From positions 62,001-126,000 of the forward strand of contig NZ_MVDI01000006.1 of assembly GCF_002939305.1 (NCBI RefSeq): 64,000 bases of DNA. Direction: 5' to 3'. Both the position numbers and the translations under genes were made by a program. The DNA comes from Chroococcidiopsis sp. TS-821. Its GTDB lineage: Bacteria; Cyanobacteriota; Cyanobacteriia; Cyanobacteriales; Chroococcidiopsidaceae. Each line of letters opens with the position of its first letter. The stretch's first letter is position 1. A model generated the notes under the pieces. That model searched no databases and was not told the origin of the DNA. It worked only from the letters and a program-made list of their open reading frames with translations. Below, piece by piece: positions 1-64,000 of this stretch.

Positions 1-1
1 A

Positions 2-874
2 CTTTGATAGTCGATCAGAAAACCAGCAGTGAATTACAGTGAATGCGGTTACGTACTTCAATTGATTGATCGTCAAAATGAAAGTAAGTTTTTCTTTGAA
101 TCCTTTGAGATTATTATCGTTTATAACTTTGCGATATTCGCTTATATTAATAGGACTAACTAATCCCCAAAGTTCCTTCCAAGTAAGCTTCTGGTAAATA
201 GCCCAATTACCGATAGCGCAACACCGTACCTTCATTATCAGTTGTTTTCTGTTTCGGGCAGGATGACGAACAACAGCATGGGGAGAATAGACAACTTCAT
301 ACCCTGCTTTAAATACTCGCTGTCCCCACTCTTTATCACCTAATGCTGGCAGCTGGTCGTTGAATAATCCAACGCTTTCAAGCACTTTTCGGGATGTAAA
401 CACGTTAGCGGTTGCACCATAGTGATGGCGAACGTAATCTTTTTGTCTTAAGTAGAAGATCGAGTCAACGTATTCGGGAACAGTGGGGCGATCGCCTTTG
501 AAGAAAAATTCAATATGTCCGGCAACTAAGCCAATGTTGGGTTGTGCTAAGAATGCTTGAACTCCTGCTGCAATCCAATCATTTGCAGGAATGCAGTCAG
601 AATCAGTAAAAGCAAAGATCTCGCCTTTAGCAGCTACTATGCCTCGATTTCTGGCAGCGCAGCAACCGCGTTTTGGTTCGTGAAGTAATTGAACATTGGG
701 AAACTGCCTAACAACGGCTTTAACTTTGTCAACATCGTCAGAACTATTGTCAACGACAATCACTTCGTATCTGCTGTAAGGATACGTTTGATAGTAAAGT
801 GCAGTTAACGCTTTATACAGGCGATCGCTATCGTTGTAGACCGGAACGACTACACTTACAAAAGGCTGGTTCAT
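2..874 (-). CDS. Family 2 glycosyltransferase (partial, 3' end outside window)
   Basis: Reading the minus strand from ATG at 874 gives 291 open codons to the window edge, so the C-terminus is missing. The N-terminus starts with the GT-A strand VSVVVPVYND, has a VIVVDN strand at about residues 38-43 and the metal-binding DSDC motif at about 91-94, followed by a GDKEWGQRV stretch typical of the acceptor loop. This is the inverting GT2 fold that moves a sugar from a nucleotide-sugar to a cell-surface acceptor; the donor and acceptor cannot be told. It is followed on the same strand by nothing visible; a hairpin separates it from the gene at 928-1617. Confidence 0.88.
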   Translation of the reverse strand, partial: MNQPFVSVVVPVYNDSDRLYKALTALYYQTYPYSRYEVIVVDNSSDDVDKVKAVVRQFPNVQLLHEPKRGCCAARNRGIVAAKGEIFAFTDSDCIPANDWIAAGVQAFLAQPNIGLVAGHIEFFFKGDRPTVPEYVDSIFYLRQKDYVRHHYGATANVFTSRKVLESVGLFNDQLPALGDKEWGQRVFKAGYEVVYSPHAVVRHPARNRKQLIMKVRCCAIGNWAIYQKLTWKELWGLVSPINISEYRKVINDNNLKGFKEKLTFILTINQLKYVTAFTVIHCWFSDRLSK

Positions 875-883
875 AGTAGAAAT

Positions 884-901
884 GCCCCTCTCGTAAGGGG
901 C
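884..901 (-). terminator. Small GC hairpin after the 928-1617 gene
   Basis: GCCCCT and AGGGGC form a 6-bp stem with a 6-nt loop, just past the stop of the minus-strand secreted-protein gene and before the glycosyltransferase start. On the minus strand it is followed by ATTTCT, so the T-tract is weak. It may be an attenuator instead of a strong terminator. Confidence 0.45.
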
Positions 902-927
902 ACGAGAACTAGTATGTTTGGGCTTAA

Positions 928-1617
928 CTAGCTAGCCAAGGTGTAGTTACTACTACCGCCGCTCCAACCTTCTGGGAAGTAGGCTTTACCTTGACGACAG
1001 AATGGCAATTCTTCAGAAGTCATAGTACTCGGAGTAAATCTAGTTATCTCCGAGCCTGTAGAGCCAGAGGCACTAATAGGCATTACAGAAATTGGAGTAC
1101 TAGCAAGCGGATAGCTCGGACTGCTTTTAACAGAAATCATGCCGCAAGCATTTGCCTTAGCACGCCGCGTTGAGGGCACGTTGTTGAATGTAATTTCTTG
1201 TCTAGAGTAAGGAGCTAACCCAGTAAAGTAAATTACATTATTGGAATCTTTGAATACCGAAGCAGAGGGAGCAGCGGAGGAGAAGGCTAAATTACCATCA
1301 ACGCACCGAGGAGTTGAACCGACAGGAAGACTTGACATCTCGTAGGCGGCTCCATCTTTTGTAAACGAAGAATCAGTATTAATTGGAAACGAGGAGGAGC
1401 TACGCAAAGCTACTACACCACAAGCATTAGCTGCAACGCGCCGAACTCGAGGAGTACCAGAATACTCAAGTAAATAAGTTCCGTAGCTGTTCAATCCTGT
1501 AACCGTAACGCTACCGTCATTACCTTTGGTAGCTGTAACGTTAGCCAAAGCAGGTGTTGCAGTTGTGGCAACAGCGATGAGGGACGCAATTGCGGCAGCA
1601 GTTTTTTTGTTGTTCAT
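928..1617 (-). CDS. Secreted protein with two copies of an RRxxANACG domain
   Basis: 229 residues. The first 26 residues are a signal peptide (basic MNNKK, Ala-rich core, cleavage near ALA-N). The mature part has two related units of about 55-60 residues: the first carries VRRVAANACGVVALRSS, the second TRRAKANACGMISVKSS, each preceded by a short strand-rich stretch (VTVTGLNSYG and IYFTGLAPYS). Each repeat keeps one Cys, so an inter-repeat disulfide is possible. I do not recognise a named family or function. The gene is alone on its strand; its promoter would lie in 1618-1747, shared with the divergent nuclease gene. Confidence 0.8.
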   Translation of the reverse strand: MNNKKTAAAIASLIAVATTATPALANVTATKGNDGSVTVTGLNSYGTYLLEYSGTPRVRRVAANACGVVALRSSSSFPINTDSSFTKDGAAYEMSSLPVGSTPRCVDGNLAFSSAAPSASVFKDSNNVIYFTGLAPYSRQEITFNNVPSTRRAKANACGMISVKSSPSYPLASTPISVMPISASGSTGSEITRFTPSTMTSEELPFCRQGKAYFPEGWSGGSSNYTLAS

Positions 1618-1747
1618 GATTCAATTTCTTACGAGAAGGGAATAATCTACCTAGCGAGGCTGCTACTGCACTCAATCCCCTCAGCAGCCTCCACCAAATT
1701 AGCTTTGCAATTGCTGTGGCAACACTACGGAAGATACGGATTTAAAT

Positions 1748-2350
1748 ATGAAGAGTTTAATAAGGTATTCAGTTAATGGTTTGCCATTTGTAGCGATTGC
1801 TCTTGCTGTTGGTTTTGCTAATTATCCGAAGTTTGTTGCTCCTAGCGCAGAGTTAGAAGATGAAGGACGCGGTAATAAAGTAGTTCACGCTCCTCGAAGG
1901 CGAGAACTTCCTCAATCTGAAGAGTATCAAGTTACTAGCGTTCATGATGGCGATACTCTTACAGTTCAGGGAAATTGGGGGAAGCAGAAAGTTCGATTGT
2001 GCGGGATTGATGCACCTGAACTTGATCAACCATTAGGTTATGAAAGCCGCGACTTTGCGCGATCGCTCGTTGCTGCTGCGGGTAACAATATTATCCTGAT
2101 GCCAATTGAGAAGGATCGTTACGGTCGAACGGTGGCGGAAGTATTCGTAGTCTTGAAAGATGGTCAAGAACAGTCTTTGCAGGAAGAATTGCTGAAGAGC
2201 GGTTTGGCTTATGTTTATCAAAGATACATATCAGGTTGTTTTAATGCTGAGTCGATGAAGGAGGCTGAAGCGATCGCTGTTTCTAAACGCATTGGCGTAT
2301 GGAGTGGCAATCATGAAAAACCTTGGGATTACAGAAAGAGAAAGCGATAG
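1748..2350 (+). CDS. Thermonuclease (SNase-like) family protein, membrane anchored
   Basis: 200 residues. An uncleaved or signal-type hydrophobic segment occupies about residues 11-25. The OB-fold nuclease domain runs from about 60 to 195 and keeps the staphylococcal nuclease catalytic set: Arg83 and Glu91 in VRLCGIDAPE, and Arg127 in DRYGR. The family cuts DNA and RNA with calcium and acts outside the cytoplasm. A role in nucleic-acid scavenging or competence is inference. It is divergent from the secreted protein at 928-1617 and followed 29 bp later by a short hypothetical gene. Confidence 0.9.
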   Translation: MKSLIRYSVNGLPFVAIALAVGFANYPKFVAPSAELEDEGRGNKVVHAPRRRELPQSEEYQVTSVHDGDTLTVQGNWGKQKVRLCGIDAPELDQPLGYESRDFARSLVAAAGNNIILMPIEKDRYGRTVAEVFVVLKDGQEQSLQEELLKSGLAYVYQRYISGCFNAESMKEAEAIAVSKRIGVWSGNHEKPWDYRKRKR

Positions 2351-2379
2351 GTATAGATGTTTTAGTTTAGAAATGTAGT

Positions 2380-2565
2380 ATGAAAATTATAGTAGAATTG
2401 CCAGTTTTTGATAGTCTTTTACCGACAGAACAGACTGAAATACTTCGACGCATTGAGAGTAATATCAAAGCAATTGCTGCGGAGATGAATCAGCCGTGTC
2501 GAATTGCAGGATGGATGAGTACAAAGACTTTAAATTGGAAGTTTTATTTAGCAGAAGATGAGTAA
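2380..2565 (+). CDS. Small hypothetical protein
   Basis: 61 residues, ATG start 29 bp after the thermonuclease gene on the same strand, so likely co-transcribed. The sequence is a soluble alpha/beta-looking polypeptide with no Cys pairs other than one Cys and no membrane segment. I do not recognise the family. Supporting reality: no competing frame, cyanobacterial codon use and close spacing; against: very short and no clear ribosome-binding site. Confidence 0.5.
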   Translation: MKIIVELPVFDSLLPTEQTEILRRIESNIKAIAAEMNQPCRIAGWMSTKTLNWKFYLAEDE

Positions 2566-2623
2566 ATTATTTCACTCCTCAGTGTGGGAATACTAAGACT
2601 GATAAGCGTTCAGAACCTTACAG

Positions 2624-3046
2624 ATGAAAAACTCTGGTTTTACTTTAATTGAGTTACTTGTAGCAATTGCTGTTGCGGGGATTTTGGCAGCGATCGCTGT
2701 TCCTGGTTGGCTCTCGTTTGTACAACAGCGGCGATTAAGCGTAGCGGCTGACCAGATGTATCGTGCTGTAAAAGCTACGCAAGCTGAAGCTAAGAAAACT
2801 AAAGCAACGCAAACATTGCAACCTGCTACAGAAATTGATTCATCTGTTAGTGTTACTTATCCTACACCCACACTCTCTTTCGATCATCGAGGTGCTGTAA
2901 AAGCAGGGGCTGTGCCTTACCATATTAATCTAACTGTAGAAAATGGTGGAAGTAGTTCACGCTGTATAGTGGTTAAAACACTCTTAGGTGCAACAACTAC
3001 CGGTAGAAATACACAAGAATGCAATCAACTAGAAATAGCACAGTAA
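2624..3046 (+). CDS. Type IV pilin-like / GspH-FimT minor pseudopilin
   Basis: 140 residues with a class III prepilin leader: MKNSG is cleaved before Phe6, giving FTLIELLVAIAVAGILAAIA with Glu at mature position 5, then the hydrophobic helix that packs in the pilus core. The C-terminal half is a small beta-rich domain with two Cys (in SRCIVV and TQECNQ) able to form the usual C-terminal disulfide loop. The size fits GspH/FimT minor pilins, which initiate pili or bind DNA in competence. It stands alone here, so its assembly machine must be elsewhere. Closeness to a secreted nuclease could hint at DNA uptake, but that is speculative. Confidence 0.85.
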   Translation: MKNSGFTLIELLVAIAVAGILAAIAVPGWLSFVQQRRLSVAADQMYRAVKATQAEAKKTKATQTLQPATEIDSSVSVTYPTPTLSFDHRGAVKAGAVPYHINLTVENGGSSSRCIVVKTLLGATTTGRNTQECNQLEIAQ

Positions 3047-3237
3047 TTACTACTTTTCATATCGATGAATGAGATGAGTTGGACTTACTAAGTCTCTTGT
3101 TGCTGTAAAGTCAGGAAACTACAAGATAGTTTGTCAACTAATTAGTATTAATGATGTTCGAGTATCAGGTTTAACAGTTTAAAATAGTATTTTGTACTTC
3201 AATTGCCATAATGTGATGTGATGATGCAACTGAAGAT

Positions 3238-5373
3238 ATGGCAACATCGACAGCAATGCCTCAGTCTGCAATTGTGTACGGAGCTTGTCCTCATGATTGT
3301 CCAGATACCTGCTCAATGATAGTAACTGTAGAAAATGGTCGAGCGGCTAGAGTTGCGGGCAATCCAGATCATCCGTTCACGAAAGGAACGCTGTGCGGTA
3401 AGGTGAGCGATTATCTCGACCGAGTTTACAGTCCTGATCGCCTGCTTTATCCCATGCGACGAGTTGGAGCGAAAGGCAGCGGGCAGTTTGAGAGAATAAG
3501 CTGGGATACTGCGTTAGATGAAATTTGCGATCGGTTCAAGCAAATCATTCAAGATTATGGTTCAGAAGCAGTTCTGCCTTGTAGCTATTTAGGACATGAA
3601 GGCTTACTAAACGGGCTAACAGTAGGCGATCCGTTTTTCAATCGACTTGGAGCAACAGTGAGCGAACGCACTTTTTGTGCTTCTTGCTCCAGTGCTGCCT
3701 ACTTGATGACTTGCGGTCCAACGCATGGCACTGATCCAGATACATTTGTCCACTCCAGATACATCATTGTTTGGGGTTGTAACGTACTTACGACCAACGT
3801 ACATCTATGGTCATTCATTCAAGAGGCTCGCAAGCGCGGGGCAAAGCTGGTTGTTATCGATCCAGTTCGCAATCGCACGGCACAAAAGGCAGATTGGCAT
3901 ATTCCGATTCGTCCAGGAACCGATGGAGCTTTAGCGCTCGCCATGATGCATCTGATAGTTAATAATGATTGGGTAGATGCTGACTACATTGAACGTTATA
4001 CGACTGGCTACGCAGAACTAAAGCAGCACGTTCAGCAGTATTCACCAAAATGGGCATCGGAAGTGACAGGCATTCCGGTGCAAGATATCGTAACTCTGAC
4101 CCGCGAGTATGCTACCACTCCACCCGCTGTTATTCGGCTGGGCGTAGCGTTGGAGAAGCAAGCTGGGGGCGGGCAGGGAATTAGAGCTATCTGCTGCTTG
4201 CCTGCCTTGATTGGAGCGTGGAGATATTTGGGTGGTGGGATTCTACAAGCACCACTCTGGCCCTTCCCAATTCGGTGGGAAGCTGCTCACCATCCAGAGT
4301 TCATTCGTCCAGGCACGCGAGTGGTAAACCTGTGGCAACTTGGAGCGGTATTAACAGGAGAATTGCTGCTAGAACCGCCGATCAAAGCGCTATTTGTCTA
4401 TAACAGCAATCCGGTTAGTCAATCGGCAGAGCAAAGTAAAACACTAGCAGGATTGATGCGAGACGATCTATTTACGATTGTTAGCGAACAGTTTATGACC
4501 GACACGGCTCGCTACGCTGATATTCTGCTGCCAGCAGCAACACAGGTTGAACATCTTGACTTGATGTTTTCCTGGGGGCATACCTACGTTACTCTCAACA
4601 ATCCAGCGATCGCTCCACTAGGTGAGGCAGTAGCTAACACTGAGTTATTTCGCCGTCTTGCTGTAAAGATGGGCTTTGAAGATGAGTGCTTCAAACTTAG
4701 TGATGAAGCGTTAGCAATGCAAATTCTCGATTGGTCGGCTCCTGTAATGCAGGGCATTGATATGGAATTATTGAAGCAAAAAGGTTACGCCAAGCTGAAA
4801 ATTGATTTGGTACCTCACGCTGAGGGGAATTTCCCAACGCCATCAGGTAAGTGCGAGTTTGTGGCATCCGAACCAGTCAGCACTAACTTTGTAGTGTCAG
4901 CATTCCGGCAGGGATTCGAGGAATATGAGCCTGGGCAAACTTTGCCTTTGCTACCTACTTATATTCCACCTAGAGAAACGGTACAAAGTAACCCAGAACT
5001 AGCACGACGCTATCCGCTTAAGTTGCTGTCTATTAAACCACACCAGTTTCTCAATTCCTGTTTTGCTAATCTTCCGAAACATCGGAAGCTGGAAGGCGAA
5101 TTTAATGTAGTGATTCATCCGAGCGATGCTGCAAAACGCGGAATCGAATCTGGGCAAAAGGTTAAAATTTTCAACGATCGTGGTGCATTTCAAACAGTTG
5201 CGCTAGTTAAAGACATAACGCAGCCTGGTATTGTTGTAGCTCCATTGGGGCACTGGCGCGCATTCAACCAAAATAACAATACGCTCAACGCAGCAACATC
5301 ATCAACCTTTACAGACATGGGACATGCAGCAACGGTGGGAGATACCTTGATAGAAGTTGCAGCGATTAGTTAG
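3238..5373 (+). CDS. Molybdopterin oxidoreductase (DMSO reductase superfamily)
   Basis: 711 residues. The N-terminal [4Fe-4S] motif is Cys17-x3-Cys21-x3-Cys25-x27-Cys53. The molybdopterin body follows, with GCN and IDPVRNRTA cofactor-binding strands near 180-210 and a C-terminal molydopterin-dinucleotide-binding beta domain from about 580 (KLLSIKPHQFLNS). There is no Tat signal, so a cytoplasmic enzyme is likely. The family transfers oxygen atoms or oxidises formate-like substrates; the substrate cannot be read from sequence. No electron-transfer subunit lies next to it. It is convergent with the Rieske/TIM-barrel operon, so a shared pathway is only a guess. Confidence 0.88.
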   Translation: MATSTAMPQSAIVYGACPHDCPDTCSMIVTVENGRAARVAGNPDHPFTKGTLCGKVSDYLDRVYSPDRLLYPMRRVGAKGSGQFERISWDTALDEICDRFKQIIQDYGSEAVLPCSYLGHEGLLNGLTVGDPFFNRLGATVSERTFCASCSSAAYLMTCGPTHGTDPDTFVHSRYIIVWGCNVLTTNVHLWSFIQEARKRGAKLVVIDPVRNRTAQKADWHIPIRPGTDGALALAMMHLIVNNDWVDADYIERYTTGYAELKQHVQQYSPKWASEVTGIPVQDIVTLTREYATTPPAVIRLGVALEKQAGGGQGIRAICCLPALIGAWRYLGGGILQAPLWPFPIRWEAAHHPEFIRPGTRVVNLWQLGAVLTGELLLEPPIKALFVYNSNPVSQSAEQSKTLAGLMRDDLFTIVSEQFMTDTARYADILLPAATQVEHLDLMFSWGHTYVTLNNPAIAPLGEAVANTELFRRLAVKMGFEDECFKLSDEALAMQILDWSAPVMQGIDMELLKQKGYAKLKIDLVPHAEGNFPTPSGKCEFVASEPVSTNFVVSAFRQGFEEYEPGQTLPLLPTYIPPRETVQSNPELARRYPLKLLSIKPHQFLNSCFANLPKHRKLEGEFNVVIHPSDAAKRGIESGQKVKIFNDRGAFQTVALVKDITQPGIVVAPLGHWRAFNQNNNTLNAATSSTFTDMGHAATVGDTLIEVAAIS

Positions 5374-5633
5374 TTTTCTTTTCGTAGCTTCTCTCCTCCA
5401 AGTTTACTTTTATTTCGTTCAGTCCTTGTAAGGAATTGTGCGTGTAATATACAAATGACTGTTTGCAATAATTTTTAATCTTAGACAAGGAAGCCAAGGA
5501 GTTATTTTGGTTTGAAGTAGCTTTTGCGATCGCTTCGCGGTGTTATAGCCTTTTCCTAAATTTCAAAAGTCAGAATAGGCTTCTAATTCTCAGCAATCTA
5601 GTTAAGCAAGCTGAAACAAACAATTTGCAACAA

Positions 5634-6494
5634 TTAGCCATATTGTTTTGCAAAACGCTGTCGCTGTCGTTGAGTCATCCAACAGACAATCTCCCCCAAA
5701 TTAGCAACAGGTACTTGAGAAAATGGTAGGGTTTGCATATAGCCGTCATGAAGAAACTCAGGTGTCATGGTTGTCTCACTCATGCACTGCTGCGCCTGAT
5801 TTCTCCAAATTAGATCCCACCATTTTTCGTGAGCTTCAAGCGCTTGAGTATATTCTGGGGCGCGAGGGTCTGAGACTTGAGCATGTTGAGCATAGCCAAC
5901 CCGACAATGAATATGAAGTGCCCGTTGAGCACACAGTTCAAGAACGTCCCACTCTGTATCAATTAGTCGTTCGCAAACAACACACCAGTGGCTAAAGTCA
6001 CAGGTAAGTTTCATCGAGGGAAACTCAAGTAGCAAATCTCTAGTAATCCAGGGATTGAACAGCGATCGACTCCGATGCGTCTCAAACGAAATCGCAATAC
6101 CAGCTTCTTTCTCAAGTGCTAGCGCTTTCCCAAAAAACTCGACATTCTGCTGCCACGACCAGCCATCATAGCCGCACATTGTTGAGACAAACATTGCTCC
6201 TAGCTGCACGGCGTGTTCAACCGACCAGCGCAAATCATCAAGATGATTTTGAATAGTGAACTCGCGGCGTGGAATCCACCAATCCTTGGTAGCATCACCA
6301 TCCACTCCTGTTGTCGCTTCAGCAACGTAGACTAAACGATGTTCGTTAAGTTTTTCCCGCAGTTTGCAACGTTGCTCAGACGTTTTGGGAATTGGACCCT
6401 CTAAGCCATCAAACCCATCCCTAAGAGTTTGTTGAATCCACTCATCTAGATTAGATGAACCCGACCAGAAAGAGCGAAGCATCAGAAGTTTCAT
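5634..6494 (-). CDS. Sugar phosphate isomerase/epimerase-like TIM-barrel protein
   Basis: 286 residues of the xylose isomerase-like / AP endonuclease family 2 barrel. Likely metal ligands visible are Glu in SFETHRS, Asp and His in TCDFSHWC and His in HIHCRVGYAQ. The ATG overlaps the stop of the Rieske oxygenase gene by 4 bp (ATGA), so the two are translationally coupled. Members of this family isomerise sugars or inosose, or process small oxidised intermediates in degradation operons. The pairing with an oxygenase and a substrate-binding protein points to catabolism of an imported small molecule; the exact step is unknown. Confidence 0.85.
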   Translation of the reverse strand: MKLLMLRSFWSGSSNLDEWIQQTLRDGFDGLEGPIPKTSEQRCKLREKLNEHRLVYVAEATTGVDGDATKDWWIPRREFTIQNHLDDLRWSVEHAVQLGAMFVSTMCGYDGWSWQQNVEFFGKALALEKEAGIAISFETHRSRSLFNPWITRDLLLEFPSMKLTCDFSHWCVVCERLIDTEWDVLELCAQRALHIHCRVGYAQHAQVSDPRAPEYTQALEAHEKWWDLIWRNQAQQCMSETTMTPEFLHDGYMQTLPFSQVPVANLGEIVCWMTQRQRQRFAKQYG

Positions 6495-7696
6495 TGTTTG
6501 CTTGCTGCCTCAATTTGCCGCGCTAAATACCGTTGGAATAGCCAAATAGGCATTTCCAGATGCCCTAGCGGACCAGGGGAATAAACTGAGGATCGTAATC
6601 CTCGTTGCACCGCAGTACAAACCTCTACATCTTCTAGGTGGAATTTTCTTAGTGCTTCAATTTCTTGTTCCAACAGTCGATCAAATCCTGGCAGTTCTTT
6701 ACTTTTAGATGTGACTAACAATGTAGTGTGTAAAATCATTTCACTTTCACTAGTGGGTAATAGTAAATACCAGTAAACGCGATCGGGACCAATAAATAGT
6801 AAGAAGTTTGGAGTGCCAAGATAGACTGCATATTCATAGTAGTCGCGAGGATGCAGGCTGCTAGGAGGTTGAAATACGCTGGTTGATTGACCTGCTTTCA
6901 CCTGCTCTACAATTGATTTTGCCAAGGGTAAATGACATACAATACTATTTGCTAACTCTGGTTCTGACCAAGTACTAGCGGCAGGCATCATTGGTTCAAA
7001 GGTTTTGTGATGAGTACCCAAATGATGATAGGGTTCCATAAAATTTTCAACCAACACCTTCCAGTTGAACTGACAATCCCATCTCACATTTGCAACTATC
7101 TCCATTTCTGCCATATTCCACCGTTCCACAAAAGGTAGCAGTTGTGCATAATGTGTATTGACAGGTTCAATATTTGAATCAAACGTGACAAAAATAAACC
7201 CTTGCCAAATCTCAGAACGAAACGCAGGTAAACAAAACTTACCTTGCTCAAACTCTTGAGAGTGATGCATTTGTGGAGCACCAATTAAATGCCCATCTAA
7301 GCCGTAACTCCAGTGATGATATGGACATAAGAAACTGCGGCGATTACCTTGCACTCGATGCCCAAATTCCTCAGGCATGATATCCATACCGCGATGAGGG
7401 CACACTCTTGATAGCACGCGAATGCGATCGTCTTTGCCACGTACAATTGAAATTGGTTCATCGAACAAATTGATATTAATGTAGTCTCCAGGTTGAGAAA
7501 CTTGTGAAACGTGTCCTACACACAGCCATTGCTTCTTAAAGATGTGCTGAACTTCCCATTGGTAAAAAGCTGATGACGTGTAAGCTTGAGCAGGAAGAGC
7601 GATCGCTTGTTCTAGCGGTCTCGCTGCAATATTCACAATCTTCTGCTGAAGTTGGAGTAATTGCGTTTCATCTGAAAACTTCGTAGTTGTTGACAT
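6491..7696 (-). CDS. Rieske non-heme iron oxygenase, large (alpha) subunit
   Basis: 401 residues. The Rieske [2Fe-2S] site is Cys99-x-His101 (CPHRG) and Cys124-x2-His127 (CPYHHWSYGLDG). The catalytic iron site is ENFMEPYHHLGTHH: His224 and His229 as ligands with an acidic third ligand probably in HLEDVEV. The residue that bridges the Rieske and iron centres in neighbouring subunits is Glu221, where ring dioxygenases have Asp; Glu is known at this place in the carnitine monooxygenase CntA. No reductase or beta subunit is nearby. It is second in the operon after the substrate-binding protein (182-bp spacer) and overlaps the TIM-barrel gene. Confidence 0.92.
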   Translation of the reverse strand: MSTTTKFSDETQLLQLQQKIVNIAARPLEQAIALPAQAYTSSAFYQWEVQHIFKKQWLCVGHVSQVSQPGDYININLFDEPISIVRGKDDRIRVLSRVCPHRGMDIMPEEFGHRVQGNRRSFLCPYHHWSYGLDGHLIGAPQMHHSQEFEQGKFCLPAFRSEIWQGFIFVTFDSNIEPVNTHYAQLLPFVERWNMAEMEIVANVRWDCQFNWKVLVENFMEPYHHLGTHHKTFEPMMPAASTWSEPELANSIVCHLPLAKSIVEQVKAGQSTSVFQPPSSLHPRDYYEYAVYLGTPNFLLFIGPDRVYWYLLLPTSESEMILHTTLLVTSKSKELPGFDRLLEQEIEALRKFHLEDVEVCTAVQRGLRSSVYSPGPLGHLEMPIWLFQRYLARQIEAASKQ

Positions 7697-7878
7697 GACA
7701 ATCTATTTCTTTTTTCTAGCAAAACTGATGATTAAGAAAAATAGGGTTCTTTGTATGTAAGCAAGTATCGAAGTTTAGCAAAACAAACTAATGAATATAG
7801 TGCTTTAAAGTTGCTACAAATGAAGAGCAGAGTAGCTTCAAGAAAAGCTATTTGTATTTTGTCTGTAGTAAGTTGGTA

Positions 7879-8898
7879 TTACACTGTGATTGCCTTTAGA
7901 AAGGAAATATCCGTCACTGAATTTGCAGGAATCGCTTTTGTCACTAAGTTCGCTTCTGCCCAAACTTCTTGCGCTTGAGAAAAACCTTTGGAAAATAGAT
8001 TTGGAGTGCTTCCTTGTAATCCAAAATAATTAGCATTTTCTGCATAATCAGCGTATTTACATCCTTGTACCATTTCACTGATTTCTTGTTGCGAAACTCC
8101 TAATCCTTTTGCCATTATGCTGTTAGCTTGAGCAGGGTTCGTTCTCCAGAATTCAACTGCATCAAACCAAGCTTTGATTACACCGCTTACTGCATCTGGA
8201 TTAGTATTTGCGTAATCGCTGTGAACGAGTAATAAATCTAACAAAAGTCCTGGTTGTTCGCGGCTTGTCACTAATATATGTGCGTTGGGCAACTGCTTTG
8301 TTGTAGTAGTCAAGTAAGGTTCCCACGTCACCGCAGCTTTAGTACGTCCCGCAGTAAATGCTGCTGCTGCATCACCAGCTGTTGGCACGAACAATGTCTG
8401 CACGTCTTCAGGAGATACATTTTCTTGTTTTAATAAGGAAAGTAAAAAGAAATGAGAAGGCGAGCCTTGTTCAACTGCAATAGACTGATTTTGTAAATCT
8501 GCAATGCTGGTGATGTCTTTGCTAGCAACAATACCATCTGCCCCATAAGAATCATTGAGCTTTAGGATACAGGTAGCAGGTAGCCCTTGAGAGGCTTCGA
8601 TCGCAAACCAATCGAGTGTTGTAATAGAAAATTGTACTTGTTGATTTACTAGTGCACTCCGACGAGGAGCCGCATCCTCAATCTTCAGAATTTCTGCCTC
8701 TAGTCCGTGTTTTGCAAACAAGTTCTGCTCTTTGGCTATAAAAAAAGGTCCGTAACCAATCCAAGTCAAAATAGCAATCTTAATTGATTGAAGAGAATTG
8801 GATACTCCTGATGATGTTCCAGATATGTTTCTACAAGAAGCGATCGCACTTGTGGTTCCAGCAATTGCACTGTATTTAAGGAATTTACGACGCTGCAT
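7879..8898 (-). CDS. ABC transporter substrate-binding protein (SsuA/ThiY/NMT1 type)
   Basis: 339 residues. The N-terminus MQRRKFLKYSAIAG...ASC looks like a Tat-type signal with a lipobox-like Cys22. The mature part is a two-lobed periplasmic binding protein: IAILTWIGYGPFFIAKEQNLF at the start and IAVEQGSPSHFFL at the hinge are characteristic of the aliphatic sulfonate, taurine, nitrate and thiamine-precursor binders. No permease or ATPase gene is next to it, so it must use a transporter coded elsewhere. It leads the operon with the Rieske oxygenase and suggests that the oxygenase substrate is imported. Confidence 0.88.
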   Translation of the reverse strand: MQRRKFLKYSAIAGTTSAIASCRNISGTSSGVSNSLQSIKIAILTWIGYGPFFIAKEQNLFAKHGLEAEILKIEDAAPRRSALVNQQVQFSITTLDWFAIEASQGLPATCILKLNDSYGADGIVASKDITSIADLQNQSIAVEQGSPSHFFLLSLLKQENVSPEDVQTLFVPTAGDAAAAFTAGRTKAAVTWEPYLTTTTKQLPNAHILVTSREQPGLLLDLLLVHSDYANTNPDAVSGVIKAWFDAVEFWRTNPAQANSIMAKGLGVSQQEISEMVQGCKYADYAENANYFGLQGSTPNLFSKGFSQAQEVWAEANLVTKAIPANSVTDISFLKAITV

Positions 8899-9244
8899 GA
8901 GTTTGGTTGCTCTCTGGTAGTTTGAACTAACTAAACACCTACAAGTAGTTCGTGTCTCAATAACTTCACTTCTTTGATTACTACAAGCAGGAAGTACTGA
9001 GCGAAAAGTAAGAAGCTATTTCACACCTTAAAAGCGTTACTCGTACAAAACTGTGTTTTAAATAACAAAAAACGCAGTTTTAGAATATTTTTCTGCGAAA
9101 TTGTTTACTGATTTTAGTAAATCTATACTTTTAAAGTAAATATTCTACTCAGATATGCGAATATCGTAAATTGAGGATTACGAGTGTATGAGAGAGGATA
9201 AGCAAATAGCAGTTCTTAGCTTCTGTATAGAGTGATACCTAGAG
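8899..9244. other. Divergent spacer between substrate-binding protein and Lrp genes
   Basis: AT-rich spacer of about 350 bp that must hold the promoter of the minus-strand catabolic operon and that of the Lrp-type regulator. I see no open frame of note. Short repeated AACAAAAAACGCAG/ACTGCG-like fragments near 9055-9100 might form a hairpin, but I see no clear -35/-10 pair. Confidence 0.4.
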
Positions 9245-9262
9245 AACGCTAATATTAGCGTT
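9245..9262. promoter_or_regulatory. Perfect 18-bp palindrome, candidate Lrp operator
   Basis: AACGCTAATATTAGCGTT is a perfect inverted repeat centred 60 bp upstream of the Lrp/AsnC gene start. Lrp-family proteins usually bind palindromes with an AT-rich centre and often repress their own gene, so this is a reasonable operator for the adjacent regulator and perhaps for the divergent Rieske operon. Confidence 0.5.
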
Positions 9263-9313
9263 ACCTCAACTAAAAGCTAAGCTTAACGAAGGATTTGTTG
9301 CGAAATTCGTATT

Positions 9314-9817
9314 ATGTCTGACGAAGCTCACTACCAAAAAATTGAAAGTACTCCGTTAAACCTAGATGAACTAGATATTCAAATTGTGCAGCTGCTGCAT
9401 AAGGACGGGCGAATGCCATTTACAGAAATTGCCAAGAAAGTCGGTGTAGCAGAAGCAACGATCCGCAATCGCGTTCAACGATTGACAAACTCCGGTGCAA
9501 TCACGATTCAAGCATATTTAAACCCAGATAAGTTAGGCTTTCGCAACATAGCACTGATTGAGCTAAAGTTGGTAGATTTTGAGCAAGCGCAGGCGATCGC
9601 ATCTGAATTGGTTAATCAAGACTCTGTAAGCTATGTTGCCTTTGTGGCAGGTAGTTACGACCTATTTGTGGAAGTTACCTACGATACAAATGAAGGATTA
9701 TTCGATTTTATATCAGCCCTAAAAGCAAAATCTGGAGTCAGCAGTTGTGAAACAGCGATCGTCCTTAAACTACTTAAAACTCAATATTCGTTTCAAGCAA
9801 AATCTATCATAACCTGA
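9314..9817 (+). CDS. Lrp/AsnC family transcriptional regulator
   Basis: 167 residues. The N-terminal winged helix-turn-helix spans about 18-70 (LDIQIVQLLHKDGR, then IAKKVGVAEATIRNRVQRL as the recognition region) and a RAM ligand-binding domain spans about 80-155. Such regulators respond to amino acids or related small molecules. It is divergent from the substrate-binding protein/Rieske/TIM-barrel operon, which makes it the natural candidate for its control. A perfect palindrome lies 52 bp upstream of its start. Confidence 0.92.
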   Translation: MSDEAHYQKIESTPLNLDELDIQIVQLLHKDGRMPFTEIAKKVGVAEATIRNRVQRLTNSGAITIQAYLNPDKLGFRNIALIELKLVDFEQAQAIASELVNQDSVSYVAFVAGSYDLFVEVTYDTNEGLFDFISALKAKSGVSSCETAIVLKLLKTQYSFQAKSIIT

Positions 9818-10595
9818 GTTGTCATCTATACTAAGCAAATCATCAATTGTAGTATGCGCAGACTTGCTAAGCTCAATGAGTTTGCGATCGCGATTAGCGC
9901 GGTAACTGCAAGATTCATACAAAATTGGGTGGCGTGTAATGGAAGTTCGATGCGCGGCTTCTAGTTGCCGTTCCGCTCCACAAACAAGGTATGGTAGCAC
10001 AGCGTCGTTGAGGGGCAAGCCTGAAGTAAATAAAAAACGTGAGGATCTGGGCGGTTAGGCGTTTGTTGGTTTGTTCGCTCCCGCTAACTACTCACTACGC
10101 TCCAAGCAGATCGGTCAGTCGCTCACTCTTTTAAGGTTGCCTGTTTTTGGTCTCGCATTTTTTAGGCTTGCTAAGTAGATCTGCGCTCCGCTCCAGGGCT
10201 GTGCTGCTTAGACGAAATTGGGTGTCGCTCCACTGTCGTGAGGAGGAAAAAGATGAAGAGTGAGAAGGAGAGGTAAAGGTCAGGCGCACAACGGGCAGCG
10301 TTCGCCGGATAGTCTCGCAATTGGTAGGTCACGTGGGCGGAAGGCTGGCAACCCCCCTCACCCCCACACGGGGGAAATGGTAGTTTAATATGCCTCTCGG
10401 CGCAGCTGGCGATTTGTTCCTAGCGCGGTTAGTTTCCTCGCGCAGCTGGTGGTTTGCGTTCCTTTCAGCATCTGTCGTTTCCTCTTCAGGCTTCCGCGCC
10501 GCCTTCTGTTTTGTGCCTCTGATTTACATGACTTGTTGTTTCTTTCCACATTCTTATTATGCCTTGTTTTCACGGCAATGTCAAGCATTTATAGG
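9818..10595. other. Gene-poor, GC-richer boundary region
   Basis: About 780 bp with no frame I can support. The stretch 10020-10380 differs from its surroundings: it is richer in G and C, contains many short CGCTCC/GCTCGC-like pieces and ends in a CCCCC-ACAC-GGGGG mini-hairpin at 10361-10374. Short reading frames here on both strands are low-complexity Ser/Arg/Cys-rich shadows. It marks the left edge of the plasmid-like block and could hold a recombination junction or a decayed repeat. Confidence 0.4.
10556..10579. promoter_or_regulatory. Degenerate copy of the RHH operator
   Basis: ATTATGCCTTG followed directly by TTTTCACGGCAAT is a compressed, imperfect version of the inverted repeat found upstream of the RHH gene (ATTATGCCTTGAAAAC / GTTTTCATGGCATAAT). 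It sits just past the RHH stop codon. It may be a second binding site or a decayed duplicate. Confidence 0.35.
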
Positions 10596-10850
10596 TTATT
10601 TTTCTTCATCTTTTGCTTGGTTTTCGCTGTTTTCAAGGTACGCGATCGCTGCTTTTTGCAACCACTCAGATAACTTCAAGCCCGATGCTGCCACAGCGCG
10701 ATCAATGCGACTTTCTAGCGATCGCGGGGGGCGAAAGCCCATCATTCGTCCTTTGGGTTCTTCACCTGGAGCAACTACAAAGCTAGTCGCATTTTTCTTT
10801 TTAGGGTTCGGTTTCCCAGGACTTCCAGTCTTTCCTTTTACTCCTGCCAC
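10596..10850 (-). CDS. Small ribbon-helix-helix-like DNA-binding protein
   Basis: 84 residues. The first 40 are basic and rich in Lys, Gly and Pro (KGKTGSPGKPNPKKKNA). The rest reads like a CopG/Arc-type ribbon-helix-helix: a short strand MMGFRPPRSLE, helix RIDRAVAASG, then LKLSEWLQKAAIAYLEN. Such proteins control copy number or transfer on plasmids. It is divergent from the run of small genes starting at 11057, and the spacer carries a large inverted repeat, so autoregulation is likely. The assignment rests on pattern only. Confidence 0.65.
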   Translation of the reverse strand: MAGVKGKTGSPGKPNPKKKNATSFVVAPGEEPKGRMMGFRPPRSLESRIDRAVAASGLKLSEWLQKAAIAYLENSENQAKDEEK

Positions 10851-10877
10851 AGCGTTTAATTAATGTAAAGATTTGTC

Positions 10878-10924
10878 ATTATGCCTTGAAAACTAGGGAT
10901 AATGCAGTGTTTTCATGGCATAAT
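10878..10924. promoter_or_regulatory. 16-bp-arm inverted repeat, candidate operator
   Basis: ATTATGCCTTGAAAAC (10878-10893) and GTTTTCATGGCATAAT (10909-10924) are inverted repeats with one mismatch, separated by 15 bp. The repeat starts 28 bp upstream of the RHH gene on the minus strand and lies between it and the plus-strand gene run. The arms are separated by about three helical turns centre to centre, as expected for two dimers of a small repressor. Confidence 0.55.
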
Positions 10925-11056
10925 AATAGTAACAAATAAACCAGCGTGCAGCAGGGCTTGGGCAGCTGAGAGTCTCGGAACCAGTGGGGCAGCGAGACGA
11001 AAACAAAAAACCCAGTGTGTTACTGGGCTGCGTTCAATAAAAAAGGTAATTCCATT

Positions 11057-11305
11057 ATGTCAATAATTGCACCATCTGCCGAATCTACTCTCGCTTTAGC
11101 TATTGAGGAGTTTACTCGTAAGGCTGAGGCTTTCTTACAAATTCATTATCAATACGGTAGCAGTAAGGAAGATATCGAAATCATTCTTAAAGCTGTTAAG
11201 GATTTGAAACTCGACATAGACATTGAGCAACTAGAACAAGAGTTTGAATTGCACTGCGATCGCAAAGATCTAGAGGCTGATTACTACGATTCAGCTTGGT
11301 TCTAG
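11057..11305 (+). CDS. Small acidic hypothetical protein of the plasmid-like block
   Basis: 82 residues from ATG 11057, chosen because AAAAAGGTAAT just upstream is a good ribosome-binding site; an ATG 14 codons earlier is less likely. The protein is acidic and helical, with the C-terminal half rich in Glu, Asp and Leu (DIDIEQLEQEFELHCDRKD). No family recognised. It is the first of a run of small plus-strand genes, each followed by a hairpin, that leads to ArdA and the Sak4-like ATPase. Confidence 0.65.
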   Translation: MSIIAPSAESTLALAIEEFTRKAEAFLQIHYQYGSSKEDIEIILKAVKDLKLDIDIEQLEQEFELHCDRKDLEADYYDSAWF

Positions 11306-11313
11306 AAGCAAAC

Positions 11314-11329
11314 GGGGGCAGTTGCCCCC
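11314..11329 (+). terminator. Hairpin GGGGGC-AGTT-GCCCCC
   Basis: Perfect 6-bp GC stem with a 4-nt loop directly after the 11057-11305 gene. No T-tract follows (AGTACAAAC), so it may protect or attenuate the transcript instead of ending it. Confidence 0.45.
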
Positions 11330-11353
11330 AGTACAAACTTTGGAGAATGAGAT

Positions 11354-11563
11354 ATGAAGCCAGGAATGAAAGTTATTCAAAAACAGCAAGTAGGCAATCG
11401 CTGGGTTTGGTTGTGTGAAGAATCGCTGCTAGGGCAAGGATGCCGCGAGTGGGCAACATATGTATCAATGTCACCTGATGAAACTCGCACCGAATACGGG
11501 CATTACTTCGTAAACAAAAGCAATGCAGTTCAAGATTATCAGGCACGGTTAAACAGCATCTAA
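11354..11563 (+). CDS. Small hypothetical protein
   Basis: 69 residues. ATG is preceded by GGAGAATGAGAT, a good ribosome-binding site. It is Trp- and Tyr-rich (GNRWVWLCEE, REWATYVSM) and looks like a compact beta protein. I do not recognise it. Its place in the same-strand run of small genes suggests a plasmid or phage accessory role. Confidence 0.65.
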   Translation: MKPGMKVIQKQQVGNRWVWLCEESLLGQGCREWATYVSMSPDETRTEYGHYFVNKSNAVQDYQARLNSI

Positions 11564-11639
11564 GCCAAGCGTCCTGAGCAAGACGTTAAAAGGCTCGTCA
11601 AGTTTTTTCAAATCACTAAAAATACACAGGGTCGTAACA

Positions 11640-11987
11640 ATGCTATTTACAGATTATCCAAATGCGATCGCGCGCATTCAAAGGCAAATCCTCGACACAG
11701 ACCAGCACCTAATCGGATTGACAGAGGGCGTAAAGATTTTTGAAGCAGAGATTGATAAGGCGATCGCTTTTGATACATCGCTCAAAAACGAAGCTCAGCG
11801 AAAAGCGCGGCGAATTGAGTTGCAACAAACCGACGGCAATTCTTACGCTGCATCACGGTTACTAAGAGAAACAAAGGAAAAGCGCGAAATACTAGCAATT
11901 GAGCTTGAATTGCTACGAAATCAATTTGCAATTCTTAAGTTAGAAAAGCGCGAGGCGATCGCTCGTTTAGAGGTTGAACTAGCTTAA
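11640..11987 (+). CDS. Coiled-coil hypothetical protein
   Basis: 115 residues, almost entirely helical with long charged stretches (KNEAQRKARRIELQQ, LLRETKEKREILAIELELL), so a coiled-coil dimer is likely. It lies upstream of the SWIM-type and ArdA genes and of the Sak4-like ATPase; small coiled-coil proteins often sit beside phage single-strand annealing genes, but nothing in the sequence proves that here. Confidence 0.6.
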   Translation: MLFTDYPNAIARIQRQILDTDQHLIGLTEGVKIFEAEIDKAIAFDTSLKNEAQRKARRIELQQTDGNSYAASRLLRETKEKREILAIELELLRNQFAILKLEKREAIARLEVELA

Positions 11988-12042
11988 ACAGTTTTACTTC
12001 TGTGCCACTGCTTTTAACCGAGTTAGTGGCAACAACAACATT

Positions 12043-12492
12043 ATGATTGAAATCTCCTTAGAACTTGCATCACAACACTTTTCTAAATATGCGATCGCTG
12101 AGTTGCTTCATTACTTGAATAGGTCAAAGTGGGAGCAGAAATACAACAAGCATCAATTAAAAGTTGAGCTTTGGGCTGTTGGCATTTGGGTAAGAGAGGC
12201 AGGAATTATTAGCTATCAAGATTTAGCCTGTTTCATTCGCGAAACAACCTTACTTAAGGCGTCAGGGTTACGAGTAGAAAAGCGATTGCCCAACTTATTT
12301 TTAGTACAAGGAGTGCAGAAATCAAAGTATGCAGTGGTGCGACAAAACAACCATTTTCGCTGTGAATGTATGCTCTATCAATGCCGAGATAATCGTTTGA
12401 GAACCGAGCTACCTCAACTATTCGAGGCATTGAATCGAAAGATATTTTGTCATCACACAGTAGCAGCATACTTATCGTCAAAAAATCAATAA
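12043..12492 (+). CDS. SWIM-type zinc-finger-like protein
   Basis: 149 residues. The C-terminal part has Cys-x-Cys (FRCECMLYQC) followed about 23-25 residues later by Cys-x-His (FCHHTVAAYL), the CxCx(n)CxH signature of SWIM zinc fingers, which bind DNA or proteins. The N-terminal half is helical with a Tyr/Trp-rich stretch (LHYLNRSKWEQKYNKHQLK). Between them is LPNLFLVQGVQKSKYAVVRQ, the usual strand before a SWIM knuckle. No enzyme domain is attached, unlike most SWIM proteins. It sits 98 bp before ardA. Confidence 0.6.
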   Translation: MIEISLELASQHFSKYAIAELLHYLNRSKWEQKYNKHQLKVELWAVGIWVREAGIISYQDLACFIRETTLLKASGLRVEKRLPNLFLVQGVQKSKYAVVRQNNHFRCECMLYQCRDNRLRTELPQLFEALNRKIFCHHTVAAYLSSKNQ

Positions 12493-12537
12493 CTTTCGTC
12501 CCTGTAGGTAGGCGGTTAGACCTTCACTTTAGCTGCT

Positions 12538-12583
12538 CATCCCCGCCAAGAGACGGCAGCAACTTCCATACATCAAGAGGTAA
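12538..12583 (+). repeat. Duplicated leader, copy 1 (before ardA)
   Basis: CATCCCCGCCAAGAGAC, a GGCAGC core and CATCAAGAGGTAA precede the ardA start. The same modules in the same order precede the next gene (13175-13222). The terminal AAGAGGTAA contains the ribosome-binding site. Confidence 0.7.
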
Positions 12584-12589
12584 AAATCA

Positions 12590-13117
12590 ATGTGTGAAGA
12601 TAAAACACCGCGTATCTATATAGCTTGCCTGGAAGCATACAGCAAGGGTGTACTACACGGAGCGTGGCTCGACTGCAATCAAGGTATAGAAAATATTTGG
12701 AAAGGAATTGATGAGGTTTTAAGAACATCGCCAGTCCTAGGCGCAGAGGATTGGGCAATTCACAGTTATGAAAACTGGCAAGGTATTTCGATTGGGGAAT
12801 ACGAATCGATTGAGCGCGTTGCAGAGTTAGCTGAATTATTACAGGTACATGGTAGAGCATTTGCAGCTTACTACAACTATTACGGTAGCGACGCCAGTTT
12901 AGCGGGCTTTCAAGAATGCTACGAAGGAAAGTACGAAAGTGAGGAAGACTTTGCTTACAGCATTTGGTACGAGTTGGGCAAGTTAAAGCTGTTAGAAACT
13001 TGGGGCATTCTTGATATTTACATTGACTGGGAAGCTGTAGCCCGTGACTTATTCATCGATTCTTACTTTTCGGTTGAAACTGGTTACAAAGAGGTGTACG
13101 TGTTCAATCGCTATTAA
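12590..13117 (+). CDS. ardA: Antirestriction protein ArdA
   Basis: 175 residues, the usual ArdA length. The start PRIYIACLEAYSKGVLHGAWLDC, the middle EDWAIHSYENWQG and the C-terminal YIDWEAVARDLFIDSYF match the ArdA family pattern. The protein is strongly acidic, as expected for a DNA mimic. ArdA dimers occupy the DNA groove of type I restriction-modification enzymes and protect incoming mobile DNA. Its presence supports the view that this block came in as a conjugative plasmid or integrative element. It has an unusual duplicated leader upstream shared with the following gene. Confidence 0.92.
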   Translation: MCEDKTPRIYIACLEAYSKGVLHGAWLDCNQGIENIWKGIDEVLRTSPVLGAEDWAIHSYENWQGISIGEYESIERVAELAELLQVHGRAFAAYYNYYGSDASLAGFQECYEGKYESEEDFAYSIWYELGKLKLLETWGILDIYIDWEAVARDLFIDSYFSVETGYKEVYVFNRY

Positions 13118-13174
13118 TAATTGAAACTCCGACCTGAGTATGTTGTTAAACTGCTCAAATCCAAGGTTGCCGCC

Positions 13175-13222
13175 CATCCCCGCCAAGAGACAGCGGCAGC
13201 CTCCCCTTACATCAAGAGGTAA
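13175..13222 (+). repeat. Duplicated leader, copy 2
   Basis: CATCCCCGCCAAGAGAC, CGGCAGC and CATCAAGAGGTAA, as before ardA, with a few changes in the middle. The stop-to-leader distance is also similar. The two genes that follow are not related, so the untranslated region itself was copied. Confidence 0.7.
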
Positions 13223-13227
13223 CTTTA

Positions 13228-13449
13228 ATGTACAACATTGCTCAAGAAATCGAACGCGAGATTGCCGAGTTAGAACAGGAACGAGAACGGCTGATTCGTT
13301 ATTGGTTTGAAATGGGCGAACTCGATTGCTTGCACACTTTACCACCACTTCACCCAGATAACTATTGGTATATGAGCGGGTACTGGGATATGGAGTATCA
13401 GCTAGAAATTGGCTTGAAGCCAGAGCCTATGAGTTTTGAACACTTCTAG
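13228..13449 (+). CDS. Small hypothetical protein with N-terminal coiled coil
   Basis: 73 residues. The first 30 residues form a charged helix (AQEIEREIAELEQERERLIR); the rest is Tyr/Trp/Met-rich (DNYWYMSGYWDMEYQLEIG). No family recognised. It follows ardA and shares its leader sequence, so the two are probably expressed in the same way; it may be an antirestriction accessory or DNA-mimic-like protein, since it is acidic, but this is a guess. Confidence 0.6.
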   Translation: MYNIAQEIEREIAELEQERERLIRYWFEMGELDCLHTLPPLHPDNYWYMSGYWDMEYQLEIGLKPEPMSFEHF

Positions 13450-13458
13450 AACTAACAA

Positions 13459-13484
13459 TGGGGAAGTATAAAACTGCTTCCCCA
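13459..13484 (+). terminator. Hairpin TGGGGAAG / CTTCCCCA
   Basis: 8-bp perfect stem, 10-nt loop, 9 bp after the stop of the 13228-13449 gene. It is followed by ACTACAACC, not a T-run, so termination is uncertain. Confidence 0.45.
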
Positions 13485-13516
13485 ACTACAACCAATTCTG
13501 CATTAGGAATACGTCA

Positions 13517-14368
13517 ATGTTTAAACGCGCAACCAAATCACAAATCAAACTTCGCTTAGCCCTCGTTGGGATTAGTGGTGGTGGAAAAACTTACTCTGCT
13601 TTATCAATTGCTTCCCATTTAGGTAAGAGTATTGCAGTAATTGATACCGAACACGGCAGCGCTAGTAAGTATGCAGACTTATTTCAATTCGATACTTGCG
13701 AACTATCTAGCTTTCATCCTCAAAACTATATCGATGCAATCAACGCGGCGAGTGGTAACTATGACGTGCTGATCGTTGATAGCCTCAGTCATGCATGGAT
13801 TGGTAAAGATGGTGCATTAGAACAAGTAGACCGCATTGCTAAGCGATCGCCCTCTAGTAACACTTTTGCAGCATGGCGCGATGTTACTCCACTACACAAT
13901 CAATTAGTAGAAGCAATGCTACTGTGCCAGAGTCATTTGATTGTCACGATGCGGAGTAAGACTGAGTATGTTATGGAGGAGTACGAAGATAAAGGTAGGA
14001 AGAAGACTAGACCTGCTAAAGTTGGACTCGCACCAATTCAACGCGACGGGCTTGAATACGAATTTGATGTCGTGGGCGATATGGACAAAGATAATAACTT
14101 AATTGTTACTAAGTCTCGATGTCCTGATTTAGTTGGTAGAGTCATTAACAAGCCAGGTAAAGATCTGGCATACTGCCTACGTGCTTGGATGGGCGAACCG
14201 TGGTTGGTGTGGAAATCTGAAGCAGATGCGATCGCCTGGGCAGCTGCTCAATTACCAGAAATGCCGATTGAAGAACTACGACAAGAATTTGATAATTTAC
14301 CTGCTAGCAACGGTAAGAAAGCGCCTGTGTGGGTAGAGCGCGTAGCAGTGCTTAAAGAACCTTTTTAG
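13517..14368 (+). CDS. Sak4-like RecA-fold ATPase (phage/plasmid recombination)
   Basis: 283 residues. Walker A is GISGGGKT at residues 18-25 and Walker B is VLIVDSLSH with Asp88; further on lie IVTMRSKTEYV and an AP.QRDGLEYEFDVV segment typical of the AAA_24/Sak4 group of phage recombinases. These single-domain RecA paralogues help single-strand annealing with an SSB partner. The gene sits at the end of a run of plasmid-type genes. A general name such as AAA family ATPase is safe; the Sak4 role is inferred from family resemblance. Confidence 0.8.
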   Translation: MFKRATKSQIKLRLALVGISGGGKTYSALSIASHLGKSIAVIDTEHGSASKYADLFQFDTCELSSFHPQNYIDAINAASGNYDVLIVDSLSHAWIGKDGALEQVDRIAKRSPSSNTFAAWRDVTPLHNQLVEAMLLCQSHLIVTMRSKTEYVMEEYEDKGRKKTRPAKVGLAPIQRDGLEYEFDVVGDMDKDNNLIVTKSRCPDLVGRVINKPGKDLAYCLRAWMGEPWLVWKSEADAIAWAAAQLPEMPIEELRQEFDNLPASNGKKAPVWVERVAVLKEPF

Positions 14369-14381
14369 GTTTTGTTGATGC

Positions 14382-14409
14382 AAGTGGTAGTTTCTAGAAG
14401 CTACCACTT
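14382..14409. terminator. Hairpin AAGTGGTAG / CTACCACTT
   Basis: 9-bp perfect stem with 10-nt loop, 14 bp after the ATPase stop and just before the stop of the convergent gene at 14429-14692. Probably a bidirectional terminator, although the flanking T-runs are weak. Confidence 0.55.
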
Positions 14410-14428
14410 ATCATCAGATACCAATTCA

Positions 14429-14692
14429 CTAAAGGTTAGCTTGCAAGTCCCTATCCTGCAACGATTGCCCTTTAGTAGAAAGTCGGTACGAAACAGCATT
14501 TAATATTTCGCTTAGTTCGTCACGATTCATCCAGTCAATTTGTTTAACCATCCATTGTAAAAAGTTGTTTTCAACTACGACGCTTAACCCTGATTGACTG
14601 CCAAGTAACCGTTGAGCTAATTCAACCTTCTCTTCAGAGGACAAGCTTTCGACTACAGGCAGTACTTTTTCTAAAGTATGTCTCGCATTCAT
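14429..14692 (-). CDS. Small hypothetical helical protein
   Basis: 87 residues, mostly helical (HTLEKVLPVVESLSSEEKVELAQRLLG). The SLSSEEKVELAQRLL pattern resembles the small antitoxin/addiction-type and stress proteins that have a short helical N-terminus, but no toxin gene is next to it. It is convergent with the Sak4-like ATPase and on the same strand as the XRE regulator further up. Function unknown. Confidence 0.55.
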   Translation of the reverse strand: MNARHTLEKVLPVVESLSSEEKVELAQRLLGSQSGLSVVVENNFLQWMVKQIDWMNRDELSEILNAVSYRLSTKGQSLQDRDLQANL

Positions 14693-14916
14693 TTTTATAT
14701 TGAAGCTACGATTTACTTTACTGAGAGAATGAATTCGATAATCATAATACTCTCTTAAACATCTATTAACCGTATATTTACGAGTTTGCCCTACGCAGAA
14801 GACTCCTGTTCTGAATAACTTCCGTATTTTCTCGCATGAATTCAGATTAAGTATGCTTCTTTGTATTATGTAAAAAGCCCTAATACTCTTCTGTTTAGGA
14901 CTTGCACTAAAGTTTT

Positions 14917-15288
14917 CTAAACAGCAATCCGCTCTGTTGAATGGCGAGACTGCTCGTTTAACGAGTTAGTTTTAGGAGAAACCCGTCTAGCGATCGCTGC
15001 TAGTAAGCTGCTTAGTTGCGCGTCGTCCATTGATTGCACGAACAAATCAATGTCGCTCTGCACAGATTCTTTGCCTGCTAGCAAAAGATAAAAAAAAGAT
15101 TTTGAGCCTGGTTCTAATTGCTCCATAGCGCTAAGGATCTCTTCCAAGGTGTTATGCGCCATTGCTACGCCTTTACCATTTCTAAATCGCGATATGTGAG
15201 CTTCGCTAACTCCAGCAAGCTGCGACAGAGCTTTCGCGCTGATGGTGTACTTCCTCAATGTCTTGTCAAAGGCTTCGTGAATTAACAT
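14917..15288 (-). CDS. XRE-family helix-turn-helix regulator
   Basis: 123 residues. A Cro/CI-type helix-turn-helix covers about 8-60, with ISAKALSQLAGVSEAHISRFRNGKG as the recognition part. The C-terminal half is helical and has no known ligand domain. It is divergent from the replication-initiator-like gene and could regulate it; direct repeats lie in the 500-bp spacer between them. Confidence 0.82.
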   Translation of the reverse strand: MLIHEAFDKTLRKYTISAKALSQLAGVSEAHISRFRNGKGVAMAHNTLEEILSAMEQLEPGSKSFFYLLLAGKESVQSDIDLFVQSMDDAQLSSLLAAIARRVSPKTNSLNEQSRHSTERIAV

Positions 15289-15630
15289 TAAGTTTATTTA
15301 CAACTTTATTTACTGTAGGCTAATCAGTTTACTATGAGTAAATTAAGTTAGCTATTCCACCAATCTACACATACTTCACCAACTACATGAGGAAATTTAC
15401 ATGAAAGATCAGAGCAGCAGAAGGAGATTTCTATACTTAATATCTACTGTAGCAAAGTTAGTTGCATATCAATTAAAAATTTAGAGTTAAGTGCTTCTAC
15501 TTGTTGAAGCAATGATAACTCACGTTTGTCGGATAGGGTATAGAGAACGAACGCTATCTCGCTACAGTAGCTCTTTTTTCCAGACAAAAAATTAACCCCA
15601 ATCAACTGAAACTTGTTTGGGGCGTTTCAA
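15289..15630. other. Spacer between XRE regulator and replication-like gene
   Basis: No protein frame seen. A CCCCAA / TTGGGG inverted pair (15596-15621) surrounds ACTGAAACTTG. The AAACTTGT word recurs in it and in the perfect direct repeats that follow, so this may be part of a control or origin region. Confidence 0.35.
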
Positions 15631-15662
15631 ACTAAAACTTGTACATACTAAAACTTGTACAT
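15631..15662 (+). repeat. Two perfect 16-bp direct repeats, iteron-like
   Basis: ACTAAAACTTGTACAT occurs twice head to tail (15631-15646 and 15647-15662). A third AAACTTGT lies at 15609. The spacing and the position 140 bp upstream of a replication-initiator-like gene resemble iterons or an operator, but three words are too few to call an origin. Confidence 0.5.
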
Positions 15663-15801
15663 ATTATGACACAGATTGAGCCGAAGTTCTCAAGAAAGTT
15701 TGGCACGCTGCCAAGCGACTGTAGAACAAGACATTGGGAAAACATTACAACCATCTACTCTAAGTCATTAATTGCTGCATCTTTTGAGGAGGTGCAGAAC
15801 G

Positions 15802-16683
15802 ATGGCTAAGCCGCTTCGTAAAACCCAGCAGTTCTTCATGCTTACACCTAATGTCAGAGACAAGCTACTTGATGCCAATTTAACAGCTGCTGAATGGCGA
15901 GTTTGGTGTTATTTGGTCAGCCTCGATCCTTTTGGCGATCGCGGAGCTAAATTTTCTCCAGCTGAATTAATGCTTAGATGCGGAATCAAAAAATCAACTT
16001 ACTTTGCCACTAAAGCCAAGTTCCAAAAACTTGGGTTGTTCGACTTCAAGGATGGAACCACTAAAGTTTACAACTTGCAAAGCCATCCTGTTGATACTGA
16101 AGAGTCTGACCATTCTCAACAACAGCAAGTTATTGAGTCCAAGATTTTGGAGTCCGAGTCCAAGATTTTGGAGTCCGAGTCCAAGATTTTGGAGTCCGAG
16201 TCCAAGATTTTGGAGTCCGAGTCCAAGATTTTGGAGTCCGAGTCCAAGATTTTGGAAAATCAACGTCCAAAAGCTGCTTTTAGTAAGGATTCCAGCACTC
16301 CTCAGACTAATCAGACTTATACAGACTTTATACAGACTCTCTCAGAAGAGGAACGAGAGAATTTTGAAAAATTTGTGCGAGACGAATGGCGACGGCGTAA
16401 AGGAGAAGAAATAATCAGCTTGGAGCGTTTCTTGGCAAAAGAAGAAGATTTTAAAAATTGGCGCCAGCGATTTTTAGATGCCCCTGCGGGTCGTAGCGCG
16501 AAAAAGAGGGCGATTGCCACGAGCTATAACTGGCGAAACGATGCTCGATTTGATACGTGGATTTGGGAAGCATTCAATCGCGGTTTTGAGTGGCTTCAAG
16601 AGGATGAAGGCGAACGCGAGCAGCGCAGAGCTTTTTACGATTGGGCTTTTGCAGTCAATGCTTTTGACGGGGTGTGCTTATGA
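15802..16683 (+). CDS. Winged-helix replication-initiator-like protein with ESKILES repeats
   Basis: 293 residues from ATG 15802, chosen because GAGGAGG lies 8 bp upstream; the longer frame starts at 15772. The N-terminal 85 residues look like a winged helix (LTAAEWRVWCYLVSLDPFG, then AELMLRCGIKKSTYFATKAKFQKLGLF), the arrangement found in plasmid replication and primosome-type proteins. Residues about 112-153 are six copies of the heptad ESKILES. The C-terminal half is Arg/Glu- and Trp-rich. Its stop overlaps the next gene by ATGA. The replication role is inference; it could also be a transcription factor. Confidence 0.6.
   Translation: MAKPLRKTQQFFMLTPNVRDKLLDANLTAAEWRVWCYLVSLDPFGDRGAKFSPAELMLRCGIKKSTYFATKAKFQKLGLFDFKDGTTKVYNLQSHPVDTEESDHSQQQQVIESKILESESKILESESKILESESKILESESKILESESKILENQRPKAAFSKDSSTPQTNQTYTDFIQTLSEEERENFEKFVRDEWRRRKGEEIISLERFLAKEEDFKNWRQRFLDAPAGRSAKKRAIATSYNWRNDARFDTWIWEAFNRGFEWLQEDEGEREQRRAFYDWAFAVNAFDGVCL
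16135..16260 (+). repeat. 21-bp coding tandem repeat, six copies
   Basis: The unit GAGTCCAAGATTTTGGAGTCC is repeated without gaps inside the replication-like gene and gives an exact heptad in the protein. The copies are nearly identical at the DNA level, so copy number probably changes by slippage or unequal crossing over without breaking the frame. Confidence 0.85.
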
Positions 16684-17174
16684 ACTTACCTCAATTGCCC
16701 CGCGAACCAATTCGACCTGAAGCTGAGGCAGAACGAGAACTTTGGCAACCGCGCTGGCGATGCTTTTGTTGCCACGATACTGGAATAGTGCGGCAGTGGC
16801 TCGTCGAGCAAGTTATTCCAGGGTACGACCACCAGCGCGACAAATCCGTAGTGTGTCAAAATCCGCATTGTCAAGCTGGGGAAATTTATAGATACGACCC
16901 AAACTACGACCAGCGCTTCAGTGCAGGAATTTGCATGGTGCTTGACAGTAAAAACCGCGATTCTTGGCGACGCACAACTGAGAAGCGATTTGAGCGAATT
17001 CAAGCCTCTATTAAAGACACTGCTAAAAACATGAGTTTGAGAAAGCGCGACCGCACGTCAGTTGAAGAAATAGAAGCACAGCGACGGCACGAAGAGGTAT
17101 GTAACGCAGTACCCGTAGCTAAAGCGATCGCTACGGTATTAGACAACGAGTACGTCAAGGAAGGCTCATTATGA
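16680..17174 (+). CDS. Cys-rich hypothetical protein of the plasmid-like operon
   Basis: 164 residues from ATG 16680, which overlaps the stop of the previous gene (ATGA). The N-terminal part has Cys-x-Cys-Cys-His (WRCFCCHDTG) and, about 30 residues on, Cys-x4-Cys (VCQNPHCQAG), which could bind one zinc as a ribbon. The C-terminal half is basic and helical. It is translationally coupled on both sides. No family recognised; a DNA-binding accessory to the initiator-like and ParB-like proteins is plausible. Confidence 0.7.
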   Translation: MNLPQLPREPIRPEAEAERELWQPRWRCFCCHDTGIVRQWLVEQVIPGYDHQRDKSVVCQNPHCQAGEIYRYDPNYDQRFSAGICMVLDSKNRDSWRRTTEKRFERIQASIKDTAKNMSLRKRDRTSVEEIEAQRRHEEVCNAVPVAKAIATVLDNEYVKEGSL

Positions 17175-18514
17175 ACGCGCAACTTTGTCAGGAAGTGACG
17201 GGTGAGTTTCGACGAGTAGACAGTCATCTTGACTCGCGTCAAGAGTCTACAAGGCACGAGCATCAGTTTACTCCAATTTGGCGAGCAAACGGTACTCTTG
17301 TTGATTGGTGTTACTGCGGGCAAGAACGCGAATGTAATGTCAGCGTTTTGGAAAAATCCTTGCAAAATTGTATCAGTGCTAAAAACGATTATTTACAGCA
17401 ACGAGACAAGAGTAAGTCCGCAGCCCGAAAGCAAAAGTTTGCACAAGCAGCAGCAGATAAAGATAAACAAATTGCTTGGTTAGAAGAACAAATCAACAAG
17501 CGATCGCCTAGTAGTAGATTTTCTACTTCATACTTAGCACTTGACGAAATTCGCCGCGACGGTGGAACGCAACCGAGAGCAGCTATCGACCTCAAGCACG
17601 TTAAGTTGCTGGAAGAGCAGATTGAGGACGGCAAGGAGTTAGAACCAGTTGTTGTCTTCTATGACGGGGAATCTTACTGGCTGGCTGATGGATTTCACCG
17701 CTATGCAGCACACAAGAATCAAAATATAGAAGCGATCGCCTGTTTTATTCATCAAGGAACGCGCCGCGAAGCTGTCTTATATTCTGTCGGGGCAAATGCC
17801 GACCACAAGCCAGCACTGCCGCGCAGTCGGGAGGACAAGCGACGGGCGGTGATGACTTTATTGCAAGATCCTGAGTGGGGAAAGTGGAGTAACTATAAGA
17901 TCGCTGAAGTAGCAAGAGTTAATGAAAAGACTGTGCGGAATATCCGTGCTTCTCTCACTACGGATTTCCGTAGTGACAACTCGATGCGGACTTATGAAAC
18001 TAAGCACGGCACCACAGCCAAAATGAATATCGCGAATATTGGTAAGCCCAGTCAAGAGTTACCTAACCTAGAAACTGCGAGTGTAGAACTCGATACGAAA
18101 GAGCAAGAGCTAATTACAACTGGTCTCCTAAAACCTGCTATCACTAAACACCTACAGCTAGCTGAAGGTGGGTTGGTGGAGATGTCCGTGCCTAATGATA
18201 ATAAAATTAATGGTCGCTGGGGACGTATTGCTGCTGTTACACCGTACACTGTCGAGGTATGGCTGCGCGATGTAGATACGATGATGATGCAGAAGTACAC
18301 CTTGACATATCAGCAACTCATTTCCTTACCTTTAGAAAAGGAGCCACAATTAAAGAAAATATGTAATCGCATTTCATATCTGCGGCAGTGTAACCTAGAC
18401 CCATTTGAGGTAGAAATACTCAACCTGCTAGAGCGCCCTGTAGTGCTAACACCAACCGAGTTGGAATACCTTGCCCATATCGAAAAGCGTCATGGAATCG
18501 CGCCGGATGAATAA
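17171..18514 (+). CDS. ParB/Srx-like N-domain and helix-turn-helix protein
   Basis: 447 residues. The start overlaps the previous stop by 4 bp (ATGA). Residues about 120-200 form a ParB/sulfiredoxin-like domain (QPRAAIDLKHVKLLEEQ, then WLADGFHRYAAHKN, where DGFHRY is the usual catalytic or CTP-site loop). A helix-turn-helix follows (NYKIAEVARVNEKTVRNIRASL). The N-terminus carries a Cys/His pair (WCYCGQEREC). The C-terminal 150 residues are unrecognised. ParB-type proteins partition plasmids or regulate genes; no ParA partner is present, so an orphan regulator is as likely as partitioning. Confidence 0.78.
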   Translation: MNAQLCQEVTGEFRRVDSHLDSRQESTRHEHQFTPIWRANGTLVDWCYCGQERECNVSVLEKSLQNCISAKNDYLQQRDKSKSAARKQKFAQAAADKDKQIAWLEEQINKRSPSSRFSTSYLALDEIRRDGGTQPRAAIDLKHVKLLEEQIEDGKELEPVVVFYDGESYWLADGFHRYAAHKNQNIEAIACFIHQGTRREAVLYSVGANADHKPALPRSREDKRRAVMTLLQDPEWGKWSNYKIAEVARVNEKTVRNIRASLTTDFRSDNSMRTYETKHGTTAKMNIANIGKPSQELPNLETASVELDTKEQELITTGLLKPAITKHLQLAEGGLVEMSVPNDNKINGRWGRIAAVTPYTVEVWLRDVDTMMMQKYTLTYQQLISLPLEKEPQLKKICNRISYLRQCNLDPFEVEILNLLERPVVLTPTELEYLAHIEKRHGIAPDE

Positions 18515-18950
18515 CGTGACTTCAACTCTTTACGAACAGGATTATTATCTGTGGTTAGAAAAAACCAGCAGTTTGCTGCGAGAAGGCAGACTGTCTGAGT
18601 TGGATATTCCCAATTTAATTGAAGAAATTGAGGACATGGGCAGGAGTGAAAGAAAGGCAGTTAGAAGCAATCTGATTGTTATCCTCATGCACTTGCTTAA
18701 GTATAAATATCAACCGGAGAAGCGAAGCAATAGCTGGTTATTAACTATATTTGAACACCGCCGTCGCTTGAGAGATGATTTTGCAGATAGTCCTAGTCTC
18801 AAGCAGTATTTCAATGAAGTGTTTGAGCAATGCTATCAGGATGCGCGCATCTCAGCCGCAATTGAAACTGGTTTACCTACTGAGACTTTCCCAGAACAAT
18901 CTCCGTTTACTTCTGAAGAAGTTCTAAATGTGGATTACTTACCAGAGTAA
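18507..18950 (+). CDS. DUF29 family protein
   Basis: 147 residues from ATG 18507, which overlaps the end of the ParB-like gene by 8 bp; the longer frame from 18471 adds 12 unsupported residues. The pattern YEQDYYLWLEKTSSLLREGR, then LDIPNLIEEIEDMGRSERKAVRSNL and LMHLLKYKYQPEKR is the DUF29 signature. The family is very common in cyanobacteria and of unknown function; many members lie near mobile DNA. It closes the coupled cluster 15802-18950. Confidence 0.9.
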   Translation: MNNVTSTLYEQDYYLWLEKTSSLLREGRLSELDIPNLIEEIEDMGRSERKAVRSNLIVILMHLLKYKYQPEKRSNSWLLTIFEHRRRLRDDFADSPSLKQYFNEVFEQCYQDARISAAIETGLPTETFPEQSPFTSEEVLNVDYLPE

Positions 18951-19234
18951 AGCAGCAATTAAATGTGATTGGGCAAAGCCTATGCTGCGCACCGGATCAA
19001 ACTCTATTTTTAGTAAAATTTTGAGCAACTTGAGAAAAATGTATTAATACGTTATCTAAGTTGTTCTAGTCAATTCTCGAACAAAGAAATAATAAAGCAT
19101 AGGTTTTATAAAAATTGAATGAATAAATAATCAGAAATTTATAGTAACTATGAAGTGATTAGAGGTAAATATTGATAGTTGACGTTACCATTCATATAAT
19201 TAAGTTGTCGTTGCTTCTTAACTCTACAACCGAG

Positions 19235-19275
19235 CCTCTAAAACTAAGAACGCGACAAAAAAACAGTTTTAGAGG
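19235..19275. terminator. Hairpin CCTCTAAAAC / GTTTTAGAGG with T-rich tail
   Basis: 10-bp perfect stem with a 21-nt loop, followed by TCTTTATTATTACTCTTT. It is 285 bp past the DUF29 stop in an otherwise gene-free spacer (18951-19465). It could end that transcript or a short RNA starting in the spacer. Confidence 0.5.
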
Positions 19276-19465
19276 TCTTTATTATTACTCTTTAATGTTT
19301 CTGTGATAGTACAACAGCAGATAAGTTGTGTTCGCCCAGGCTCCGCCTAGGCTAACGTTTTTTGTCTGGCTCCACTCTCCGCTACGCTCCGAGCCGAGCA
19401 TTTTTCTTTACAGGTAGGGCAATAAGCTAAATGACTTGGTTTACCAGTTTTGGAGTGCTTTTCTA

Positions 19466-20006
19466 ATGATGAGTACAACAGCAAAACTTCTTTTGTTAGA
19501 TTGCGACGGTACAATTCGATAACCGAGATCTGGAGCAAAGTTTATACAGCAGCCCGAAGACCAGAAGATTATTGCTAGGGCAAGGGAAGCGATCGCCCAT
19601 TACCATCAGGAAGGTTGGATTGCAGTCGGCATCACGAATCAAGGAGGCGATCGCAGAGCAAGAGTATACGCTACAGCTATTTCCACAGTTGCTATGCATT
19701 TACTTGTGTCCTGACTTTGATGGTAATTATTGCTGGTTAGTGGGGCGAGGATACGATGCAAAACCAGTTCACTTGGCTAGTTGGGCAGCGGAATTTGTCG
19801 GAGCGTTCAGAAAGCCGCAGCCAGGGATGCTGAAGGTTGCGATGAAAAATCACTGCGGTCTGAGTTGCGAGAAAAGTTGTTTGTATGTGGGCGATCGCGC
19901 TGAAGATGAGGAAGCTGCGAGGAGAGCAGGTATAGAATTTGTGCAAGCAGATGTGTGGCGCGATGGATTTAATAGGAAAACAGAACTGAAAAAGCTTGAT
20001 TTGTAG
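19466..20006 (+). pseudogene. HAD-family phosphatase, broken (HisB/GmhB-like)
   Basis: ATG at 19466 gives KLLLLDCDGTIR, the HAD nucleophile motif DxDGT-like, then an immediate TAA. Reading through the stop in the same frame continues the protein (RSGAKFIQQPEDQKIIARA, GWIAVGITNQGG). After NQGG the similarity jumps to another frame (KEAIAEQEYTLQLFPQLLC, open from about 19636), and ends with CLYVGDRAEDEEAARRAG, the C-terminal aspartate motif. So one nonsense change and one deletion/frameshift of about ten codons inactivate it. GmhB/HisB-type sugar or histidinol phosphatases have this layout. Confidence 0.75.
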
Positions 20007-20015
20007 CTTGAATCT

Positions 20016-20430
20016 TTACACTTCATCTTCTAGTTCCTCTACCATTGGCAAGTTTCCTTTGAGTTGAGAAGGTAAAGCATCCTGAAGCTGATAAGTAGAA
20101 ATGCCCATCGGCTTATTCGTATCGCGCAAAGCATACTCGGCAACGATTTGATTTTTACTTTTACACAGAATTATGCCGATACTGGGTTGGTCGTCCGGTG
20201 ACGGAGCAACTCGTCTGCGGCTCCAGCCATATTGAATTGTTTGCTGCACGTACCATAAGCATTCGGTTGAGTCTTTGACAAGATCCAAAATTCGGGCATT
20301 GTGACCCCAAGGAATTAGTGCAACAGCTTGTTGCACAAACGATTCATCTGGGTACGCCTCGGCGAATGTCCTCATATACTTAAGATTGCGTGGTGAAAAT
20401 CCTTGATTGAACTGATAAAGATAATGATTT
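20016..20430 (-). pseudogene. DUF1016/YhcG-type nuclease remnant with internal deletion
   Basis: A minus-strand frame of 119 residues starts at 20375, but the same frame continues upstream with YLYQFNQGFSPRNLKYMR and no start, so the N-terminus is lost. The family sequence RTFAEAYPDESFVQQAVALIPWGHNARILDLV...YGWSR is followed at once by DDQPSIGIILCKSKN, a segment that lies about 100 residues later in intact proteins. The deleted part contains the core of the PDDEXK nuclease domain. The remainder through the C-terminal QLQDALPSQLKGNLP is well preserved, so the deletion is recent or the stub is retained. Confidence 0.75.
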
Positions 20431-20522
20431 GCGTATTTTGAAAACGCACTGGTGTTCTATGCAACTATTGTTGTCTTTTGTAAGGATTTAGCATATAAGT
20501 ATATTTCCGTAAGTTTACTTGC

Positions 20523-20549
20523 AGCTTTATATAAACTTTATATAAAGCT
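20523..20549. promoter_or_regulatory. Perfect palindrome, candidate controller operator
   Basis: AGCTTTATATAA and TTATATAAAGCT are perfect 12-bp inverted arms around ACT. It lies 170 bp upstream of the XRE controller gene that opens the restriction-like operon. Controller proteins of restriction systems bind such AT-rich palindromes. It also resembles overlapping -10 elements. Confidence 0.5.
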
Positions 20550-20717
20550 CACTACTATTCTAATTTATACTGTTTGACCTTAGTAAAAATACTAATGTTG
20601 GATAGAAAATAATGTTTTCACGTATTCCGAGATTCCTCAGATTACAATCAAAACTAATCAAGAAGATAATGCAGTATATGACATGAAAAATACTGCACCA
20701 TTTAATACTTTATTTTA

Positions 20718-20990
20718 ATGAACAAAAGTAAATTATTAGTAATTGACCAACCACTTTTAGGCAAATTTATTCGCGAACTTCGGCAAGAAATTAAACTGAC
20801 ACAAGAACAATTCGCTGCTCATTTAGGTATCACTTGTTCCTCAGTTAATCGATGGGAAAACGGACGCGGCAAGCCCTCACCACTAGCTATGCAAAAGGTT
20901 GAGGAGATAATCAAACAAATGAGTGCATCCTCAGATGCGAAACTTCGTGATCGCGCCCAGGAATTACTAACCAAGTATTCAATTCATTAA
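20718..20990 (+). CDS. XRE-family controller of the restriction-like operon
   Basis: 90 residues. A Cro/CI helix-turn-helix spans about 13-68 (LGKFIRELRQEIKLTQEQFAAHLGIT, SSVNRWENGRGKPS). No other domain. It is the first gene before the methyltransferase (94-bp gap) on the same strand, so it is a likely C-protein that delays nuclease expression until the host is methylated. Confidence 0.88.
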   Translation: MNKSKLLVIDQPLLGKFIRELRQEIKLTQEQFAAHLGITCSSVNRWENGRGKPSPLAMQKVEEIIKQMSASSDAKLRDRAQELLTKYSIH

Positions 20991-21084
20991 TTCAAACGTA
21001 TAACCTGTGCCACGCAGACATTGCACAGAACTTATCAGTATTTCATCAACAAAAACTTATTAATAAATCAGGGATTGGTAGGAT

Positions 21085-24000
21085 ATGGCTTTCACCAAGG
21101 AGAATCTGCGTGCCGTGATAACTGGCACAGAAACAGATCGCGTCGAAGCATTGCAACAGTTACTCGGATATCCAATCAAGCAGCGCGATTCACAAGGTTC
21201 TCGATTTTGGTATTTGCGTCCTGGTAAGACTAAATTAGAAGCAGAAGAAACACAACCAATCGCCGTTGGCTTCTATTCTCAACTAAATTCATACACTGAT
21301 AATGAGATTAAAGCATTCTTAACAAGTCCTGAGCAGCAGCAAGAAATCTACGGACATTATGTAAGCCGAATGGCAGAAGACCAACCTGTCATGTACATAC
21401 TTCTACCCAGTCAAGAAGAAACGGGTCGAATCGCTTTGGTTCTACCTACTGAAGGAAAACTACGTCAGCGGCAAATCCAAACTTTTGAGTGGAATTCAAC
21501 ACAGTTATTAAAAAGCAGACTTCCTCGTCTACAACAGAGTTCGCTACCAGTTGCAGGAAAAGCGTTATTTTCTACACCTCTAGTCGAGTGGGTGTTCTAC
21601 GATTCAGTCGCAACGGCAAAAGACCTGGCACAGCGATTAGCGGCGATCGCGCGTCAGATCGAAGAAATCATACCCACTGTTTATCGTGCGGAATCCGAAA
21701 ACGGATACTTGCATCAACTGTTTACCAGTTTCCAAAAAGAGTTACTACCCAATCTCAAGGTAAGTTCCACTGACGAGAAAGAATATAGTTTTGCTGATAT
21801 TTATGCTCAGACGGTTGCTTATGGGTTATTTACAGCCAGAGTATTCAGCTATGAGCGCAATCAAGACGACCTCAAAACTACAGAGTTCAATCGCCAAACA
21901 GCGTGGAATTTACTGCCAGAAACAAACCCGTTTCTACGTAACTTGTTTCGAGATATTTCCGAGCGATCGCCTGTAGAGTTGGGTGACGAGTTGATTGAAG
22001 CGATCGTCGAAATCATCTCTTACTTGCGCGTTGCCAAGATGGAGGTGATTTTGCGGGACTTTCACCAAAAGATTAACCAGGAAGATATTGTTATTCGGTT
22101 CTACGAAGACTTCCTAAGTGCTTATAAACCCCAGATGCGAGAACGGCGCGGAGTTTATTACACCCCACAGCCGGTAGTGTCTTACATTGTTCGCTCTGTT
22201 GACCATATTCTCAAAAAAGATTTCGGACTAAAAGATGGACTTGCAGACGCAACTAAGGTGCAGGTAAAGTCACCAAACGGCAAAGGAGTAACTGAGACGC
22301 ATAAGGTTTTGATCACAGACCCTGCCGTTGGTACAGGGACCTTCCTTTACGAAGTCATTAACCATATTCATAAATCATTTGCATCCAAACCAGAACAATG
22401 GTCAGATTACGTTGCTCAAGACTTGCTACCTCGACTGCTGGGCTTTGAACTATTGATGGCTCCCTACGCAGTAGCTCATATGAAGTTGGGGCTGCAACTT
22501 GCTGAATTGGGCTATAAATTTGACACAGCAGAAAGATTGCGGGTTTATCTAACCAACACCTTGCAAGAGGCTTTTCATATCCCTCCAGCGAACAATCATT
22601 TTTCTAACTTGTTTTGGGGAGAAGCAGATGCTGCTAATCAAATCAAAGAAGCAGCGCCAGTAATGGTTATACTCGGTAATCCTCCCTACTCTGGTCATTC
22701 TGCTAATAATGGTGATTGGATTAAAAATCTACTCAAAGGTAAGGATACTTTAACCGAGCAACAGACGAGCAGCTATTTTGAAGTCGATGGCAAGCCATTA
22801 GGCGAAAAAAACCCGAAGTGGCTAAATGACGATTATGTCAAGTTTATTCGGTTTGCTCAGTGGCGGATTGAGAAAACGGGCTACGGTGTCTTAGCGTTTG
22901 TTACTAACCACAGTTATTTAGATAATCCTACATTTCGAGGAATGCGTCAAAGTTTGATGGAAACCTTTGATGATATTTACGTACTAGATTTACACGGTAA
23001 TAGTAAGAAGAAAGAGAAGTGTCCTGATGGTTCAAAGGATGAAAATGTCTTTGATATTCAGCAGGGAGTTTCTATTAATATTTTTGTTAAGCATCCAAAT
23101 GGTAGCAAGAATAAAGCAATTATACATCATGCAGACTTGTGGGGCGATCGTGATTGTAAATACGATTGGCTTGAAAAAAACGATTTGACTACAACACAGT
23201 GGATTAATTTACAACCTCAATCCCAATTTTATTTGTTTATTCCTCAAGATAATGATTTGCGAACCGAGTATGAAAAAGGCTGGAAAATTACAGAAGCAAT
23301 GCCAGTTAATGTACTTGGTTTTCAAACACACCGCGATCATTTTGCTATCGATTTTGATAAGACATCTCTGTATAAAAGAATTGCTGATTTGTATCAATAT
23401 AAAATAAGTGATGAGCAATTACTCAAACAGTTTGATTTAGGTACATGGGACATTAAAAAAGCAAGAATTAAATTACGTAGCATGGCAGACTGGGAAACTG
23501 CATTCAGCAAGTGTCTTTACAGACCTTTTGATGTACGAGAATGCTATTTTAGTGATGCTGTAATGGATCGTCCTCGTAGAGAACTAATTAGTCATGTTGC
23601 AGGTAAAGATAATCTTTGTATTGGAATTGGTAGACAAGTTTTTCAAGGAAATTTTTGCCATGTAATTGTTTCATCTAAACCTATAGAAGCTAATGTTATT
23701 CAGCCAGCAAACGGATGTGTAGTTTTTCCTCTTTACATTTATTCTCAAAACAGAATCTCACAAAAATTAATTTTTGACAAACAGCGTAGTTTTAACTTTA
23801 CTCAAGTTTTCTTTAATGCTGTTAAAGATAAACTTAACTACACCCCCACCCCAGAAGCCATCTTCTACTACATCTACGCCATCCTTCACTCCTCTACCTA
23901 CCGCACTCGCTACGCGGAATTCCTCAAAATAGACTTCCCTCGCGTACCCCTTACAAGCAGCGATCGCCTCTTTCACCAATTAGCTGCCTACGGCGAAGAA

Positions 24001-24345
24001 TTAGTAGCCCTACACTTGATGAAATCACCCGAATTAGATAACAAAATTACCCAGTTTGAAGAACGCGGCGGTCATCGAATTATTGATGCTGGACATCCTG
24101 AGCATCAGCAGGGTGACGTAGTAATTAATAAAAAAGGAGATCGCTTTATAGGAGTTCCCGAAAATGTTTGGAACTTCTATGTAGGTGGTTATCAAGTTTG
24201 CCAAAAATGGCTCAAAGACCGTAAAGGACGCACTCTTACTCAAGAAGATATCGACCACTACCAACGCATCGTTATCGCACTCCAAGAAACCATACGGCTG
24301 ATGCAACAAATTGATGAAGTTATCCCAGGCTTCCCATTACCTTAA
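21085..24345 (+). CDS. Large DNA methyltransferase (type ISP/IIG-like)
   Basis: 1,086 residues. SAM-binding motif I is DPAVGTGTFLYE near 412 and the catalytic motif IV is NPPYSGH near 532, the mark of amino-methyltransferases (probably N6-adenine). Before them is RGVYYTPQPVV, the usual motif X, and after them a target-recognition-like region with PFDVRECYFSDAVMDRPRREL. The first 300 residues have no nuclease motif that I can see. The C-terminal region resembles the type ISP enzyme tail, but the Mrr nuclease and helicase of that family are missing from this chain and appear to be supplied by the next gene. Confidence 0.88.
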   Translation: MAFTKENLRAVITGTETDRVEALQQLLGYPIKQRDSQGSRFWYLRPGKTKLEAEETQPIAVGFYSQLNSYTDNEIKAFLTSPEQQQEIYGHYVSRMAEDQPVMYILLPSQEETGRIALVLPTEGKLRQRQIQTFEWNSTQLLKSRLPRLQQSSLPVAGKALFSTPLVEWVFYDSVATAKDLAQRLAAIARQIEEIIPTVYRAESENGYLHQLFTSFQKELLPNLKVSSTDEKEYSFADIYAQTVAYGLFTARVFSYERNQDDLKTTEFNRQTAWNLLPETNPFLRNLFRDISERSPVELGDELIEAIVEIISYLRVAKMEVILRDFHQKINQEDIVIRFYEDFLSAYKPQMRERRGVYYTPQPVVSYIVRSVDHILKKDFGLKDGLADATKVQVKSPNGKGVTETHKVLITDPAVGTGTFLYEVINHIHKSFASKPEQWSDYVAQDLLPRLLGFELLMAPYAVAHMKLGLQLAELGYKFDTAERLRVYLTNTLQEAFHIPPANNHFSNLFWGEADAANQIKEAAPVMVILGNPPYSGHSANNGDWIKNLLKGKDTLTEQQTSSYFEVDGKPLGEKNPKWLNDDYVKFIRFAQWRIEKTGYGVLAFVTNHSYLDNPTFRGMRQSLMETFDDIYVLDLHGNSKKKEKCPDGSKDENVFDIQQGVSINIFVKHPNGSKNKAIIHHADLWGDRDCKYDWLEKNDLTTTQWINLQPQSQFYLFIPQDNDLRTEYEKGWKITEAMPVNVLGFQTHRDHFAIDFDKTSLYKRIADLYQYKISDEQLLKQFDLGTWDIKKARIKLRSMADWETAFSKCLYRPFDVRECYFSDAVMDRPRRELISHVAGKDNLCIGIGRQVFQGNFCHVIVSSKPIEANVIQPANGCVVFPLYIYSQNRISQKLIFDKQRSFNFTQVFFNAVKDKLNYTPTPEAIFYYIYAILHSSTYRTRYAEFLKIDFPRVPLTSSDRLFHQLAAYGEELVALHLMKSPELDNKITQFEERGGHRIIDAGHPEHQQGDVVINKKGDRFIGVPENVWNFYVGGYQVCQKWLKDRKGRTLTQEDIDHYQRIVIALQETIRLMQQIDEVIPGFPLP

Positions 24346-24366
24346 ACTTTCCTATTCTTGTCTCTC

Positions 24367-27300
24367 ATGTTAGAAACAGTTATTCAAGACCTAATTCGCC
24401 AACAACGCCCCTACTATCTACCACAAGGCAACCCAGTTAAAGGTTTGGGCGGTCAATATTGGCTCGTGTTTCAGCATCGAGATGCCGATAAAGGTGGTAG
24501 CTTCCTGAAAAATATCGTTTCACTACTCGGTTTCAAAGATAAAGCCGTTTCTCATAAAGTATTCCGGATTGACCCCACTGGTGCCAAGATTTATAATTAC
24601 AACCCACGTAAGCCAGGAGATCTCCCTTCTCCCGCGCTGCTACGAACGGGTAGTCTTCAAGTTATCGAGAAATTTCTATTACTAGAGCGAACTACCAAAG
24701 AACCTGCGCTTCTCAGTGGTAGCTTTCGTGAAATCAAAGACATTAAACGCCGCTACAATTTACCCGCACAGCTGGACTTTTACAACCAAGCGATCGCACA
24801 AATATTGGAGCGTAGCAGTATCTACCGCCGCTCAACTGCCTACTTCGATAGCGGTGTTCTCAAACTTTACGCTGAACCGCTACAAGCAATCGTCCAAACC
24901 GACGGACAAATTCGCTTACTCCTAGACTGGCAAGGTTTTACCAAACGTGCGGATGTTGCAGAATTAGATAAACTACTCGACTCTACTTACCGCGCTGATT
25001 TTATTGGGCGCACGTTGCAGGAATTTCTACAGGGACTTGAGGAGAATGCGTTTAGCGGTACGCAGATTATGGCTGAATTAGTTCGCCTGGGCTTTTTAGA
25101 AATCAAGCTGGTTAACATGAATCAGCAGTGTGCTTTGTACCACAGAAAAACAGGCATCTTCAGCGATCGCGTTGATAATCACATTCTGCACGAAGGCTCG
25201 GACAATTTCACTCGTGCTGCACATTCGCGCAACGCTGAAGGCACTATTTTCCTACGCTCCTGGGATTCACAAGAAGACCAGGAAACAATCGAGCAAAGTA
25301 TTGAAGAATTTGATCGCGAGTGGCAGCAGCAAAACCTGGCGCACGACCTGACGCAAGAATTTCTCCGTCAAGTATTACAGGAATACGACCGCCGCGCATC
25401 ATCGCATCAACCGCATATCGAGCAAATTACCCCTGACGAGCTTTCCCCAGGTAAAACAACTGCTGTCAAAATTACGGGTAACAATTTGGATCGAATTGAG
25501 GCGATCACCGTTCCCGATAACTCGTTGGTTGAAATTAAGATTACCGACCAAACTTCCGAAGAAATCGCCGCAGATGTAACTGTATCTCCTGACCATCCGC
25601 CCCAACCGATTGCTGACTTGACGATTACTGATTCGTTGGGAGAGGAGCGAACCGTTCAACCACAGCAACCAATTCGGGTAAGCAAAGTTGAAGAGATTCC
25701 TAACTTTGACGAGATCGAAGGTTTTAAGCAAGCGGTCGAATTGATTTTGGCAGGACAGCACGGTACACCAAATGATTTTCTTTATTGGTTAGCTCAACAA
25801 CGTCCTCGACAATTTCGCGTCGAGCAGAGTGAGGTACTCGACCAACTAGTGAGCCAGGGAATACTGTTTGAACACCAAAAATCAGGAGCGCAACATTGCT
25901 TGCGCGTTATGCAAGATTTTGGCGTTGCAGTTTGCGCCGATGCCGTAGGTCTTGGTAAAACTCGCCTTGCTGCCGCAGTCGCGCGTCTGGCTCGACAGCA
26001 AAGCGGACAAACAAAGATTGCCATTATTGCCGCTCAGAAGCTGCATGACAACTGGAAGCGCGAGATGAACGAACTTGGTTTCCGTGATAGCGATTACGAG
26101 CGGTATAACAAAAACCTAATGAGCCGCAAGGGTAATCGGTTTATTGATGACTTTAACCGTTATGGTGGACCCGACCTTGTGATTATTGATGAGGCGCACG
26201 AAGGCATCCGTAATTACAACAATCGGATTCACAAATTATGCCTACAGATCAAAGAACGCGATCGCGCATCTGGGAGGCAGCGCCAATTTCTCTTACTCAC
26301 CGCAACTCCTTGGAATAACCGCCGTCAAGATATTTACAATATCCTGCAACCTTTTCTGACGCGACCGGAAGGTTTTAGCGATGCTGGTTTTCCATTAGAA
26401 GTTGCACAATGGTTTCAAAACCGCGAAACTGGAGTCGAGCAGTTCACGGATGATTCAGCATTGTTCCGGCGCACGTATCGCGAACTGTTCTTGCAGCGCA
26501 CCCGTCAGATGTTACGCGAGGCGATGCCTGACTTCAACGTTTACGCCAGGCGGCAAGCCGAATGGTTGCCTGTAGAGTTTGAAGCGAGTACCGAACAGGC
26601 ACTAGAGCAAATTTTCACGCAGTTTGAAACCCAACTTTATATTCCCTTTGCCGACCCTGTACGCTATTTAACAGGTAGTGTCGAGCAACGCGCTCTATTG
26701 CAAAACCAGCGCCGTTTCTTCTTACAACGTGCCGAATCGAGTATGTACGCGCTCAAACGTACTATATTCAACTTTCGCGGTCGGATTGAGCAGATGCAGT
26801 CGCGTTTGGGTAACGTTAGTGCCGATGCTGATGGGCTAAAGCAATTTCTTTTACTTCATTACGGCTTTGAGTCTGAACAGACCGAGCGATCACATTTTAA
26901 CTGGCTTGATGACCGCGAAGCATCGGAGCAAGATTACGAAGAGGAAGATGAGGAAGAACCCGAAGTCGAAGTAGAGGAAAAACGGCAGCGACTGCGACGT
27001 ACAATTGACTTTGCGATTGAACGCTTGCAATCCGACCCGAATGAAGCACGCCGCGTACACAACTTAATGTGGTCAGCCTGCGATTGTGATTTGATGCAGT
27101 TGCAAGAGATTCAAGACTTACTCGCAGATGAATTTATCAAAGACCACAAGCGCGAACAAGTTACTCGTAAAGTCCACGAACTCGCGAGTCAGGGAAAAAA
27201 AGTTTTACTGATTTCTACGTTTGCAGATACAGTTTTGGACTATTACCGTTATATGGCTGAAGACGCGGCGGTCGCGCAGCATGGTATTGGTATGGCGATT

Positions 27301-28608
27301 GGCGGAACGAAACGCTACTTTCCCGATACCGATAGTCGCGTTATTCAGGTAGCCCCGCACAATGTTGTCAAAGCAGGACGGCAGCGTACAGGAATTAAAC
27401 GTTACGAGCTTTTCCGGTTGTTTGCTCCTGTTGCAACGTGTCGTCAGGCGTGCGATCGCCCTAACTCAGCAGAAGAAATTGGGGTATTGATTGGTTCTGA
27501 AACGCTCTCAGTCGGTCAGAATCTTCAGGATGCCGATTATTTGATTAATATCGACTTGCCTTGGAACCCAATGACCCTAGAGCAGCGAATTGGGCGAATT
27601 GACCGCCCTAAGCAGCACTTGTGCGAGAAGCTTTATATCTATTACGCCAACAGCGAAAGTCAATTGCTGCGTCAAGCTAGCCGTCTTGCTAATCTTAATA
27701 AGAAACTGGTTGGCGCAGATTTAGCTAACGATGAAATCCGAAATTCAATCAATGTTGACGATTTGGGCGCGTCAATTTATGGCGATACTCTCTTTGACGA
27801 TACAATCCTGCCAGGTTATGTTGAGTTTATTCGCGAGTTAGTCGCGAAAAGACGACAAACTCAAGAAAGCTTCCAAGAAACGCTGTACCGCAGCGCCGAA
27901 ACTTCAAGGGAACTGTATACGCAACAAGAACTCCTGTTCTCTGAAGATGTCAACCAACGGCTCAAAGCTTTTGGCGACGATTATCAAGCTAATCCCATTG
28001 CTCTCGGTAGGCGCACGGGTGAGAAAGATGAAGCACTAGCCCTAGCTGCTTTAACGATTCAATACTTCGGTCCCAACGGCGAACTCATTCCCGATCATCA
28101 AGATCTCGTCTTTTGGAACGACCAAACAGGAGAACGCGATGCTTATGGAAACGCGATCGCGACTGCTTGCAAAACGCCTGAAGCTGGAGATATGTTTTCG
28201 TTTCGCTATCTCCATGCAATGGCTCAAACGCTCTATACGCAACTTGTTGACCTGAAACACCAAAGAGTAAAAGAGCTTAGTCAACCGGAGACGATTGAGA
28301 ATGTAAGTGTCACATCCGAACGGCTCAACAAAATTCAACAACGAATTAGTGCGCTAGACCAGTTACCAGATGGACTAGAGCGCAAAATGGTGAAAGATAC
28401 GCTCAAAAAGCTTAACGCTTGGAAAGGAATCAAGTCAGTTCAAAAGCTCTTGCGAGAGTATACCGACGGAGCAAAAGCTCAGTTAGAAACCGCTATTTTT
28501 GTTGCTGAATTAGTAAAGGATACTGATGAGAAAAACCTGATTTTGAATAACAGTGTTAAACCAACAACTATCTCTATTTCACTGTCTGCTCTTTTATTAA
28601 GAGCTTGA
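24367..28608 (+). CDS. PLD nuclease - Ig/TIG-like - SNF2 helicase protein
   Basis: 1,413 residues from ATG 24367 (a TTG three codons earlier is also open), 21 bp after the methyltransferase. Residues about 140-320 are a phospholipase-D-like domain: STAYFDSGVLKLY, then the HxK motif YHRKTGIFSD (His near 259) and GSDNFT. Residues about 346-438 read as an IPT/TIG-type Ig fold (ITPDELSPGKTTAVKITGNN). The SNF2 motor follows: GLGKT near 530, DEAH near 608, LLTATPWN, and motif VI QRIGRIDRPKQ near 1075. An acidic run lies near 860-870. With the methyltransferase this makes a probable two-gene restriction or anti-phage system. Confidence 0.88.
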   Translation: MLETVIQDLIRQQRPYYLPQGNPVKGLGGQYWLVFQHRDADKGGSFLKNIVSLLGFKDKAVSHKVFRIDPTGAKIYNYNPRKPGDLPSPALLRTGSLQVIEKFLLLERTTKEPALLSGSFREIKDIKRRYNLPAQLDFYNQAIAQILERSSIYRRSTAYFDSGVLKLYAEPLQAIVQTDGQIRLLLDWQGFTKRADVAELDKLLDSTYRADFIGRTLQEFLQGLEENAFSGTQIMAELVRLGFLEIKLVNMNQQCALYHRKTGIFSDRVDNHILHEGSDNFTRAAHSRNAEGTIFLRSWDSQEDQETIEQSIEEFDREWQQQNLAHDLTQEFLRQVLQEYDRRASSHQPHIEQITPDELSPGKTTAVKITGNNLDRIEAITVPDNSLVEIKITDQTSEEIAADVTVSPDHPPQPIADLTITDSLGEERTVQPQQPIRVSKVEEIPNFDEIEGFKQAVELILAGQHGTPNDFLYWLAQQRPRQFRVEQSEVLDQLVSQGILFEHQKSGAQHCLRVMQDFGVAVCADAVGLGKTRLAAAVARLARQQSGQTKIAIIAAQKLHDNWKREMNELGFRDSDYERYNKNLMSRKGNRFIDDFNRYGGPDLVIIDEAHEGIRNYNNRIHKLCLQIKERDRASGRQRQFLLLTATPWNNRRQDIYNILQPFLTRPEGFSDAGFPLEVAQWFQNRETGVEQFTDDSALFRRTYRELFLQRTRQMLREAMPDFNVYARRQAEWLPVEFEASTEQALEQIFTQFETQLYIPFADPVRYLTGSVEQRALLQNQRRFFLQRAESSMYALKRTIFNFRGRIEQMQSRLGNVSADADGLKQFLLLHYGFESEQTERSHFNWLDDREASEQDYEEEDEEEPEVEVEEKRQRLRRTIDFAIERLQSDPNEARRVHNLMWSACDCDLMQLQEIQDLLADEFIKDHKREQVTRKVHELASQGKKVLLISTFADTVLDYYRYMAEDAAVAQHGIGMAIGGTKRYFPDTDSRVIQVAPHNVVKAGRQRTGIKRYELFRLFAPVATCRQACDRPNSAEEIGVLIGSETLSVGQNLQDADYLINIDLPWNPMTLEQRIGRIDRPKQHLCEKLYIYYANSESQLLRQASRLANLNKKLVGADLANDEIRNSINVDDLGASIYGDTLFDDTILPGYVEFIRELVAKRRQTQESFQETLYRSAETSRELYTQQELLFSEDVNQRLKAFGDDYQANPIALGRRTGEKDEALALAALTIQYFGPNGELIPDHQDLVFWNDQTGERDAYGNAIATACKTPEAGDMFSFRYLHAMAQTLYTQLVDLKHQRVKELSQPETIENVSVTSERLNKIQQRISALDQLPDGLERKMVKDTLKKLNAWKGIKSVQKLLREYTDGAKAQLETAIFVAELVKDTDEKNLILNNSVKPTTISISLSALLLRA

Positions 28609-28712
28609 TATCTAAATAAAACACCATAAAAAATAATCAAAATTTTAGTATAACTACCTTCATCTTTTAACAAAATTTTATCTCAAATAAAAAATATTAC
28701 TTTATTGCTAAT

Positions 28713-29096
28713 ATGACTATGCTGAAATATTTTCTATGTGTAACTTTGTCTGCCTTGAACTTATTAGTTTCAGGTTTCCCTAGCCGAGCAGCAGGAGTTG
28801 AAGCCGATTCAGTATTGTGTAAGCAGCGTAATTTATATACTGTAGTAGCTTTATCTACAAATGATTATAATGTTGGCATTTATTATAACAATCAGAATGA
28901 GCGAGGCTACTACATCGGACAAAGCAAAAGAGATAACTCTAGTATTGTTCTGCCACTAATTCTTCAATACGACTCAGAACTAGAAGAAATGCTTCCTTTC
29001 AAAAGAGAGTATAGAGGATTAACTTACAAGGCGATAAACAAGCAGTATACTTATCAAGTTTCTCTTAAAGAAATATATGACTTGTGGTACTGGTGA
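28713..29096 (+). CDS. Secreted hypothetical protein
   Basis: 127 residues. Signal peptide in the first 27 residues (MLKYFLCVTLSALNLLVSGFPSRAAG). The mature part is short and rich in Tyr and Asn, with a single Cys (VLCKQRN). No family recognised. Codon use is more AT-rich than the neighbours. It follows the helicase gene by 104 bp but is exported, so a shared role is not evident. Confidence 0.65.
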   Translation: MTMLKYFLCVTLSALNLLVSGFPSRAAGVEADSVLCKQRNLYTVVALSTNDYNVGIYYNNQNERGYYIGQSKRDNSSIVLPLILQYDSELEEMLPFKREYRGLTYKAINKQYTYQVSLKEIYDLWYW

Positions 29097-29270
29097 ATGG
29101 GTAACACTAACAGTTTTTAGAAATGGTAATAAAACCTACCATCAGAAGGTAAACAACTTTTTATCATCCTCAAACTGTTGAACTTAGTACATTTAAGTTG
29201 ATAGCAGTTTGTTTAATAATTGATACAATTTTTATTTTTCTGCTTTAGTATTTTTGTTAAAAGTTAACTT

Positions 29271-29783
29271 ATGAGAATCAAGACAGTATTGAAAATAATT
29301 GTTACTTTAATATGGAGTTTATCTATAAATAATTCAGTTCAAGCAGAAGGTAAAAAGCTGATTTATGAAAGCTCGCGTCAAGGAACAGATTGGAAAGTAT
29401 ATCTACTCAATAAAAGGTTTGTTAAAAAACTAGAGTTGGGCGGTGAAAGTAGACGATTGTATTTAATCGATTTAGAAGTAGATAGTAACTACGATGGCGT
29501 AACACGACAAACTAATTTAGTTCAGTGTTCAACTTCTAAACCTTTTGTTGCCTTCAAATCTGACTTTGAGCAGCAGATGGCAGTTATTCATGTTATTAAC
29601 CTTGGTGGAAGCCCATACGGTTATAACTCTGGCTCTCACTGGATATACTGGACTGTATGTCACAATCTGTGGCAACCGTGGCAATATGATTTGGAGTCGC
29701 GAGCAACTCGGTTGGGATATACTACAGAACTAGAGAGCGAACAAATAGAAATTCCTTACGGGTTACTACAACACCTTAAATAG
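29271..29783 (+). CDS. Secreted hypothetical protein
   Basis: 170 residues. Signal peptide in the first 25 residues (VLKIIVTLIWSLSINNSVQA). Two Cys at VQCSTSKPF and WTVCHNLW could pair. The composition suggests a beta-rich exported domain. No family recognised. It and the gene at 28713-29096 are both small exported AT-rich proteins placed side by side, perhaps one import event. Confidence 0.65.
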   Translation: MRIKTVLKIIVTLIWSLSINNSVQAEGKKLIYESSRQGTDWKVYLLNKRFVKKLELGGESRRLYLIDLEVDSNYDGVTRQTNLVQCSTSKPFVAFKSDFEQQMAVIHVINLGGSPYGYNSGSHWIYWTVCHNLWQPWQYDLESRATRLGYTTELESEQIEIPYGLLQHLK

Positions 29784-30407
29784 CTTTTTTTTAAAGGACG
29801 ATAAGCCAAGCAATTAAGTAATAAAATATAGGGCAGTGGTTTTGCCCGTCCTTAAAGTAGCTGTTCGCGCTCCCGTAGGCTCTTAGCATTTCCAAAGAAG
29901 ATAACAAGAATCTTGCACAGTGAGTTTTCTAAAATTTAGTACTGAGAGAATTTACGAAATCTGGAAGAAACCATCAGCTTTTACAGCTGGCAAGAACTTG
30001 CGCGTTTCTGGTAATAGTTTTTCCAAAAATAAAACCAGATACCATTGCTCCAAGTTATCGAGAAAAGCAATTGAAGGAACGACGATCGCTTGAGTTGATG
30101 TCGTATTGCGAATAAAATAGGTGTAGACGAGTGAGATGCTCAAAAAACTTAGTTCTAGACGAGCGATGGAAACATTCACTCAAAGGAACTTGTCTCATCG
30201 CCCTCATTGTGACTAGTTTCATCACTGCCAGACCAACCTAACACTCGTTCGTATAAAGTTTCGTAAACTAGACTTATTTTCTCAGCTTTTAGCTTTTGTG
30301 GCTTCCTTATCACTTGCACTGGGTAGGATAGATTACTTGAATGAAGACTGGCAGTAAAATCGACTCCTCCATACCTAAAAACTCAGAAGCAGCTTGCAAA
30401 GATAGGA
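29784..30407. other. Spacer with possible gene remnants
   Basis: A GTG-initiated 75-codon minus-strand frame (29952-30179, IAFLDNLEQWYLVLFLEKLLPE) looks like the C-terminus of a real protein but its first 25 residues do not. A second short minus-strand stretch just upstream (SDKEATKAEKISLVYETLYE, ending near 30177) has no start codon. Together they look like debris of one or two lost genes. Confidence 0.3.
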
Positions 30408-31175
30408 ATGAAACCTGTCAAACCAGTAGGGGTAATTAAAACAAGTAAATACGACCTCCATCTTTACGATCCAAGTAGTTCAGAATCAGCAATTCCTAAG
30501 AAGAAAGCCTCTGTTGCTCAACTTGAAGCCTTAGCCAAAGGCAGAGAAAAGCAACTCCTCCTCCGTCAACGGCATCAATGGTACGAGGAAATTGGTAGAT
30601 TTGAGCAGGATGAAAATTGTGCAATTGAATGGGCAAGAAAACAGTTAAAGAGAAGAAAGTGGGTAATATTAGACACTGAAACAACTGGATTAGATGATGC
30701 CGAGATTGTACAAATTGGTATTATTGACCGCGAAGGTAAAACAGTTCTTGACTCCTTAATTAAGCCAACGATCGCCATTCCTGAAGAAGCGATCGCCGTT
30801 CACTGTATAACGAACGAAGCTGTAGCCAATGCCCCTAGTTTTCCTGAAATCTATCCTCAAATAGTCGAAGCTCTAAAAAGTAAGCAAGTTTTGATTTACA
30901 ATGCCAATTTTGATACTTCAATTTTGAGATACTGCTGCAAGCTTCACAAACTACCGCTTCTGGAATTTAAGAAAGGATGTGACTGCGTGATGAAGTGGTA
31001 CTCGCAATATTGTGGAGAATGGTCTAGGTATTATGGCAGTTACAAATGGCAACCTCTGAACGGCAAACATAATGCGGTAGATGATTGCTTAGCTACTCTA
31101 GCTCTAATTCAAGTAATGGCATCTGAAGAATTAATAAATTTAGAAGCTTCGTTTCAAAGCTATCTACATAGATAG
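30408..31175 (+). CDS. DnaQ-like 3'-5' exonuclease (DEDDh)
   Basis: 255 residues. The exonuclease domain begins near residue 85. Exo I is ILDTETTGL with Asp89 and Glu91; Exo II is YNANFDTSIL; Exo III is HNAVDDCLA with the His-Asp pair of the DEDDh class. The first 84 residues are a separate charged region with no recognised fold. Enzymes of this type proofread or degrade DNA or RNA. Its place between two restriction-type loci suggests a defence or repair role, but a housekeeping role cannot be excluded. Confidence 0.88.
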   Translation: MKPVKPVGVIKTSKYDLHLYDPSSSESAIPKKKASVAQLEALAKGREKQLLLRQRHQWYEEIGRFEQDENCAIEWARKQLKRRKWVILDTETTGLDDAEIVQIGIIDREGKTVLDSLIKPTIAIPEEAIAVHCITNEAVANAPSFPEIYPQIVEALKSKQVLIYNANFDTSILRYCCKLHKLPLLEFKKGCDCVMKWYSQYCGEWSRYYGSYKWQPLNGKHNAVDDCLATLALIQVMASEELINLEASFQSYLHR

Positions 31176-31301
31176 ATCCAAGCCTCGGTGATAGAAGCTA
31201 AGTTAATAAATTTAAATTTTCATAGAATTTTGTTTAAAACATATCAGACAAAAGAAGCACCCCAAAACATTGAGTCTCCCTAATTAAAAGGCGATCGCTC
31301 T

Positions 31302-31526
31302 TTAATCATCGCGCTTAACCTCTTCAACAATTACATTAAATCCTTCCCATTCCTGTACAGTGAAACCTTCGTTAACTTCCTCTGGAAATCTAATTGCCAT
31401 TTTCTCCCAGGCTTCTTCGGCACTATTAGCTTTTACATAATGTCCTTGCCTAGCAGTTACGTCGTTATGACCAAGGCATTCATGGGTATAAAGCGCGTTA
31501 CGAGTGCAGCGGTACTCTTTTTCCAT
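31302..31526 (-). CDS. Conserved small hypothetical protein
   Basis: 74 residues. Pattern YRCTRNALYTHECLGHNDVTARQGHYV, then EEAWEKMAIRFPEE and FTVQEWEGFNVIVEEVKRD. The Cys/His spacing at the N-terminus (C-x8-C, H) could hold a metal. I believe similar short proteins occur in other cyanobacteria, but I cannot name a family. It is divergent from the HNH gene, with 57 bp between the starts. Confidence 0.65.
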   Translation of the reverse strand: MEKEYRCTRNALYTHECLGHNDVTARQGHYVKANSAEEAWEKMAIRFPEEVNEGFTVQEWEGFNVIVEEVKRDD

Positions 31527-31583
31527 AGTTAATTGTGGTTTCTATTGTGCTAACAACATAATACGCACAAATTTTGCAGACCA

Positions 31584-32540
31584 ATGGTTGACAAAAACCT
31601 CAATTATTACGCTAACAAGTTCGCTAAGTTACGAGTACACCGCGCTCATGGTGCGATCGCCCCACATAAACCCATACTGCTGCTATCTGTTATCGAACTC
31701 ATCGAACAAGGTCTGTTATCGCGAAACCAAATTTCTTTGAGCGCTGAACTTATTGCTGCTTTTCTGAAGCTGTGGCAATACCTAGGCTCGACAACCCACA
31801 ACGCCGATATAGGGTTGCCGTTTTTTCACCTTCAAAGCGGTAGATTTTGGCATTTCAAACCTAATCCTGGCTTTGAAGCCGTGTTATCCTCTGGAGTTAA
31901 GGTGAGATCGGTAGGTATAATTCGGCAAGTATTTGAGTATGCTTACTTAGATGAAGAACTATTTGAAATCTTGCAACAACCATCATTGAGAAGTGTGTTG
32001 ACTAAGGTGTTGTTAGATACTTGGTTTGCTGACAAGATGCAGCAGGTACAGGAGGCTTTTCGTATCGATGCGTTCGCAGAGTTGCAACAGGAATTTTTAG
32101 CAACTGGGGGGAAGATTTATCAACCGGATGAATTGAAGAATGAAACGAAGTTAGTTGCTAGAGATGCTACCTTTCGTCGAGTTATTGTTTCCGTCTACGA
32201 ATACCGCTGTGCTTTCTGTGGATTGCAGATATTAAGTTCTTTGGGACAAAACATTGTAGACGGTTCGCACATCATGCCCTTTTCTCAGTTCTACGACGAC
32301 CGAATTGATAACGGTTTATCACTTTGTAAAAACCACCACTGGGCATTTGACCGAGGCTGGTTTAGTGTCAGCGATGAGTTTACCCTTTTAGTACAAGATG
32401 ACTTGCGCGAGGATGCACCTAATTGCAAGCCTATGCAACAGTTTAAGGGCAATCGCATTCATCTACCCACTCAGCAACAATACTACCCGCGCCTAGAAGC
32501 TTTGCGCTGGCATCGCCAGCACATATTTGGAGCAGCTTGA
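31584..32540 (+). CDS. HNH endonuclease, sulfur-binding/type IV-like
   Basis: 318 residues. The N-terminal 160 residues (HRAHGAIAPHKPILLLSVIELIEQG, GLPFFHLQSGRFWHFKP) match the domain placed before HNH nucleases in ScoMcrA-type enzymes, which reads phosphorothioate-modified DNA. The C-terminal HNH nuclease has YRCAFCGLQI, the catalytic GSHIMPFS, and NGLSLCKNHHWAFD. Such enzymes cut modified foreign DNA. No dnd modification genes are in the window, consistent with a stand-alone type IV restriction enzyme. The modified base or backbone is not provable from sequence. Confidence 0.85.
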   Translation: MVDKNLNYYANKFAKLRVHRAHGAIAPHKPILLLSVIELIEQGLLSRNQISLSAELIAAFLKLWQYLGSTTHNADIGLPFFHLQSGRFWHFKPNPGFEAVLSSGVKVRSVGIIRQVFEYAYLDEELFEILQQPSLRSVLTKVLLDTWFADKMQQVQEAFRIDAFAELQQEFLATGGKIYQPDELKNETKLVARDATFRRVIVSVYEYRCAFCGLQILSSLGQNIVDGSHIMPFSQFYDDRIDNGLSLCKNHHWAFDRGWFSVSDEFTLLVQDDLREDAPNCKPMQQFKGNRIHLPTQQQYYPRLEALRWHRQHIFGAA

Positions 32541-32628
32541 TCCCAGTACTAGAGTTTTTAAAAACTTTAAGCCTTAAATGATAAGATTGTAATGTGCGGC
32601 AAGGCGTTCGCTTTTTTTGAAAAAATAC

Positions 32629-33468
32629 ATGAATAAAAAGCCCAAAGGTTGGTATAAGTCTATTGCTATCCGTCCTGTTGTCGGTGTAAAGGGCTATGAG
32701 AGCTACGAAAAAGCTTGCAACCACGTTGCGGATACTTATTTTTCAACGGACGAACAAACTCTACGTTGTAAGTTATTGACTAACGTTAGAGAGTCAATGT
32801 ACGTCACTTTGTATGCTCTCCACAAAGTAGGAGAAGCTAAATGCCCAGCATATTGGGTGAGTAAGGATTTATTAACAGCGCTGATGCAATCGGAGTTATC
32901 TGTAGAAACTGAAAGTTTAAATTGGGCAATGAAAACAGGAATGTTTATGTTGCCTTGCGATACAGTTTTCTCTCCAGAAAAACGCAGTATTTATGCAATT
33001 TACTGGCATTACAATGCTGCTGACGGCTTTCTTTGCTGGGCAGCAACCGATGGAGATAGTTTTTTCTGTCGCAAGCTTCAATTCACTGAGAATATAAAGA
33101 AATTTACTTACACTGACGTTCAGGATTTAGATCCGCAATTAGTAGCAGAATTCAATGAGTATTTGCAAGCAATCTTTTTGCGGCTGATTTTAATTATGGA
33201 ATGCCGTCCAGAGCTAGTAGATACAGAGAGTCCAGTAGTCAGAGTTAATCAAGGATTTGCTAAGGATAAGGCTAAAGATTTATACGAACCGTTATGGATT
33301 GGGAAAAACTATAGTGTTAAAAGAGATGTAGAGGACAAAGGAGGTACTCATGCTTCTCCTCGCATCCATTGGCGTAGAGGTTTTCTGCGCAACCAACCCT
33401 ACGGTCAAGGCAGGCAGCAGAAAAAGATTGTGTGGATTGAGCCAGTTCTTGTTATGGGTAATACTTGA
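32629..33468 (+). CDS. Hypothetical protein with HWRRG C-terminal motif
   Basis: 279 residues from ATG 32629; TTG at 32617 gives four more. The middle has alternating Trp/Tyr strands and a Cys pair. The C-terminus PRIHWRRGFLRNQPYGQGR...IEPVLV is a motif I have seen at the end of several plasmid and phage proteins that process or bind nucleic acid, including a family related to an anti-Cas12 protein, but the rest does not let me assign it. It follows the HNH gene on the same strand by 88 bp. Confidence 0.6.
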   Translation: MNKKPKGWYKSIAIRPVVGVKGYESYEKACNHVADTYFSTDEQTLRCKLLTNVRESMYVTLYALHKVGEAKCPAYWVSKDLLTALMQSELSVETESLNWAMKTGMFMLPCDTVFSPEKRSIYAIYWHYNAADGFLCWAATDGDSFFCRKLQFTENIKKFTYTDVQDLDPQLVAEFNEYLQAIFLRLILIMECRPELVDTESPVVRVNQGFAKDKAKDLYEPLWIGKNYSVKRDVEDKGGTHASPRIHWRRGFLRNQPYGQGRQQKKIVWIEPVLVMGNT

Positions 33469-33590
33469 ATACTTTGTTCAAGTACAGAAGTTTTGAATGT
33501 AAAGTTATTAAAGAAATTGAATCTTATATAGCAGAAAGTAAATATTGAGCAAATTAATAATGATTTTTATTTTTGATTAGATAAACGTAG

Positions 33591-33992
33591 ATGAATGAAT
33601 TACAGACAAAACAACTCTTTGAATTAGCTATTCAAACTTTAAAAAATATTGAAGAACTTTCAATTGATGATAAGGTTAAAGAAGATATAGTTAATAAACT
33701 ATTGGAAGGTTTGGGGGTTATTGAGAAAAACAAACATAAAAAGTATACGCCAGGAAGTCAAAGAAGACTATTAGAAACTTTGCAAAAGCTTGGTGGAAGT
33801 GCAACTCGTGCTGAGATTGCATCCAATTCCGGATTAGATCCTAACGTTGTCAGTTCATTGCTTAATAAATTAGTGAAAAGCAGAAAAATTAAAAAAATCA
33901 AAATAGCTCGTACTAACTGTAATAATAATCGCAGTGGTAGGGGGCTAACTCCTGAATATATGTACAAAATTGTAGATGAAGCAATCTTATAG
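33591..33992 (+). CDS. Hypothetical protein with C-terminal winged helix
   Basis: 133 residues. The N-terminal half is helical. The C-terminal half reads as a winged helix: GSQRRLLETLQKLGGSATRAEIASNSGLDPNVVSSLLNKLVKSRKIKK. The last 30 residues are Asn/Arg-rich. It is probably a DNA-binding regulator. It stands alone in AT-rich DNA on the plus strand; no operator was seen. Confidence 0.6.
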   Translation: MNELQTKQLFELAIQTLKNIEELSIDDKVKEDIVNKLLEGLGVIEKNKHKKYTPGSQRRLLETLQKLGGSATRAEIASNSGLDPNVVSSLLNKLVKSRKIKKIKIARTNCNNNRSGRGLTPEYMYKIVDEAIL

Positions 33993-34024
33993 AATAAGAC
34001 CGTAGTTAGTAAAAAGATATCTAG

Positions 34025-34198
34025 ATGGAGAGTGATATAAGGATTTCAGATCTCAGAATTGAGAATAAATACAATTTACTTCAAGAGTTTGAGCGAATAA
34101 AGTTACTAGCAGTATATAATAAAATTTGTTCCAAAGCTCGTTATAGAGATATTAGTAGCAAACGATTTACTTGGAATTTATTGTACAGTGTAGATTAA
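34025..34198 (+). CDS. Possible 57-residue protein
   Basis: ATG 34025 to TAA 34198. The product is charged and helical (IENKYNLLQEFERIKLLAVYNK), ending in YRDISSKRFTWNLLYSV. There is no clear ribosome-binding site. It fills part of a 360-bp spacer and may be a chance frame in AT-rich DNA or a remnant. Confidence 0.3.
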   Translation: MESDIRISDLRIENKYNLLQEFERIKLLAVYNKICSKARYRDISSKRFTWNLLYSVD

Positions 34199-34354
34199 TA
34201 GAATCATTTGACAATATGTAAGTAATAGATTATCAAATCGCAAGACTGATCCGCGTAATATGATAGACAATCTATTGAGACTACTTAAACTCAAGCTGAC
34301 TTAATTGATAGTATAAATGAAACGTCTTTATTTCGATATAAAAGCGTTCAAAGA

Positions 34355-34762
34355 TTGTTATTAGAGTTTGACAAGCCTTTTCTGAAGAAAAGCGAATCAA
34401 TTTTCTTTGTAGGAGAAGTCAGACAGTGTTTTAAAAATTGTTTCCAAGCGTTGTGGGATTATCCCGAATTTAACTACTGTGAAGGGTTTGCTATTCGAGA
34501 TAATATGCCAATAGCCTTATCTCATGCTTGGTTGGTGAACGATGCTATGGAAGTAATCGATCCGACTTGGACTGAAGAAACAGAGGTTGCCTATTTCGGA
34601 GTGGTTTTCACGAGAAAATTTGTGATGCAGACTGCTGCAAAAACTAAGTGCTACGGAATTTTAGATAGTGATTATTCCAATCGGCATCAATTGAGAAGAG
34701 AAGGATTTTCTCAAGGTGCATTGCATCCATTGTTTCATCCTGAGTTTTGTAACAGTAATTAG
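34355..34762 (+). CDS. Hypothetical protein with Cys-His-Asp triad pattern
   Basis: 135 residues with a TTG start; the frame is open back to 34289 with no ATG, so the N-terminus may be truncated. YCEGFA, SHAWLVN and VIDPTW are spaced like the Cys-His-Asp triad of transglutaminase/papain-like folds, with a following YFGVVF. I do not recognise a family. The missing start and AT-rich upstream DNA suggest either a non-standard start or 5' decay. Confidence 0.5.
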   Translation: MLLEFDKPFLKKSESIFFVGEVRQCFKNCFQALWDYPEFNYCEGFAIRDNMPIALSHAWLVNDAMEVIDPTWTEETEVAYFGVVFTRKFVMQTAAKTKCYGILDSDYSNRHQLRREGFSQGALHPLFHPEFCNSN

Positions 34763-35016
34763 ATGGGTGCGATCGCCTAAAGTTTTACAAACGTGCCTTG
34801 AAACTATAAATTACCTGCAACATCTACAGACCGCTTATTATTCGGGTAAAGATAAATCTAATGCTAGGCTGAGTCTTGCTTCATTTCAGCTACACTTTGG
34901 GCTTAGGCGGTTTCCACCTAGATTTTGACGGTCGAAGTACTAGGAAGGTAAATTTTACAACAACCTCGATAAGTCCCTGTAATTTATGCTTGCTCGTATC
35001 ATTCGAGGGTGAGGAA

Positions 35017-36642
35017 ATGAGCAAAAATCAGATAAACGTATTGAGGTGGTTACTCCCTACTGCATGCTTATGCATTTTAACTATTCCTTCTTTCACAAAT
35101 CTGACTACTCAAGCAACTACTATAGACCGACCTGTAAAAGGCAGACAGGAATCTCGAAGTACTCAAACTACAACAAATTCAGTAGTTAATTTAGAAGAAG
35201 CAACCATCGAATCAATTCATCAGGCAATTGCATCGGGTTCGCTAACTTGTACCCAAGTTGTCAACTATTATCTTACTCGCATAAATGCCTTAGATTCAAA
35301 AGTTAATGCGCTTTTGTATGTCAATCCCAATGCAATTAAAGTGGCGGCTCAACTCGATCAACAATATGCAAAATCTGGTAGAGTTGGCGCGCTGCACTGT
35401 ATCCCAGTTATCGCTAAAGATAACTACGACACCACCGATATGCCAACAACTGCTGGATATGTCGGTTTGAAGAGTTCTGTTCCTCCTAATGATGCATTTA
35501 CGATCAAGCGGCTAAGAGATGCAGGTGCTGTTATCTTAGCAAAGTCAAACTTAACTGAATTTGCTCGTGGTGGAACTACTGTTAGTTCTTTAGGCGGACA
35601 AACTTTAAATCCTTACGACCTAACGCGGACTCCTGGTGGCTCGACTGGGGGAGGAGGAGCAGCGATCGCATTGAATTTTGGCGTGTTGGCAACGGCAAGC
35701 GATACTGGTCAATCTACTCGCTCTCCAGCATCTGCAAACAATTTAGTAGGAATTCGCTCTACCTACGGGTTGGTGAGTCGTAGTGGAATTGTACCTGTTA
35801 GCTTTACGCAAGACAATACAGGACAAATTGCTCGTACCGTCAGGGACGCTGCAATTATGCTCGACGTGATGGCAGGTTACGATCCCGCAGACCCTACTAC
35901 AGCATTTGGTATGGGACGAAAACCTAATAGCTATGCGTCGGAACTCGATCCGAATAGTTTGCAGGGTGCTCGGATTGGTGTTCTGCAAGATTTCTTTGGT
36001 ACAGAAGCTATTCATACTGAAGTCAATACAGTAACGATGGCAGCTGCTAAAAAGATGCAGGAACTTGGTGCTGAAGTTATTTCGATTCAGATTCCTGACC
36101 TTTCTGCACTTACGGCTGATTTACAAGTAGGGGATATGGAGTTCAAGACAGCACTAGACCAGTATCTCAAAAGCCGAGGTCCTCATGTGGCTGTCAAGTC
36201 GTTTGATGAAATTATGAAGCGGGGTGACTTCCACCCAGCTATTGCAGAAAGTATGCAAACTTCAAGCGAGTTTGGGGATTTGACAAGTAATCAAGACTAC
36301 CGCGATCGCCTGCTGCGTCGAGCAGATTTACGCCAAGCTGTGATGAAAGTAATGGCAGATAATAATCTAGACGCAATTCTCTATCCTCACCAGAAGCGGC
36401 TAGTAGTTCCGGTTGGGGAAGATCAGGTCGAACGTAACGGCGTTCTTTCAAATAGTACTGGTTTTCCATCTGTAACGTTTCAGGGTGGATTTTCTCAGCC
36501 TACTAAATCTGCACCGATTGGAGTTCCTATTGGTATTGAGCTACTAGGTCCAGAATGGTCAGAAGCAAAGCTACTTAACTATGCTTATGCCTTTGAGCAA
36601 GGAACACAATATCGCCGCCCTCCTCAACTCAAAGCTGATTGA
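35017..36642 (+). CDS. Secreted amidase (amidase signature family)
   Basis: 541 residues from ATG 35017, chosen because GTGAGGA lies just upstream; the longer frame from 34876 adds 47 unsupported residues. A signal peptide ends near residue 30 (LLPTACLCILTIPSF...A). The Ser-cisSer-Lys triad is visible: Lys in VIAKDNYDT, GGSTGGGGAA, and the nucleophile Ser in DTGQSTRSPA. The family hydrolyses amides to acid and ammonia. Position 2 of the nucleophile loop is Gln where Gly is normal (GGS). It is convergent with a formamidase-family gene, so amide use outside the cytoplasm is a plausible shared theme. Confidence 0.88.
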   Translation: MSKNQINVLRWLLPTACLCILTIPSFTNLTTQATTIDRPVKGRQESRSTQTTTNSVVNLEEATIESIHQAIASGSLTCTQVVNYYLTRINALDSKVNALLYVNPNAIKVAAQLDQQYAKSGRVGALHCIPVIAKDNYDTTDMPTTAGYVGLKSSVPPNDAFTIKRLRDAGAVILAKSNLTEFARGGTTVSSLGGQTLNPYDLTRTPGGSTGGGGAAIALNFGVLATASDTGQSTRSPASANNLVGIRSTYGLVSRSGIVPVSFTQDNTGQIARTVRDAAIMLDVMAGYDPADPTTAFGMGRKPNSYASELDPNSLQGARIGVLQDFFGTEAIHTEVNTVTMAAAKKMQELGAEVISIQIPDLSALTADLQVGDMEFKTALDQYLKSRGPHVAVKSFDEIMKRGDFHPAIAESMQTSSEFGDLTSNQDYRDRLLRRADLRQAVMKVMADNNLDAILYPHQKRLVVPVGEDQVERNGVLSNSTGFPSVTFQGGFSQPTKSAPIGVPIGIELLGPEWSEAKLLNYAYAFEQGTQYRRPPQLKAD

Positions 36643-36783
36643 AAGACGATAAAACCTTTGATTTACTATTTGATTGAGTGCATCTACTCATATCTAATTA
36701 ATCTAAGACTTAGATTTACTTCCATGAAAACTCACTAGTTATTTTGCATTTCTGCCAATTCTGAACTGTTGTAAAGAGCTAAA

Positions 36784-38070
36784 CTAACTTGGAATAAACA
36801 AATGCTTGGGTACTGCCGCATGGCATCCCTGACGAATATCTACTACTTGCGTTACCCCAAAGTCCACCCCGACAGAAATCATTGAGTATGCCTCATCTGC
36901 ACTCATTTTGCGTTTGGTTGTAAGGAAGTCAAGCATTTGATCGGCTGCCTGCCGCATTGCCTTATTTAAATCTTGGTTGAAGCCATGCGTAATCCAATGA
37001 GTGTCCGTTTCTAATATCGGGTTAGTAATCGGAAAGTCTTTCAGCACAAAGATTTGTAGGTAACCATTCATAGAGGCTTCGATTGCTGTACCTGAAAGCT
37101 CGGCGTCGCCCTGTGCCATGTGAGAGTCACCAACAAAGAAGTTGGCACCTTTATTGAACACTGGATAGTACATAGTTGCTCCTGCCCCAATTCGCCAATT
37201 GTCAATATTGCCACCAAATGAGCCAGGAGGAATGCTGTTAATTCTTCCACTCTCATTCGGAGCAACTCCCATAACACCAAAGTGCGGACGTAAGGGAATT
37301 GCAACTTTTGTTTTGATTGTTTCGCGCGCAGCTGGCTCAGGAGCAGTAATAAAACCAGGTCTGTCGTAAACTGGTCTGCCTTTAAAGTCGTAGGCAAAGG
37401 TAGGATAAGCTTGGGCTGCTGCCATATCAATTTTGTAGATAGTAATGCGTTCTTTCTTGAAAGTGTCGTAAAGATACCCCCAGTGTGCTGCAATATTACT
37501 ACCGTAAGCGAGACGAGGTTCCGTTTTAAGAATGCGAACCATTAATGTATCCCCTGGCTCTGCTCCCCGAACGCTAATTGGTCCGGTCATAATATGTACC
37601 CCAGGACCCCGATCGATGACTTTTTCATACACCTCGCGCACGCCTGCATCCATCAGTAGATCTGGAGCATCACCTGCATGGTGAGTGAGAGCTTCAATAT
37701 ACACAATGTCACCAGAATTGATTGTGAGCACTGGCGGCAAAGTTTTATCAAAGAAGCCCCAAAAGCAAGTTTGCGGCGTTGCTTTCAGTATATGAATGCT
37801 GCCAGCATTGCGAATCAGGTCGGCGGCTAGCAAAGTTTCTGCTTTTGCTTCCTCTGAGTCACCGCGCAAAAAACTGACAGCATAGTTTGAACCTAATGCA
37901 GCAGCGGCTCCAGCGCTTGCTAAAAATGCTCGACGAGATTGGCGAGAAAGAAACCCTGGATGACATTTTAGAAAAGCTTTTTCATCATGTTCGTCAGCAA
38001 TGTCGTCATCGTTAGTCGAATTAGTTGAATCAGCAAAAGAATGAGAGTGGTTGTGGCTGTGGCGATCCAT
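36784..38070 (-). CDS. Tat-exported acetamidase/formamidase family protein
   Basis: 428 residues from ATG 38070, which has GAGGAG 6 bp upstream; a GTG 12 bp earlier is also open. The N-terminus is unusual: a His/Asp-rich leader (MDRHSHNHSHSF, then DDDIADEHDE) precedes a twin-arginine signal SRRAFLASAG. The FmdA/AmdA fold follows: HHAGDAPDLL, GPISVRGAEPGDTLMV, RPHFGVMGVAP, SIPPGSFGGNID and GDSHMAQGDAELSGTAIE. These enzymes release ammonia from formamide or acetamide. Convergent with the amidase. Confidence 0.88.
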   Translation of the reverse strand: MDRHSHNHSHSFADSTNSTNDDDIADEHDEKAFLKCHPGFLSRQSRRAFLASAGAAAALGSNYAVSFLRGDSEEAKAETLLAADLIRNAGSIHILKATPQTCFWGFFDKTLPPVLTINSGDIVYIEALTHHAGDAPDLLMDAGVREVYEKVIDRGPGVHIMTGPISVRGAEPGDTLMVRILKTEPRLAYGSNIAAHWGYLYDTFKKERITIYKIDMAAAQAYPTFAYDFKGRPVYDRPGFITAPEPAARETIKTKVAIPLRPHFGVMGVAPNESGRINSIPPGSFGGNIDNWRIGAGATMYYPVFNKGANFFVGDSHMAQGDAELSGTAIEASMNGYLQIFVLKDFPITNPILETDTHWITHGFNQDLNKAMRQAADQMLDFLTTKRKMSADEAYSMISVGVDFGVTQVVDIRQGCHAAVPKHLFIPS

Positions 38071-38742
38071 GAAACTCCTCACAGAGATTTAGGTAAGCGT
38101 ATCAGAGCACTTTAAGGAGTACTTGAGCCGTCTGTTTGTATTCCATATAACAAACTCTCTCAGTGCTTGAAAAATTATCTAAGTAAGCGCTTGATAGTAC
38201 AGACGTAGTATTGAAACAAGAGCAAGGATAAGTCTGCAAAGCTTGTAAAGGCTTTAATTTACATAGTTTTACAGTAGATTTATGAACGTGACTACTGCAA
38301 GACCTGCTGCGGACGTCAGTTTGAGCGAGACTATACAGCACGGGTGCATTGGGATTGCTTAGAATGCGGGTGGTTAGATGACACAGTATAAGTAATTTGT
38401 GGAGCGTAAATGAGCGCGATCGCTTTGTCTCACACTTTTGTTTGATTCTGCAAAGCATTAATTAGTACATAATTTTTATCTAAATTTTGAGTAGTACCTT
38501 GTGCTTTAAGCAGTTGCCACTCGTTGCTAGATGATTCCTTAACGCTACCTTGACAAGATGATTGGTTGGCGGCAAGAGCGCTGGCTACTCTGTAAGTAAT
38601 CTCCTCATCGAGCTTACGCGCCTACGGTCATGACACCAAGTACGTCCAATGCCAATAGTGATGTCGTTTGCTATATAAAACATCAACCAATAGAGATAAG
38701 TCTCACTACTAAGTACTTCGTGCTAATTCACTTACTTGTTTA
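38071..38742. other. Gene-free spacer with zinc-ribbon-like fragment
   Basis: About 670 bp. A plus-strand frame from 38278 to 38391 encodes DYCKTCCGRQFERDYTA then WDCLECGWL before a TAA, i.e. two Cys pairs arranged as a zinc ribbon, but there is no start codon and a stop lies directly upstream. It is probably the C-terminus of a lost gene. The rest has no frame I can support. Confidence 0.35.
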
Positions 38743-38770
38743 GTTTACTAAGTTGTGCAACTTGGTAAAC
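38743..38770. promoter_or_regulatory. 13-bp-arm inverted repeat, toxin-antitoxin operator
   Basis: GTTTACTAAGTTG and CAACTTGGTAAAC are inverted repeats with one mismatch around TG. The centre lies about 50 bp before the antitoxin start. Antitoxins with a helix-turn-helix usually bind such sites to repress their own operon. Confidence 0.65.
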
Positions 38771-38807
38771 TTTGCTAGAATCTAAAGTAACGAACTGCGC
38801 AAGTGTA

Positions 38808-39503
38808 ATGAACAAAAAAGCCTTATGGCAACAGGTGCACTCAGCAACTTCAGAAGAACAGAAATTAATTGAACGAGTTCTTGCTTCCTCCGCAGCACTT
38901 AAGCCAGCGCTGATAGAAGCGTTGTCAGAGATGAATAAATCGACAGCGCGGAGTAAATTTTTGCAATACGTTTTGGAAACAGCGCTTGCTGTCAGTCGAG
39001 AAGTTAAGATTGCTGATACCGATTTGGACGATCCTCAAACAGGATTTGAAACGATGGTTAAAGTGTTCGCGCGTCCAGAAGCACTTAAAGTACTTGCTCC
39101 TGCTGACCCCTTGGCAGCTGCTCGGTTGAAGGGAGTGCAGGTCAAGCAAGAGTTGTTGTATGGAGACGGACAACCACTCAAGAGCGAGGAAGTGGCACAG
39201 TTACTGCACATCACTCGGCAAGCAGTAGACAAGCGACGGTTAAAAGGACAATTATTAGGGTTATCGCTAGGCAGGAGGGGTTACTTGTATCCAGTTTGGC
39301 AATTTCAAGCAGGGCAAGTGCTACCAGGTCTAGAGCGAGTTTTAGCTGCACTCAAAGATTACGACACTTGGACTCAGTTGATGTTTTTAAAAACTGGTGA
39401 CGTGCGTTTGGATGGCGCTACTCCGCTAGAGCGCTTGCAAGCAGGAGACATTGATACAGTAGTCTGGGCAGCAGAATGTTATGGCACCCCAGGAGCCGCT
39501 TGA
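38808..39503 (+). CDS. Xre/MbcA/ParS-type antitoxin
   Basis: 231 residues from ATG 38808 (a longer frame from 38772 adds 12). It contains a helix-turn-helix-like region (LKSEEVAQLLHITRQAVDKRRLKG) and the C-terminal GDVRLDGATPLERLQAGDIDTVVWAAE, typical of the DUF2384/Xre-MbcA antitoxin toxin-binding domain. It is much longer than usual at the N-terminus. The toxin gene starts 23 bp before its stop, the standard overlapping antitoxin-toxin order. Confidence 0.85.
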   Translation: MNKKALWQQVHSATSEEQKLIERVLASSAALKPALIEALSEMNKSTARSKFLQYVLETALAVSREVKIADTDLDDPQTGFETMVKVFARPEALKVLAPADPLAAARLKGVQVKQELLYGDGQPLKSEEVAQLLHITRQAVDKRRLKGQLLGLSLGRRGYLYPVWQFQAGQVLPGLERVLAALKDYDTWTQLMFLKTGDVRLDGATPLERLQAGDIDTVVWAAECYGTPGAA

Positions 39504-40095
39504 GGAGCCGTTAGCCCCGCATCCAGAACCGCCGCCTGATTTTGGCAGCCGCTCGTTACCTGTAGTTGAGAGTAATAGTCCTTGGTATCGATTGAACCCA
39601 GCACGTTACTCAAGTGCGTTATTTTTTGACCGCAGCGGCAGAGGTAGGTTTGACGGGGCTGAGCTTGGTTATGGCATTTTGTATGTTGGAGCCGACGAGT
39701 ACGCTGCTTTTATCGAATGCTTCGGTCGCGTCCACGGGGCGCGGGGCGTAGCCGAATCAGCACTGCAAATGCGGAATTTAGTACGCATTACATCGGCGCG
39801 TCCCTTGCTTTTAGCTGACTTGACAGGTAGTGGCTTAGTGAAGTTAGGAGCCGATTCTCGAATTGCTTCTGGTCCGTATTTGATGGCGCGGAAGTGGGCG
39901 CAGGCAATTTGGGAGCATCCGAGCGCCGTAGATGGACTGAGATACCATTCGCGGCACGACGATACGCGCATCTGTTGCGGACTTTTCGACCGAACGAGAT
40001 CGCTTTTGCGCGAAGAGAACTTGGGTAATTTGGTCGAGCAACATCCCGTACTACTTGCTCAGATGTTGGCGCACTATGACTATGGCTTGCTGTAA
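39481..40095 (+). CDS. RES-domain toxin (NAD-degrading)
   Basis: 204 residues. RES domain: WYRLNPARYSSALFFDRS, GRFDGAELGYGILYVGADEYAAFIECFGR with the Arg-Tyr-Glu positions of the family, and a central RHDDTRICCGLFDR. Known RES/MbcT toxins cleave or phosphorolyse NAD and halt growth. The start overlaps the antitoxin gene. The first 40 residues are Pro-rich and may be translated from a later start, for example near SPWYRLN. Confidence 0.88.
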   Translation: MAPQEPLEEPLAPHPEPPPDFGSRSLPVVESNSPWYRLNPARYSSALFFDRSGRGRFDGAELGYGILYVGADEYAAFIECFGRVHGARGVAESALQMRNLVRITSARPLLLADLTGSGLVKLGADSRIASGPYLMARKWAQAIWEHPSAVDGLRYHSRHDDTRICCGLFDRTRSLLREENLGNLVEQHPVLLAQMLAHYDYGLL

Positions 40096-40102
40096 GCGTT
40101 CG

Positions 40103-41059
40103 CTACTGTTTCCTTTTGCTACCAGGAATTTTCAAAGTCTGCACAGCGCGACGCAGCGTTTCTTCTCCTCGGCGGTCGTAGCGCGACGTTGTTGCCGGAT
40201 CGGCATGACCTGCTAATTTCTGGACTGTTACAATATCTACTCCGCTATCGAGTAAGTCAGAACAGAAGGTGCGCCGTAGGTCGTGTGGAGAAAACGACGC
40301 TACTTGTGCTTCCTTGGCGCGTTTTTGCAGAATAAATAACACGGCTTGTGGAGTAAGCCGTTTTGATACTACTCGATGAGCTTTATTGACTTGACACAAC
40401 AGCGAACCTACCACATCGCCGCGAATCTTGAGCCACGCTTCTATGATGGAAATCGCCTCCTGTGGTAAATATACTGTGCGGTCTTTGCCTCCTTTTCCAG
40501 AACGGACTTTTATAGCTCCAATACCGAGATCGAGGTCTGCTACGTCCAAAGAAACGACCTCGCGCCGTCGCAACCCAGCACCGCGCAGCAATGCAAATAG
40601 TGCGGCATCTCTGTATCCTGCGGGAGTAGGATCGTTGAGGCAAACGTCCATCAACGCCGCAATCTCGCTTTCACATAGAGCGCGACCGCGTAACTGTTTC
40701 GTTACTTTAATGCAAGCAATATCCACAGCACGAGCGTAATCTAGAGGGTCAATTAATTCTAATCTCAACGCTTCTTTCAAAACTCGTCGCAACGCACTGA
40801 GCATCTTGTTGGCTGTCGCTGGCGCGTATTTTTCCATCAACGCGGCGCGGACTGCGGCAGTATGTTTGTAACGCAATGCTGCCCAATTTAAGGTCAGCGC
40901 GTCAGCAACTCCATCTGTCAGTAAAGAAGCGATCGCATCTAAAGCTTGTTGCATTGTCGCACGCGACCCTGGACTAAGCGTTGCCAGATACACAGCGGCG
41001 GGATGCTCGGTCAGTGGCAGCGGTGTAGTTAAGACAAGCGTTGCAGTAGCTCTGAGCAT
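40103..41059 (-). CDS. Tyrosine recombinase (phage integrase family)
   Basis: 318 residues. A SAM-like N-terminal core-binding domain (STRATMQQ-like region through LRRVLKEALRLEL) precedes the catalytic domain. Catalytic residues are visible: Arg in AGLRRREVVSL, Lys in SGKGGKDRTV, His-x2-Arg in SPHDLRRTF, His in LAGHADP and the Tyr nucleophile in TSRYDRRG. Such an enzyme integrates or resolves a mobile element. It is convergent with the RES toxin and abuts a broken IS110 element, but no attachment site was identified. Confidence 0.9.
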   Translation of the reverse strand: MLRATATLVLTTPLPLTEHPAAVYLATLSPGSRATMQQALDAIASLLTDGVADALTLNWAALRYKHTAAVRAALMEKYAPATANKMLSALRRVLKEALRLELIDPLDYARAVDIACIKVTKQLRGRALCESEIAALMDVCLNDPTPAGYRDAALFALLRGAGLRRREVVSLDVADLDLGIGAIKVRSGKGGKDRTVYLPQEAISIIEAWLKIRGDVVGSLLCQVNKAHRVVSKRLTPQAVLFILQKRAKEAQVASFSPHDLRRTFCSDLLDSGVDIVTVQKLAGHADPATTSRYDRRGEETLRRAVQTLKIPGSKRKQ

Positions 41060-41092
41060 TACTTATGAGAAGGACTCTTCTGGAAACTTTTG

Positions 41093-42187
41093 TCAGCTAT
41101 TCTCTGCTGAAGATGAGGTAATAGGAGTCATGCGATAGGGTTTACCCTGACGGAAAGCTGAACGAATACGACCGATTAATTTACGGCTGACAGCAACAAT
41201 TGCTTTCTTCTTCCCCGTTCGGGGAAAGAGTCGCTCGAAGTATTCTCTCAAATCCCGATCTTGTCTAATGGCTCTCCAAGCCGCTTCACATAAAACCCAT
41301 CGAACCCGACTGTTTCCCTGTCGCGTGATGCAACCCCTTCGGATGTTGTCCCCACTCGACTGCTCGCAAGGAGTCAACCCCGTATAGCTAAATAATTGCC
41401 GCTCGTTGTGAAATTGGCTCATATCTCCTAACTCATTGGATAGGATTCTCGCTCCGAGAGGACCTATCCCTGGAGCAGAACGGTAAATTTTCTCGTTGGG
41501 ATCTGAGTATGCCTGCCGCTCCAATTCCTTGTCTAGCTTTTTAATCTGGGCTTCGATAGCTTACCACACTTGCCAATCAGTTTCAATTGCTAAGCTCAAT
41601 TCTAACGAAGGACAGCATTTGAGCAATTCCTGCACTAACTTGTGGCTCATTTTACGGCGGTCATCTGCTGCAATCAATCCCATTTGATGACACTTCATCC
41701 GAATTTGATTTTTGAGCGCTGTCCGCTCCTTGATTAGTTGTTGTCGGGTACGGCTAAGCAGTCTTTGAGTTTCTTCTTTCTCGCTCGGAACTCTGATTCC
41801 TTTTAGGCGTCCCGCCTCTAGTAAACTAGCTAATTTTAGAGCATCTCGCTTATCCGTCTTCACTCGGTTATGGACGGTAGTTTCTATACTAGCTGCATTG
41901 ACTACCAAGTTTTTAATACCAGCTTCTTCCAGTTTCCGATGTAAGACAAATCCTGAAAATCCTGCTTCATAAACACTATACAGGTTAGCTTCTGGGAAAT
42001 AACTCTTGAGTTGTCTTGCCAGTTGGTCGGGTATAGCCGTAGTCTGCCATTTCTTTACTACGATTCCTTCTACTACACTCACTATTGAGTCTACTACACT
42101 CACTATTGAGTAGGTTCGTTTATGTACATCAATCCCGATGAAAACATTCTTTCCCGTGTATGAAGGCTTCTTTGATGAGCTATTCAT
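41093..42187 (-). pseudogene. IS110-family transposase, interrupted by a stop codon
   Basis: The N-terminal part (42187-41561) has the DEDD-type RuvC fold start VFIGIDVHKRTYSIV and KTDKRDALKLASLL. The C-terminal part (down to 41093) has the transposase_20 domain APGIGPLGARILSNELGD and the Ser-containing GCITRQGNSRVRW. Both lie in one frame, separated only by TAA after TDWQVW; reading through restores AIEAQIKKLDKELER. So it is a single nonsense event. Residues about 32-45 contain a 21-bp duplication (42070-42111). IS110 elements carry bridge RNA next to the transposase gene; the 42188-42471 spacer could hold one. Confidence 0.88.
42070..42111 (-). repeat. 21-bp exact tandem duplication in the IS110 gene
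   Basis: CTACTACACTCACTATTGAGT occurs twice without a gap inside the N-terminal part of the transposase, adding seven residues (SIVSVVD/SIVSVVE) without breaking the frame. It lies just after the first conserved Asp region and may disturb the fold. Confidence 0.8.
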
Positions 42188-42471
42188 AGCAATCTCCTTC
42201 TTAGACTACTACTTGAATTGTCTTAAATTCTGATGAAGGATTCTACTAGTTGCTTACAACTCATCATAGAGACAGCACAACCTAATTCTTTCCTAAATGC
42301 CCCAGCACCGCATCTTATTAGGGAAAGGCGAGCACTTGGGTACACAAAGGTAGCATTCAAGTGCAGAGTAAGTTGGGCAGTGGTAGTACCTTCGTTATTC
42401 ACTTGCCACTCACAACAACCAAAGGAACACTTCGCACAACCTAATATCTATATATAAAAACGATAACTGCA
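42188..42471. other. Spacer upstream of IS110 transposase and of the DUF411 cluster
   Basis: No protein supported (a 74-codon plus frame here is Ser/Gln-rich and has no family look). It contains the left flank of the IS110 element, where a bridge RNA and the terminal core would be expected, and the promoter for the membrane protein at 42472. I could not define the element ends. Confidence 0.35.
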
Positions 42472-42972
42472 ATGAAACCTAGTCGTCGTATGTCAAATTA
42501 TTCTTCAAGCATCGGTCGTGCTTTTCTTTGGGTAAAATTACCTGAATGGAATGTCGCTATATTCTCCTTTCTGCTGAATTTCGTTTGGGAGATTCAGCAA
42601 ATGCCGTTTTTTCAGATTCCATTAGATTTTTCTTGCTCAGATATAATCAGGAATTGTACTCTTGCAACTATAGGAGATGTTGGAATTTCAACCACTGCTT
42701 TCTGGATGGTTGCAGTAATATCAAAGTCTCGCCAATGGGTGAATCAGTCAAGTAGGTTGCAGATAAGTGTCTTTGTTCTGGTAGGCGTTGCAATCACGAT
42801 TAGTTTTGAAGCTTTGGCTACTGGACCACTTAATCTGTGGGAATATGCTGCTCTTATGCCAAAGCTTCCATTGTTGGGTACAGGACTGTTACCACTATTT
42901 CAGTGGTTACTAATACCGCCCCTAATTGTTTGGTTCGTCCAACGCCAACTTTTTTATACTAGGCATAAATGA
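42472..42972 (+). CDS. Small integral membrane protein of the metal region
   Basis: 166 residues with four likely membrane helices (VAIFSFLLNFVW, ISTTAFWMVAVIS, ISVFVLVGVAITISF, LLPLFQWLLIPPLIVWF). Conserved-looking polar sites inside helices: NFVWE and FEALATGPLNLWEY. It precedes the DUF411 gene by about 170 bp on the same strand. No family name known to me. Role in metal transport is suggested only by context. Confidence 0.7.
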   Translation: MKPSRRMSNYSSSIGRAFLWVKLPEWNVAIFSFLLNFVWEIQQMPFFQIPLDFSCSDIIRNCTLATIGDVGISTTAFWMVAVISKSRQWVNQSSRLQISVFVLVGVAITISFEALATGPLNLWEYAALMPKLPLLGTGLLPLFQWLLIPPLIVWFVQRQLFYTRHK

Positions 42973-43138
42973 CTGAGACAATCGTAGAGAAAGATCGCAA
43001 ACGTTGGTTCAACGTGGTTTGTTACTCGTTAACAGTAAGATTTTACAAGTTCGCAACCAAATACTGTATTTGACATTTTTTGACGCAACAAGCATTTACG
43101 ATCAAACAGCAATTGTTCTACCTGTAGGAAATAAACGA

Positions 43139-43630
43139 ATGCAATTAGTAAATGCCATTGTTCTGTTATCAGTTTTTATCTCATCGCTGTCTTCACCTGT
43201 AATTGCAAGTGAGAGCGTTTGGCATAGAGAAACTGAGTCCTATTCAGGAATATTAAACATTACCGTGTATCGTAGCCCCTCCTGTAGCTGCTGTGGCGGA
43301 TGGATGGAGCATTTGAAAAGGCACGGCTTCCAAGTCAAGGATATTAAAGCAATCGATATGGAAGCTATCAAGCAGAAGTACAACTTACCCAAGGAATTGA
43401 CATCCTGCCATACAGCATTGATTGACGGGTATGTGATTGAAGGACACGTGCCAGCCGACGATATTAAACGTCTCTTGAAAGAAAAGCCGCAGTTAACTGG
43501 CTTATCTGTTCCCCAAATGCCTGTAGGAACACCTGGTATGGAAGTAGGAAACAAGAAAGAGCCATTTGCTGTGATTTCCTTCAAGAAAAACGGCGAATTT
43601 AAGGTATTCAAGGAGTATCGGTCATACTAA
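43139..43630 (+). CDS. DUF411 periplasmic metal-binding protein
   Basis: 163 residues from ATG 43139, preceded by AGGAAAT and followed by a signal peptide ending near VIASES; the longer frame from 43004 is not supported. The mature start ITVYRSPSCSCCGGWMEHL carries the Cys-x-Cys-Cys cluster typical of DUF411, then CHTALIDGYVIEGHVPADDIKRLL. The family is found in copper and silver resistance operons and is thought to bind copper in the periplasm. Confidence 0.9.
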   Translation: MQLVNAIVLLSVFISSLSSPVIASESVWHRETESYSGILNITVYRSPSCSCCGGWMEHLKRHGFQVKDIKAIDMEAIKQKYNLPKELTSCHTALIDGYVIEGHVPADDIKRLLKEKPQLTGLSVPQMPVGTPGMEVGNKKEPFAVISFKKNGEFKVFKEYRSY

Positions 43631-43822
43631 ATCTAGATTTACACGAACAATGCTTGTAAAGCTTGTAAAGAATGTATTGGAATCTTGCAGATGGTAGGCT
43701 ACACTCATGCCGATTTTCGCGCCAGACGCAAACCATTAATGATCGCCAGTAATTCACTGACTACTGTACTGAGCGCAGGTTTCTATCAATAATATCAGTA
43801 CAATAGTCAGTCCGCATACTAT

Positions 43823-44179
43823 TTATGCTGCCATGGCAGTTGCCATTTTGCGGCAGGATTCAGCACAGCGACGACAAGATTCAGCACATTGCTTGCAGTG
43901 GTCGTGGTCGTGCTTCTCGCACTCTGCAGCGCAGCGATCGCAGGCTTCGGCGCAGATGCTGCACATCTGACCGTGAATATCTGAATTGCGAGCCATAAAA
44001 CGAGCACAGAGGTCGCAAGTGTCAGCACAATCACGGCAGCGTTTGATACATGCAGCCATCATCTGCACCATATCGCTGTCTAAGCAAGCATTAGCACAGT
44101 TTTCGCACTCGCGTAAACAATCAAGACAAGCTTGAATGCAAGTTTCCAACAAAGAATCGTGAGATTGAGTTGTGGTCAT
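43823..44179 (-). CDS. Csp-like four-helix copper-storage protein (DUF326)
   Basis: 118 residues with 21 Cys spaced in pairs along four helices (CIQACLDCLREC, CIKRCRDC, CSICAEACDRC, CKQCAESCRRC). No signal peptide, so cytoplasmic Csp3-type. Csp proteins bind many copper(I) ions inside the helix bundle and protect the cell. The His-rich EKHDHDHC loop before the last helix is an extra possible ligand site. It lies 192 bp past the DUF411 gene, convergent with it. Confidence 0.88.
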   Translation of the reverse strand: MTTTQSHDSLLETCIQACLDCLRECENCANACLDSDMVQMMAACIKRCRDCADTCDLCARFMARNSDIHGQMCSICAEACDRCAAECEKHDHDHCKQCAESCRRCAESCRKMATAMAA

Positions 44180-44212
44180 TGTTTAACTCCTAAAGTGAGA
44201 AACATAATCTAA

Positions 44213-44246
44213 GGCGGTAGTATGCCTTTGGCGGTAGTATGCCTTT
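44213..44246. repeat. 17-bp tandem duplication upstream of the Csp-like gene
   Basis: GGCGGTAGTATGCCTTT occurs twice without a gap, about 35-65 bp upstream of the Csp-like start. If one copy carries a promoter element, the duplication may double a binding site. Confidence 0.6.
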
Positions 44247-44330
44247 TCCAATTTCACGTTAGAAGTTAACGCGGGCGATCGCGTCTCTCTAATGGTATGC
44301 GAGCAATTTCTTGCTTTAGAAATATAAGAA

Positions 44331-44347
44331 TTTCATCTAAATTTCAT
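44331..44347 (+). promoter_or_regulatory. TTTCAT tandem box, site 1
   Basis: TTTCAT at 44331 and 44342, spacing 11 bp, followed by TG at +24 (TTATATGC). It lies 150 bp upstream of the minus-strand Csp-like gene and 200 bp before the purT wreck. Identical in layout to seven other sites in this region. Confidence 0.6.
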
Positions 44348-44529
44348 TCTTATATGCTTTATACACAATCTAACTGATACAAACTAAACTCGTGAGATAC
44401 TCGTTGCAACTTCATTTTTCTACGAAGAACCTAAATGCAATAGTAAGCAATGTTAGTAAAAGCAAGAAGAAAAGAAAATTTTAAATAATGAATATAAAAT
44501 CTCCAAATAAAGATTGAAATAGCAAGAGC

Positions 44530-45562
44530 ATGATTTAAACTGAAAAATTACTTGAGTTTGAACAACACGGAATCACTGTTATACCAACGGCTAAAGCAAC
44601 TAACTTTACAATGAATCGTAAGCACATGCGCGAACTAGCACATACTCAACTGGAATCCGGACTGCTAAATATGCTTATGCAGCGAGTTTAGAGGAAATAG
44701 TGACGGCTTCTCAAAATATTAGTTTTCCAAATGTAATTAAACCAATTATGTCTTCATCAGGAAAAGGGCAATCTGTTGTTCATATTCTGATGAGGTGAAA
44801 ACTGCTTGAAATTATGCTATTCATAATTCTAGAGGAGATAGTCAAAAAACTATCGTTGAAGAATTTATTCAATTTAAACTGAAATAACTCTCTTAACCAT
44901 TAAGCAGTGGAATGCACCAACATTTTTTTATTCTGCAATTGGATCCATCAAGAAAATGGAAACTATCAGGAGTCTTGGTAATCCGCTAACATTTCAAATA
45001 AATTATTAATAGAAGCACAAGCGATCATTCAAAAAGTTACTGATGTTTTGAGTGGTGCAGGATTTTTTTGGAGTAGAGTTTTTTGTTACTAAAAATGAAT
45101 TTATATTTTCAAAACTTTCACATCTACCTCACGATATAGGTATGGTGATATTGATTTCACAAAATCTGAATGAATTTGAATTACACCTGTAGGCTGTTTT
45201 AGGATTACCCATACCGCAAATTGAGTTATTCGCACCTTCAGCCAGTGCAGTTATTTTAGCTCATAAATAGGCTGACGAGTCCCCTATATTAGTGCAACGG
45301 AGGCTTTAGCAGAAAAAGACAAAAAGACATCAAATTGCGATTATTTGGCAAGCCAGATACACGTCCTGGACGACAAATGGGAGTAGCTTTAGCTAAGGGT
45401 AACAATGTAGAGGAGGCAAGAGAAAAAGCACTACACAAGCTGCTAGCAAAATCAAAGTTGTTTAAAAATATGTTTCCCGCATTTCTACCATCTCAAGTAC
45501 AGTTACTTAAGGAAAATGCAGCAATTGCTTTAGCTAAAAGTATTCAACGTAAGTTGATTTGA
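44530..45562 (+). pseudogene. purT: purT (formate-dependent GAR transformylase), decayed
   Basis: Similarity starts near 44542 with EKLLEFEQHGITVIPTAKAT and continues over several frames: [34 protein letters not shown] (ATP-grasp loop), [49 protein letters not shown], and finally LRLFGKPDTRPGRQMGVALAK. At least three frameshifts and several stops are present, and the first third of the gene, including the formyl-phosphate region, is missing. PurT makes a purine precursor with formate; the loss implies reliance on PurN or another copy. Confidence 0.85.
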
Positions 45563-45589
45563 ACTCCGCTAAGCAAATAGGCGATCACT

Positions 45590-46303
45590 ACAGCTTATGT
45601 GTGTCAAGGTACAGGTAAACTAATTTTACTATTGCATGGATTTGACAGTTCAGTTCTAGAATTTCGCTATTTTCTACTATTACTAGCCAAATTTGGTCAA
45701 ACATGGGCGGTTGATTGACTCAGATTTGGTTTTACTGAAAGAATAACAGAAATTATCTATAGTCCGGACTCAATTAAAGCCCATCATTATAGCTTTTGGA
45801 AGCTGATCAATCAGCCATTAATTGGTTGGTACTTCGATGGAGGTGCAACGGCAATCGATTTTGCGTTGAATTATCCGCAAGCGGTAGAGAAGTTAGTTTT
45901 GATTAATAGTGTAGGCTTTAGTGGTGATTTTCCACTTGGTAAGTTTTTCTTTCCGCCTTTTCATTATGTAGCAGTAGAGTATTGGCAACGTAGTGGAGTT
46001 ATCTTAGTAAATTAGATTCTGTAGAAGCGATAAGTTGTGCTTTACTGCACTTAGATATGCCTAATTGGTATGAGGCAATGCTCGATTTTATGAAAAGTAA
46101 CAGCTATAATAATTTAGCAGATAAGACTCATAAAATTACTCAACCAACGTTCATTTTGTGGGGTGATCGCAACGATACTTTGGGTATAAATGATACAACG
46201 AAGTTTCATTAGGCAATCGCAGATTCTCAACTTGTTTGGTTGAAAAATTGCGGTCATGTTCCACAAATAAAACAACCAAAAGTTTTAGTTAGTTATATTT
46301 AAA
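45590..46303 (+). pseudogene. Alpha/beta hydrolase, decayed
   Basis: Fragments in order: GTGKLILLLHGFDSSVLEF (oxyanion HG motif), FGQTWAVD, FGFTERITEIIYSPDSIKAHHY, FDGGATAIDFALNYPQAVEKLVLINS (nucleophile elbow, Ser lost: GGA instead of GxSxG), FILWGDRNDTLGINDT (acid), CGHVPQIKQPKVLV (His). There are stops and frame changes between them. It follows the purT remnant on the same strand, so both decayed together. Confidence 0.8.
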
Positions 46304-46450
46304 AGTTTTTAAACTAAGAATAACTATAAAGGCACACAGTACACAAAGAGTTTATATTAAATCTGGTCAATCGCTCGTAATATAAAGTAGCTAATAACTC
46401 AGCAACACAATTCCCAGTTACCAATTATCGATTCCCTGCAATGTACCTAT

Positions 46451-48022
46451 TTATTTAGCCAGACTTGATATTGATTTAGAGATTACGGCTAATCCTAGTA
46501 GTAAGGGTGTGAGCCAATCCCCCCAACGGACGTATAAAGTTTGCGTAATACGTCGGTAGACTGTTTCTGCGTGTAACTCGTAAGTGTTTAAGCCGGATAT
46601 CCACAATGTTCTACCGTGCGGATCGATAATACCTGAGTAACCTGTGTTTGTTGCGCGTACTGCCCAACGATCTGTTTCTATTGCTCGCATGGTATCTTGA
46701 GCATGGTGTTGTGCTGGCATTGAAGGGCTGTAATGTGCGTTATTCGCAGCGCTGAGGATAAATTGTCCACCTGCTGCAGCTTGATAACGTAACTGTTCAG
46801 GAAACGCGGAACTGTAACAAATTGCAGTGATCGCACGTCCAAAAGGTGTGTCAAATACTTGATCTGGCAAACCTGGTACTAGCTTGGCTTCTAATGGAGA
46901 TAATCGTTGAATTAATCCTCCTAAAACTTGCTCAAACGGAATATATTCACCAATTGGTACTAATTTAACTTTGTCGTAGCGACTGAATTCGCCCTTTTCA
47001 GTAAGAGTAAATATGCTGTTGGTGTAACTTTGTCCTTGTTCGCCAAATGTACCAATCCAAGCGGTGACACCTTTTTCTTGTACAGCAGAGTAGAAAGAGG
47101 TACGCAGCACCTCACTCCACATAAAAGGTAAAGCCCCTTCGGGTGTCAGAACTGCCTCAACTCCTCGCTCGACTAATGTAATATATCCTTCAGTGTAATC
47201 GGCGAGCGCCCGTCGCAATCCTTCAGGATAAAGTTTGATTGTATTGGGAATATTACCTTGAATAATTCCTACTCTTAAAGCAGTCTCTGGTGGTTGTATT
47301 AATGGGCGACTATATAAACTAAACCCAATAAGATGTAATATAACAAAAAGTATGCAGCTTCTGGCAAAGACCTTTATTGCAGCCCTCTGATCCTTGACCA
47401 CTGACCCCTCATATTTCATCCATGCTTCAGCTAGTAAGCCATTAACTGCAACAATTGCGGCTGTGACTGTGAGAGAACCGGAAATTTGTCCTAGATGGAG
47501 AATAACTAAGTTATGAGGACTCTGAGTGTAGGAAAGTGAAGTCCAATATAAAGGACCTAAACTCCATAAACTTTCTAAACCACACCACAATGCAACGCCA
47601 ACAAGAGTGCGGCTGAAAGTTCCTACACTTTGACTCAGAACAGTCATACAAACTGCCCAAATTGTTACTAAGACTGCACCCCAAAGTGTAATAGCAGCCC
47701 AGCAAAATAGTGCGATCGCAATACTCGCAAGCCACGGTACTCCCATCCACATCATAGGGTGAACACCAGTAATCCAAGACAAAGCAACACCGTGATAGCC
47801 AATTCCCCACAGTGTAGCTGAGAGTAATTTAGTTTTTCGTTGTGCGGGAGATGCTACTAATACCCATAAAGGTACTAATGCGATCCATGCTAAAAACCAT
47901 GCTTCAACAGGGGCAACAGTTAGCCCCATTAGCATACCGCTAGCTAAAGCAAGAAAACCAGAGGCAAGCATTGCCCACCTCTGATGATACTGTTTACCCA
48001 ATCTCGTTTTCACAATTGGCAT
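46451..48022 (-). CDS. lnt: Apolipoprotein N-acyltransferase
   Basis: 523 residues. Six membrane helices in the first 220 residues are followed by a nitrilase-type periplasmic domain from about 245 (VGIIQGNIPN). The catalytic triad is visible: Glu in TPEGALPF, Lys in YDKVKLVPIGEYIPF and Cys in AICYSSAFPEQ; NNAHY and RAIETDRWAVRATNTGYSGIIDP complete the usual blocks. Lnt adds the third acyl chain to outer-membrane lipoproteins. No partner in the window except possible lipoprotein substrates (51553 and 57450 genes). Confidence 0.93.
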   Translation of the reverse strand: MPIVKTRLGKQYHQRWAMLASGFLALASGMLMGLTVAPVEAWFLAWIALVPLWVLVASPAQRKTKLLSATLWGIGYHGVALSWITGVHPMMWMGVPWLASIAIALFCWAAITLWGAVLVTIWAVCMTVLSQSVGTFSRTLVGVALWCGLESLWSLGPLYWTSLSYTQSPHNLVILHLGQISGSLTVTAAIVAVNGLLAEAWMKYEGSVVKDQRAAIKVFARSCILFVILHLIGFSLYSRPLIQPPETALRVGIIQGNIPNTIKLYPEGLRRALADYTEGYITLVERGVEAVLTPEGALPFMWSEVLRTSFYSAVQEKGVTAWIGTFGEQGQSYTNSIFTLTEKGEFSRYDKVKLVPIGEYIPFEQVLGGLIQRLSPLEAKLVPGLPDQVFDTPFGRAITAICYSSAFPEQLRYQAAAGGQFILSAANNAHYSPSMPAQHHAQDTMRAIETDRWAVRATNTGYSGIIDPHGRTLWISGLNTYELHAETVYRRITQTLYVRWGDWLTPLLLGLAVISKSISSLAK

Positions 48023-48364
48023 TCTGCTGGAATGAGATTTTACGAAGTAAATACTGTTACTTACTGTTATTATTAAGTGTTCTAATAAACTGGCTAAACA
48101 AAAAAACTAACGCAAGTTAAAAATGAATTACTTACCTATTAATTGCTAGTTACAGCAGTTGCAGTCTTAAGGTTTGCTATAGTACCACTATTTGAGTATA
48201 TTGCTTTAGCACTTGTACTTGAAGTCATAGTCAAGGAATAACTAAAGTATCACTAGAGTAAAATATTAATCGAAGTGGTGGAATAGCACTTGTCTAATTC
48301 TGGGGTGTAAAATTCTACCCGTAAACGGTTGATGACCCACACTCAATCCTAGTTCTTATGTTTT
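48023..48364. other. Spacer upstream of lnt
   Basis: AT-rich, no frame supported. It must hold the lnt promoter; no clear motif was picked out. Confidence 0.3.
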
Positions 48365-48517
48365 CTACATCTCAATAGATGAGCGATTAACAGAAGTATC
48401 AGCGGATGCAACGGAAATATATTGGGGCAAAAAGCGCTGCCACTCATAGGCGAAGTCTTTCCAAGGATAGGGACGGTTAGACTCCATTGAAATAGTGTTT
48501 AACTCTTCAAAGTGCAT
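48365..48517 (-). CDS. Possible 50-residue protein
   Basis: Minus-strand ATG at 48517 to TAG at 48365. Product MHFEELNTISMESNRPYPWK then DFAYEWQRFLPQYISVA, an aromatic-rich sequence that does not look random. It lies 55 bp downstream of the DUF305 gene on the same strand. It has a plausible but weak upstream purine run (CTTCAAAGTGCAT complement). Too short to assign. Confidence 0.4.
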   Translation of the reverse strand: MHFEELNTISMESNRPYPWKDFAYEWQRFLPQYISVASADTSVNRSSIEM

Positions 48518-48571
48518 ACATCACTAGCCCGACAGCGTTTTTGCAACATAACTCCAGGCTAAAAGATACAA

Positions 48572-49249
48572 TTATCGGCGAGGTGCTCCTGGATCGAGTA
48601 ATCCAGGTTCAGGATCAACAGATGCCGAACCAGCAGCAGCAGCACCATTGTATTCAACACCATAAACATTCAGAAGCATATTTTGTAGCTGATTAATCTC
48701 ACTTACTTGTGCAGTAACAACATCTGCGGCAAGATCTACAAATTGGTGATGGTAAGCACGGTCAATAATTTCTCCTGCAAACTCGATAGCACCCCAATGA
48801 TGTGACGCTAATGTCTTCATAAAGACAATTTCAAATTGCCTGCCATTTAATGATGCAAGTTCGTTGACTACGTTCGTAGCAAATTTATTAGCTGTCGGCG
48901 CATAGCTAACGCCATACCAATTAAAAAGCCACGATCGCATAGTTTGTATCTCTTGTTGCTGAGTTGAAATTACCTGTTCGCAGAGAGACTTTAGTTGCGG
49001 ACGACTGACTTTCTGTACGCAAACTTGTGCCATTTGGACTGCAAAATTATGACCGTCAATTAAATCTCGTAGAAGACGAATCTCTAATATTGTTAGCCTA
49101 TTTCTTGGTGCAGGCGCGTCTGATTTAACAGGCATTCTTGTAGTAACAAGTGTACCAATTATTAGTGTTAAAGCTAGAGCTAGCTGAGAGGTAATTTTTA
49201 CAGTCCAACGCTTGTGCATATTTTTTGTCTTATTGATTTTAGTATGCAT
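48572..49249 (-). CDS. DUF305 family protein
   Basis: 225 residues with a signal peptide near residues 20-45 (LALALTLIIGTLVTTRMPVKSDA). Two related halves: LTILEIRLLRDLIDGHNFAVQMAQ..., and FEIVFMKTLASHHWGAIEFAGEIIDRA, the second with the His-His and Met motifs of DUF305. DUF305 helical bundles occur with copper oxidases and RND pumps and probably bind copper. It is downstream of the multicopper oxidase on the same strand, with a TTTCAT box in the spacer. Confidence 0.85.
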   Translation of the reverse strand: MHTKINKTKNMHKRWTVKITSQLALALTLIIGTLVTTRMPVKSDAPAPRNRLTILEIRLLRDLIDGHNFAVQMAQVCVQKVSRPQLKSLCEQVISTQQQEIQTMRSWLFNWYGVSYAPTANKFATNVVNELASLNGRQFEIVFMKTLASHHWGAIEFAGEIIDRAYHHQFVDLAADVVTAQVSEINQLQNMLLNVYGVEYNGAAAAGSASVDPEPGLLDPGAPRR

Positions 49250-49483
49250 TGAGAAAATAAAACTTATTGATTAAGAGAAAGTTCAATAAGCTTTTACTGG
49301 TATGTAAAGATAAGTATTGATTGCTTAATCAATATCAATCTCTGCATACATTGACTAAACTTCAAGACCTGCTATTGATAGTATATTTAAATCTCTAAAG
49401 ACAAACTCAGATTAAAGTCTTGACAAGAGTAATACATCTTTCAAATGGAGTAAAAGTGATTTATTACTAATTAGGTAAAAGGA

Positions 49484-49500
49484 TTTCATTCTAATTTCAT
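49484..49500 (+). promoter_or_regulatory. TTTCAT tandem box, site 2
   Basis: TTTCAT at 49484 and 49495, then CTTTATATGC (TG at +24). It lies between the 3' end of the multicopper oxidase gene and the start of the minus-strand DUF305 gene, oriented opposite to both genes. Confidence 0.55.
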
Positions 49501-49505
49501 CTTTA

Positions 49506-49536
49506 TATGCAGAGAAGAGCTACATTTCTCTGCATA
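49506..49536. repeat. Perfect 11-bp inverted repeat next to TTTCAT site 2
   Basis: TATGCAGAGAA and TTCTCTGCATA, 9-nt loop, beginning 6 bp after the second TTTCAT. On the minus strand it follows the multicopper oxidase stop by about 100 bp and could be its terminator, but no T-run follows. On the plus strand it would be at the 5' end of any RNA started from the box. Confidence 0.5.
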
Positions 49537-49635
49537 CAATCAATATCTTGGTGTATAAGTTCTGTTGGTGTTAGCTTGAGCTTTGGCTCAATCTGGGTAA
49601 AATAAGCCAGTAAGGCAAGGCGATCGCCAGAAAAA

Positions 49636-51159
49636 TCAACTACGAATCTCTAAATTCCCCATCATTCCCAAGTCTTCGTGGTCGAGAATATGGCAGTGGT
49701 ACACAGTTTTACCTGCAAAATCGCGGAAAGGAATGCGAATTCGGACAGTTTCACCGCCCTGCACTAGAACTGTATCTTTCCAAGCTTGATAAGGCTCAGG
49801 TTGACCATTGCGAGAAATGACTTGAAATGGATTGATATGGAGATGAAAAGGGTGATCCATGCGGTCTGGGTCAACATTTACTAATTCCCATTCCTCAGTT
49901 GTGCCCAATTGCACTTCAGTATCAATTCGCTTAGGATCGTAAGCTTTACCATTGAAGAGAAATGTCATACCTCTACCCATTCCCATTGCCATTGAGAGTT
50001 CAATTCGACGGGTGAGTACAGGCTTTGGTAAAGAATCAACACTAATTAACTTTTGCGGTAGTGGCACAGAAGTAACGGAATCGTGATAGGTAAGAGTTGC
50101 TAAAGGTTGTGGAGCTTGGGATTGAGTTCCCATATCATGACGCATTCCACGCCCCATCATCTCACTCATACCTTGCCCCATCATGCTCATACCGCCTCGG
50201 TTATAAGGCAAATTAAGCAAGCGGTATTGTCCTGGTTGGCGTTGGCGAAGCCTTTCCGAAGGAGAATCGCCTTTGACGAGTACTTCCGCCCGTTCTCCAG
50301 GAGATAACAGTAAATCGGCGACTTCGACTGGCTCGCTTAGAGCACCGCCATCTGTGGCGATTAAATAGAGAGGATGATTTTCAAGTGCTAATCGATAAAA
50401 GCGGGATGGGGAAGCATTAAGGAGGCGCAAGCGTAGCAATCCACCAGAAGCAATTTTTAGACTAGGATTGACTTGCCCGTTTACCGTCACGAGTTGTCCC
50501 TCACGTCCCATCATCATTGCCATAGGATTCGGGGTAATGATGCGACCATTGGTGTCAAGGTCAAAATCCTGCAAAACAAGGAACTCTTCTTGTGCTGCTT
50601 GTATTTCTGGAATCTCATCTAGTTCCCCGCGTACAATAAAAAGACCTGCAAGTCCGCCGAACACTTGCTCTGCCACTGAGCCGTGGAGGTGGGGATGATA
50701 CCAGAAAGTACCTGCCGGATGGTCACGAGGCAGGAAAAATTCATAAGTCAGGCGCTCTTGTGATGGAATATTGAGGAAAACGTTGTCAGCATTCCCCTGC
50801 GGTGTAACGTGCAATCCATGGTAGTGCAAGTTTGTAGGTTGCGAAAGTTTGTTGGTAAGGTGAATGCGGATAGTATCTCCTGGCTTGACCTCCAGTCGCG
50901 GACCTGGAACTTGTCCGTTGTAGCTTAAAAGATAAGCTTGTCGATTACCTAATTGAACCGGACGATAACTCGCGTCCAGATCGAGTTCAAGCAAACCATC
51001 CTTACTTTTGTGCAGTTGTGGGAGCGCGTTCGCGTAACGTTCCGTAGAAATCGCCGATTGCAGCGGATTTTGATTTCGTTGATTTACCCAACGACTAACA
51101 AGAATTGCTCCTACAGTGGCAGCACTGAGCGTAAAAAATTGACGACGATGAATTTTCAT
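49636..51159 (-). CDS. Multicopper oxidase (CueO/CopA-like)
   Basis: 507 residues with a Tat-like signal (HRRQFFTLSAATVGA). All four copper-ligand blocks are present: NLHYHGLH, FWYHPHLHGSV, HPFHLHINPF and VYHCHILDHEDLGMM, ending in the type 1 axial Met. A Met-rich segment near residues 320-345 (GGMSMMGQGMSEMMGRGM) is typical of copper-oxidising CueO-type enzymes. It oxidises Cu(I) to less toxic Cu(II) in the periplasm. It is divergent from the DUF305 lipoprotein gene with a TTTCAT box between them. Confidence 0.92.
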   Translation of the reverse strand: MKIHRRQFFTLSAATVGAILVSRWVNQRNQNPLQSAISTERYANALPQLHKSKDGLLELDLDASYRPVQLGNRQAYLLSYNGQVPGPRLEVKPGDTIRIHLTNKLSQPTNLHYHGLHVTPQGNADNVFLNIPSQERLTYEFFLPRDHPAGTFWYHPHLHGSVAEQVFGGLAGLFIVRGELDEIPEIQAAQEEFLVLQDFDLDTNGRIITPNPMAMMMGREGQLVTVNGQVNPSLKIASGGLLRLRLLNASPSRFYRLALENHPLYLIATDGGALSEPVEVADLLLSPGERAEVLVKGDSPSERLRQRQPGQYRLLNLPYNRGGMSMMGQGMSEMMGRGMRHDMGTQSQAPQPLATLTYHDSVTSVPLPQKLISVDSLPKPVLTRRIELSMAMGMGRGMTFLFNGKAYDPKRIDTEVQLGTTEEWELVNVDPDRMDHPFHLHINPFQVISRNGQPEPYQAWKDTVLVQGGETVRIRIPFRDFAGKTVYHCHILDHEDLGMMGNLEIRS

Positions 51160-51396
51160 ATGTGACTCCTGTTTATAGCCAACTTTGTAGCGGTTTTGAG
51201 TAATTAGGCTATCTCAGTCAATATTTTAAAGACTCTATTTAGCTGGAGAGTCAAGAAGTAAGTAAAAATACGGTATTGACATTATATATTTGACTTCTAG
51301 CTATTCTACTTGAAGTAACAAATCAAGTGTGGCAGAAATTGTTGATACGCCTTCGTAATGAAAAATCAGTACTTTTGAGTTCTCTAAATCTCAAAA

Positions 51397-51413
51397 TTTC
51401 ATCTTGATTTCAT
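51397..51413 (+). promoter_or_regulatory. TTTCAT tandem box, site 3
   Basis: TTTCAT at 51397 and 51408, then TTTTAAATGAC (TG at +24). Located in the divergent spacer between the multicopper oxidase and the DUF305 lipoprotein, 140 bp before the latter start. Confidence 0.6.
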
Positions 51414-51552
51414 TTTTAAATGACAAGCTGGGATTGTGTGCTGTTGAAAATTCTAGAAAAGTTAGCCAGTATACATGGAGACATTTGAATCTCCAGTTGA
51501 CTGGAGAGATCATAATGAAAAAGCCTCCCCTCTAAGTAGCAATGATATAGGT

Positions 51553-52299
51553 ATGAAGTTTACACAAAGTATTTCTTTGAAAACAGGGTTATTAGCATTG
51601 ACCTTCGCAGCGATCGCCTCCACAGGCGGATTACTTGCATCTTGTGCAAACACGACTCAAAGCCAAGTCCCTAATACATCTGCAACTGACGCAGGTTCAA
51701 CTACTTCTCAGAACCAACCATCGCCAAACACCATGACGGATACAGGTGGTATGCAGGGCATGGATCACAGTAGCATGAACCATAACATGGCTATGGACTT
51801 AGGTCCTGCTGATGCCAATTATGACTTGCGGTTTATTGACGCAATGCGACTACATCATCGCGGCGCGATCGCCATGGCTCAAGAAGCTCAACAAAAATCG
51901 CAACGCCCAGAAATTAGAAAACTAGCAGAAAATATTATTCAAGCTCAAAGTAGAGAGGAAAATGAGCTGTTGCGGCAGTGGCGACAAGACTGGTATCCCA
52001 ATGCTCCTCAAGAATTTGTAGCTTACGGTAGTGAGAGCAAACCACTGGTACCGATGTCGGAACAACAACAGCAAAGCATGACGATGCTTGAAGACTTAGG
52101 ACCTGCTGATGCTGAGTTTGACTTGCGGTTTATGAATGCAATGATTGCCCACCATGAGGGTGCTTTGATGATGGCACAAGATGCTTTAGCAAAATCCCAG
52201 CATCCGGAAATTAAGAAATTGGCTCAAGAAATTATTGATTCGCAGCAAGCGGAGATTGCTCAAATGAAGCAGTGGCAACAAGCTTGGTACAAACAGTAA
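51553..52299 (+). CDS. DUF305 lipoprotein with duplicated domain
   Basis: 248 residues from ATG 51553, chosen because it begins a clean lipoprotein signal with lipobox LLASC; the 26 residues of the longer frame are not signal-like. A Met/His-rich linker (MQGMDHSSMNHNMAM) leads to two DUF305 copies: LGPADANYDLRFIDAMRLHH... and LGPADAEFDLRFMNAMIAHH.... Each has the His-His and Met sites. It is probably a copper-binding lipoprotein. It precedes the RND pump genes on the same strand. Confidence 0.88.
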   Translation: MKFTQSISLKTGLLALTFAAIASTGGLLASCANTTQSQVPNTSATDAGSTTSQNQPSPNTMTDTGGMQGMDHSSMNHNMAMDLGPADANYDLRFIDAMRLHHRGAIAMAQEAQQKSQRPEIRKLAENIIQAQSREENELLRQWRQDWYPNAPQEFVAYGSESKPLVPMSEQQQQSMTMLEDLGPADAEFDLRFMNAMIAHHEGALMMAQDALAKSQHPEIKKLAQEIIDSQQAEIAQMKQWQQAWYKQ

Positions 52300-52330
52300 G
52301 TATCGCACCTAACTTAAAAGTTGTAGAAAT

Positions 52331-52360
52331 TATGGCGAGAATTGTTTTACACTCGCCATA
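52331..52360. terminator. Hairpin TATGGCGAG / CTCGCCATA
   Basis: Perfect 9-bp stem with 12-nt loop, 32 bp after the DUF305 lipoprotein stop and just before TTTCAT site 4. Downstream bases GTCAAAAATTT are A/T-rich. It probably separates the DUF305 transcript from the RND operon. Confidence 0.55.
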
Positions 52361-52368
52361 GTCAAAAA

Positions 52369-52385
52369 TTTCATTCTATTTTCAT
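52369..52385 (+). promoter_or_regulatory. TTTCAT tandem box, site 4
   Basis: TTTCAT at 52369 and 52380, then TTTTAGATGAG (TG at +24). It lies 163 bp before the RND membrane-fusion gene, directly after the upstream terminator-like hairpin. Confidence 0.6.
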
Positions 52386-52547
52386 TTTTAGATGAGAAAG
52401 TAGAATTTAAGGCAACGATCTGTTTGGTCAGAAAAGCTAACCTTGATTTTGCCATGCCAGCAACTTTAAACAGATGCGAGTGCATCAAGCACATTGTTAA
52501 ACTCCAGCCTTAGCATTTCCTGTTGTACTTAAGGATATTTGTCATCA

Positions 52548-54278
52548 ATGCAGTACGTCTCCCATCATGCCAAACAATGTACAGCAAGCCGCTGTGTTGC
52601 TGGAGCAATGTTCAGTTTGTTGATCTTAGCTACTCCTAACAAAGTTTTAGCTCATGGCGGACATGGAAATGAGTTTCAAGGCGGAGCAAATCAGGCTGCT
52701 GACGCAATTCAAGTTGATGCCACAACTGCTAAACGACTAGGAATAAAAGTTGAGCCAGTGACTCGTCAGCCAATAGCTGTAGGAATTAAAACTACAGGTC
52801 AAATTGAAACATTACCGAATCAACAAGTTGAGGTAACGGCTCCTTTAAATAGCACGGTAGTCAAATTACTCGCTAACCCTGGAGACAGTGTAAGAAAAGG
52901 ACAAGCGGTGGCGGTTATTTCCAGTCCTGAATTAGTTCAATTAAGAGTTGAGTCGCAGGAAAAGCAAGCAGAAGGACTGGCAGATCTACAACAGGCACAA
53001 GCCGATTTAAGCCTAGCTCGTCAGAACTATCAACGATATTTGCAGATCGCAACAGATGAAACCGCACAAGCACGCAGCCAAGTGGCATTTGCACAAGAAA
53101 AGTATAACCGCGATCGCGAACTAGCAGCAGCAGGCGCACTACCGCGTCGCAATGCCTTAGAATCACAAACTCAACTGGCACAAGCTCAAGCCGAACTCAC
53201 TAAAGCTGCGAGTCGCCGAGATGTACTAGAAGCAGAAGCACAACTCAAACGCGCACAATCAGCTGTTGAGGTAGCTCAATCTCGAATTAACCTCAGTAAT
53301 GCTAATTACCAAACTCGGCTGCAACAACTGGGAACTCGTGCTGATGCTAGAGGATTAGTAACTGTCACTGCACCCATATCTGGTACAGTTACTGACCGAG
53401 AAGCTAGCCTCGGTCAATCATTCCAAGATGCTGGTGGTAAGCTGATGACGATAGTTAATGATAATCGCGTGTTTGCCACAGCAAATATCTACGAAAAAGA
53501 TTTAGCTCAAGTTAAGACAGGTCAACGTGTAAACATTAAGGTAGCTTCACTCCCAAATCGCACCTTCAGCGGACGAATTACGCGAATTGGCTCGGTAGTA
53601 GAAGGAGAAACGCGGGTAGTGCCAGTACAGGCGGAAGTAGATAACCTGAATGGACAACTCAAACCTGGGATGTTTGCAGAATTAGAGGTATTAACTGACC
53701 AAACGTCAGCAGAGACAATCGCCATTCCGAGTTCAGCAGTGGTAGACGCAAATGGCAAACAATTGGTTTACGTGCAAAATGGCAATGCTTATATAGCGGC
53801 AGAAGTTACTCTAGGTGAAACCTTTGGAGATTTGGTTGAGGTCAAGAGTGGTCTATTCGAGGGAGATTTGATTGTTACTGTGCGATCGCCGCAACTTTAC
53901 GCGCAATCTTTACGTGGTGGTAGTACAACTCAGGAAGGGGAACAACAGCAAGCACCTATACCCGCAACGCCAACTAGCAACAGTATTCCGTTACCTTGGT
54001 GGGTGGTGGGAGCCATCGGAGGAACTGCAATTGGGGCTGGAGCATTTGTGGCAGGTACTCTGTGGTCTAATCGCCGTAACCAACGCCATTTGAGTGGAGC
54101 ATATGTAGGAGTACCAAATGATGGCTTCGTTACTTCATCAGAAGTTGCTTCGGGGGAGAGTAGTCACCATGAGCCTGAAATCTACGAAGCTCCTATATGG
54201 GTAGAAAATAACAATCACCAACCGACACCTAAAGTAAGTCAACTCGAATCCGGCACTAAAAAATATTCTGACTCCTGA
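52548..54278 (+). CDS. RND efflux membrane-fusion protein (CusB/CzcB family)
   Basis: 576 residues from ATG 52548. Signal peptide followed by a His/Gly-rich start (HGGHGNEF) suited to metal. Lipoyl/barrel-sandwich halves: TAPLNSTVVKLLANPGDSVRKGQ and VTAPISGTVTDREASLGQSF, with a long coiled-coil hairpin between (about residues 130-250, SQEKQAEGLADLQQAQADL). The beta-barrel and membrane-proximal domains follow. Unusual: after GSTTQEGEQQQAP there is a membrane helix (IPLPWWVVGAIGGTAIG) and a charged tail. It is 9 bp before the RND pump gene. Confidence 0.9.
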   Translation: MQYVSHHAKQCTASRCVAGAMFSLLILATPNKVLAHGGHGNEFQGGANQAADAIQVDATTAKRLGIKVEPVTRQPIAVGIKTTGQIETLPNQQVEVTAPLNSTVVKLLANPGDSVRKGQAVAVISSPELVQLRVESQEKQAEGLADLQQAQADLSLARQNYQRYLQIATDETAQARSQVAFAQEKYNRDRELAAAGALPRRNALESQTQLAQAQAELTKAASRRDVLEAEAQLKRAQSAVEVAQSRINLSNANYQTRLQQLGTRADARGLVTVTAPISGTVTDREASLGQSFQDAGGKLMTIVNDNRVFATANIYEKDLAQVKTGQRVNIKVASLPNRTFSGRITRIGSVVEGETRVVPVQAEVDNLNGQLKPGMFAELEVLTDQTSAETIAIPSSAVVDANGKQLVYVQNGNAYIAAEVTLGETFGDLVEVKSGLFEGDLIVTVRSPQLYAQSLRGGSTTQEGEQQQAPIPATPTSNSIPLPWWVVGAIGGTAIGAGAFVAGTLWSNRRNQRHLSGAYVGVPNDGFVTSSEVASGESSHHEPEIYEAPIWVENNNHQPTPKVSQLESGTKKYSDS

Positions 54279-54287
54279 AATATCAAT

Positions 54288-57200
54288 ATGCTCAATGCCA
54301 TTCTCAAGTGGTCAATTGTTCAACGTTGGCTGGTTGTGCTGGGAGCAATTATCGTGACGGTGTTGGGAATTTATAACCTAACACAAATGCCGTTGGATGT
54401 TTTTCCTAACTTTGCACCACCCCAGGTTGAAATTCAGACTGAAGCACCAGGGCTAGCTCCTGAGGAAGTTGAATCCTTAATTACATTACCCGTCGAAAGT
54501 GCAATCAATGGTACTCCTGGAGTTGAAACGGTTCGTTCTTCCTCCGCAGTAGGCATCTCTGTAGTCAAAGTCATTTTTAGCTGGGGAACCGATATTTATC
54601 AAGCACGTCAGCTTGTGACTGAGCGATTGCAACAAGCTCAGAGTAAGTTACCGCAAGGTATTGAACCACCCCAAATTTCTCCGATTAGCTCGCCCATTGG
54701 CACAGTCCTTCAGTATGCTTTTACTGCTGAAACTACACCATTGATGGAAGTAAGGCGATTAGTTGATCGCGATATTACAAATCGATTATTAGCAGTTCCA
54801 GGTATTTCTCAAGTGATCGCGTATGGCGGAGATGTTCGTCAGTATCAAGTTTTGGTTGACCCTGCTAAATTAAAAGCTTTTAATGTCACTTTAGCTGACG
54901 TTACAGATGCGGCAGCAGCAGCGAATACAAATGCCGCAGGAGGATTTCTCGTCAGTCCCGACCAGGAATTATTAATTAGGGGTATTGGTCGAATTTCTAC
55001 AATCGAAGACTTGCAGCGATCGGTAGTTACTGCTCGCAACGGTACGCCAGTCTTGTTAGGTGATGTGGCTGACGTGCAAATTGGTGCCGCCTTGCAGCGC
55101 GGTGATGGTAGTTTGAACGGTCAGCGGGCAGTTGTTGTGATGATTAATAAACAACCCCAAGCTGATACCCCAACTGTCACGCAGGCAATTGAAGCCGCAA
55201 TGGCAGAACTTCAAACCAGCTTACCATCAGATGTCAAGTTTACGGTTACTTTCCGGCAACAAAATTTTATTGATGATGCGATTGAAAACGTTCAAAGTTC
55301 TTTGCGAGATGGAATCATCATTGTTTCCATTATCCTGCTGCTATTTTTGATGAATTGGCGCACTGCCATGATCACGCTTAGCGCTATTCCACTCTCGGTG
55401 CTGATCGGGATGATCATCCTCAACTTGTTTGGTCAAGCCATCAACACAATGACGTTGGGAGGATTAGTCGTAGCAATTGGCTCAGTGGTAGATGACTCAA
55501 TTGTAGATATGGAAAATGCTTACCGAGGGTTACGGAAAAATCAACTAGCAGGAACTCCTGTTCATCCGTTTCAGGTTGTTTATGACACTTCAGTAGAAGT
55601 ACGTGTCAGCGTACTGTTTTCTACGGTAATCATTGCCGTGATATTTGCGCCAATTTTTACTCTTACAGGAGTCGAAGGTCGGATTTTTGCGCCGATGGGT
55701 GTGGCGTATTTAGTGTCGATTTTTGCTTCTACATTAGTAGCAATGACACTTTCACCAGCCTTGTGTGCCATTTTGTTAACTAAGCAGCAATTACCGGAGG
55801 ATGACACCTGGGTTTCGCGCTTTTCCCAAAGATTGTATCGTCCACTTTTGAAGTTTTCGATAAATTTTCCTAGTGTTATTTTGGTTAGCGCAGTTGCGGT
55901 GTTTATTGCTTCTTTAATTATTTTAACGTCCTTGGGACGGGTATTTTTACCAGAATTTCAGGAGCGATCGCTTGTTAATGCCATGTTGCTTTATCCTGGC
56001 ACTTCTTTAGAAGCTACCAATCAAGCAGGTTTAGCAATTCAAGATGCGCTTAAAGATGACCCGCGATTTGAATCAGTGCAGTTACGCGCTGGACGCGCCC
56101 CAGGAGATGCTGATGCAGGTGGTGTCAACTTAGGACACGTTGATATTGAAATCAGCGACGAAGGAATGAAAGATCGGGAAACGACGGTTGAGAAGGTAAG
56201 AGCAGAATTTGCGAAATTACCTGGAGTTGCACCGAGTATTGGAGGTTTTATTTCGCACCGCATGGATGAGGTATTATCTGGGGTAAGAAGTGCGATCGCA
56301 GTCAAAATCTTTGGTCCGGAACTCGATGAATTACGTAGCATTGGCGCTGAAGTGCAAACAGCGATGAGCAACATTGCAGGTGTTGTCGATTTGCAGTTAG
56401 AGCCGCAAGTTCCTGTTAAACAAGTACAAATTCAATTTGACCGTGCTACTGCTGCGCGCTATGGTCTTACTGTTGGCAATCTTTCAGAAATGATTGAAAC
56501 CGCCTTGAATGGTAAAGTTGTTTCTCAAGTATTGCAAGAACAACAACTGTTCGATCTGTTGGTGTGGCTGCAAGCCGATTCGCGTAACAACCTAGATACG
56601 ATTCGTAACTTACTTGTAGATACTCCCGAAGGGCAAAAAATTCCTCTCGCTCAATTAGCTCAAGTTAACTATGGCACTGGTCCAAATACAATCAATCGAG
56701 AAAATGTTTCGCGCTTAATCGTTGTTTCTGCCAACGTAGCTGGGCGAGATTTAGGTTCGGTTATTGAAGATATTCAAGCAAACATCAAACAACAAGTACA
56801 ACTACCGTCGAGCTACTTTATCCAGTACGGTGGTCAATTTGAATCCGAACAGCGAGCCAGCCAAAACTTACTTGTCTTTGGCACGGTTGCTCTTATTATC
56901 ATAGCTGTTCTTATGTACTTTGCTGTCAAATCAATACCAGCTATGTTAATGATTATGGTTAATTTACCTCTAGCTTTAGTTGGGGGCATTTTCTCCGTTG
57001 CTCTGGGTGGTGGAATCCTCTCTGTAGCATCAATGGTAGGGTTCATTACTCTTTTTGGAGTAGCGACACGTAATGGGCTATTACTAGTAGAAAATTACAA
57101 CGCTAAGTTGGCACAAGGAATGCAAATAAAAAAAGTGTTACTTGAAGGGTCAACCGAGCGCTTAGCCGCAATTTTGATGACTGCTTTTACCTCAGCTTTA

Positions 57201-57425
57201 GGTATGGTTCCACTTGTTATAGGTAGCGGGGCTGGTAAAGAAATTTTACAACCTTTGGCTGTTGTTGTCTTGGGCGGATTGTTTACTTCTACTGCATTAA
57301 CTTTACTAGTTTTACCGGCTTTGTATTCTCAATTTAGTAGACTTTTGGTTCCGAAGCAAATAAAGCAAACAATTCAAACTGAAGGCTTTAACGCACAAAG
57401 TGTAACACATCACCAACAAATTTAA
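54288..57425 (+). CDS. Heavy-metal RND efflux transporter (CusA/CzcA family)
   Basis: 1,045 residues, twelve membrane helices in the usual RND order. Motif VDDSIVDMENAYRG in helix 4 with the proton-relay Asp residues; the N-terminal MPLDVFPNFAPPQVEIQTEAPGLAPEEVE and the middle VNAMLLYPGTSLEATNQAG match HME-RND pumps. The pump expels copper/silver or zinc/cobalt cations from periplasm across the outer membrane with the upstream fusion protein and an outer-membrane channel. No TolC/CusC gene is nearby. The metal is inferred to be copper from the neighbours. Confidence 0.92.
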   Translation: MLNAILKWSIVQRWLVVLGAIIVTVLGIYNLTQMPLDVFPNFAPPQVEIQTEAPGLAPEEVESLITLPVESAINGTPGVETVRSSSAVGISVVKVIFSWGTDIYQARQLVTERLQQAQSKLPQGIEPPQISPISSPIGTVLQYAFTAETTPLMEVRRLVDRDITNRLLAVPGISQVIAYGGDVRQYQVLVDPAKLKAFNVTLADVTDAAAAANTNAAGGFLVSPDQELLIRGIGRISTIEDLQRSVVTARNGTPVLLGDVADVQIGAALQRGDGSLNGQRAVVVMINKQPQADTPTVTQAIEAAMAELQTSLPSDVKFTVTFRQQNFIDDAIENVQSSLRDGIIIVSIILLLFLMNWRTAMITLSAIPLSVLIGMIILNLFGQAINTMTLGGLVVAIGSVVDDSIVDMENAYRGLRKNQLAGTPVHPFQVVYDTSVEVRVSVLFSTVIIAVIFAPIFTLTGVEGRIFAPMGVAYLVSIFASTLVAMTLSPALCAILLTKQQLPEDDTWVSRFSQRLYRPLLKFSINFPSVILVSAVAVFIASLIILTSLGRVFLPEFQERSLVNAMLLYPGTSLEATNQAGLAIQDALKDDPRFESVQLRAGRAPGDADAGGVNLGHVDIEISDEGMKDRETTVEKVRAEFAKLPGVAPSIGGFISHRMDEVLSGVRSAIAVKIFGPELDELRSIGAEVQTAMSNIAGVVDLQLEPQVPVKQVQIQFDRATAARYGLTVGNLSEMIETALNGKVVSQVLQEQQLFDLLVWLQADSRNNLDTIRNLLVDTPEGQKIPLAQLAQVNYGTGPNTINRENVSRLIVVSANVAGRDLGSVIEDIQANIKQQVQLPSSYFIQYGGQFESEQRASQNLLVFGTVALIIIAVLMYFAVKSIPAMLMIMVNLPLALVGGIFSVALGGGILSVASMVGFITLFGVATRNGLLLVENYNAKLAQGMQIKKVLLEGSTERLAAILMTAFTSALGMVPLVIGSGAGKEILQPLAVVVLGGLFTSTALTLLVLPALYSQFSRLLVPKQIKQTIQTEGFNAQSVTHHQQI

Positions 57426-57449
57426 TCTTATTAAAAAGGAGAAAAGTAA

Positions 57450-57950
57450 ATGAAGTTATTCAAGTCAAGTTTACTTATTATAGGTAGTTTAGGATTTATC
57501 TTTCTGGGAGCTTGCAGCAACGGTACGCAAACAGCAAATTCTCCAACTAGTACGGCATCATCTCCTACTGCAACAACTGCCCAAAACCCTTCTACAACCT
57601 CTCCAGAAGCAACAGTAAATACAGGCAGTAATAGTAGCAATACAGGTCGCCAAGTTGTCGAGTCAGGTCCTTATCACTTAGAATTTGAAGCTGTACCCGA
57701 AAATAATGGTACCCACATCGATTTCTATCTGCAAACAGGTGACGATCATCAAGCAATATCCGATGCAAATGTAACTGCTCAAGTTCAACTTCCTGACGGA
57801 AGTCAGAAGGAGCTTCCTCTTAGTTATGATGCTGAAGGAAAACACTACGCTGCTTTGCTCCCTGGGCAGACATCTGGAGAACATCAAGTTGTCGTTCTCT
57901 CTGAGATTAAGGGCGAGAAAGTGAACGGTAGATTTACCTTTAATCGCTAA
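57450..57950 (+). CDS. FixH/YtkA-like lipoprotein
   Basis: 166 residues. Lipobox LGAC at residues 19-22. A Thr/Ser-rich linker (residues 25-70) leads to an Ig-like domain: YHLEFEAVPENNGTHIDFYL, then VTAQVQLPDGSQKELPL and LPGQTSGEHQVVV. This matches the YtkA/FixH-type extracytoplasmic domain found in copper and cytochrome oxidase loci. AAGGAG lies 8 bp upstream. It is 24 bp after the RND gene and likely in its operon. Confidence 0.8.
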   Translation: MKLFKSSLLIIGSLGFIFLGACSNGTQTANSPTSTASSPTATTAQNPSTTSPEATVNTGSNSSNTGRQVVESGPYHLEFEAVPENNGTHIDFYLQTGDDHQAISDANVTAQVQLPDGSQKELPLSYDAEGKHYAALLPGQTSGEHQVVVLSEIKGEKVNGRFTFNR

Positions 57951-57989
57951 AACTTGACTGGCAGTACATAGAGATCAAAGTTTAGAGCT

Positions 57990-58029
57990 TTAGTTGATTA
58001 TTTATCTTATTAGTTGATTATTTGTCTTA
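57990..58029. repeat. 20-bp imperfect tandem repeat upstream of porin
   Basis: TTAGTTGATTATTTATCTTA followed directly by the same sequence with one change (A to G). It lies about 70 bp upstream of the first porin start, where a TTTCAT box might have been expected but is absent. It may be a regulator site for the porin. Confidence 0.55.
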
Positions 58030-58095
58030 ATTTTCAATTTGCTACTCAATAGCAATAATTGAAAGTTAATTTTTAGGAGTGAGGCATAAAGTAGA

Positions 58096-59745
58096 GTGGA
58101 AAAAGCTTATATAAACTTGGGGATATTTTGCGTAATTGGAGCGCTTGCCCCAATTCTACCTGCGTTTGCAACAAACGATCTGGGTGGACAAGTCGCACAA
58201 GCTTCTACTTTAATGGCTCAATCCGACACTATTTACCATACTAAAGTTTATAGCTTTTCTGAGAATTTAGTAGCTCAAAAAGCTCCCATCACTTCAGTCT
58301 CGCAACTATCTGACGTACAGCCAAGTGACTGGGCATTCCAAGCTTTGCGAACATTAGTCGAACGGTATAGTTGTCTTGCAGGGTATTCAGATAATCTATT
58401 TCGTGGTGATCGCGTATTAAACAGATATGAGTTTGCTGCTAGTTTAGATACTTGTTTAAAACGAGTCAATAAACAGATTGCAACTGCAAAAGCCGAGCTA
58501 TTTCCTGAAGAAGATCTAGCCACTTTACAAAAGTTACAAGAAGATTTTGCAGATGAACTTACTGTTTTAGGGAATCGAGTAGATGCACTAGAAGTAGCTA
58601 CAGCAGAATTGAAAGCAGATCAATTTTCTACTACAACTAAGCTTAATGGAGAAGTTATATTTGCTCTTAGTACAGCGTCTAGAAATAACAAAGCTATTCC
58701 TTCTAATGTCTCAACTAGTTCAGTTAGCGATGTTGATAGTAACCTCTCGTTTAGCCAACGAGCAATTTTGAATCTTGAAACTAGTTTTACTGGACAAGAC
58801 GCACTCATTGTTTCAGTTTACGGCAATAATTTTCCAGATTTTCTTGACGTTACTGGAAGCAAAATGGCACGACTGGTTTACGAGCAAGATACTGGTGGAT
58901 CTACCGAAAATGATTTTGGGTTGTTTTATCTTTCCTATCAATTTCCTATTGGAGAACGCTTAAATGTTTTGGTTGAGCCATACGGTGGAGTTTTAAGTGA
59001 TTTTGTAGATACAATAAATCCTTTTTTAGGAAGTGCAGGAGATGGTTCAATCTCTGCTTTCAGCAACCGCAACCCCATTTACTGGCAAAGTAGTTTTGGT
59101 GCAGGAGTTGGCGTAACATATAATTTTAGTAACACGGCTAGTTTATCACTAGGCTATCTTGCTACCGAAGCTAGCAATCCTAACTCCGGGCTAACTGGCG
59201 GCTCTTATGGGGCGATCGCTCAGCTAACCTTGCGACCAGTTGAAGCTATCAATTTAGGTTTAACTTATGTGCGCTCTTTCAACGGTTTCAGTAATGTAGG
59301 AGTTGGAAGCATATACGCTAACGATCCTTTTGATGGAGCAGACAATATAGCTAATTCTTATGGTTTTGAAGCAAGCTTTCAGATTAGTCCTCAGATGGCA
59401 GTCGGTGGATGGGTTGGTTATGTTCAAACTGAAGCTATTTCAGGAGCTAACGAAGGAGCCAATGCAACTATATTGAACTATGCTATTACTTTAGCTTTTC
59501 CAGACCTTTTTCAAGAAGGTAACTTAGCAGGAATTGTTCTTGGTATACCACCCAAAGTCACAAGTAATGAAATTAATTTACGTGAAGATAAAGATACATC
59601 TTTGCATCTAGAAGCTTTTTACCGGTTTCAACTCACTAAAAATATTGGAATCACTCCAGGTATACTAGTTATCACTAATCCAGAACATAACAAAGCTAAT
59701 AATACTATTTATATAGGAACACTCCGAACTACTTTTTCCTTTTAA
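58096..59745 (+). CDS. Iron uptake porin (SLH + OprB), first copy
   Basis: 549 residues with a GTG start (GGAG 18 bp upstream). Signal peptide to about residue 26. An SLH domain follows (VSQLSDVQPSDWAFQALRTLVERYSCLAGYSDN), then a coiled coil (DLATLQKLQEDFADELTVLGNRVDALE), then a beta-barrel (LNGEVIFAL... to the C-terminal LRTTFSF with terminal Phe). This is the cyanobacterial porin of the SomA/iron-uptake type that lets inorganic ions cross the outer membrane and anchors it to the peptidoglycan. Confidence 0.88.
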   Translation: MEKAYINLGIFCVIGALAPILPAFATNDLGGQVAQASTLMAQSDTIYHTKVYSFSENLVAQKAPITSVSQLSDVQPSDWAFQALRTLVERYSCLAGYSDNLFRGDRVLNRYEFAASLDTCLKRVNKQIATAKAELFPEEDLATLQKLQEDFADELTVLGNRVDALEVATAELKADQFSTTTKLNGEVIFALSTASRNNKAIPSNVSTSSVSDVDSNLSFSQRAILNLETSFTGQDALIVSVYGNNFPDFLDVTGSKMARLVYEQDTGGSTENDFGLFYLSYQFPIGERLNVLVEPYGGVLSDFVDTINPFLGSAGDGSISAFSNRNPIYWQSSFGAGVGVTYNFSNTASLSLGYLATEASNPNSGLTGGSYGAIAQLTLRPVEAINLGLTYVRSFNGFSNVGVGSIYANDPFDGADNIANSYGFEASFQISPQMAVGGWVGYVQTEAISGANEGANATILNYAITLAFPDLFQEGNLAGIVLGIPPKVTSNEINLREDKDTSLHLEAFYRFQLTKNIGITPGILVITNPEHNKANNTIYIGTLRTTFSF

Positions 59746-60208
59746 GTTTTATCAATAAATATATTAAATCCCATATGTAATACGCTGATATATACTTAAC
59801 TATAGATTTAAAAACATTGTCCTTTGTTTTACTATTCTACTCGAGATTGTTGTTTTTATATTAAGAATCTATAGGGTATAACTGTACTGTTAAAATAAAA
59901 TATACTCTTCTTTACTTGAAAGCTAGCTTAATTAGTAAAGTTTTTCGAGTAAGTTATGCTTTTCAACAATAAATATTAAAAAATAGAGAATATGTATAGT
60001 CACTGAATCGTTAATAAATTGAAAAATCAAGTCTTATTCTCATTAAGATTTTATAATATATTTCGTATTTATTCTTTGTAGGTAGTGCTAAACGAGTAAA
60101 GATGTATTGTATTGGTGAACGAAGTGCCAAATAGCCAAAAGCGATAACGTCTTCCTCACTCCTCTTTATGAAATCCTCTGAATATTTATGATTTTTTTTA
60201 GAATATCA
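59746..60208. other. Spacer between the two porins
   Basis: AT-rich with no supported frame. TTTCAT site 5 lies at its right end. I see no terminator hairpin for the first porin. Confidence 0.35.
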
Positions 60209-60225
60209 TTTCATCTTAATTTCAT
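60209..60225 (+). promoter_or_regulatory. TTTCAT tandem box, site 5
   Basis: TTTCAT at 60209 and 60220, then AATTAACTGTCATT (TG at +24), followed by an AT-rich -10-like TATATTAA. It lies 39 bp before the second porin start. Confidence 0.6.
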
Positions 60226-60263
60226 AATTAACTGTCATTATTTATATTAAAAGATTCTTTGGT

Positions 60264-62042
60264 GTGAGCAAAATTATGCAGAAACTTTTCTGGAGTGTTT
60301 TAAAACTAAGCCCAACACTCTTAAGTGCTATATTTCTTTTGCTTGAACGTACTCAAGCTAGTGAAGTACCTGTGAGGGCGTTAGTATCTAACTCTTCTAC
60401 TATTGTTACAACTCAAGATAGCACTTCACTAAAACAAAACTCTATCAATCCACAAGTTTTTGTAGCAAGCACTACTTCTTCTATCAAAAGTGTTTCAGAA
60501 GATATCTTGTCTTCTTCCAGACCTCAACCTCCAGATGTAAAGCTAGCTAATACTTATCAAACTATCGAAAATCCCTCAGCTTTGGATGCACTAGCTCAAG
60601 TTACATCAGTTTCTCAATTATCTGACGTACAACCCACCGATTGGGCATTCCAGGCACTGCAATCTTTAGTAGAACGTTATGGCTGTATTGCTGGGTACCC
60701 TGATAGTACTTATAGGGGCAATCGGGCTTTGACGCGCTATGAATTTGCTGCTGGTTTAAATGCTTGTTTAGACCGAGTAAACGAACTCATTGCCACAGCA
60801 ACTGCAGACGCAGTGAATCGGGAAGACCTAGCAACTTTACAGCGATTACAAGAAGAATTTTCAGCAGAACTAGCCACATTGCGCGGTCGCGTGGATGCAT
60901 TAGAAGCACAAACAGCCGAACTAGAAGCTAATCAGTTCTCTACTACTACCAAGTTAGGTGGGGAAGTTGTATTTGGCTTAGCTGATGTTTTTGGTGATTC
61001 AGCTGTTGGTGGAAGTGACTTAGAGTACAATACCATTGCTGCTGTCCGCGCGCGATTAAACTTTGATACTAGCTTTACTGGTAGAGATCTTTTAAGAACT
61101 CGTTTACAAGCTCGTAATATTGATAACAACACTGGAGAAACTGGTACCTCAATGACCCGCTTGGGATTTGATGGTGACGAAGGTAATGATGTTATTATTG
61201 ATGACTTCTTTTACCGTTTTCCACTCAACAACCAGTTTAGAGTCTTTCTTGCACTCAACAGTTTTGAACCAAGAGATTTTATTGATGTAGTCAGCCCTTT
61301 CTATAGTAGTGGTGATGGGGCTGTTTCCCGTTTTGGTCGTCTCAATCCAGTTTTGCGAATACCAGATGACAGTTCAGGGCTTGCGTTTGACTTTAAGCTA
61401 AATGACACCTTTACTTTAGCTGCTGGATATTTAGTCCCAACTGATTTTGCTAGTAACCCTAGTCAAAAGGCTGGTCTTTCTGATGGTGCATATGCAGCTT
61501 TCACCAATGTAGTCTTTAATGCAACCAATAATTTTAAACTAGGTTTATCTTATGTCCGTTCTTATGCGCCTGGGGGTGAGGTCAATCTCACAGGCAGTAC
61601 AGGTAGTGGCATTGCTCAAGACCCATTAGGAGTTGCAACTTCAGCTGATTCTGTTGGCGCACAAGCACAGTTAGGAGTAGGTGAAGGTTTGATTTTATCA
61701 GGTTGGGCTGGTTATACCTGGGCTAAAGCACAAGCTAGTGGTTTAGGTGTTATTGAGGGAAATGAAGCCAGGATTTTTAATTGGGCTGCGGCGGTTTCTT
61801 TTCCAGATTTGGGCAAAGAAGGTAATCTTGCTTCTATTATCTTTGGTCAACCACCGAAGGTAGTCGATAGCGATCTGATAGAGGATCAAAATACCTCTTA
61901 TCATCTTGAAGGTTTTTACCGTTTTAAACTCACAGAAAATGTTTCAATTACTCCAGGAGCATTTGTAATTTTCAATCCAGAACATAACAATGATAATGAC
62001 ACAATCTATGTTGGAACAATTCGGACTACCTTTGAATTCTAA
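60264..62042 (+). CDS. Iron uptake porin (SLH + OprB), second copy
   Basis: 592 residues from GTG 60264; ATG 60276 is also possible. Signal peptide, then a 60-residue Ser/Thr-rich stretch not present in the first copy, then the SLH domain (VSQLSDVQPTDWAFQALQSLVERYGCIAGYPD), coiled coil (DLATLQRLQEEFSAELATLRGRVDALE) and beta-barrel ending IRTTFEF. It is a paralogue of the gene at 58096. Unlike it, this copy has a TTTCAT box directly upstream, so it may be the metal-regulated one. Confidence 0.88.
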   Translation: MSKIMQKLFWSVLKLSPTLLSAIFLLLERTQASEVPVRALVSNSSTIVTTQDSTSLKQNSINPQVFVASTTSSIKSVSEDILSSSRPQPPDVKLANTYQTIENPSALDALAQVTSVSQLSDVQPTDWAFQALQSLVERYGCIAGYPDSTYRGNRALTRYEFAAGLNACLDRVNELIATATADAVNREDLATLQRLQEEFSAELATLRGRVDALEAQTAELEANQFSTTTKLGGEVVFGLADVFGDSAVGGSDLEYNTIAAVRARLNFDTSFTGRDLLRTRLQARNIDNNTGETGTSMTRLGFDGDEGNDVIIDDFFYRFPLNNQFRVFLALNSFEPRDFIDVVSPFYSSGDGAVSRFGRLNPVLRIPDDSSGLAFDFKLNDTFTLAAGYLVPTDFASNPSQKAGLSDGAYAAFTNVVFNATNNFKLGLSYVRSYAPGGEVNLTGSTGSGIAQDPLGVATSADSVGAQAQLGVGEGLILSGWAGYTWAKAQASGLGVIEGNEARIFNWAAAVSFPDLGKEGNLASIIFGQPPKVVDSDLIEDQNTSYHLEGFYRFKLTENVSITPGAFVIFNPEHNNDNDTIYVGTIRTTFEF

Positions 62043-62060
62043 ACACAATTAGACTGAAAT

Positions 62061-62099
62061 GTGTCCTTGCCATCAATAATACAAAACAGACAAGGACAC
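62061..62099 (+). terminator. Hairpin GTGTCCTTG / CAAGGACAC
   Basis: Perfect 9-bp stem with 21-nt loop, 18 bp after the second porin stop. No long T-run follows (TAACTAAAC), but placement fits a terminator. Confidence 0.55.
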
Positions 62100-62406
62100 T
62101 AACTAAACTATTAAAATTATTCTGAATTAAATTAATAAGAAAAATAAATTAGAGGAGTTCTTAATGTTTCTTGAAATAAAGCATTAGACTAAACTATAAC
62201 ATTTCCTAATTCACTTGGGTTTATTTTTTTAAAAATTTTCTCTTCTATAATAAAGGAAGAAGATTATTAATATAGACTATAACAAATCATTTTGATGATA
62301 AAACCTCAATTAAATACTACTTAGTTGAATTATTGGTATTATTAATTGCTTTGAAAATAAACAGAATACAAAATAAGTAATATATTGTAGTTCTAAATGT
62401 TTAATA
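62100..62406. other. AT-rich spacer before the first DUF2808 gene
   Basis: About 300 bp with no supported frame, ending at TTTCAT-type site 6. Confidence 0.3.
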
Positions 62407-62423
62407 TTTCACTTTAATTTCAC
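62407..62423 (+). promoter_or_regulatory. TTTCAC tandem box, site 6
   Basis: TTTCAC at 62407 and 62418 (both repeats have C for T at position 6), then TTGGTAATGTCA with TG at +24. It lies 62 bp before the first DUF2808 gene. The TATTAAAT downstream could be a -10 region. Confidence 0.55.
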
Positions 62424-62484
62424 TTGGTAATGTCAAGCTATTAAATAAGGAGTTTACTAATATAACTGCTTAAGGACTTTTGCA

Positions 62485-62958
62485 ATGAATAAATTAATCT
62501 TCTCTACTGTTTTTACAATCGCGATCGCGTCTTCAGTTCCAGATGCTTTAGCAGGAGGAGTTTTACGTGATGCGAAAGCTTCTCATCTTGTTCATAGTGG
62601 AGCACATCCCAACAATGCTCGTTTATCTGCAACACATCATTTTGAAGTACACGTTCAGGGTGGTGATTTGTCACAACTTACTATTGATGTACCAAAGGGA
62701 ATGAAAGTAAGCGATCGCATTGTTGTTACTGATGAATCTGGCAAAAAAATTGATAATACGATTTCTGTCAACGATAGGAAGATTGCGATCGCTTTTTCAC
62801 AACCTATACGTACAGGTACAACGCTATCAGTCTCTATGAAAGGAGTTAGATCGCAATTATCATTGCTTGGTCGTGTATGGCTTTACCCAGTTTATGCAAG
62901 GAAGACAGGAATGACCGAAGACATAAGAATTGGTATGGCTAGAATTCAAACGTATTGA
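62485..62958 (+). CDS. DUF2808 family secreted protein, first copy
   Basis: 157 residues. Signal peptide to about residue 23 (ASSVPDALA-GG). Mature part: HLVHSGAHPNNARLSATHHFEVHVQGGDLSQLTIDVPKGMKV, then IVVTDESGKKIDNTISVNDRKIAIAFSQPI and GRVWLYPVYARKTGMTEDIRIGMARIQTY, the DUF2808 pattern. The family is common in cyanobacteria, exported, and of unknown function; His residues near the N-terminus could bind metal. An ATG is preceded by AAGGAC. Confidence 0.85.
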   Translation: MNKLIFSTVFTIAIASSVPDALAGGVLRDAKASHLVHSGAHPNNARLSATHHFEVHVQGGDLSQLTIDVPKGMKVSDRIVVTDESGKKIDNTISVNDRKIAIAFSQPIRTGTTLSVSMKGVRSQLSLLGRVWLYPVYARKTGMTEDIRIGMARIQTY

Positions 62959-62974
62959 TGGCATTACACTTATA

Positions 62975-63011
62975 CTTTTTAGACCTGAAGTGATGCTCAG
63001 GTCTAAAAAAG
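62975..63011. terminator. Strong bidirectional hairpin terminator
   Basis: CTTTTTAGACCTGA and TCAGGTCTAAAAAAG form a 13-14-bp stem with an 8-nt loop. T-runs lie on the plus side of the left arm and A-runs on the right, so it can end transcription from both directions. It is 16 bp after the first DUF2808 stop. Confidence 0.75.
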
Positions 63012-63220
63012 TAAATGTTACCCGTCATGCTTATCTCATAAAAAGCCTTTTAGTAGGAGAAGTTTATTTTATTGTCAGCTTTTCTAAAACCAACTTAACA
63101 TAAACCTGAAATCAATTTGACTATGATAATCAATTTGTTGCTACTAATTTTTAGGTAGATATGTGCTGGTTATTATACTAATAGTTACGAATTCAAAAAA
63201 AATGACTGTTGTGTAGTGTA

Positions 63221-63254
63221 TTTCATACTAATTTCATTTTCATGTTCGTATAAT
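63221..63254 (+). promoter_or_regulatory. TTTCAT tandem box, site 7, with TATAAT
   Basis: TTTCAT at 63221 and 63232, a third TTTCAT at 63238, and a consensus TATAAT at 63249-63254. There is no protein gene behind it. Compared with the other sites the TG is shifted by 2 bp. Confidence 0.6.
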
Positions 63255-63260
63255 AGTATT

Positions 63261-63336
63261 TAATCACTTACACCCTTAATGCAACATTGGGCTTTTCCAC
63301 TGTGCTACTCAAGTACAAGCGAAAAGCCTATTTTTT
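63261..63336 (+). ncRNA. Candidate small RNA controlled by the TTTCAT box
   Basis: Expected start about 7 bp after TATAAT at 63249, end at the hairpin GGCTTTTC (63290-63297) / GAAAAGCC (63321-63328) followed by TATTTTTTTC. The transcript would be about 75 nt. A 26-codon frame (MQHWAFPLCYSS from 63279) overlaps the hairpin and could encode a mini-protein, but the hairpin plus T-run argues for an RNA product. No match to a known RNA family was made. Confidence 0.45.
63290..63336 (+). terminator. Rho-independent terminator of the small RNA
   Basis: 8-bp perfect stem GGCTTTTC/GAAAAGCC, 23-nt loop, then seven T residues. The best-looking intrinsic terminator in the window. Confidence 0.7.
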
Positions 63337-63339
63337 TCT

Positions 63340-63720
63340 ATCAAAATATATCATTCTAAAGCTCTAATAGGCATTAAATCCAAGTGCAGAAGCAAAAATC
63401 GTATAGGAACTTCGCATTTTTCAAACTTTGAGAATACTGATTTTTTTGCTGTCTTGAGCAATACTTTCTTTCAGTAGAGACAATCTATCATAAGATAAGT
63501 GAAAAGCATTTCCCTTATTGCTTCATTAGACCTCAAGAGTCATAATATTTTTGAGGGATACATATTTCTTAATAAGAATGAATTAAAGTTTCTTTATTTA
63601 GCTTAGCTAGTGGTTCTCAAGTATAGATTCTTTAAATTATGTATTCAATCATTATTAATGCTTTGATGCGATAAGTTTAAAGTGCTTTGATAAAGCATAA
63701 ACATTTTGTTTATCTAGTGT
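63340..63720. other. AT-rich spacer before the second DUF2808 gene
   Basis: About 380 bp, very AT-rich. No supported frame. It separates the small RNA candidate from TTTCAT site 8. Confidence 0.3.
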
Positions 63721-63726
63721 ATATAT

Positions 63727-63743
63727 TTCATTCTAATTTCATT
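63727..63743 (+). promoter_or_regulatory. TTTCAT tandem box, site 8
   Basis: TTTCAT at 63727 and 63738, then TATTACCTGTCA (TG at +24) and a -10-like TAGTAAAT. It lies 68 bp before the second DUF2808 gene. Confidence 0.6.
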
Positions 63744-63810
63744 ATTACCTGTCAGGATAGTAAATAAGAAGAATATGATTTTCTCTCTTGAATTCCAAAG
63801 GGCAATTTCA

Positions 63811-64000
63811 ATGAAAAAACTAATTTCGCTTACTACTTTGACTTTATTGAGTATATATTCAGTCCCAGCTGCTTTTGCGGAGGGAGTTCCAGGTGAAACA
63901 TCTTTTTCTCATCTCTTTCATAGCAATGCACATCCCAATGATGCTCGCGCTTTAAGCGCTATGCATCATTTTAAACTACACGTTCAAGGGAGCGATTTAT
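63811..64000 (+). CDS. DUF2808 family secreted protein, second copy (partial)
   Basis: 63 residues are visible before the window ends. Signal peptide to about residue 23 (SVPAAFA-EG), then SHLFHSNAHPNDARALSAMHHFKLHVQGSDL, clearly a paralogue of the gene at 62485-62958. Promoter region and box are similar in layout, so the gene and its control region were duplicated together. The 3' end is outside. Confidence 0.85.
   Translation, partial: MKKLISLTTLTLLSIYSVPAAFAEGVPGETSFSHLFHSNAHPNDARALSAMHHFKLHVQGSDL

Follow-up and report, generated by a model that had tools for sequence, protein, structure and literature searches.

A near-constant hairpin loop before ardA and unrelated genes: a family of structured cyanobacterial RNA leaders that appears to be uncatalogued

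The DNA analyzed here, a stretch of 64,000 nucleotides from Chroococcidiopsis sp. TS-821 (hereafter the window), contains a gene for the anti-restriction protein ArdA, followed by a 73-aa open reading frame for which searches of Pfam, NCBIfam and PHROG returned no match (Table 1). Homologues of the 73-aa protein are encoded in L160 and L186 and on cyanobacterial plasmids, including L052. An earlier note on this DNA had called attention to a leader common to the two genes, and the letters bear this out: a 17-mer, CATCCCCGCCAAGAGAC, occurs at 12538-12554 and again at 13175-13191, and a downstream block, the 15-mer TACATCAAGAGGTAA, at 12569-12583 and 13208-13222. The equal spacing described in that note is real as well: counted from its first base, the 17-mer stands 52 nt before the start codon of ardA and 53 nt before that of the 73-aa frame. 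The GGCAGC core, also reported there for both leaders, belongs to the 3′ arm of a hairpin whose 5′ partner had escaped mention (GCTGC in copy 1, GGTTGCCGC in copy 2). In the ribosome-binding region, an AGAGG(T/C) site is seen again in the leaders of L149, L186, L189, L193 and L052. The window stems start 40 and 48 nt beyond the stop codon that precedes each of them (counted from its last base), and both leaders probably lie within a longer transcript.

Table 1. Features of the two leaders and their genes in the window.
Feature	Coordinates	Strand	Details
Conserved element 5′ of hairpin 1	12497..12526	+	CGTCCCTGTAGGTAGGCGGTTAGACCTTCA; alternative pairing partner for the 5′ arm of hairpin 1, in competition with the hairpin
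Hairpin 1	12532..12560	+	Arms 12532-12536 GCTGC and 12556-12560 GCAGC; loop 12537-12555, conserved core 12538-12554
ardA ribosome-binding region	12571..12583	+	CATCAAGAGGTAA
ardA, anti-restriction protein, 175 aa	12590..13117	+	Pfam PF07275, E 4.2e-36; PHROG 2059, anti-restriction protein
Hairpin 2	13165..13201	+	Arms 13165-13173 GGTTGCCGC and 13193-13201 GCGGCAGCC; loop 13174-13192, conserved core 13175-13191
73-aa gene ribosome-binding region	13210..13222	+	CATCAAGAGGTAA
73-aa ORF	13228..13449	+	Homologues beside or near ardA in relatives

Some other features of the window may be recorded here. About 8 kb downstream of the anti-restriction gene lies a defense-type pair (21085-28608) in which a 1086-aa protein that matches type IIG restriction enzyme-methyltransferases (E 2.5e-233) precedes a 1416-aa protein with PbeA-like and helicase matches. 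Two overlapping genes at 38772-40095 resemble, by eye, an Xre/RES-type toxin-antitoxin pair, with no match in PADLOC. At 16135-16256, an open reading frame contains 21-bp repeats, several of them perfect and in tandem (SESKILE repeats).

When up to three mismatches are allowed, the 17-mer has two matches in the window against 0.07 expected, a count that none of 100 shuffles reached. At up to two mismatches, the two leader copies are its only matches in the whole 5.23 Mb genome; the reversed pattern gives one. The 15-mer has four matches in the window at up to three mismatches, which is not unusual (23 of 100 shuffles reach four), the two exact copies being those of the leaders. In RNA form, the same 17-nt loop, CAUCCCCGCCAAGAGAC, is carried by stems GCUGC/GCAGC in copy 1 and GGUUGCCGC/GCGGCAGCC in copy 2. 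Since the loops are identical but the stems and the upstream sequences differ, the two copies are not the product of a simple duplication.

Folding the two leaders, a check proposed in the earlier note, gave a divided answer. Leader 2 folds well beyond its shuffles (z-score -3.50; 0 of 200 as good), but the 100-nt leader 1 does not (z -0.37). Hairpin 1, with its short stem, is not the lowest-energy fold of the isolated 100-nt leader, a competing structure being preferred; the same preference is predicted for the leader of L149. With more flanking sequence (a 137-nt context for hairpin 1), the enclosing pair has a probability of 0.98 in hairpin 1 and 1.00 in hairpin 2. Sequences resembling the upstream element of Table 1 are also found before the hairpins of L051, L149 and L187 and before that of the 73-aa leader of L186; none is apparent by eye before hairpin 2 or in L189 and L193. 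Where present, the element would compete with the hairpin and may be part of a switch.

Leaders of this kind recur in relatives of the window genome. The exact loop precedes ardA in Tolypothrix campylonemoides (L187) and Nostoc mirabile (L186), and, in a Brasilonema locus (L149), it precedes an ardA of which 11 codons are present before the contig diverges and breaks off. In another Brasilonema locus (L160), the exact loop lies before the 73-aa homologue, directly past an ardA. The same kind of stem also bears a second loop type, CAACCCGACCAAGAGCA with close variants. With this loop, the leader is found before ardA (L189, L193), before the 73-aa homologue (L186 and a Fischerella plasmid, L052), before a 90-aa gene (L189, L245) and before an HNH endonuclease gene (L242). 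The arrangement in L189 mirrors that of the window, with leaders before ardA and the next gene that have a common loop and different stems. Association with ardA, whose absence in relatives would have counted against the earlier note, is thus present in L189, L193, L187, L186 and, for 11 codons, L149, yet it is far from general: the 388 genomes of the order examined hold 30 ardA-like frames, in 26 genomes, and a leader of either type is found with only 3 of the 30. The plasmid search suggested in the same note was similarly two-sided. None of seven cyanobacterial plasmid ardA genes that we fetched, all annotated with an N-terminal extension, is preceded by the leader, but the 73-aa homologue of L052 is. 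Seven plasmid records encode a 73-aa homologue; the leader is present in L052 and absent from four others that were read.

The distribution of the hairpin was explored with covariance models. A first model, R1, was built from eight hairpins with copies of the loop, including one on a viral contig (L033). Window hairpin 2, not used in training, scores 31.9 bits (E 5.7e-5) with this model, and hairpin 1 is matched in part, with 20.1 bits (E 0.034). Among the 388 genomes, 93 have a match at E≤1 and 45 at E<0.001; the 90 loci drawn from this list (L055-L144) represent most, not all, of the places. We read 99 hairpin matches, a set that includes the window and a few other loci. Of these, 64 precede a gene for an uncharacterized protein of about 78 aa, and among the remaining 35 are ardA-type leaders, leaders with HIP1 stems and several apparent chance or coding matches. 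Most of the leader carriers read are genes other than ardA. HIP1 palindromes raise weak model scores, and the weaker HIP1 hairpins are unreliable; six loci that combine HIP1 stems with an exact CCCCGCCAAGAGA core (L087, L090, L094, L108, L109, L120) are probably members. A second model, R2, scores hairpin 1 at 54.6 bits, but this hairpin is in its training set. R2 has matches in 128 of the 388 genomes at E≤0.5; seven matches, in six genomes, reach 44 bits or more and the rest 29 bits at most. The latter group was rejected as a source of new members, consisting of chance matches, HIP1 hairpins and hairpins recognized before, such as the second leader of L189 and 78-aa leaders.

Two further kinds of HIP1 hairpin may be mentioned. 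In the window's own family, L006, L100 and L129 (at 1485, 1513 and 1506) contain a repeated element in which GGTTGTGGTA precedes a hairpin with a HIP1 stem and the loop ATCTCCGCCAAGAGT; it may be a related hairpin. Among Nostocales, L132 and L134, as well as L248, L249 and L250 (near 1500, reverse strand), have HIP1 hairpins with the loop CCAATCCCGC(A/T)AAGA, possibly a third loop type of the leader; in L132 and L134 this hairpin stands shortly 5′ of a gene beginning MAQ(L/S)ENSAQSKLEQF.

A scan of a collection of 84,980 genomes for the exact 17-mer returned 39 loci, 23 of them cyanobacterial by name. A flanking stem with a score of at least 7 is present at 21 of these 23 and at one of the other 16 (Fisher p=8e-8, a value that is descriptive only, the cut-off having been picked after the scores were seen and the 23 loci being related). 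The two cyanobacterial loci below the cut-off, L149 and L187, show by eye a stem with a one-base bulge. Constancy of the loop is in part a matter of ascertainment in this exact-match set. In Nostocales and related genomes, the loop recurs, identical or nearly so, on different stems before the 78-aa gene. A plain scan for the 17-mer at up to two mismatches matched 127 of 386 genomes, but many of the two-mismatch contexts are stemless and these counts were set aside. Among the matches listed, at least four exact ones lie outside the window genome, all in leaders of the 78-aa gene. On viral contigs, the exact 17-mer occurs at five loci and is flanked by a stem only in L033; the opposite strand of L032 and L034 reads by eye as HNH-type coding sequence. 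The second loop type was found at 14 viral loci, with a stem score above 7 at none. Membership beyond cyanobacteria is suggestive only, and concerns L182 (an Armatimonadetes metagenome-assembled genome) and L033: an equally good stem arises at random places of the same loci in 34 of 20,000 cases for L182 (16 trials) and 23 of 20,000 for L033 (5 trials).

The element does not correspond to any cataloged RNA family that we searched. Against Rfam 15, the window has no match at gathering score, and none even at E≤10 within 11500-14000. Twelve member loci gave six weak matches, all under gathering; one of them, to mir-1911 (20.7 bits, E 9.6), overlaps the L033 hairpin. The models RF01704 and RF01739 match neither the window nor the 12 loci. 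Searches of open-licence full texts likewise gave no description of the hairpin among the entries read.

The structure is backed by compensatory change. In an alignment of 77 members (67 distinct), 92.3% of the cells are standard pairs, a figure that none of 500 shuffles reached, although the alignment was fitted to the structure and hence favors it. Cells changed on both sides number 54, against 9.7 in shuffles, and again no shuffle of 500 reaches 54. Seven of the nine pairs have changed on both sides (matched by 3 of 500 shuffles), and sliding the partners by one column lowers pairing to 26-41%. Within the loop, U3-A16 is invariant, and C4-G15 appears as CG in 54 cases, UA in 7, UG in 3 and another combination in 1, the UA forms falling in two family groups (f6 and part of f5). 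Taken by itself, this inner helix has weak support: one doubly changed pair is likewise seen in 387 of 500 shuffles, though none has as many such cells. What emerges is a covarying structure in the untranslated region before the starts of several genes, as expected of a structured cis-regulatory leader.

The largest class of members offers a view of how such leaders may be transcribed. The 78-aa family is present in 142 of the 388 genomes, with at least 14 matches in several large ones. Members that we scanned (e.g., L158 104-337) have no Pfam or NCBIfam match, and the predicted structure (mean pLDDT 65, no PDB match at E≤0.001) is uninformative as to fold. In most members of the class, the first in-frame start codon lies 25-29 nt beyond the end of the hairpin model. 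A TTGACA hexamer is found 37-48 nt 5′ of the model in 52 of 58 distinct leaders, as compared to 201 of 4950 random 80-mers. From this position and the usual spacer, transcription would start 0-12 nt before the model, which would put the hairpin close to the 5′ end of the mRNA. A sigma-70-like promoter was sought close upstream of the window copies and not found: promoter-like hexamer pairs between 10300 and 15500 number 10, against 10.4 expected, with none on the + strand of 12500-13230 and none in either hairpin.

These data bear on two alternatives. The earlier note had raised the idea that ardA is served by a single-strand promoter of the Frpo type, active on the entering single-stranded DNA. 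Frpo promoters do serve anti-defense genes of the leading region (PMC11541004, in the part available), and the position of the hairpin directly 5′ of an anti-restriction gene would be in keeping with such a role. The Frpo element, however, is described in the same part of that paper as a folded duplex carrying -35 and -10 elements, and the arms seen here are 5-9 bp long, G+C-rich and without such boxes. Moreover, most of the members read have an ordinary promoter upstream of the hairpin, including the largest class, and the + strand of 12500-13230 has no promoter-like pair. We consider this explanation highly improbable, the least credible of all those weighed here. Scarcely more probable is a purely structural role, in which the hairpin is a 5′ stabilizer or a processing site and the loop is not specifically recognized. 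The start position deduced for the 78-aa class would indeed place the stem-loop at the 5′ end, and the window copies are flanked by genes that form an operon-like run; yet a stabilizer would have no need for a nearly identical 13-17-nt loop to persist in distant genomes while the stem varies.

One member locus suggests how the leader might travel. On a plasmid of Gloeocapsopsis dulcis (L051 3939-4120), a single leader is found where the window has two leaders with ardA between them. The 80 nt upstream of it resemble copy 1 of the window (72 of 80 positions, against 22 for copy 2) and the 80 nt downstream resemble copy 2 (73 of 80, against 30 for copy 1), with the switch in the loop or next to it. 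The homologue of the 73-aa protein has a reading frame of 62 aa here. In this comparison of sequences, either ardA was lost from G. dulcis by exchange between the leaders, or it was gained by the window. Such exchange suggests a route by which the leader could reach unrelated genes. It is also a rival reason for conservation of the leader, though not for the compensatory changes. One could envision the loop being kept primarily as a short homology site, or a target for gene exchange, with any RNA role secondary; both the recombinant and the presence of the same leader before unrelated genes fit this. A DNA exchange site, however, would require neither compensatory changes in the stem nor a near-fixed distance to the start codon and a conserved promoter in the 78-aa class. 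We therefore regard a recombination module as unlikely, if somewhat less so than the two preceding explanations.

We favor, at a probability of roughly 0.6, the interpretation that the leader contains a portable cis-regulatory RNA hairpin, whose loop is recognized by a putative factor that sets the translation or stability of the mRNA of the next gene. The hairpin would lie in the untranslated region just 5′ of the ribosome-binding site, with a variable stem displaying a near-constant loop, some 17-20 nt long and either CAUCCCCGCCAAGAGAC or of the second type, probably narrowed by the inner pairs U3-A16 and C4-G15. A variable stem combined with a near-fixed loop points to sequence-specific recognition of the loop. 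The cellular partner would most likely be a protein, possibly a small molecule, and its binding would raise or lower translation initiation or mRNA stability downstream. As a module, the hairpin would have come to stand in front of genes that are not related to one another, namely ardA and those for the 73-aa, 90-aa and HNH proteins in mobile-looking regions and plasmids, and the 78-aa gene in many genomes. The shared control postulated in the earlier note would accordingly be post-transcriptional, in view of the covarying hairpin, its position relative to start codons and the promoter of the 78-aa class; the early expression invoked in the same claim finds nothing to tie it to these leaders.

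Several candidates for the partner of the loop were considered. A pseudoknot between the loop and the ribosome-binding site (AUCC/GGAU in the 78-aa class) was rejected: over 53 rows, one of which (L033) lies outside the class, the mean helix is 4.62 against 4.64 in shuffles, and 286 of 500 shuffles are as high. A search for trans-acting antisense RNA, restricted to the exact complement of the 12-nt loop core (CTCTTGGCGGGG), gave matches in four genomes, solely on the opposite strand of the hairpins themselves. With neither ribosome-site pairing nor a perfectly matched antisense RNA supported, a protein or a small ligand is favored. Autoregulation by the 78-aa protein was also set aside; for all its wide occurrence, a search of the window genome did not find this protein, which is hence not likely to be the recognizing factor there.

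Direct binding of a small metabolite or ion by the loop, gating the ribosome-binding site, would make the element a riboswitch, comparable to the glnA and Downstream-peptide motifs of cyanobacteria, which are held to bind glutamine. Much about the hairpin is compatible with this: the near-constant loop on a variable stem, the inner loop pairs, the site just 5′ of the ribosome-binding site, and downstream genes that are small, as in the Downstream-peptide class (PMC2864571, as far as the available text goes). There is, however, no evident common pathway among the downstream genes, a second conserved helix or tail is not seen across classes, and the loop pairs with the ribosome-binding region no better than shuffled sequences do. 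A riboswitch thus appears a possible but distinctly less probable explanation than a factor-bound regulatory hairpin.

If such a factor exists, one may speculate, quite tentatively, that it belongs to the host and controls the small-protein gene through the loop, and that mobile elements copied the hairpin, thereby bringing anti-restriction genes and their neighbors under the same host signal. Were this true, an uncataloged RNA regulon would be common to host and invaders, and the second loop could mark a diverged factor or ligand. In any event, the leaders appear to form an uncataloged, covariation-backed family in cyanobacteria, with a regulatory effect that we infer. Through a single loop, the family joins a small-protein gene of wide occurrence to anti-restriction genes and others on plasmids or in regions that look mobile, and this offers a direct route to the control of anti-defense genes beyond the conjugative plasmids studied so far. 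The near constancy of the loop should make a pull-down or ligand screen simple.

The properties proposed for the hairpin invite analogies with several known systems. The translational operators of coat proteins and ribosomal proteins are hairpins near a start codon in which the loop sequence is recognized. In contrast to these protein-bound operators, the present hairpin is carried by several unrelated genes and has a putative binder only. The Frpo/ssi promoters of conjugative plasmids likewise place secondary structure before anti-defense genes of mobile elements (PMC11541004); as characterized in the part of that paper available, they differ in that -35 and -10 boxes are lacking here, it is the loop and not the stem that is conserved, and the gene downstream is, in most members read, another one. 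The TAACTGA direct repeats of Beggiatoaceae, for which a possible post-transcriptional network has been proposed, are also recurring intergenic elements put forward as post-transcriptional regulators in distant lineages (PMC4679880, in the portion available). According to that portion, they are direct repeats of another sequence, whereas the element described here is a hairpin. The Downstream-peptide and glnA motifs (RF01704 and RF01739) of cyanobacteria are described as conserved RNAs in potential 5′ UTRs, as our leaders appear to be, and the Downstream-peptide motif, which precedes short genes, is the nearest known kind (PMC2864571). Unlike these motifs, the leader described here has no Rfam match in the sequences scanned, consists of a single hairpin, and precedes ardA and HNH genes as well.
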